Source: Artemia franciscana
Lineage: Eukaryota > Arthropoda > Branchiopoda > Anostraca > Artemiidae
Length of the DNA stretch: 64,000 nucleotides
Direction: 5' to 3'
Assembly: GCF_032884065.1 (NCBI RefSeq)
Contig: NC_088867.1
Span: 30,992,252-31,056,251, forward strand
The notes below the pieces were generated by a model. It was not told where the DNA came from. It saw only the letters and a list, made by a program, of their open reading frames with translations, and searched no databases. Below are positions 1-64,000 of this stretch, in pieces (position 1 is the first letter of the stretch; every line of letters begins with the position of its first letter). The translations under genes and the position numbers were made by a program.

Positions 1-862
1 TCCTGAGTTCGTTATTTTTGAGCCCCAAGAAGTTCCGGCCTGCAATGAAGAGATCGCTGCTTGTGCAGTGTCCACTGTCAACGAGATGAGAATCGAAAGT
101 TCAATGGCCTTCTTGACCGTTTGAACCAAAAACCATTGCCATGGCCTGAAGGCAACCCTGTTGCTGCTCAAACTAATAAGTCTACTCCATCTCCTCCGTC
201 TTACTCAGTAGTCTTGAAAAAGCCTCCTCCTACCGTTGCTACCGCAGAAGAAAGGAAAAACTTCCTGTCGAATATTTGTGGTGATGCTTTGAATGATGAC
301 GATTTTGAACTGCGCTGAGAGAAGTACGAATGGCGCCTCGTAACTAAGAACAAATCTAAAGCAGCAGTACTAGCAACATCTATTAACAAAAAATCGCCTG
401 AAACACTGGCAAGCGTTAAAACTCCCACTTTCATCAGTATGATCAAGTTTGTCCCAGCTCATATTAATGGTGACGCGCTTAAGAGAATTATACCGAATTG
501 TGAAAAAGCTGATCAATGTGGCAAAACCAGATCCTTCAAATTATACTTCTCATCCCGCCAGTATCTGAACCACGCCATGAAAAACCCTCCTAAAATTCAC
601 TTGGAGCGGTACCTCATCGAGGAATTTATCTTTCTCCCATAGCGCTGTTTTAACTGCCAGAATTTTGGTCATGTTTCTGCTAATTGCTCTAGCCAGCAAA
701 TTTGCTCTCGATGCGGAGAAGGAGGTCATGGCTCTAGCACCAACCAGTTCTCTGGAAACCCTATAGCATGCGCCCTCTGCAAATCAAAACGCCACACTTG
801 CCATTCCTTCAAGTGCCCCACAATAATAAAAATCGTCAGTGAGCTGAAGCGGCCCAATGTCT
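1..862 (+). pseudogene. LINE ORF1 remnant with zinc knuckles
   Basis: Broken frames encode an ORF1 protein lacking its start, which lies left of the window. The beginning matches ORF1 of the copy at 17300-18408. A cysteine cluster at about 640-840 reads RCFNCQNFGHVSANC then CSRCGEGGH and CALCKSKRH, i.e. CX2CX4HX4C-type knuckles expected to bind RNA. An in-frame TGA (316-318), a TAG after FLP (640-642) and frame changes break it. Confidence 0.8.
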
Positions 863-867
863 AATAG

Positions 868-1791
868 CCCAGCCCGTGTCAAAATTGCGTCATGGAACAT
901 GAACGGAGGAGTCCCCAACAAACTCGCCATAATTCAAAATATTCTGCAGACTGTGACATTATGTTTATACAAGAACATATGCTCTCTCCTCACAATATTT
1001 CTCTCCTAAAGTTCTCGCAAGAACTTACTTTTTACTTCGAGCCGGCAAAAGTTCGGTCTTTTGGACGCCCCTCCGGTGGCTTGGCAATTTTTTGCCACCC
1101 GTATATTGAAAGTAAGGTGTTGTTTACGCATGATCACTTCTTGGCTATATCTTCCGGCAGTATCGCATTCTTCAACGTGTATCTTCCTACAAATTACCAT
1201 GATGACAAATCGGAGCGAAAGTTTATGAACGCATCTCGTGAACTAGCGAAGTGCCCGAAGTCTGTGACCCAGAGAGATTTGCATTGCGTAGTCATGGGGG
1301 ACTTTAACTGCAACCTTCTTGACAGCAAGTGTGCCCGTAGTCAGCTTCTAAACGGCATCTTTGATGACAAACTTATCATCCTCCCAAAAGACAGTGATAA
1401 CTCCTTCGTTCATAATTCTGGGTCCGTTTCAAACATTGACCATACGGCCTGCTCTAAGAATATTAACGGAAGTGTAACTGTTCTAAAAGACGCTGTCTTC
1501 GCTGATCACTTACCCCTGCTAGCATCTCTAAGCATAAAACCAGCTCTGCGTCAACCCAAGAATGACAAGTGGAAAGTAGTAAGTGAATGGGATAAAATTA
1601 ATACAACTTTGTATCATCAGGTGCTGAACTCACTTTTTGTAAAGATACGAATCCCCTTCCATTTACTCCAAGTGAATTCGAATTTTGATCCCGCGGATGC
1701 AAGAGTACTCATCAATATATTTTGTGCCGAGATTACTCACTCGCTTCTCGTAGCTGAAAAAAAGCAGTTCCTACCAGAAAGGTTAAAATGA
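868..1791 (+). pseudogene. LINE APE-type endonuclease domain
   Basis: The start KIASWNMNGGVPNKLA lies in one frame near 880-940; the rest is in the frame running to 1791, so there is a frame shift in the first 70 codons. Visible APE landmarks are WNMNGG, QEHM (the metal-binding Glu position), GRPSGGLAIF, VVMGDFNCN and, near the end, ADHLPLLASL for the catalytic D-H pair. The protein would nick target DNA to prime reverse transcription. Confidence 0.85.
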
Positions 1792-1799
1792 AAACTGAA

Positions 1800-3410
1800 A
1801 TTCACAAATTCTCGCAAAATCCGGCCCTAGTTAAGTGTTGCAACGATGCTAAGTTTTAGTTTAGAATCTGGCAAGATTGTGATAGGCCCAAATCCGGTCC
1901 TGTTAACCGGTCCCTGTTAACTTTATGGACTAAACGAAAATTTGACAAGCAACTGAAAGCTCATCGTACCAAATTAAAAGAAGAGTACTCCTCTAGAATC
2001 GTAAGTGACCCAAAACTAATCTGGAAAGCCCGGTTGAGCAAACCGGTCACCGGAAAACCCCATGATTCGATTAGCGAAAAAGACTGGGAATCGTACTTTT
2101 CCAACGAAATCAGTGCCCCCGACCCAAATATGTCTAATCCCTTCGAAAACCGGCTAGCATCGGTATTATCCAGCCACTGTGTCCCTGATTTTGTCGTTAC
2201 TTACGGAAGCGTACATGAAGCTATTTTAAAGCTGAAGAAGAAACACTCCCGTGGTGTAGACGAACTGTGCGCGCTAAATCTGCTACACGGTACTACTATG
2301 CTTATTGAATATCTGACGCTGCTATTCCAGATTATTTTCACCACTGGTATAGTACCTGACTCTTTTTGTGTCGGTTTGCTCTCGCCCATCCTTAAAAAAG
2401 GGAAACCAACAGACCAATGCTCTTTGTACAGGCCAATCACTGTTGCTCCAGTGCTCTGTAAAGTTCTAGAGATCTTAGTCTCAAAAGAAATTCAATATTC
2501 GTGCCGAATGCCTGACCACCAGTTCGGTTTCCGACCGGGTCTGGGTTGTGCTCACGCTCTCTTTAGTCTTGCCGCTATTCTAGCAGATTCTCACGAATCT
2601 GGTGACCCTATAGTGATTGGTGCTTTTGATGTGAGTAGAGCGTTTGATTCGTCGATTCACACTCAGGCCCTTTTAGCCGCTTACCAGCAAGGTGTAAACC
2701 TCCGTGTCACTAGCGTACTGTACGATATGTATTGCCGTTTAAAAGCGCGTATAAAAATAGGTAACCGCATCACATCAGTGGTTGCTCCAGTAAAGAAAGG
2801 TGTCCGCCAGGATTCGGACGATCTATTAAATCTAAGTCGGTCTATTAGTGGTCTGCAATCGAATTTCTCGATCCTGTGTGATGAATACCGAAAAATCGGC
2901 CTGGCTTCCAATACTTCTAAATCTGTAGTTCTTTTTTTCAACGATAGTCCTTCTCAGCCTGAACACCTCCTACTGGGTAGCGAGTCAATTACCGTTTCAT
3001 CTCACGTCGTGTATCTGGGTTTACCCATAGGCTGTAACCTTAATGAAACTCGTCTACTGCTCGTCAAACACGTCGAGAAAAAACTCCGCACCGCGTATGG
3101 GTCTATCGTCGCCAGCAGACTCCTCTTATGCCGAAAGTATCTCGCGAATATGTATAACGCTGTCGCACTGCCGCATATTCTATATATCGCGCCATTTTGG
3201 AATTTATTAACTGACACCCAAAAACGCAAGCTCCGGTCCCTTTATTTTAGGTTCACGAAGTTCCTGCTGCGATGCCCCTTGTGGACGAGAAATACTTATA
3301 TGATTGATAAACACAGGATTGCAGACCCCAGTATCACGGTAAACCGGTTGATTTCTAATATCCAGGCAAAATGGAACCACCCCTGGTTTAAACATTTCTA
3401 CAGTTCTTGA
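1800..3410 (+). pseudogene. LINE reverse transcriptase with an internal in-frame deletion
   Basis: A 458-codon frame is open from 2034 to 3410; its in-frame upstream part starts near 1800. Landmarks: KKKHSRGVDEL, LLSPILKKGK, YRPITVAPVLCKVLE, HQFGFRPG, FDVSRAFDS and KKGVRQ. Straight after GVRQ (about 2811) the frame reads DSDDLLNLS. The sister copy has GIRQGGVSSP, about 35 more residues and YVDDVLNLS there. So roughly 110 bases spanning the GG(V)LSP motif and the first half of YxDD are gone without loss of frame. The enzyme would be inactive. Confidence 0.88.
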
Positions 3411-3556
3411 TTATGTATTTTTCCATGTTGTGTTTTAAATTTCTCTCCGTTTTTTTTTTTTTTTTTTTTTTTTTTTGTTTCACTGTACTCCGTTTTGTTC
3501 CATGTGAAAAATACGGGTAATAAATATTTCAATTACTTACTTACTTACTTACTAGA

Positions 3557-3852
3557 TTTTTTGCCCCTTCCCTAACATCAATAACTCTAGTCTTTTTTTC
3601 TGGCCTCCTTTCATCTTTTCTAAAGATTATTTGACCACTGATGTCATAAATCAATGTCAAATTTAGAGCTCTGGTGGTTTGTATGTTTGTCCTGGACAGG
3701 GAAAAGCACTTCTACTAGCCATTTATGACAAGAACTAAAAAAACAAAAACTAAATATCCCTTCTATAGAAGTATCATATACCTATTATGCTATTTAGTTT
3801 AATTCAGGAGTTCCACATTTTTCTTTCTTTTATAACTCTTGCTTTACTTCAG
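3557..3852. other. Short unique stretch before Yif1 exon 2
   Basis: About 300 bases of AT-rich sequence between the tetranucleotide tail of the LINE and the Yif1 acceptor. No exon, RNA gene or further repeat was recognised. A polypyrimidine run precedes the acceptor. Confidence 0.5.
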
Positions 3853-35487
<31,635 letters not shown>

Positions 35488-35585
35488 AATTGTGACAGGT
35501 TCGTTTCTAAGAAGTGGGACTTGCTTTGTTAAAGTGATCTGTTTATTTGATTGGATAATTTAACTTAATTTTGGATTTCTCAAAT

Positions 35586-35591
35586 AATAAA
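35586..35591 (+). promoter_or_regulatory. Candidate Yif1 polyadenylation signal
   Basis: An AATAAA hexamer lies about 100 bases after the Yif1 stop codon in an AT-rich context. Its position fits a short 3' UTR, but such hexamers are common in this base composition. Confidence 0.45.
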
Positions 35592-35674
35592 AAAATTTTA
35601 TGAGGTGTGATCTTGCTTCAAATCAGTCAAGTTGACAGACAATTTCAGCTGATAGATTGAACTTATGAGATGTA

Positions 35675-36337
<663 letters not shown>

Positions 36338-36433
36338 CTGTTTGTGGGTTATGTCTGTCTGTCTGTCTGTCTGTCCGCATATGACGTCTGAATTATTTCA
36401 TCATATACCAATTCAAAAACAAAAGTATACAAG

Positions 36434-36500
36434 CTGATGTAGCTGAGTTGCTAACGCGGTATGTTCCAGGTTCTAGGTTCGAGAGGTTCCAGGTTCAAAC
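36434..36500 (+). repeat. tRNA-derived segment inside Helitron (copy 2)
   Basis: TAGCTGAGTTGCTAACGC matches the A box and D arm pattern, and GGTTCAAACC lies at the B box position about 50 bases on, inside a T-arm-like CCAGG stem. An A-rich tract follows, as in SINEs. A second partial copy lies at 36897-36940. Confidence 0.55.
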
Positions 36501-36504
36501 CTTA

Positions 36505-37175
36505 CAAAAACTACAAAAAAAATAAAAAAGCTAAAAAAAAGTAAAAAAAAGGTAAAAAACTAAAACCTAAAAAAGAAAAAAACTAAAAACTAATAAAAAT
36601 AACTAAAAAAATGTAAAAACTACAAAACAAACCAAAAACTAAAAAAAAACTAAAAAAGGTAAAAAACTAAAAAAAAACTAAAAAAGAAAAAAAACTAAAA
36701 AAGGAAAAAACTGAAAAATAAAGGAGAAAAAGAAAACTAAAAAAATAAGAATAAAAATAAAAAACTAAAAAAAAGGGTAAAAACTACAAAAAAAACTAAA
36801 AAGAAAAAAGAAAAAAAAACTAAAAAAGCAAAAAAAAGGTAAAAACCAATAAAAAGGCACAGGGGGATATATAAATGACGACGGGGACACAGAGAAGGTC
36901 CGAGGTTCTAGGTCCGAGAGGTTCCAGGTTCGAATGTTGGCTTTAGCATTAATACAAAAGAAGAAAAAAAAAACTAAAAAGGAAAAAAAAACTAAAAAAA
37001 GGTAAAAAGAAAAAAAAAACTAATAAAAAACAAAAAAACTGAAAAAGAAAAAAAACTAAAAAAAGGGAAAAAACTGACAATTAAAGGAGAAAAAGAAAAC
37101 TAAAAAAATAAAAATAAAAAAAACTAAAAAAGGGAAAAACTACAAAAAAGAACTAAAAAGAAAAAAGAAAAAAAA
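36505..37175 (+). repeat. Low-complexity AAAAACT-type tract
   Basis: Long runs of A broken by single CT or G, with one interruption near 36855-36960 by GACGACGGGGACAC and tRNA-like sequence. The complementary tract lies at 32240-32500 in the minus Helitron. Confidence 0.9.
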
Positions 37176-37245
37176 GACGACCGGGACACTCAAAGAGAAA
37201 TTACAGACTGGGACACCGGGATACAAATGACGACTGGGACGTGTG

Positions 37246-37335
37246 TGTCGACTGATGTCATGTTTGTGTGTCGACTGATGTCATGTTTGTGTGTCGACTG
37301 ACGTCATGTTCGTGTGTTGACTGACGTCATGTTTG
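37246..37335 (+). repeat. 23-bp minisatellite with TGACGTCA-type octamers
   Basis: Four units of TGTGTGTCGACTGAYGTCATG. The octamers start at 37253, 37276, 37299 and 37322, exactly 23 bases apart; the first two read TGATGTCA and the last two TGACGTCA, the consensus cAMP-response/ATF site. Confidence 0.9.
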
Positions 37336-37646
37336 TCGACTATAAAAGACGACTGGGACACAACTACAACGGGGACGCCGGTGGGGGCACAGGGGGATAT
37401 ATAAATGACGATGGAGACACAGGGAATGTTTGATTAGCAATCACCATCAACAAAACTCAAGTGCAATCATTAGAATAATGAGGTATAGATCTGAATACGG
37501 ATTGTTGTTCCCATGGACAATTATATGTTGCATGTTCAAGAGTCGGTAAACCTGTAGTGGGACACAGGGACACAACTACAATGGCACGTAACTAATATGG
37601 CGCGTAACAACTTACGCTCGCGGGGGGGCTTATATATATATATATA

Positions 37647-38379
37647 TCTATATATATAAAAATAAGTTGTCTGTCTGTGTGTCTGTCTGTCAGGTGACGT
37701 CATGTTTCTGTGTCGACTGACGTCATGAAGTTAGTTGTCGTCATTTTTGCTATGAAGGTGACGTCATTAATGGTATTTAAGACATGCGTTCACGGAAAAA
37801 TGTTTAATTGTAAAATGACTGAAGAACCTACAATGGCAACAGCCGAGGAAGCTGCTCAAAGAGTATATGCCAAAAAACTTGCTGCTGATAGAGAAAGTAA
37901 GAAAAGAAAGCGTGCCGAGGAATCACAAGAACAGCAAGAAAACAGGCTTGCAGCTGATAGAGAAATTAAGAAAAGAAAGCGTGCCGAGGAATCACAAGAA
38001 CAGCAAGAAAACAGGCTTGCGGCTAAAGAACGCAAAACCGTGCAGTTAGATGAAAATCCACCTGGAAAGCGAGAGTCAAAACATATCAAAACTGAAAATG
38101 ATAGCGATGATGATTGGGTTTGGGATTTTGACTTGGATAAGGTCATCAATGCCTACCAGATTTAAGTTAAAAAACAAAGGCTCGGCGATATGTACTTCAT
38201 AGTGACGCTGAAAAATAAAGAAGAAAAAAAACTGAAAAAATGTAAAAAACTAAAAAAACTAAAAAGAAAAAACACTCAAAGATAAATTACAGACCGGGAC
38301 ACAAATGACGACCGACACAGAGGGAATATAAATGACGACCAGGAACCTCAAAGAAAAATTACAGACTGGGACACCCGGA
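37647..38379 (+). mobile_element. Helitron (family 2), plus copy cut by the assembly gap
   Basis: It starts TCTATATATATAAAAATAAG at 37647 inside a short TA tract, continues with GTCTGTCTGT and three TGACGTCA octamers (37695, 37718, 37759), then a small charged protein frame, an A-rich tract and GACGACCGGGACAC repeats. It runs into the N gap, so its 3' end is unknown. Confidence 0.78.
37815..38165 (+). CDS. Small charged Helitron protein with tandem repeat
   Basis: From the ATG at 37815 (MTEEPTMATAEEAAQRVYAK) the frame runs 116 codons to TAA; an open stretch reaches back to 37710. It holds two copies of a 23-residue unit of the type LAADREIKKRKRAEESQEQQ, very rich in Lys/Arg/Glu/Gln and likely coiled-coil, then KRESKHIKTENDSDDDWVWD and an acidic end. 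Similar charged repeats are seen at the N-terminus of arthropod Helitron Rep proteins (recollection, not searched). The remnant at 33000-33190 on the minus strand is homologous. Rep and helicase domains are absent, so if expressed it would be a short stand-alone peptide. Confidence 0.55.
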   Translation: MTEEPTMATAEEAAQRVYAKKLAADRESKKRKRAEESQEQQENRLAADREIKKRKRAEESQEQQENRLAAKERKTVQLDENPPGKRESKHIKTENDSDDDWVWDFDLDKVINAYQI

Positions 38380-38479
38380 NNNNNNNNNNNNNNNNNNNNN
38401 NNNNNNNNNNNNNNNNNNNNNNNNNNNNNNNNNNNNNNNNNNNNNNNNNNNNNNNNNNNNNNNNNNNNNNNNNNNNNNN
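38380..38479. other. Assembly gap of 100 N
   Basis: Exactly 100 N, the conventional size for a gap of unknown length. The left contig ends inside a Helitron and the right contig begins inside a LINE reverse transcriptase, so order and orientation across it rest on scaffolding evidence not visible here. Confidence 1.
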
Positions 38480-40275
38480 CATTTTACGTCATCAAGAAGA
38501 CCATGGATTGCTATGAAAGTGTTATCGCACATGTCATCAATTCTTGCTTTAAGGACGGAATCTTTCCTACTGTTTGCAAGTCAGCGAGGGTTATACCCCT
38601 CTAAAAAAGGTGGCGAGCCAAAGCAGCCTTCGAACTACCAACTATCTCTATTCTCTCTGATTTTTCGAAAATTATGGAGCGTTGCATCTACAATGGAGTG
38701 ATGCATTATCTGACTAGGTCTAACTTCTTCATCACGCATCAGTTTGGATTCAGACCTGGGAATCTACCGGGCATGCTATACTGTTTTTTACAATTTTCAA
38801 ATGATGCGATGGACCATGACGAAATACCAACTACAATATTTGTGGATGTGAAGAAAGCATTTGATACGATTTGTCAGCAGATTCTTCAGGGTAAGCTTGA
38901 CTATTGCAGGATTAGAGGCAACGGTCTCTCACTCATTCAGTCTTACCTTACTGGTAGGAATCAGGTTGTGGATGGAGGTAGTCAGTAAAACCCCATGTCC
39001 AAGAATGGTAGGACTACTGCAAGGTTTAATTTTTGGACCGCTTCTGTTTCTAAAATACGTAAACGACTTATGGACGCAATCGCGGCTGACGGACTTGCTC
39101 TACTAATCACAGACGATACAGCTAATTCTGTCACAGGTATAGATGAATCATTGATCGGAGAAAACATATCGTAGTCTAATGAAGCTATTATAGTGGTTTG
39201 CTGACAACCACATTATTTTAAATTCATCAGACCAATTTTATCAACTTTTTTCGACTTTCTCATGCCCTGCCGTCGCTTTCTCAAAATCTGTCCATTTTAA
39301 CGGAGAACTAGTTACCATTACTAGAAAGGAATCTAGTAAGTACCTAGGTCTTATAGTTGATGAAAATTTATCTTGGAAGCTTCATCTGGATAGACTATGG
39401 ATTCAGCTAGGAAGGAGAGTTGGGTTACTTCGGTATCTAGAATTTTACCCCCTTATGTCAGTTTATCATTCTTTAATTCATTCTTATTTTAATTATTGTC
39501 CCATTACTTATCGAAATTCTTTTAAATCTCGAATTAAGCCCCTTCAACATCTTCAAAATAAAGCACTTCGTACATTAAAAGCACTCCTTCCTTCCCCATT
39601 GGCTCTCCCAAACAAATCCCCTACTAAGAGTCTCTATGCATTTTTGAGCATTTTGCCAGTTGATCCCGTCCCTCCAGTCCATTGTGTTCTTTTGAGATTT
39701 AAAAAAATTAAAGAATTATTACCATCAGTTCTTAATTCTATTAATTTCTCGCTAATTTTTTTTTTTTTGTTCAGAATAGGTATAGCCTAGTCTAAGAAGA
39801 CATTCAGCTAAATTCCCTCACCCTAGAATTCATACAGAACGATCCAGATTTTCCCCAAAAATTCAATAATAAAGTTTTGGAACATTTATAAAAGTTATGT
39901 GGATTCAAATTCTTCTATTCTGCTTTTCTAAAAATAAATTAAAACAATATCTAATTGATAATTATTAATTAAGATGAAGTTATGGTTGCCGGTGCTGGTG
40001 TTAATTTATATTATATTACAATTTGATTTGGAATGTGGGCTGTGAGTTGAATGGGGTGTCTTATTTTGTTCTTTATGATGTGTATTTTATTGTTTATCAT
40101 TATTTATTTTTCATTACTTTCATAACATTATTTATTTTTTCATCGTAGGGTGCTGGTTTTCGAGTATAACTCATTTTGTAGGTACCCTCTCTAATATTTT
40201 TCTTTTCTGTTGTATAATGTATTATAGTGTTATAGTGAGTGAATTTAGTCTGAAAATTAAAAGAACTTGAATTTG
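38480..40275 (+). mobile_element. LINE fragment (Jockey/CR1-like RT), 5' part lost in gap
   Basis: The reverse transcriptase and C-terminal domain are in broken frames: CFKDGIFPTVCKSARVIPL, HQFGFRPG, TIFVDVKKAFDTI, SLIQSYLTGRNQVV, LALLITDDTAN (a degraded YxDD) and ESSKYLGLIVDENLSWKLH, then a C-terminal region at 39455-39790 (HSLIHSYFNYCPITYRNS). The 3' UTR ends near 40275 in TTGAATTTG-type sequence. At least four frame changes are needed. Confidence 0.85.
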
Positions 40276-40278
40276 AAA

Positions 40279-41180
40279 TCAGGAGTTAAGCAGGGTTGTG
40301 CTCTATCTCCGTTTATATGGATCATTTTCATAGACTTCGTCTTAAAAAGCACAGGAAAGGCAACGAGAGAACAATGAACCAAATGTGGAGGAAAAACTTT
40401 CCTGGACTTGATGATTTAAGCATCTTAGATGAAAGTGTGAGCAAAATGAGTGAACTTTTAGAGGGTTTGTGAGTTCAGGGTGCCAGAATAGGTTTGTAAA
40501 ATTAATGTTAAGAAGAGTAAGTTACTAAGACTTGGAATAAGTGAAGTTGAAAAGGTGACGTTGGGTAACGAAAAGATTGATCAAGTGGACAGCTTCACTT
40601 ACCTTCGTAGTATTATTGGTAGAGACGGCGGGAGCAGTGAATATGTTAAAAGTAGAATAGCAGGGGGTTCAATGTGTTTTTTCACAGTTGAAACAAGTTT
40701 GGAAAAATAGGAGGATAAGTTTGCAAACCAAGACTAAAATATTGGAAGCTACGGTGATGAAAGCAATCAAATATGGTTCTAAAGTAAGGACGCTCCAAAA
40801 AGTGGATGAAGATTTTCTAGATGTTTTCCAGAGAAATTGCCTTCGGATTGTTCTGGGTACCCGGCTGACTGGCCGTATATTAAACGGTAGACTTTACGAA
40901 AAGTGCGGTTCAATCCTGCTTTCTAGGGCTATAGTGAGAGAAAGATTGAGATGGCTTAGGCACATTATACAGATGAAAGATGACAGATTGCCTAAACGGA
41001 AAGCAGGTCGTCTGGGGTAAGGACGGGGGGATGTCATAGAGAAAGATTTAAGGAAAACGGGAACTTCCTGGGAGAGTGTAAAGAGGTAGGTTTTCAATGG
41101 ATTGGGATGGAGGAGGAGCGTGTGTAGCTGTGTTGGCCTTAGGCGGCTTGAAGCTGTGGTGAGTTGTTAGTAGTAGTACT
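40279..41180 (+). mobile_element. RTE-like LINE, 5'-truncated (copy C)
   Basis: It begins inside the RT at SGVKQGCALSPFIWIIF and continues with the C-terminal domain, open from 40688 to 41020 (KILEATVMKAIKYGSKV, FQRNCLRIVLGTRLTG, RERLRWLRHII), to the 3' end GTTGTTAGTAGTAGTA. Same family as copy A and better preserved. It starts immediately after the previous LINE's 3' end. Confidence 0.85.
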
Positions 41181-41649
41181 TGATTCTATACCAATTTGTA
41201 TTATTCATACGGTAGCTTACATTATGAAATCATAAAACTTATTTTACTCATGATACCAGAAAAGGTGTCTTCGCAATGAATAGTCAGGATTGTCAAATTT
41301 GCCAGATCATGCACTTACATGTCCTTTTCCACAAGGAAATTGAAACCCTATCCTAAATGAAATTTATCTTATTAACTTCTAGATATTATGGCAATTTGTT
41401 TTTTTCTTTTTAATATTAAAATTGTGAGTCCTTCCCAAGTAAAAAATGCTGAGCAATGAGCCAAGTATCAATCAGTTTATAAAATTAAATTACCCAAAAG
41501 AACAGAGAAGTGTTCGAAATTGAAAATGGATGTGCAAAAATTAACAGAAAAAAAGACAACACTAAGACAAGAAGTAGAGAAAGAAGACTACAATAAAGAA
41601 GTGACTGCTGAAATCATACTAAATTACAGAGAATAGAAGAAGAGAAAAA
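41181..41649. other. Unassigned spacer
   Basis: AT-rich sequence with a purine-rich stretch near 41560-41660. Nothing recognised. Confidence 0.35.
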
Positions 41650-42240
41650 ACCGCTGAATAATGCTCTTTTTTAAGAATAAAAAGTGAAAAGTGGTCAATC
41701 AGCTCTGCTTTCATATCCTTTGTTGCTACCCAATCCCCACTAAACTACCACAGCATCTGATAAAATTTTTAAGATAGCCTTTTGTTCAGAATAGTAAAAG
41801 ATTCTATCAAGATGCCTGTGGGGATGGCATGATCTCCACAGGGGATCACCCTTTGGGGAAATGGCCATAAGTTATGCAAACTGCCAGCTTTTCACAGATA
41901 AGCTGTATATTTTGTAGTGGAAGGAGAAACGAATGATAGGGGTGGGGGGACACGATGCAATTTTTTCATTTCGCATGAAGCTTATATTCTTAAGTTTTTA
42001 GGCAAAGAAGACCCAGTACATAAGGAAAAATTGGTTCCTTATAACACAGACCTTGACAAAGGGCAGCAAAATGTTTTTTCCTCGTCACTTTGTATGGAAG
42101 GACTGATTATAGAAACATGGAGGTGGGCTCATTCAATTGGAAACTGGGAAAGTTTTGAGTGCCTTTTTAAGGACCAAAAGTGGTTAGTGGGCAACCAGCC
42201 TTTCTTCTATGCAACTGTTGGCAAGCTATAACAATGCAGG
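41650..42240 (-). repeat. Two decayed G-run monomers, minus strand
   Basis: Reverse complements of 41650-41850 and 42110-42230 match the monomer blocks at 11930-13075: CTGAACAAAAGGCTATCTTA, AAAATTTTATCAGATG, and GGCTGGTTGCCC followed by TTAAAAAGGCACT and CCAATTGAATGAGCCC. About two units. Confidence 0.6.
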
Positions 42241-42339
42241 AGATTTTACATAGACAGAGCCCATGAACAGTAGGGAGAAAGGCTACATGAACATGAACTT
42301 TCAATAGGCATATCTATAAAGGTTATAAGTAAATAAATC

Positions 42340-44151
42340 AATGGTTCTTGAGGAGGTTACAGTGCAGGAAATTGCAAATATTGTTTTGTCTTTAAAGAAT
42401 ACTTCAGCAGGTTTTGACCAAATTTCAGCTAAAGTAATTAAACATATCCTTCCATCTATTACTACTCCAATTTGCTATTTGATTAATAGGTCATTTCAAA
42501 TAGGAGTATTTCCCCAGCGTCTTAAATTGGCGCATGTGATAGCTCTCTTTAAAAGAGATGGCCGTAAGGATTCGTGATGGCTGGAAAACTACAGGCCAAT
42601 CTTTCCTTTGTCAGTGTTCTCTAAGATATTTGAAAGGCCAATGCTAAAACGTCATGTGAGATTTATTAAAGAAAAAATTTTCCATCAGCATCAGTTTGGG
42701 TTTCACGCAAAGCATTCTACAGAACAAGCTTGTAATAACTTCTTCAGTTTATACAACCATCTTAAGATTCTAATCTCATTCCTGCAGCCCTTATTATGTA
42801 AAGTAAGCTTTTGACTACCTTACACTTAAGATCCTCATTGGCAAGCTTTCTCATTATGGTGTGCATGGTGAAGCATTGTCTTGGTTCTCTTCATATCTCA
42901 CTAACATATCTCTTGCTACAGAAGATGCAGACGAAAAAGTTCCAATTGAACACGGAGTACCTCAAGGTTTTATTCTAGGGCCAATCCTCTTCATCATCAA
43001 TGTGAACGACCTCTACCACCTTATTAACACACCAACTACCGATGTGTGCTGTGGATTGTGTCATAAATTTTACTGTCAGACTACGTCGACGTTACATCTG
43101 ATAATTGAGAAGAATTAGTAGCATTTGCAGATATCACTACTCTAGGTGCTAAGGACTCTGGATAAATCATACCTTATCCTAAAGCTTCAAGCAATGACTG
43201 AGAGGATACTCAATAGTTTTGACATAAATAAGCTAGCTTTAAAAGTATAAAAGTTGTACCTTCTAATTTTTTTCTGGCAGAGGTGTGAGCTGCCCCACAA
43301 TTACTGAGCTTTGTACACCAAGAGGCTCCATAAGTCACCCCTGGATCGGTATGTGCAATTCTAGGGAGTTATTTTGGATAAAGATCTATCATTTAAGTGG
43401 CATGTTCAGGTAATAAGAGTGAAAATTTCCCACGGACTTGGAATCATCCAAAAATTTAAGTGATTATTTCCTTTTCCTATCCTCAGTCTTTTATATTTCT
43501 CTCTCATTTACCCTTATATATGTTATTGTTTGTCTGTATGGATGTCTACATTTTCTTCACTACTTGCTTCTGTTCACCATCTTCATGAGAAAGTGGCAAG
43601 AGTCCTACAGTCGACCACACATACTCCTATTGATCTCCAAAAGATGAAGGATATTTATGTTATATCTCTATCTTCACTGGCATATCAATACTTCCACAAA
43701 GATCTTCCATGTTGTTTTTCTTGCCTACTTAAACCAGAGGGGGAGGTGAATTTGCACACAGTTCATAACTGGGAGGATGTGATGATTCTGGCTACTCCCT
43801 TGGTTTGTTCAGACTTTGGTCTGGCCGTGACTGTGGGACGTGCTTAAAGCTTGATTCCTGCTGACATCTGGCAGCCATGAACACTTGGCTCCTTTAAGAG
43901 ACAGATGAAAAGTTTTCTATTAAGGGTAAATATTGAATAAATTTTAATTGTTTTAGGATTTTTTTGGGGGGTTGTTGTTTTGTTAGCATTGGATCCCTGA
44001 TGATGTAGAAGTTTTTAATTTTTTTTATTGTCAGGTGATAGGAGGGTTGCTATTATGCGGGTACTGTTGGTGAATTGATTTCTTTTCCTTGTAGATTTAT
44101 ATTTAGGCGTTGTTTAGTATATATATGCCAAGTTTCAACATTATTCATATT
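42340..44151 (+). mobile_element. LINE fragment (CR1/L2-like RT)
   Basis: The frame 42341-42577 has VTVQEIANIVLSLKNTSAGF, then NRSFQIGVFPQRLKLAHV; 42608-42814 has SVFSKIFERPM and HQFGFHAKHSTEQA; 42861-43118 has [13 protein letters not shown] and [16 protein letters not shown] (PQG..LGP RT motif). The YxDD box is degraded (AFADITTLG). The first half shows two stops/frame shifts; later frames are decayed. Confidence 0.85.
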
Positions 44152-44440
44152 AGCTTGATTCCTGCTGACATCTGGCAGCCATGAACACTTGGCTCCTTTA
44201 AGAGACAGATGAAAAGTTTTCTATTAAGGGTAAATATTGAATAAATTTTAATTGTTTTAGGATTTTTTTTTTGGGGGGGGGTTGTTGTTGTTTTGTTAGC
44301 ATTGGATCCCTGATGATGTAGAAGTTTTTTTTTTCTTTTTTATTGCCAGGTGATAGGAGGGTTGCTACTATGCGGGTACTGTTGGTGAATTGATTTATTT
44401 TCCTTGTAGATTTATATTTAGGCATTGTTTAGTTGTTGAC
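43848..44440 (+). repeat. Tandem duplication, period 304 bp
   Basis: AGCTTGATTCCTGCTGACAT starts at 43848 and again at 44152. The copies match through AGACAGATGAAAAG, the GGATTTTTTTGG/GTTGTTGTT stretch, GGATCCCTGATGATG and TAGATTTATATTTAGG. The second copy is interrupted near 44431 by a LINE tail, after which ATATATGCCAAG resumes at 44688. Confidence 0.92.
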
Positions 44441-44690
44441 TTACCAAAGTCAAGCTCCCGATCTAAAACTTGCCAAACATTCTTTTCGAGAAGAGTAATA
44501 AATCATTGGAATAAACTGAAAGATTCAACTGTCAGTGCTCCCTCCATCCAGTCCTTCAAAAACCAACTTGACAAAGAGTTGGAGAAGAAACAGTGGAGGT
44601 TCAACTGGCAATCCTCAACTCAAGAGCACTACAGGTCTGGAAGACCTTAAAGCTCTCAGATGGATTAAGGTAATTAAGGTAAGGTAATAT
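44431..44690 (+). mobile_element. 5'-truncated LINE tail inserted in the duplicated unit
   Basis: Encodes the end of a LINE ORF2: TCQTFFSRRVINHWNKLKDS, then SIQSFKNQLDKE, with a stop after RSGRP (44650). A tail of TTAAGGTAA-type repeats ends near 44690. The first copy of the duplication shows the empty site (TTGTTTAGTATATATATGCC near 44110-44129). Confidence 0.8.
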
Positions 44691-44717
44691 ATGCCAAGTT
44701 TTAACATTATTCATTTA

Positions 44718-45827
44718 TTTTAAGCCATTTCCCAAATAAAAATCCATTGAACCCTTTGGGATACTGTTTTTGCTATTTCATGGAAATAAATGGAACTTAA
44801 ACTTAAGAGTTAATGATGATAAAAGACCAGTCAGCCCTCTTCCCTCAGAGGCGTCAATTTATGGAAATTAAGAAGTGAAGGGGCAAAAATAGATTTTTCA
44901 AAAGCTAGGAGGGAACAATTCGTTTTTGTTTTTTAGTGAAAATGCCAAAAAAAAAGTTGTTTTAAAGAGAATTTTTCAAAATTTAGGGCAGCAAAAAATT
45001 CTTCAGAGAGGGAATACCCTTCCCCCAAGCTGCCTCTCCCAGTTGACCTCACTGCCCCCCTTTGCCCTTTTTTGTTACTAGGTCTTAATAACCTACAAAA
45101 ACATCCAATCAAAATTTTGAGATATCTGTTTTTTTTAAAAATAGTCAAAAAGATCCAAATAATATGCCTCCTGTGATGACACAATCCCCAGTTGAAAATT
45201 GTTTGAAGTTGAAAGGGACTGAAAGGGAAAAAGTTGAAATTGATGAAGTTTAAAGGGAAGCATGTTTGATATTTGGTGTAAAATTGGCTTGAAATTACAG
45301 GGATCACTCTTGAGTCAAAGGATCAAAGGTTTTGCTGTTTTTTGTGGGGGTAAGGGGCCCAAAAATTTGGTTAAAAACCTTTTTATCCCAAATCAATTTG
45401 AAACTTACATCGGTAAGTCCTTGGGACAAGAGAAGCCTAATGCAAAAACAAATTACAGGCACCCCTCCCCAAAAAAGGGCAAAAAAATATTTTCCTGGGA
45501 TTGTTTTGAAAATCATATTCTTAAGTCCTTGAAATAACAAAAATACTGGTTTCCCCCAATGGGCCAGAAAAGGATCCTTAGACTTTTTCTCGAGTTACTT
45601 ACAATGAAAGAGTGGTCACAGAACTTAAGAGGGGCTAATTTAAAATATCCATTTTATTCAAAACAATCAGAAGGTGTGTCTACAATAATGACACATCTAG
45701 AGACAACATGACTCCCACGGTCCCTAAGGCAAGGGGAGAAAATATTGCAAATGGCCAATTTTTTACATACAAGTTTTTTAATGGAAAAAGGGGAGGAGTT
45801 TGTTTGACACTTGGTGAATGATTGATG
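44718..45827. other. Unassigned region with one partial G-run monomer
   Basis: The reverse complement of about 44990-45190 matches part of the 11930-13075 monomer (GGATCTTTTTGACTAT, ATATCTCAAAATTTTGATTG). The rest contains C and G runs and weak open frames on both strands without signatures. Confidence 0.4.
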
Positions 45828-45963
45828 CAATATTTGGTAGACAAATCTTTATTCAAAACCCAGGCACCTATAAGAAAGAACACTATAAGCAAAGCTAAGC
45901 AAGCATAAGGGCATCAAGGTAAATAGGTATAAGCATATAATAGCAAATCCGCATAAGCACATA
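45828..45963. repeat. Terminal direct repeat, left, of the Gypsy fossil
   Basis: About 136 bp beginning CAATATTTGGTAG and ending CATAAGCACATA, matched at 48860-48994. It is probably the conserved part of the LTR; the full LTR ends were not fixed. Confidence 0.75.
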
Positions 45964-48859
45964 CAGCCATATCAGGCTTGGTGGCAGTCGTCAAGAATCT
46001 CTGAAATGTTCTGTGCGGTCTAACGCCTGCAGTAGTGTCAGGGCAATCAGTAACCCAACTTGGGTTTAGTGACCTCAATACAGCACTGGGAGGGGGGGGG
46101 GGTTAGTCCATGGCAGGTCTATCATCAAGTGTGGAATAAGAGGCTCCTTTGGTTAGGTGTATTTGGTTCTGGCGGAAGATCAAACCATCTTTAGATGACT
46201 GGTAGTACAATCTAGGTTCATCTGCCTCTTTTATTATTTCCCTGTTTTTCCACAGCCCTTCTGGCTGTTTTCTGAAGAAAACCTGGTTGCCTCCTCCAGG
46301 GCAGCTTCGAGCAGAGCTGATGGCTCATGAGCATTTGTGAGAGGCAGCCAAACCGTCCACCAGGCTGTTACAGTCTTCCAGAATTCCAAGGTATGGGTCC
46401 AATCCATTTTCACTTGCCTTGGTCATGATGCTCTTGCAAGTCTGGATAGTCTTTTCCACTAATCCATTTCACTGGGGGTATACTGGGGGGTATGGAAGAT
46501 TCCTTCCATAGATGTAGTGGTGGAAATATCAGCAGCCAAAAACAATGGTTTAAAGCTCTTTCTCTAGCTGTGAGTATCTTTGCAAGGTAGGCGTAAGGGC
46601 TCGTAAGCATACACTATTGCCTGTCCATTTGTCGAGATGTACACTCCTAGGCTGTGTAACAAGGCATCGACTATCAGGTAGATTGAGGTACTTCAATGAT
46701 CAAAAAATCAAGGTGCAACACCATGAAGTCCTTTATTTCCTTTAAGGCAACATCAAGTTTTGTTTCTCAAACAAAGACTTTGATTTTGCAGACATCAAGA
46801 AGATCATTACAATTGGTTGATAGATTGGAGATGTATCTACTGGCTAAGTAACTCAGCATTCCTAGGAGAGTGGTCAGCTCTTCTTTGTTCACTCGTTTAC
46901 GCATTGCATTAATTACATGTAGCTTCTCTGGATCTGGGTGTATTCTTTTTTAGCCCATTCTGCAGCCAAAGCATATTATCTCTTGTACACCAAATTTACA
47001 TCTGCTGAGGTTGAACCTCACCCCTTTTGCTTGTAACCTCTTTAAGACGGCAACAAGACATTGATTATGCTCTTCCAGGGTTGACCCAAAAACCAGCAGA
47101 TTGTCTATGATAACTATAAAGCCAGTGAAATCTTCAAAAACTTCCTCAATGTGCCTCTGGAACTCGTCCTAAGCTGATATAATGCCAAACAGCATATGCT
47201 TGAAATGGTATGTTCCAAAGATAGTGTTGAAAGTAGTTAGGTCTGATGATTCCTTGTCAAGCAGTAACAACCAGTAGCCTGAACATCCATCTAACTTTGT
47301 GAAGTACTTTGCTCTATACAGGTTTGATGTAGTCTTCTAACATTGGAGTAGGGTAGTGAGGTCTTCTGATGGGTTTATTGACATCCACTGGGTCAATACA
47401 GAGGCAGAGAGTGCCATATTTCTTTTGAACAGCCATCATGGAGTTGACCCATTCAGTAAGGACAGTCACCTTCTCCATGACACTGTCTTTCTCCATTCTA
47501 TCAAGCTCTACTTTAAGCTTATCGCAAACAGCAGATGGAATTTTCCTTACAGGATGAACCTTAAGGATGACTCCATCCTTCAAACAAAATGGCACTCGCC
47601 ATCCAGCTTTCCAAGCCCTTCAAAGACATCATTAAACTCTTTAATAGCCTCCAAAACAGAGTTGCGGATTGATTCATCAATGCTTGCAGCAGAGTTGACA
47701 TTCATGATCAGTTTAATAAGGTTCAGATCTGAGCTGAAGCCAATTATGGGAACAGAGTTTGTTTCAACAACGTAGAACTGCTGGTTGGAAGGCCTAGATT
47801 GTACATAGGTGCAGCTCACAGCACATCTTCCTTGAACAGGAATCCTGCCACCACAGTAACTAACAAGCTTCTGGTTAGCCTTGGTTATTTCTGGCTTTGG
47901 CAAGAGCATGTCAAAATACTTGACAGGAGGAATATTTGCTTGTGTTCCTGTGTAAACTTTAAAGCTAACTAGCAGCTGGACGTTTATTGTGAGGGAGACT
48001 ATGGATTCTTCCTTGTCATTTGTTTTGGAGACTTCATACAGAAATATCTCATCCTCATCATCAGAGTTTTCAAGTGTGTTGTTCATGCCTGAAACTACAT
48101 TTACAACCTTGTTGCTTCTACAGACATTTGCAAAATAGTTAGGCTTGCAGCACATGGTGCATGTCTTTCCTTTTGCAGGACATGCGTGATTAGGGCTGTA
48201 GCTGCCACCACAAAAGTAGCATTCTCTAGATCTTGAGCTAGTGGTCTTGAACTCATCAAATCTTCAGCTTGGATGGTGACTGATTTTGTGGATGGAATCA
48301 ACTTCTTTATTTTATGCTATCTTCATTAAACATTCTTAGGTGTGACTGTGCTGTTTCAGACATGTGACATTTATCTATAGTTGTTTCAAGGGTTAGAGCA
48401 TCCCCTTCTACTAGAAGGTGCTTCCTGATATGTGGGTTCAATATTCAACAGACTATTCTATCTTGTACCATTTTGTCTGCATCCCTGTAGCTAGAGGCCT
48501 TAACTAAGGTTTCCACCTCTGTTATGTAGCTTCTATCCTTTCTCCCTCATGTTGGTGGCATTTCTGAAAGATGTACCTTGCAAACATGCTATTTGTTTTA
48601 GATGTTGTATAGTCTTCAAATTTTGTCCAGCTTAATTTTTTAAATCTCAATGAAAGTGAAGGTATTACATATTTCTCTTCCCTTGTCTCCAACCAAAATA
48701 AGTACATAGGTGCACATGATCTTCTCAGTTTTGTCAGATAAGGGGCCAGCAAATGTAAGATGAGCTTGTTGTTTGAATCGTTTCCACCCATCAGGAAGAC
48801 ACAGCAAGTCCCAACTGATACTTGACATCCATTATTGGTCAATCACTTCTGATACCATT

Positions 48860-48994
48860 CAATATTTGGTAGATAAATCTTTATTCAAACCCAGGTACCT
48901 ATAACAAAGAAAACTATAAGCAAAGCTAAGCAATCATAAGCGCATCAAGGCAAATAAGCATCAACACATAATAGCAAATAAGCATAAGCACATA
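48860..48994. repeat. Terminal direct repeat, right, of the Gypsy fossil
   Basis: Partner of 45828-45963. For a minus-strand element this is the upstream end. Confidence 0.75.
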
Positions 48995-49254
48995 ATAGCA
49001 AGCTGGTGCAAAACCACAAGCATGAGAATGAGGCATCACATAATCCTACAATTGAGTCTTAGTTTTGAGCAATCAGTAAAAAAGATCAAACATTTTGACC
49101 TGGGAGGAGATAATAATCCTGGAAATATGCCAAAAAACTTTCATTCTTGATTAGTTTGCCAATAGTGGTGATATCCCATTTCTATGGTTAGAGTTCTTAG
49201 ATCCTAGTATTGGGGGCATAGAATAAAAATTGCTGCTTCTTATTCTTTTTCTAA

Positions 49255-50160
49255 TCCAATTTCTGCCTGTTGTGGAGTCAGACAAAGTGGAGTTTTATTC
49301 CCTTATATTTTTTATATATGTTTGGCAGAGTGTCTTTGTGCACTATCCATAACCTTTATCTCTCAGAGTGGCATGTGTCTTTTATTGCATATGCTTATGA
49401 TATTGTTTTGTTGAGTTGTTCTAAAGCTAGTTTAATTGGTAATTTTAATTCCCTTTCTAGTGAGCTTAAAGGTAGAGGCCTTTCTATCAGGGTTAAAAAT
49501 GTCAATATTTTTCAATTAATGACAATAACTGAGCTAAACCAATTTGCAACAGGAGTACTTCATTCAAAGTTTCTTCTACTGTTCTTTATCTGGGGTCACC
49601 TTATTGTGCTTCAGCTTGAAGTCAATGCTAATTTTAAATATTCAAGAAAAAATTAGAAAGGCAATTGGCTCAATAATATGGCTTCAAGGTATCTATTGTC
49701 AAGATATTTTAGGTTCTCTTTTTGGTGCAGTTATCCTCCTGCATGTTCTCTATCCTGCCTTTGTTTTCAAGATTTTAAAATCTGTTATTTTTCTTCAATT
49801 TGCAATTGCTATTTTAAATGCTGTAAATTTTTACTTGGTTTTCCAGTTTTTGTTAGTAATACCAAATTAGTCTTGAGATTTCAAATTAAAGAGCCATTAA
49901 AATTAGCTAGGAATAAGGGGGATAATTTCTACCATGAGCTTGAAAATTTTATCTTTATGCATAACCTTTCCCCAGAATTTAAATAATGTTCGATTTTTTT
50001 TTCTCTTTTAAGTATTTTATTCAGTTATATTATTGTGCACATTTAACATCAATTTTTTTGTTTTGTTTGTTGAAGGATTAAATTTTTGTCTTTTGTAATT
50101 TCATTTATGTATTTTATGTAGTCTACTCCTCCATTTTGAGGGAAATAAATAAATAAATAT
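49255..50160 (+). mobile_element. 5'-truncated LINE with (AAAT)n tail
   Basis: It begins in the RT with a VRQ-x-GVLFPYIFYIYV block and continues VSFIAYAYDIVLLSCSKAS, a changed YADD box, then SSELKGRGLSI. Later frames are decayed. It ends GGGAAATAAATAAATAAATA at 50140-50159. The RT resembles the family at 1-3556 and 14435-18410, with a different tail. Confidence 0.75.
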
Positions 50161-50256
50161 CTCTATGTTTTCTTCTATTGTTCCATAAATAATTTTTATT
50201 CAGACTAATATTTGATATTCAATAGACATGAGATTCTTATATAATCAGATATATGT
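50161..50256. other. Short AT-rich spacer
   Basis: Nothing recognised between the LINE tail and the next transposon. Confidence 0.4.
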
Positions 50257-50974
50257 CCAATAGCTGGTAAATTTTCAGTTGGATACATAATTTAGCTAGG
50301 ATGAAAGTGAAAATGTCATTTGATGACTTTTTTTATGTTCTTTCATAATTCAATAATTGCTTCTGGGGCTAATTGCATCTTGTACCCTTAAAGGGGCCCC
50401 AAAAATATTTCATTTTTGTACCCCCCATAGAGAAGTTGTCAATGCCAGTTAAGATGTTAAGAAGTGGTTAAAAACATATCACTAGTCTAAGTTGTTCAAG
50501 AGCAATATATTCCAAAAATACTTAGTTATAACAATTCCAACCTCATTTATTAGGCTACTCAAAAAAACCATTTTCTTACCATTTCAATTTAAATGTGCAT
50601 TTTTTGATTGCTGAGAACTAAAAATAGAACCAAATTTTGTGATTTGAAACCTTGCTGTGTTGACAATTCAGGGTTTATCCTAGTTCAGGGTATATATTTG
50701 CACATTAGGGGGAGGGGCAAACTTCATGGTATATTTACAGTGGGCTATAGCCTATAATTTAGCCAGGATGACAGTAAAAACGTGATTTGATATTTTCCTT
50801 GATGCTCTTTCAGAATTCATATAAAATGCCTCTGGGGCCTCTTTAAGGGCTCAAGACATAATTAGCCCCAGAAGCAATTATTGAATTACGAAAGAGCATA
50901 AAAAAATACATCAAATGATGTTTTCACTTTCATCCTAGCTAAATTATATAGTCAACTACAAATTTACCCAATAG
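50257..50974. mobile_element. Inverted-repeat transposon without coding sequence (family 3)
   Basis: Element 50264-50967, flanked by CCAATAG at 50257-50263 and 50968-50974. Ends pair over more than 100 bp: ATAATTTAGCTAGGATGAAA on the left matches the reverse complement of TTTCATCCTAGCTAAATTAT on the right. A third, direct partial copy of the arm lies inside near 50755-50870. No transposase frame. The 7-bp target duplication does not settle the superfamily. Confidence 0.75.
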
Positions 50975-51874
50975 TCTTTACAGGTTAAGGAGCCTGTTCA
51001 CAAAGAAAACAAACATTGACAGAAAAAAAGAGAAATATATGAACTTACTATATGTAAGGATATCAAACAAATTCACAAAAGTTCTAATCACCTAGATTTT
51101 CAGCCTTTAACTTAGGTTAAAAGAAAAAAGGATACCACAAGTTGCAATTTTACAAAGTTTTATACTTTGCCTGTAAAATGTTGTTCCTTTAAAAGATCTA
51201 AACAAAAAGTCTGTTTGATCCTGCATAAAGACATTTCTTGTGTGTATACAATACATAGGCCTACATCAAAGATGGAAAATTAACCCTGCAGAAGCATTTT
51301 TGTATAGTAAAATTGGAATTTGCAAAGAGTAGGCTAGAAGAATTTTGGCTTACTCGGTTTTATAAATTTTGGAAAAGGAATCATTGCGAAATATTAATTG
51401 ATTATATTTTATAATGTCCCTTGGCCTTTGTGTTTTATTCACTTCTTCTTAGATGACAAGTTTTTCTTTTGGCGCATTCGAAATTGAAATGGTTTCGCTG
51501 TTAAGAGTCATCTGTAAAGTTTATTTTAAATGTGATTAATAGGTAGTAGTACCGTAGATGATATTTTGTCGCTCTGGACGTGATATGCTAGGCGATATAG
51601 AGCAAAATCGAAAATATCCAGTTTTTGCAATTGATTGCCTAAAACTTGTTGTTGAAATTGCAAGAAATGAAGGAACCCTTCCCATGAAAATATATCTTAG
51701 TTAATCTAACATTTGTGTAGTTGATGTCTCTTAGTGGTATCAGAGGGGACCTTTCAAAAGTTTTCCTAACCAAATATGTGACAGCTAAAAGTGCTATAAG
51801 AGGACCTTGAGGAGTGAAACCCTCAAAGAAAATTTTAGCCTAGTTAATGACAAAAATTTAGGCTAGATTCTGGT
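50975..51874. other. Unassigned AT-rich stretch
   Basis: About 900 bases with no recognisable coding signature or repeat family. Confidence 0.4.
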
Positions 51875-53570
51875 GAACGGATAATTCTTCTGGTTTTGGT
51901 CTGTTTTAGTGGGCGTAGGGGTAAAAAAAACCTTCCTAGCTAAATTATGCATAACGGGTTGCCTAATGAGTAATAGTTGTCGGCATGAATATATAAGCAG
52001 TTAAAAAGAATAAGCATGAGATTGTCCGATAACCATTTCGACTCTTGTTGATAAAAGAACATTGCCAAGTACAGAAAATCACGTTGTGTTGTGAAAACAA
52101 TGGGTCCAGGATTACACAAAGCTTCCACTCAACTGGAGGTCCTTGGAGCTTCTCTCTGTCCTCTTCTAAGTATGATTAAATGCCTCGTGTAGATTCGAGA
52201 CCCTGTGCTAGTCCCTGTTCTGCACTTGTTCTAGGACCGTTGCTTTTCCTGAGGCCATAATAATTTCAATGACTTAAGGAATATGAAAATTACAACTTGG
52301 AATATTACAACGTTAAAAAATAGCTATAGCATTGACACTGTGACTAGCGACTCCAGACTCTTTATTGAACTTATTAGAAATATCAAAAACTCAAATCTCA
52401 GGGGTAGGAAACATGGAATTGGGTGAAATAGAGTTTATTTACTGAGGCAGGAAGAATTAGGTGCATACGCAGGGAATAGGGCTCATAATGACTAAGGAAG
52501 CTGCTAATCCTTGTCTAAGTTAAGAAGGTATTAATAATATACTGCTAGCCTCCAAGTCTTGTTTTTGTTGGGACTGTATTAATGTCAGAATACTATTTGC
52601 TAATTCTATGACAAAAAAATGTGGGGTATCAGTCATAGTAGTATAAGCCCCTGTAGAACTGACTGATGGAGATTATAGTGACTCTGATGAATTTTACTTA
52701 CAGCTACAGAAAAGAATAGTGAGGGTCCCATGTAGAAATATCGAATTTTTACTAGGATATCTTAACGCCCGGGTTGGCTGGAATAGGGATAGATGGTGCC
52801 TAGCCGAGGTAACTTTGGTGTAGGAGAAAACAGTAATGGTTACAGACTGCTGCAATTTTGTTGGTATAACAATCATGTTATAACCAATACATTATTTGGT
52901 TTTAAATGTCACATCAGTTACCATGGTATTCACATGAAGGCAAGAAAGGCAGCCTTTTTCTTGGGCTACTGTAAACTGAAGACTGAAAGGATCAATATAA
53001 TATACTAGGGCATATTGAAGTTCAGTTATTAATGTCAAAATTAAGGATAACCATCTAGTAGTGTATAGAGTTAATTTAAAGCTGAAATTTAGGAAGGGTA
53101 ACTATGTTCTGGGAAGCTACGACTTTGGTAGACTCCAGGATGATTATTTGATAGAAAATTTCCAGGAACAGTTGAATAGTAGCCTGGAGAGTTTAAAATT
53201 TGACAATGTAGAAGATGGAAGGAATTATTTTCGAAAAATAGTTCGTGAAGTCGCTGATGGTGTCCTAGGAAGAAAGTTAGAAATGCAACTTGGAATTTTA
53301 GTGAAAAAATTATGTTTTATAGAGAGGCGAAGAGACTTGAGCAAGAATTATTTCTGTGATAAATCATCTGAAAATAAGAGGAATATCAATAAAGCGGAAA
53401 AAATATTAAAATAGGAATTAATGAGGTTTGAAGTGGAGGCCATAGATAAAATTGCTGAAGATTTCGGAGGTGAAGCCAGACGGTGTAACAGTAAAATATT
53501 GTACTGGTATGTTAATAAATTGAAAAAAATCGTCAATCTGGGTTTATCCCAACAAAGAAAAGTACTAAGT
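51875..53570 (+). mobile_element. RTE-like LINE, 5' part (copy D)
   Basis: The 5' UTR from GGATAATTCTTCTGG (about 51880) matches copy A. The endonuclease starts MKITTWNITTLKNS near 52285 and later reads SVIVV, FLLGY-x-NARVGW near 52750. A clean frame, 53061-53414, covers the linker before RT (RVNLKLKFRKGNYVLGSYDF, ILVKKLCFIERRRDLS). The RT is missing. Confidence 0.8.
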
Positions 53571-54084
53571 AAGCCTTTTCAATGATTTCTCTTCATGTTT
53601 TTCAGTTAAAAAAAAAATTCTGTTTTCAATGGTCTCTTGTTTTTCAGTGATTCCATGTCTGTCCTATTTGCTAATGAAGAGTTTGTATTCATATGCATTG
53701 CTTACAGTTTTAAAACAAGAAAACCTTATATTGAAATGACAGATTTTAAGAAATGAAAGACCCTTACCTATCAGGAGAAACAATTTGACTTGAGTAAACG
53801 TGGTGAAACAGGAAGTATAAGTACATTTTCGCAATTTTGCCATTAAATAGGCTCACCTATTTACTTGATAATAAGGTTTCGAAGACACTGTATTTATATA
53901 ATGCTAATGTGGAACATATTAGGAAGTGTAATGGACCCCTGTTTTTGCGTTATTTCTATTAAAAAGGAGGATGAATTAATTCAAAAAATTATCTGCTCAA
54001 AGTAAACAACGAAGTTGAAACTTAAAACAAGCAAAGTTTTAAAGTTACTTAGTATTTTTTCTCCAAATTATTGCCCCCCCCCCT
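53571..54084. other. Unrelated filler between the two halves of LINE copy D
   Basis: About 510 bases with no match to the LINE family, where about 1.7 kb of RT sequence would be expected. Origin unknown. Confidence 0.45.
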
Positions 54085-54410
54085 CAACGATACTACTGTT
54101 GATTCTATCTCACTTTCTAGGATTATGATGAGAGAAAGATTCAAATGGCAAGGACACGTTTTGCGGATTAAGGATGACAGACTTCCAAAATGGTCCCTGT
54201 CACCCATTCATCTAAGGAAAAACAAGAAACAGACTCTTCCCAAATCTGATGGGAAGAAGTCGTAAGAAAGGATTCAAAGGAAATTGGAACTTATTCGGAG
54301 GGTGTACAGGTGGAAGTTTTAAATAGACAAGCATGGAGGATGAACGTAAGCAGCTGTGTTTTCTTCAATTAGCTCTATGCTACAGTAAAATTGTAAAAAC
54401 TGTAGTAGTA
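54085..54410 (+). mobile_element. RTE-like LINE, 3' part (copy D)
   Basis: SRIMMRERFKWQGHVLRIKD, DDRLPKW and a degraded EEVVRKDSKEI match the C-terminal domain of copies A and C. The end TGTAGTAGTAG corresponds to the family's 3' repeat. Confidence 0.75.
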
Positions 54411-55804
54411 GTTGTTCATTGCACCAAAAATTTTCTATCTGCAAAAGAAATACTCAATGCTTGAAGTTGGCATTTGAGCGATAATAATAATAAATATCAG
54501 TCATAAGAAGTTAATTGAACTCGGGGGAAGTTATTCCTATTACAAATTTGCTTGGTATTCCTTATCATTTGTAATTTAGCTCAATGGAAGATATATTTGA
54601 CATTTTGTTCTTAAAGCGCCAAATAGAAGCGTGACTTGTCCGCAATTTGTTGTCTACAGGGTTTCTAACTGAACAAATTTGTGTCAAAAGGACACATTCC
54701 CATATGCCAGGACACAGTTACATAAAAGGGCAAAAAAGTAACACATTTTAGAAATTTGGGACATAAAAGGGCAAAACAGGGACATATTTTGTAAATTTAA
54801 GACAGAAAACAAAACATTTCACAACTTGATATACATTTTGTTTAAAAAAGTATTACTTTTCACCAAAGGGCTTTTTGCTTTTTCTAAGTATTATCTAAGC
54901 ACCTATGTTTTTTTTTCAGAAATATAGTAAGCAAAGAATTTTATCCAACATAAGGGATTCACATGTTTATATAGGTTTCGTACTTTCACACTTGAGTCTT
55001 TTTGCTTGAATATTTTATATGGATTTTTCTGTTTTCATATATTTTTCTTAATTGACCGCTTTGAAAGAGGTTTAAAAAGCGTTTGTTGGTCAGTGTAGTA
55101 CAACTTGTAAAAAAAAATTAACCTCTAGTTTTGTAATTTCAAAAAATACCCATTACATCTAAAATTGCGCTTTTTGGATGGTCAGGAGACACCAATTCAT
55201 GTACCAACAAGCTGGCAGCTCCGATTTCTTGCGAACTGTTGCACTTTTGCGTTTTTGTCACATGTTTTTGGTCATTGTCGTACTGTATTACTACGACACA
55301 GAAAACCGCACTTTTCCATGAAAAGCCAGAAAGTGTCTCACAAAACTGCTACAATTTCGTTTTCAATTGGAAAATCGACTTTAATATGTGAAAGAAAAAT
55401 AAAAATTGTCAACAGCGACTTTTCTGTGTTTGTTGTTTAATTAGAATATAGCGTCGCTTCTCACTTTTTGACGGTATGTCATTTCAAGCAATTCTATTAA
55501 CTGAAAAAAATAAAGAATCCTCACCGAGCAAAAAAGAGCTTGAGCCTTGGAAATTTAGATTAGTTAGTGCTCAGTGATTTTGATCCAATTTAATTTTGTA
55601 TTCAGTCATGGAACAAAGTAAGAACCAACAAAAACTAAAAAAACAAGAAAGGTTAGGGGAGCTTTTTTTAACCTCAACATCAAAATTCAGTATGTTATTT
55701 GCGAAGTCCTAGTTTTACGTGTTAGCTGCAGGGAGTGGTGTTCCTTTTACTAAGCTAACATACCAACAGAGGGGTGACACTTTTTGTAAGCATGCAGTTT
55801 TCAA
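54411..55804. other. Unassigned AT-rich stretch
   Basis: Contains a weak local repeat near 54690-54800 (ACATAAAAGGGCAAAA twice) and a 91-codon frame at 55165-55440 without recognisable domains. No gene is supported. Confidence 0.35.
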
Positions 55805-56090
55805 CATAAATTAGCTAGAATGAAATTGAATACATCACTTTATGCTGTTTTATATGCTCTTTTTTACTTCAATGATTGTTTTTTGAGGAAATTAAAGTTA
55901 GAACCCTTAAAGGGAATAAGAAGGTTCAAAATAGCGCATGGTAACCAAAAGTCAAGAAACACGTTTCTGAAAAAAAACTTTTGGGGGAGAAAAAATGCCA
56001 TTTTGGTAAATTTGCACTTTCCAAAATAATTTAGCAAGGATGATAATGAATACCTCACTTGATAGCTTCATGTATCAAACAGTTCGTGAT
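55805..56090. mobile_element. Decayed family 3 repeat, two direct arm copies
   Basis: ATTAGCTAGAATGAAATTGA (from 55810) and ATTTAGCAAGGATGATAATG (from 56030) are variants of the arm of 50264-50967, here in the same orientation. AACCCTTAAAGGG between them is also shared. Confidence 0.6.
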
Positions 56091-56459
56091 AACAAACTGC
56101 AAGTAAGGAATGAAGCGGCTCATTAGTAGCCTGAATTCTAAAAATCGGAACATTGATGTAAATAGTAAAAGAGTCGGCTTATTATGTTGATTCCAAATAT
56201 ATAACATAAATTAAGCTTAGTGTTACACATCAAATGCTAAGACCCTAAGAAACATTTGTCTGAATTTAAAAATCGGGGAAGTACCCCTGAAAATCAAAGA
56301 ACCTTAATAAATATCAAACAACCAGATTCAACGTATCAGAGAACCCTACTGTCAAGGATTCAAACTCCTATTTTCAAAAATGTGGAATTTATTAATTTTT
56401 GCCAGAAGAAAGATCATCTAAACGTGTTTATTTGTTTTTTTCTCAGGGGTGATCGTATT
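56091..56459. other. Unassigned AT-rich stretch
   Basis: Nothing recognised. Confidence 0.35.
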
Positions 56460-56700
56460 GAACCAATAGTCCAATAATGTCGGGGAAGGGGTCATCTGAA
56501 CGGAAAATAAAAGTTCTAGTGTCCATTTTAAGTGAACAAAAAGATTGGAGGGCAGCTATTCCCCCTCCCTTGCCCCGTTTTCCCCCAAAATCGTCTGCGC
56601 AGAATTTTGAAATAGCCATTTTGCTCAGCATAGTTGAAAGATCCAAAAACTGTGTCTTTGATGATAACACGACCCCCGCAGCTCCAAATGGAAGGTTCTT
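56460..56700 (-). repeat. Single G-run monomer, minus strand
   Basis: The reverse complement reads GGATCTTTCAACTATGCTGA, GCAAAATGGCTATTTCAAAA, a G-rich run, then GCTGCCCTCCAATC and a TTTTAxAA block, matching the unit of 11930-13075. Confidence 0.8.
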
Positions 56701-57689
56701 AATATGTAAAATTTGCCGATTGTTTACATATAGTATTTATTATTGGGAAGTTTGCATATATTTCTCGAGTGGAAGAGGCGTGGTCAACCCTCTCCTGGGG
56801 GATTTTCTATCGGGGACAAAATTTTTGGGGGACTGAACTTTCCAGGGGAAATATTAAACTAGGGGAAATATGCCAGATTTCCATTACGAAATTATTTTTA
56901 TTTGCTTCACTTTGTCTTTGTCAACTCAATTTTACGATTGAAGATGTAAAGGGTATTCGTCCAGGGTAAATTTTCACCGGGATTGAATTGTCTAAAGGAT
57001 CTTTTTGTGGGAGGGGGTGGATTTTTCTGTGGAGGTGGAGCCAGATTTCTTGGTATTATTTAAAAAACCATCAAAATTAAATTAAAAAAAAGTTTTTAAA
57101 ACTGAAAGTAGGGAGAAACATTAAACCTTAAAACAAACAGAAATTACTGTGTACACGGAGGGGGTACCTCTTCCTCAACACCTCGCTCTGTACACAAATG
57201 TCTGAATTGTGTCCCGATTCTTTAATAATGATTCCTGAAACATAATAGAGAAATAAGAAGATTTTCTTAAGCACTAAACAACTTTAGTGTGAAGAGAGAG
57301 GTGTTGAGGAGAGGGCAATCCTCTTAATATACAGGAAAGAGATACAAGTTTTAGAATTTAACTGTGTTGTTTATACAAACTATTTGATATTGAAATGTAC
57401 TGCAGAATGAAAGATCACCGGTTCAAACTTGGCTGCCCTCATTTTTACTCGGAATTGAAGTAAAGAGCTATGACATTGAGCATTAACATTAAGTAAGTAA
57501 AAATGATAGAAAAAGGTTATAAAATTAATTTATCAAACAGTTATATGTATCTTTGTATTGTTTGAAAAACGATCAGTAATTAATCTCATAAAAGTATGTT
57601 TTTTTAACTGCAAATAAGAAGAAACACTAAAACTTAAAACAAACAGAAACTATTCCACATATGAAAGGATTTTCCCCTCCTCAACGACT
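56701..57689. other. Unassigned stretch with G runs
   Basis: Related phrases such as AAACATTAAACCTTAAAACA occur near 57119 and in variant form near 57625, hinting at a further decayed repeat. No gene signature. Confidence 0.35.
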
Positions 57690-58415
57690 TGCTCTTTAAA
57701 CGGATTATCACCCGCCTATCACTTTTGACTTTCTAAAAGGGCACTAGGACTTCTGATTTCCAGTTGAATGTACCGCATCCAAACGTTATACGATATTGGA
57801 ACATCCTTTCTAGAAAACATGAAATATTAGTAATGGGCAATTAATGTAGGTTATAACCATTGCCCCGAGGGCCACGATGGGAGGGGTGTTACATACAGAA
57901 ACATATTTACTAGAACTTTCATCCATACTTAACACTTTAAGGAAACTATAGGCTTGGAAGGGGGACGGTTGCCTTCCAATCACTTTCAACTGGTAAATGG
58001 GCACTAAAACTTCTAATTTCTCATCCAAAAAGCCTCCTCCCAATTTTTTATGACCATCATCTCCATAAAAACCTTATATGTCGCCAAGGTATAGCTTATA
58101 GCCCTTCCCCTGAGGGTTGTGGTGGGGGAGGCTTGTCATTTTCAAAGAATTATTTACTGGATCTTTCAAATACGCTGAACAAAATGGCTATTGGAAACAT
58201 TTTATTTGGCTACATTTGGAATTAGCGTGGGAGGGGGGTTGGCTGCCTTCCAATCACTTCGGAGTATTAAGAAGGGTACTAGAACTGCAACTTCCAATCG
58301 AATGAGCCTATTTTTAAGTTTCTACGACAACTCTTTTTATAAAAAATCTTTGTCTGAAAAAAATAATACATTGTGACCACATCGCTCTTTACTTAGGCAG
58401 TGCGGCGCTGCCTAC
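57690..58415 (+). repeat. Block of about three G-run monomers with terminal hairpin
   Basis: Landmarks ACCATTGCCCCGAGGG (57857) and GCCCTTCCCCTGAGGG (58100) lie about 243 bp apart, with TTGCCTTCCAATCACTT blocks between. As at 13050, the block ends after a TTGTGACCACAT phrase with TAGGCAGTGCGGCGCTGCCTA, a stem-loop near 58396-58416. It ends about 375 bp before the candidate Yif1 exon 1. Confidence 0.85.
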
Positions 58416-58419
58416 GATC

Positions 58420-58791
58420 GAAACCATAAGTTTTTTGAAGGCACGAATCAAAGATCTTATCAGAGAAGAAGAAAAGATTTTTCTTTGTTTTTCTTATCTG
58501 CTAAATATATATATTGTTTAATATATGGCGTAACACATGGATTTTTAATGTTTAAGGGATTAATTTTAATCGCTGGGTTCCAAGAACTCTGTCCAAAGAA
58601 ATCAATGAACAGGCTTGCACTTTTTGCGTGGCAGAAGCCCGGCTTGTCGCGCTCTTTTTGTAGAAAAGTACTTGCTTGGCTCTCTTTCTCCCACGTTGAC
58701 GAAGTCGCAGCCGGCAAATCTGTCTTCAACATTTGGGGAAGAATCGTAAACACTTTCAAAATTTTGGGCAGAAGGATAGTAAAAAAGAAAA
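58420..58791 (+). promoter_or_regulatory. Presumed promoter and 5' UTR upstream of candidate exon 1
   Basis: About 370 bases lie between the end of a repeat block (near 58415) and the ATG at 58792. An AAATATATATATTG stretch near 58502 could act as a TATA-like element. The interval has a 110-codon open frame that runs into the exon in another frame, probably by chance. No transcription start can be fixed from sequence alone. Confidence 0.35.
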
Positions 58792-58954
58792 ATGAATCGG
58801 GCTTCAAGAAAGCCTAAGAGAAATAGACCAGGTCCTGAAGATACTACGAGCTACATGTATCCACCAGAACAAATGTATTCTATGCCTCATCAGGGTTTTG
58901 GTCAAGAACAGTACCCGGGTTTTGAACCAATGATCCACCCTGAATACTCACAAG
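58792..58954 (+). CDS. Yif1: Candidate Yif1 coding exon 1, out of order
   Basis: The ATG at 58792 opens MNRASRKPKRNRPGPEDT, then a Tyr/Met/Pro/Gln-rich stretch ending HPEYSQ, and reaches a donor, CAAG|GTATTT, at 58954/58955. The exon leaves in phase 1, exactly what the acceptor at 3853 needs, and the joined codon is Gly. The basic start followed by Pro/Gln/Tyr-rich sequence suits the cytosolic N-terminus of YIF1. All seven exons then total 1035 bases (345 codons including stop). It lies 23 kb downstream of the last Yif1 exon, beyond the 100-N gap. It may belong to this gene (contigs misordered), to a second tandem copy whose exon 2 lies past base 64000, or to another gene with a chance phase match. 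Confidence 0.7.
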
Positions 58955-59975
58955 GTATTTTTTATTTTTGTCTGTTGCTTGTTCTCAAGGTTTTTCTAAA
59001 GGCTATTGGTGCTTGGGTCAAAACGAATTATTGTGGCCCCTTCCACTCAACAACAGTAAAAATAAGGCATGGAAGCACCATTTGTGGCATCCCCCCAGTT
59101 CTGGATCCCAATTTATAAGGTTTTAAAGATATGCAAATACATTTCCTAAATTTTGAAACAAAAACATGGATATGGCTCAGAATTCTACTCAAATAGGCTA
59201 ACAGGAATTGCATTTTTCAGAACTAAATGCAACTGGTAACTGAAAATTATGGTAAAATGTTGTTTTGTCAAAGTTTCAATAGGTATAGACATGTCATGTA
59301 GGCAAATTTCAGGGCCCTCTAGAGGGAGAAGGAGTGGAGGTGGGTACCTCAAAATACCTTCCTGGGACATAGCCTACTTTAGCCTTTAGACCCATCCCTG
59401 AAAGTTTCATTTTCCTAACCTAACCCCTTTCCAAGATAGCCAAAAGTCAATCAACTAGAATTTTACCAAATTTTCAGCAAAATTCTGAAAAATGAACATG
59501 AATTCATCTGTTTTTTCTGTTTTTAAGTAATCTAAATTCATAGTTAGACACCATCAATGCCACCTATCAAAACATATTAATGGGCAAGTAGGCTATGATA
59601 ATTTAGGGCAACTAGGGTTGGGTTAGATTAGTTAGATGCCACTTGGGTGTTTATTTGTAAAGGATTTTTTAAACTTATAGAATAGTTCAACCTGCTTAAG
59701 TGACAGAAAATTGCTTAGCCATTTGGGATCCAAATTTTTAAAGTTGCCACACATTATGATACCAGCATTAGGATACAAGGATTATACATTGCCAGTGCAA
59801 TGCTGAAAGTAAGCCATAAGGGCCACATTCTAGATAGTCAACAAGGTATATTTCCAGTAATGTCACTTCCTTAGGTAACTTCTTAGGCCTGCATCACAAC
59901 CATAAAACTTCAAAACCTTGTTTATTTGGTGTATTTTTGTAATTGAGAACTCTTTTTATTAATGATCAGTAAACA
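58955..59975. other. Sequence after candidate exon 1, nothing recognised
   Basis: Presumed start of an intron. AT-rich; no second exon, repeat family or RNA gene was identified. Confidence 0.4.
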
Positions 59976-60346
59976 TATCACAGTTCATATTATTGACTTG
60001 GCAATAAAGTGAACATACCACTTGATGCCTTCTTTTATGCTCTTTATGAATATAATAATTGCTTGTATTGCAAATTCAAATTTAAGCACTTTTTGAACTA
60101 ACCTAACTATAAATAATTTTGACAATGAGACAATATTTTTTTGAAAACAACTAAGAAAACATAGTATTATTTTCTCAAAAACCACTGATAACTCATACTT
60201 TAATTGAGAATTTGTCATTTTTAAGAGCTCAAAAAGTGCTTAAATCTAAATTTGTGATAGAAGTGATTATTATATTTGTAAAGAGCATAAAAAAGGTATC
60301 AAATGGTATGTTCACTTTATTGGTATGTCAATAATATGAATTGTGA
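59976..60346. mobile_element. Foldback MITE (family 3 relative)
   Basis: The left arm TTCATATTATTGAC...CAATAAAGTGAACATACCA (from 59984) pairs with the right arm TGGTATGTTCACTTTATTGG (60304-60323) and its continuation over more than 100 bp. The inner part, AATAATTGCTT with TTTTATGCTCTTT, is shared with 50264-50967. No coding capacity. Confidence 0.75.
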
Positions 60347-60528
60347 TACATTTACCTTGGTGATCAACAAATAATACCAACACCACCACTATATCCAAAT
60401 GCCATAAGGCATCATTCTTTGTTTAGAGTAAGTATTACATCCATCAAATACAACTAGGCTAACTCCTCAGTCATGGATCCCAATTCACGAGTACGAGCAA
60501 TGCCAACAAGTTCATTTACCTCTATATG

Positions 60529-60765
<237 letters not shown>

Positions 60766-60829
60766 GTTTGCATAATTCTTCTGTAACTAACATTTTATCA
60801 CCAGATGACTCAGTTTCAAATACCCTTAT

Positions 60830-62150
60830 CTAAGAGATTATTTTAGTTGCTATTCTCATAATTTGAGTTGGCTAGATGAGATGCCAATTAAATTAATTAT
60901 TAAATGTGTTAATCTTTTATCTACTCCTTTAACAACAGTTTTTAACCAATATTTTATTGATGGCATTTTTCCAAGTTAAAAAAAAAGAAAAAAAAAGATG
61001 CATGTTACTCCAATTCCCAAGTGTTGTTTATTTGAGAACCTAAAAGATAAGATACATTCCCAACAATTTAGATTTAAACCTAGATAAGTACTGTTCATTA
61101 TTGAATTACAATGTTGGACACCATTCTTAAACATTTAGAAAAAGATGGGGTGTATGTTATTATGTTATTTTCTGGCATAGTTGAGGCTTTTGACAGCCTT
61201 GAACATAATGCAGAAGTGGAAGAAGCTAAGGTTATTGGTTCCCATCCATCTGTTATATGTATGCTTGATAGTTTTCTTGTTAAGAGATCTCAGCATGTCC
61301 AACTCCCTGATTGTGAAGCCATCTGGATTTTTGGATATTTTTTTGTGGTTTGCCACAAGGGACTAAATTAGGGACACTTTAATTTATTATTGTTCACAAC
61401 CATATTTTAACAACAATGACATGACAAGAATTCTAGTGATTTAAAAGCAGAATTAAGACAGGTAAAGCTGAAAGTGAGACTAAAAGCTCTTCTATGACTT
61501 TTTCCTTCTTAAAGGTTGACTGCTGCTCTTCATATAATTCCCTACTGCCAACAAAGAAAATAGTTGAAATACTTGGAATACTTTTTGGACATAGATTTAA
61601 TATAGAACTTGCATGTTGACTATCTGACTAAAAACGGTTGCTCATTTTTACATTCTTTTTCTGACCTTAAGAGATTTGGTATCCCAACTGAAGTCTTAAT
61701 ATCAGTATAATGAAATTATGTCAGACCTTCTCATGAATATGCCTGCCTAGCTTGGCATCCAGGCCTAACAAAAGATCAATCAGATAGACTTGAGATTGTA
61801 CAAAAAGGAGCTGTAAAAATTATATTTTAACACAACTACTCAATATATTATTAGACACTGAAACATCTAAACTTGAAATCATTGGATGGTCATAGACATA
61901 AGTTGACATATCAATTTGGACTAAATTGTTTGACTCCAACTCATCATGGTTTATTACCTGACCCTGAGAGTGAGACACTAGACTCCAACAGATAAAAACA
62001 ATTCTCTACAATCTATGTATAAAGATTCTGTTTATGACTCATTTTAGTCTCTTGACCTTTAACCTTTCTTAGTCCTTATTTTGTTTTGTCTTTTTTTAGA
62101 CATTGACTTGCTCATGTTAGCTACAGCTATCTTAGTGAATAAATATATTG
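60830..62150 (+). mobile_element. Heavily decayed LINE fragment
   Basis: RT-like traces: an open frame at 61111-61371 with MLFSGIVEAFDSLEHN (the F-D-x-x-x-A-F-D region) and VICMLDSFLVKRSQHVQL, followed by FFVVCHKGLN where PQGT/S is expected. Later ILGILFGHRFNIEL recalls the YLGV block. It ends near TAGTGAATAAATATATTG. Many stops and shifts; clade uncertain (CR1/L2-like). Confidence 0.65.
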
Positions 62151-62639
62151 TAAACTATTCAATAATTGGTAGAAGAAATCCTTCTCTTGTTCACTCTATT
62201 TGCTGATAGGGGCACACACCACAATGACAGTCACTTACACTTGCACATTTACAGATCTTGCTTGCACAATGAATTCACTGACAGTTTCCTAGTTTGAAAG
62301 GGATTTCCAAGCTCTCTTACTTATAAATAGAATATAATAGAATATATTTATTCACTACAATAGCAGGAGCTAGCATTAGCATGTCATGACAAAAATAATT
62401 TATACCTTCAAAAACACTCACAGAAAAATTTAAACACATTATATTAATCAAACATTAAATATTAGTCATGTCAATATTATTAAAAGGATGGGTAAAATGT
62501 GGGACAAATGATTTGAAATATCTGTCAGTTGCTCAGTGGGCTGAGCAAGTCAGTAACTGTGGACAATTCTTTTTTATTTGTCAGAGTCTACTAACCAGAA
62601 TGAGGCAGACTCTGTCTGCTGACCACGTGCCTCTGGATA
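62151..62639. other. Unassigned spacer
   Basis: AT-rich, with a short D-arm-like hairpin GCTCAG-TGGG-CTGAGC near 62533-62548 but no matching B box. Nothing else recognised. Confidence 0.35.
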
Positions 62640-64000
62640 TGGGGTTTCTCCCCTAACTAAACACTCTGACCAGGACGGCCGTAACCTCATATGGTGGGTG
62701 GAGCCCACCCCGGGGATCTTGGTACCTAGGTTTAACCTAATTCTAATCAGATTCCAGGCCTAGGGTCGGTTGGGCTAGCAACCCTCCACCTGAAATTTAA
62801 GTGCTACAAAAAGTGACAATATAGCCTTGGACCCGGATTCCCTTTTAAGATCTTGACCATTGCATGTCAATGGACATGCTGATGACATCAGAAAGACTGA
62901 CAGACTAAACCTTATGGACCAAAAGGGGCTGCAAATAGCCACCTGGAATGTCTTGACTCTGAATGCACCTGCATCAAAGAATCTACTCTCTGAAGAACTT
63001 TGCAAGAACAAAGTGTCAATTGCAGGTCTTACAGAAACACGTCTTACCGGAAGCAGAGAAGAGCAAATAGGTAACAGTGACTCATTGCTCTGGTTTGGAG
63101 GAAGCTCAAGAAGGAATGGTGTTGGCCTTGCACTAAATAGCCTTACAAGAAAGGCCTTACTTTTACACAAAGCTGCATCTGACAGATTAATGAAGGCCCA
63201 CTTTTGACACAAGCATGGCAAGATGACTGTCATCATATGCTATGCCCCGACCAATGATTTTGATGATGCAATTAAGGAGGATTTCTACTCTTCTTTGTCC
63301 AGATGCCTTGCAACAGTACCCCCCCCCCCCCCCCCATGTTATAACTGCTATCCTTGGCGACTTTAATGCGACAGTGCACAATGATATGGGTGTATGGCAT
63401 GGCACAGTTGGTCCTGTATCCCCCAACCCACTTAACGACAATGGGCTCTGCTTACTTGAACTGTGCCAATCTCATGACCTTTACATTGCAAACACCTACT
63501 TCCAACGCAAAACTATTCATCAGTACATGTGGTATAGTAGTGATGGTTGTACAAAGAAGATGATTGACTACGTCATTATTTCCAAACACTGGAGATCATT
63601 GGTGAAGAACTGCAGAACTTACATCAGCAGAGCTTGGAAACGCAGACCATAGGCTTATGTGCGCTGATCTTTGGCTTCGCCTCCATGCACAACAATTAGA
63701 AATTAAAGCCGTTGCTGCGGATATTGGGAAACTAAAGGAACCAGATACTCACCAGAAGTACAGTATCAAGATACCAAATCACTTCAAGGCCCTTGCCTCA
63801 CTTAATAGCAGCAAAGATCTCTGGAAGCATTTTAAATTGCAGACAAGCGAAGCAGCACAACTAGTGCTCAGCAAGAGGAGTTATCCAAAGAAATCATGGC
63901 TAACTAATGAAACACTGCAAGTCATAGATCAAAGGCGGAAGGCAAGACTTCTTGGGGACATGACCACATATCAAAGGCTCAATGGAGTGCAGAACAGACT
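62640..64000 (+). mobile_element. Second RTE-like LINE family, little decayed, runs off the edge
   Basis: A GC-richer 5' UTR (about 62640-62860, with GGTGGG-TGGAG-CCCACC stem) precedes the endonuclease. The sequence is more intact than the other LINEs here and continues past base 64000, so the RT is not visible. It differs from the copy A family in sequence and 5' UTR. Confidence 0.85.
62860..63720 (+). pseudogene. Endonuclease of the right-edge RTE-like LINE
   Basis: The frame 62860-63207 has GLQIATWNVLTLNAPASKNL, SIAGLTETRLTG and NGVGLALN, then a TGA inside KAHF-HKHGKMTVIICYAPTN. A run of 17 C (about 63318-63334) shifts the frame, after which VITAILGDFNATVHND and LYIANTYFQ follow to 63652. 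NADHRLMCADL near 63635-63665 is in another frame. Three breaks in all; APE motifs N-W-N-V, T-E-T-R, G-D-F-N and D-H-R-L are all present. Confidence 0.85.

Follow-up and report, generated by a model that had tools for sequence, protein, structure and literature searches.

Introduction

False duplicates that lie side by side, separated by a gap, are a known type of assembly error. In the account given in PMC9516828, an older assembly of the zebra finch contained most of ZBTB11 a second time, right beside the first.

According to its published description (Jo et al. 2024, PMC11492255), the assembly of Artemia franciscana totals 1,270,721,445 bp, spread over 6486 scaffolds and including 21 chromosomes. 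The material came from 14 adult females that were progeny of one maternal lineage, and the pipeline combined Peregrine, Purge Haplotigs, linked-read scaffolding from one female and RagTag against A. sinica. The authors of that description report 5.9% duplicated BUSCOs and two-copy k-mers, and acknowledge residual duplication. The assembly analysed here, with 1,270,528,402 bases in 6468 contigs, has figures that are close but not identical to these, and we are confident that it is the same one. It is much larger than the k-mer estimate of about 867 Mb given in PMC7955100, which also gives 930 Mb from flow cytometry and a k-mer heterozygosity of 0.655%. As described in PMC9753292, RagTag by default places 100-bp gaps between contigs; with gap inference, 100 bp is also used where the inferred gap is smaller than 1 bp. 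Contigs that overlap have an inferred gap below 1 bp, so that gap inference in RagTag would give 100 bp between them.

Here, we have analysed a window of A. franciscana DNA (the whole stretch of 64,000 nucleotides, C5:30992252-31056251) in which a sequence-only reading had placed coding exon 1 of Yif1 downstream of exons 2-7. The product of this gene is a membrane protein that acts in transport between ER and Golgi.

Results

The exon at 58792-58954 belongs to a second copy of Yif1

The segment at 58792-58954 on the forward strand is an ATG-led coding exon of 163 nt that ends one base into a codon at a GTATTT donor. That it is coding exon 1 of Yif1, in phase 1 and with a good donor, had been recognized in the sequence-only reading, and the arithmetic of that reading also holds: the exons at 3853-35487 together with an exon 1 of this kind form seven exons of 345 codons, stop included, and the exon starts 23.3 kb beyond the end of the stop codon at 35487, against the 23 kb that had been given. 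What has to be given up is the assignment of this exon to the exons at 3853-35487, because that gene owns an exon 1 at C5:30977297-30977459.

The latter was located by comparing 306 kb of C5 (C5:30900252-31206251) with itself by self-BLAST. Within these 306 kb, which were the reach of the DNA search with exon 1, the exon 1 region was found in one other place, C5:30977105-30977505, 98.75% identical and 15 kb upstream of the window. Two of the checks that the sequence-only reading had proposed, for another exon 1 upstream of base 1 and for exons 2-7 beyond base 64000, thus returned what they were looking for. The exons, with boundaries taken from splice sites and from the junctions of a retrocopy described below, are as follows (positions are those of the window, continued beyond its ends where necessary).

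C5:30977297-30977459 (window -14954 to -14792), forward strand: copy A, coding exon 1 (self-comparison, spliced reading)
3853-4043, forward strand: copy A, coding exon 2 (splice sites, retrocopy junctions)
9401-9529, forward strand: copy A, coding exon 3 (splice sites, retrocopy junctions)
19431-19567, forward strand: copy A, coding exon 4 (splice sites, retrocopy junctions)
24519-24674, forward strand: copy A, coding exon 5 (splice sites, retrocopy junctions)
29185-29278, forward strand: copy A, coding exon 6 (splice sites, retrocopy junctions)
35323-35487, forward strand: copy A, coding exon 7 with the stop codon (splice sites, retrocopy junctions)
58792-58954, forward strand: copy B, coding exon 1 (inside the window)
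72956-73146, 78522-78650 and 89099-89235, forward strand: copy B, exons 2, 3 and 4 (outside the window)
94169-94324, 98837-98930 and 106288-106452, forward strand: copy B, exons 5, 6 and 7 (outside the window)

The exon at 58792 is real and is spliced to its own exon 2 at 72956, past the end of the window. Since the window starts in intron 1 of copy A and ends in intron 1 of copy B, the exons appear in the order 2-3-4-5-6-7-1.

Copies A and B are each intact and encode 344 residues, with the exons in normal order and no stop or frame break. Their coding sequences differ at 6 of 1035 nucleotides, four of the differences being synonymous and two nonsynonymous (Q33H and Y36F, from A to B), which corresponds to a pS of 1.72% and a pN of 0.25%. 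The codons at which the two copies vary are 33, 36, 41, 85, 226 and 319. The spliced copy A protein (344 aa) matches positions 3-245 of the 245-position Pfam profile PF03878 (YIF1) with E=1e-77, and its 261.4 bits against a curated cut-off of 27.6 place it in the family as a full-length member. Nothing unusual was seen in the Artemia protein as compared with the family. Two further searches have no bearing on the order of the exons: the Yif1 protein had no match at E 0.001 among solved structures, and a scan of the window against Rfam gave no family at or above its gathering score.

Two introns of copy A carry open reading frames for the endonuclease and reverse transcriptase of LINE-like retrotransposons, at 892-3410 on the forward strand in intron 1 and at 15091-17067 on the reverse strand in intron 3.

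A whole-genome search with the YIF1 family listed 9 matches from 16 candidates scored. Among the matches listed, three core exon regions each occur twice on C5 (6 matches), in pairs 69.1-69.7 kb apart; the remaining ones are a retrocopy on C108 and, on C16, a YIF1-like fragment that contains stops and was matched twice. By this count, which rests on the best candidates of an exon-by-exon family search with exon 1 beyond its reach, and with the pairs on C5 read as two haplotypes, Yif1 is probably single copy apart from pseudogenes.

A retrocopy records the joining of the exons

The retrocopy at C108:396280-397448 (L001 1184-2352; locus C108:395097-398636) is an intronless copy of Yif1 that spans all six of the six exon junctions. 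Over 1170 columns of alignment with the spliced mRNA, it shows 93.9% identity with copy A and 93.8% with copy B. At its end stand AATAAA and then an A-rich tail, while the ATG of the start codon has been lost. Absence of introns, presence of all exon joins and an A-rich 3' tail are the hallmarks of processed pseudogenes, and by its sequence the C108 copy is a processed pseudogene of Yif1; this class is based on the intronless structure, the joins and the tail.

As a processed pseudogene spanning all joins, it serves as a fossil cDNA for the splicing of exon 1 to exon 2. With six of six junctions spanned, this join is supported beyond chance, and transcripts of Yif1 did join the two exons.

Both copies are complete on their own side of the scaffold gap

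All seven exons of copy A lie in one N-free stretch, from C5:30900252 (the first base examined) to 31030630, and all seven exons of copy B in the next gapless stretch, C5:31030731-31128230. This arrangement bears on the explanations that the sequence-only reading had put forward, namely wrong contig order, tandem duplication, and exons joined in trans or coming from a different gene. That reading held misordering or duplication to be most likely; the two collinear copies bear out duplication, and the completeness of each copy in a gapless sequence leaves misordering unsupported.

If the contigs around the gap were misordered, the exons at 3853-35487 would have their true exon 1 at 58792. The exon phases would fit, and the retrocopy shows such a join in mRNA. 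But copy A has its own exon 1 before the gap and copy B its own exons 2-7 after it, and after a swap of the contigs one exon 1 and one set of exons would be left over, so that we consider misordering exceedingly improbable. A downstream exon 1, whether trans-spliced or part of a scrambled gene, draws on nothing beyond the apparent order of exons within the window, whereas every exon has an ordinary cis gene; with each copy collinear and intact, neither such a device nor exons from a different gene are needed, and the chance of trans-splicing or scrambling is vanishingly small. Contig misordering and trans-splicing were rejected on the ground that each copy is complete and has its exons in collinear order. 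Biologically, Yif1 is an ordinary, cis-spliced gene of seven coding exons.

The start of copy B is flush with the scaffold gap

The self-comparison of C5 divides the locus into the following parts.

C5:30956799-31028012 (window part 1-35761), forward strand: copy A, whole (self-BLAST)
35762-38379: pre-gap tail of 2618 bases, not collinear with copy B (self-BLAST)
38380-38479: scaffold gap of 100 N (sequence)
38480-64000 in the window and on to C5:31098976 (window-equivalent 106725), forward strand: copy B (self-BLAST)

From its very first base, the stretch after the gap starts out as a ~98% copy of sequence lying from 35 kb upstream of the window onwards: that base, C5:31030731, aligns with C5:30956799, where copy A continues unbroken. 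At the other end, collinear homology stops at 31028012 in copy A and 31098976 in copy B. Over 8 chained blocks, the copies differ by 845 mismatches in 60726 aligned bases (1.39%) and by 157 indels. Two parts were left out by chaining, the initial 3.8 kb and a block of 1.6 kb (C5:30979034-30980627); the three pieces there had been 98.5%, 97.6% and 97.6% identical in the initial self-comparison, indels counted. Blocks found in one copy only include one of 4.7 kb in A and others of 1443, 324 and 173 bases in B. The ~4.7-kb block of copy A, C5:30980628-30985369, has an empty site in copy B at window 62277. It may be a mobile element whose insertion varies between the haplotypes, although a target-site duplication could not be clearly made out.

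Part of the pre-gap tail, which has (TA)n tracts, matches in inverted orientation and at 78-93% a region a few kb upstream, at about 31.9-33.2 kb in the window. It also carries, at 37710-38165 on the forward strand, an open reading frame of 151 aa with internal repeats rich in lysine, arginine and glutamate, which had no Pfam match at E 0.001.

Comparison of the two copies suggests that the window very probably spans a false, haplotypic duplication at the scaffold gap, where two haplotype contigs would have been joined in succession. Several features were counted in favour of this reading: copy B starts directly at the gap, the divergence resembles polymorphism with both proteins intact, each copy has its exons 1 to 7 in order, the three core exon regions occur in pairs on C5, a similar edge is seen at an unrelated place on C16, the assembly nearly matches in size and contig number a published one with residual duplication, and RagTag places gaps of 100 bp. 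Counted against it were the divergence of 1.39%, about twice the published k-mer heterozygosity (0.655%, PMC7955100), and the 2618 bases before the gap, which are not collinear with copy B, so that the overlap is not flush there. The excess divergence is tolerable, though not proof, because diverged haplotypes tend to escape collapse and several animals were used.

The alternative is a genuine, recent tandem duplication of ~70 kb that left two intact Yif1 genes, the assembly being interrupted where they meet. It would put two intact, collinear copies next to each other on a single chromosome scaffold, the succession of unique sequence, copy A, gap, copy B and unique sequence is equally expected from it if broken at the junction, and the divergence above the published mean heterozygosity speaks for it. 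However, the junction coincides with the 100-N gap to the base, and copy A is unbroken at the matching place. In copy A, a decayed stretch resembling reverse transcriptase (RVT_1, E=2.3e-6, 27.9 bits, just under the curated cut-off of 29.6) follows about 125 bases further on, so that the matching place is not an evident natural boundary. A second flush edge, inverted, is found on C16, and the assembly is far above the k-mer estimate, with duplication acknowledged by its authors in PMC11492255. Continuous sequence across the junction of the copies, which would mark a tandem duplication, is replaced here by the 100-N gap. Such a gap is compatible with a true tandem duplication, which we hold to be unlikely, but less so than misordering or trans-splicing. 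The tandem duplication named in the sequence-only reading thus describes the sequence, and the duplication is most likely a false, haplotypic one.

Flush duplicates at two of five gaps

On C16, a gap of 100 N occupies 25048203-25048302. The stretch that runs right up to it, ending at 25048202, is 99.55% identical to the reverse complement of 25058460-25063165, a segment starting about 10 kb past the gap. The left end of the flush copy lies at or beyond the first base examined (C16:25043500-25063499). This duplicate is inverted, unlike the arrangement on C5, and a true inverted repeat is possible there. The inverted duplicate contains the stop-bearing YIF1-like fragment, which shares 43% identity with Yif1 across 125 residues.

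Gaps were surveyed for matches of at least 95% and at least 300 bases within flanks of 5 kb (4.7 kb to the left of the C16 gap). A flush duplicate was present at two of the five gaps examined, those of Yif1 on C5 and of C16; this is a small, local sample, and the C16 gap was a non-random choice, made for its YIF1 matches on both flanks. Within the sequence compared, the gaps at C5:31128231, 31164010 and 31178493 showed no flush duplicate. To the right of the last of these gaps, the flank contains two short matches of 522 and 1052 bases, inverted and near-identical; they start at least 190 bases away from the gap and did not count as flush. That three of five gaps gave no flush duplicate, that the C16 duplicate is inverted and could be a true inverted repeat, and that Purge Haplotigs was run on the published assembly were all counted against a haplotypic origin of the Yif1 duplicate.

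Discussion

We argue that copies A and B of Yif1 would be alleles rather than paralogues. One contig would end with haplotype A of a ~70-kb stretch carrying the whole Yif1 gene, and the next would begin with haplotype B of the same stretch. The purging of haplotigs would have missed this ~70-kb overlap, and reference-guided scaffolding would then have set the contigs in succession with a 100-N gap, no merging taking place. Exon 1 of copy B would hence show up after exon 7 of copy A. The parts ascribed here to purging and to scaffolding are those that the published pipeline could have played.

The apparently scrambled Yif1 is most likely an ordinary artefact of assembly and not a real feature. 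It gives reason for caution, as a gene that looks scrambled in a chromosome-level scaffold is explained by an unpurged overlap at a 100-N gap. The example on C16 and the excess size of the assembly hint that such joins may be common in it. If they are, gene counts, 'tandem duplicates' and anomalies of exon order near 100-N gaps should be discounted here pending checks with reads.

False heterotype duplications as described in PMC9516828 are sorted there from true ones by read depth, linked-read discordance and heterozygous k-mers, and the present assignment is drawn from sequence comparison. In the form that they take in that account, of which ZBTB11 is an example, they have a gap between the copies, and the copies are near-identical and collinear with allele-like differences. 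The Yif1 locus of A. franciscana resembles them in each respect, with the 100-N gap lying between two near-identical, collinear copies whose differences are like those of alleles.
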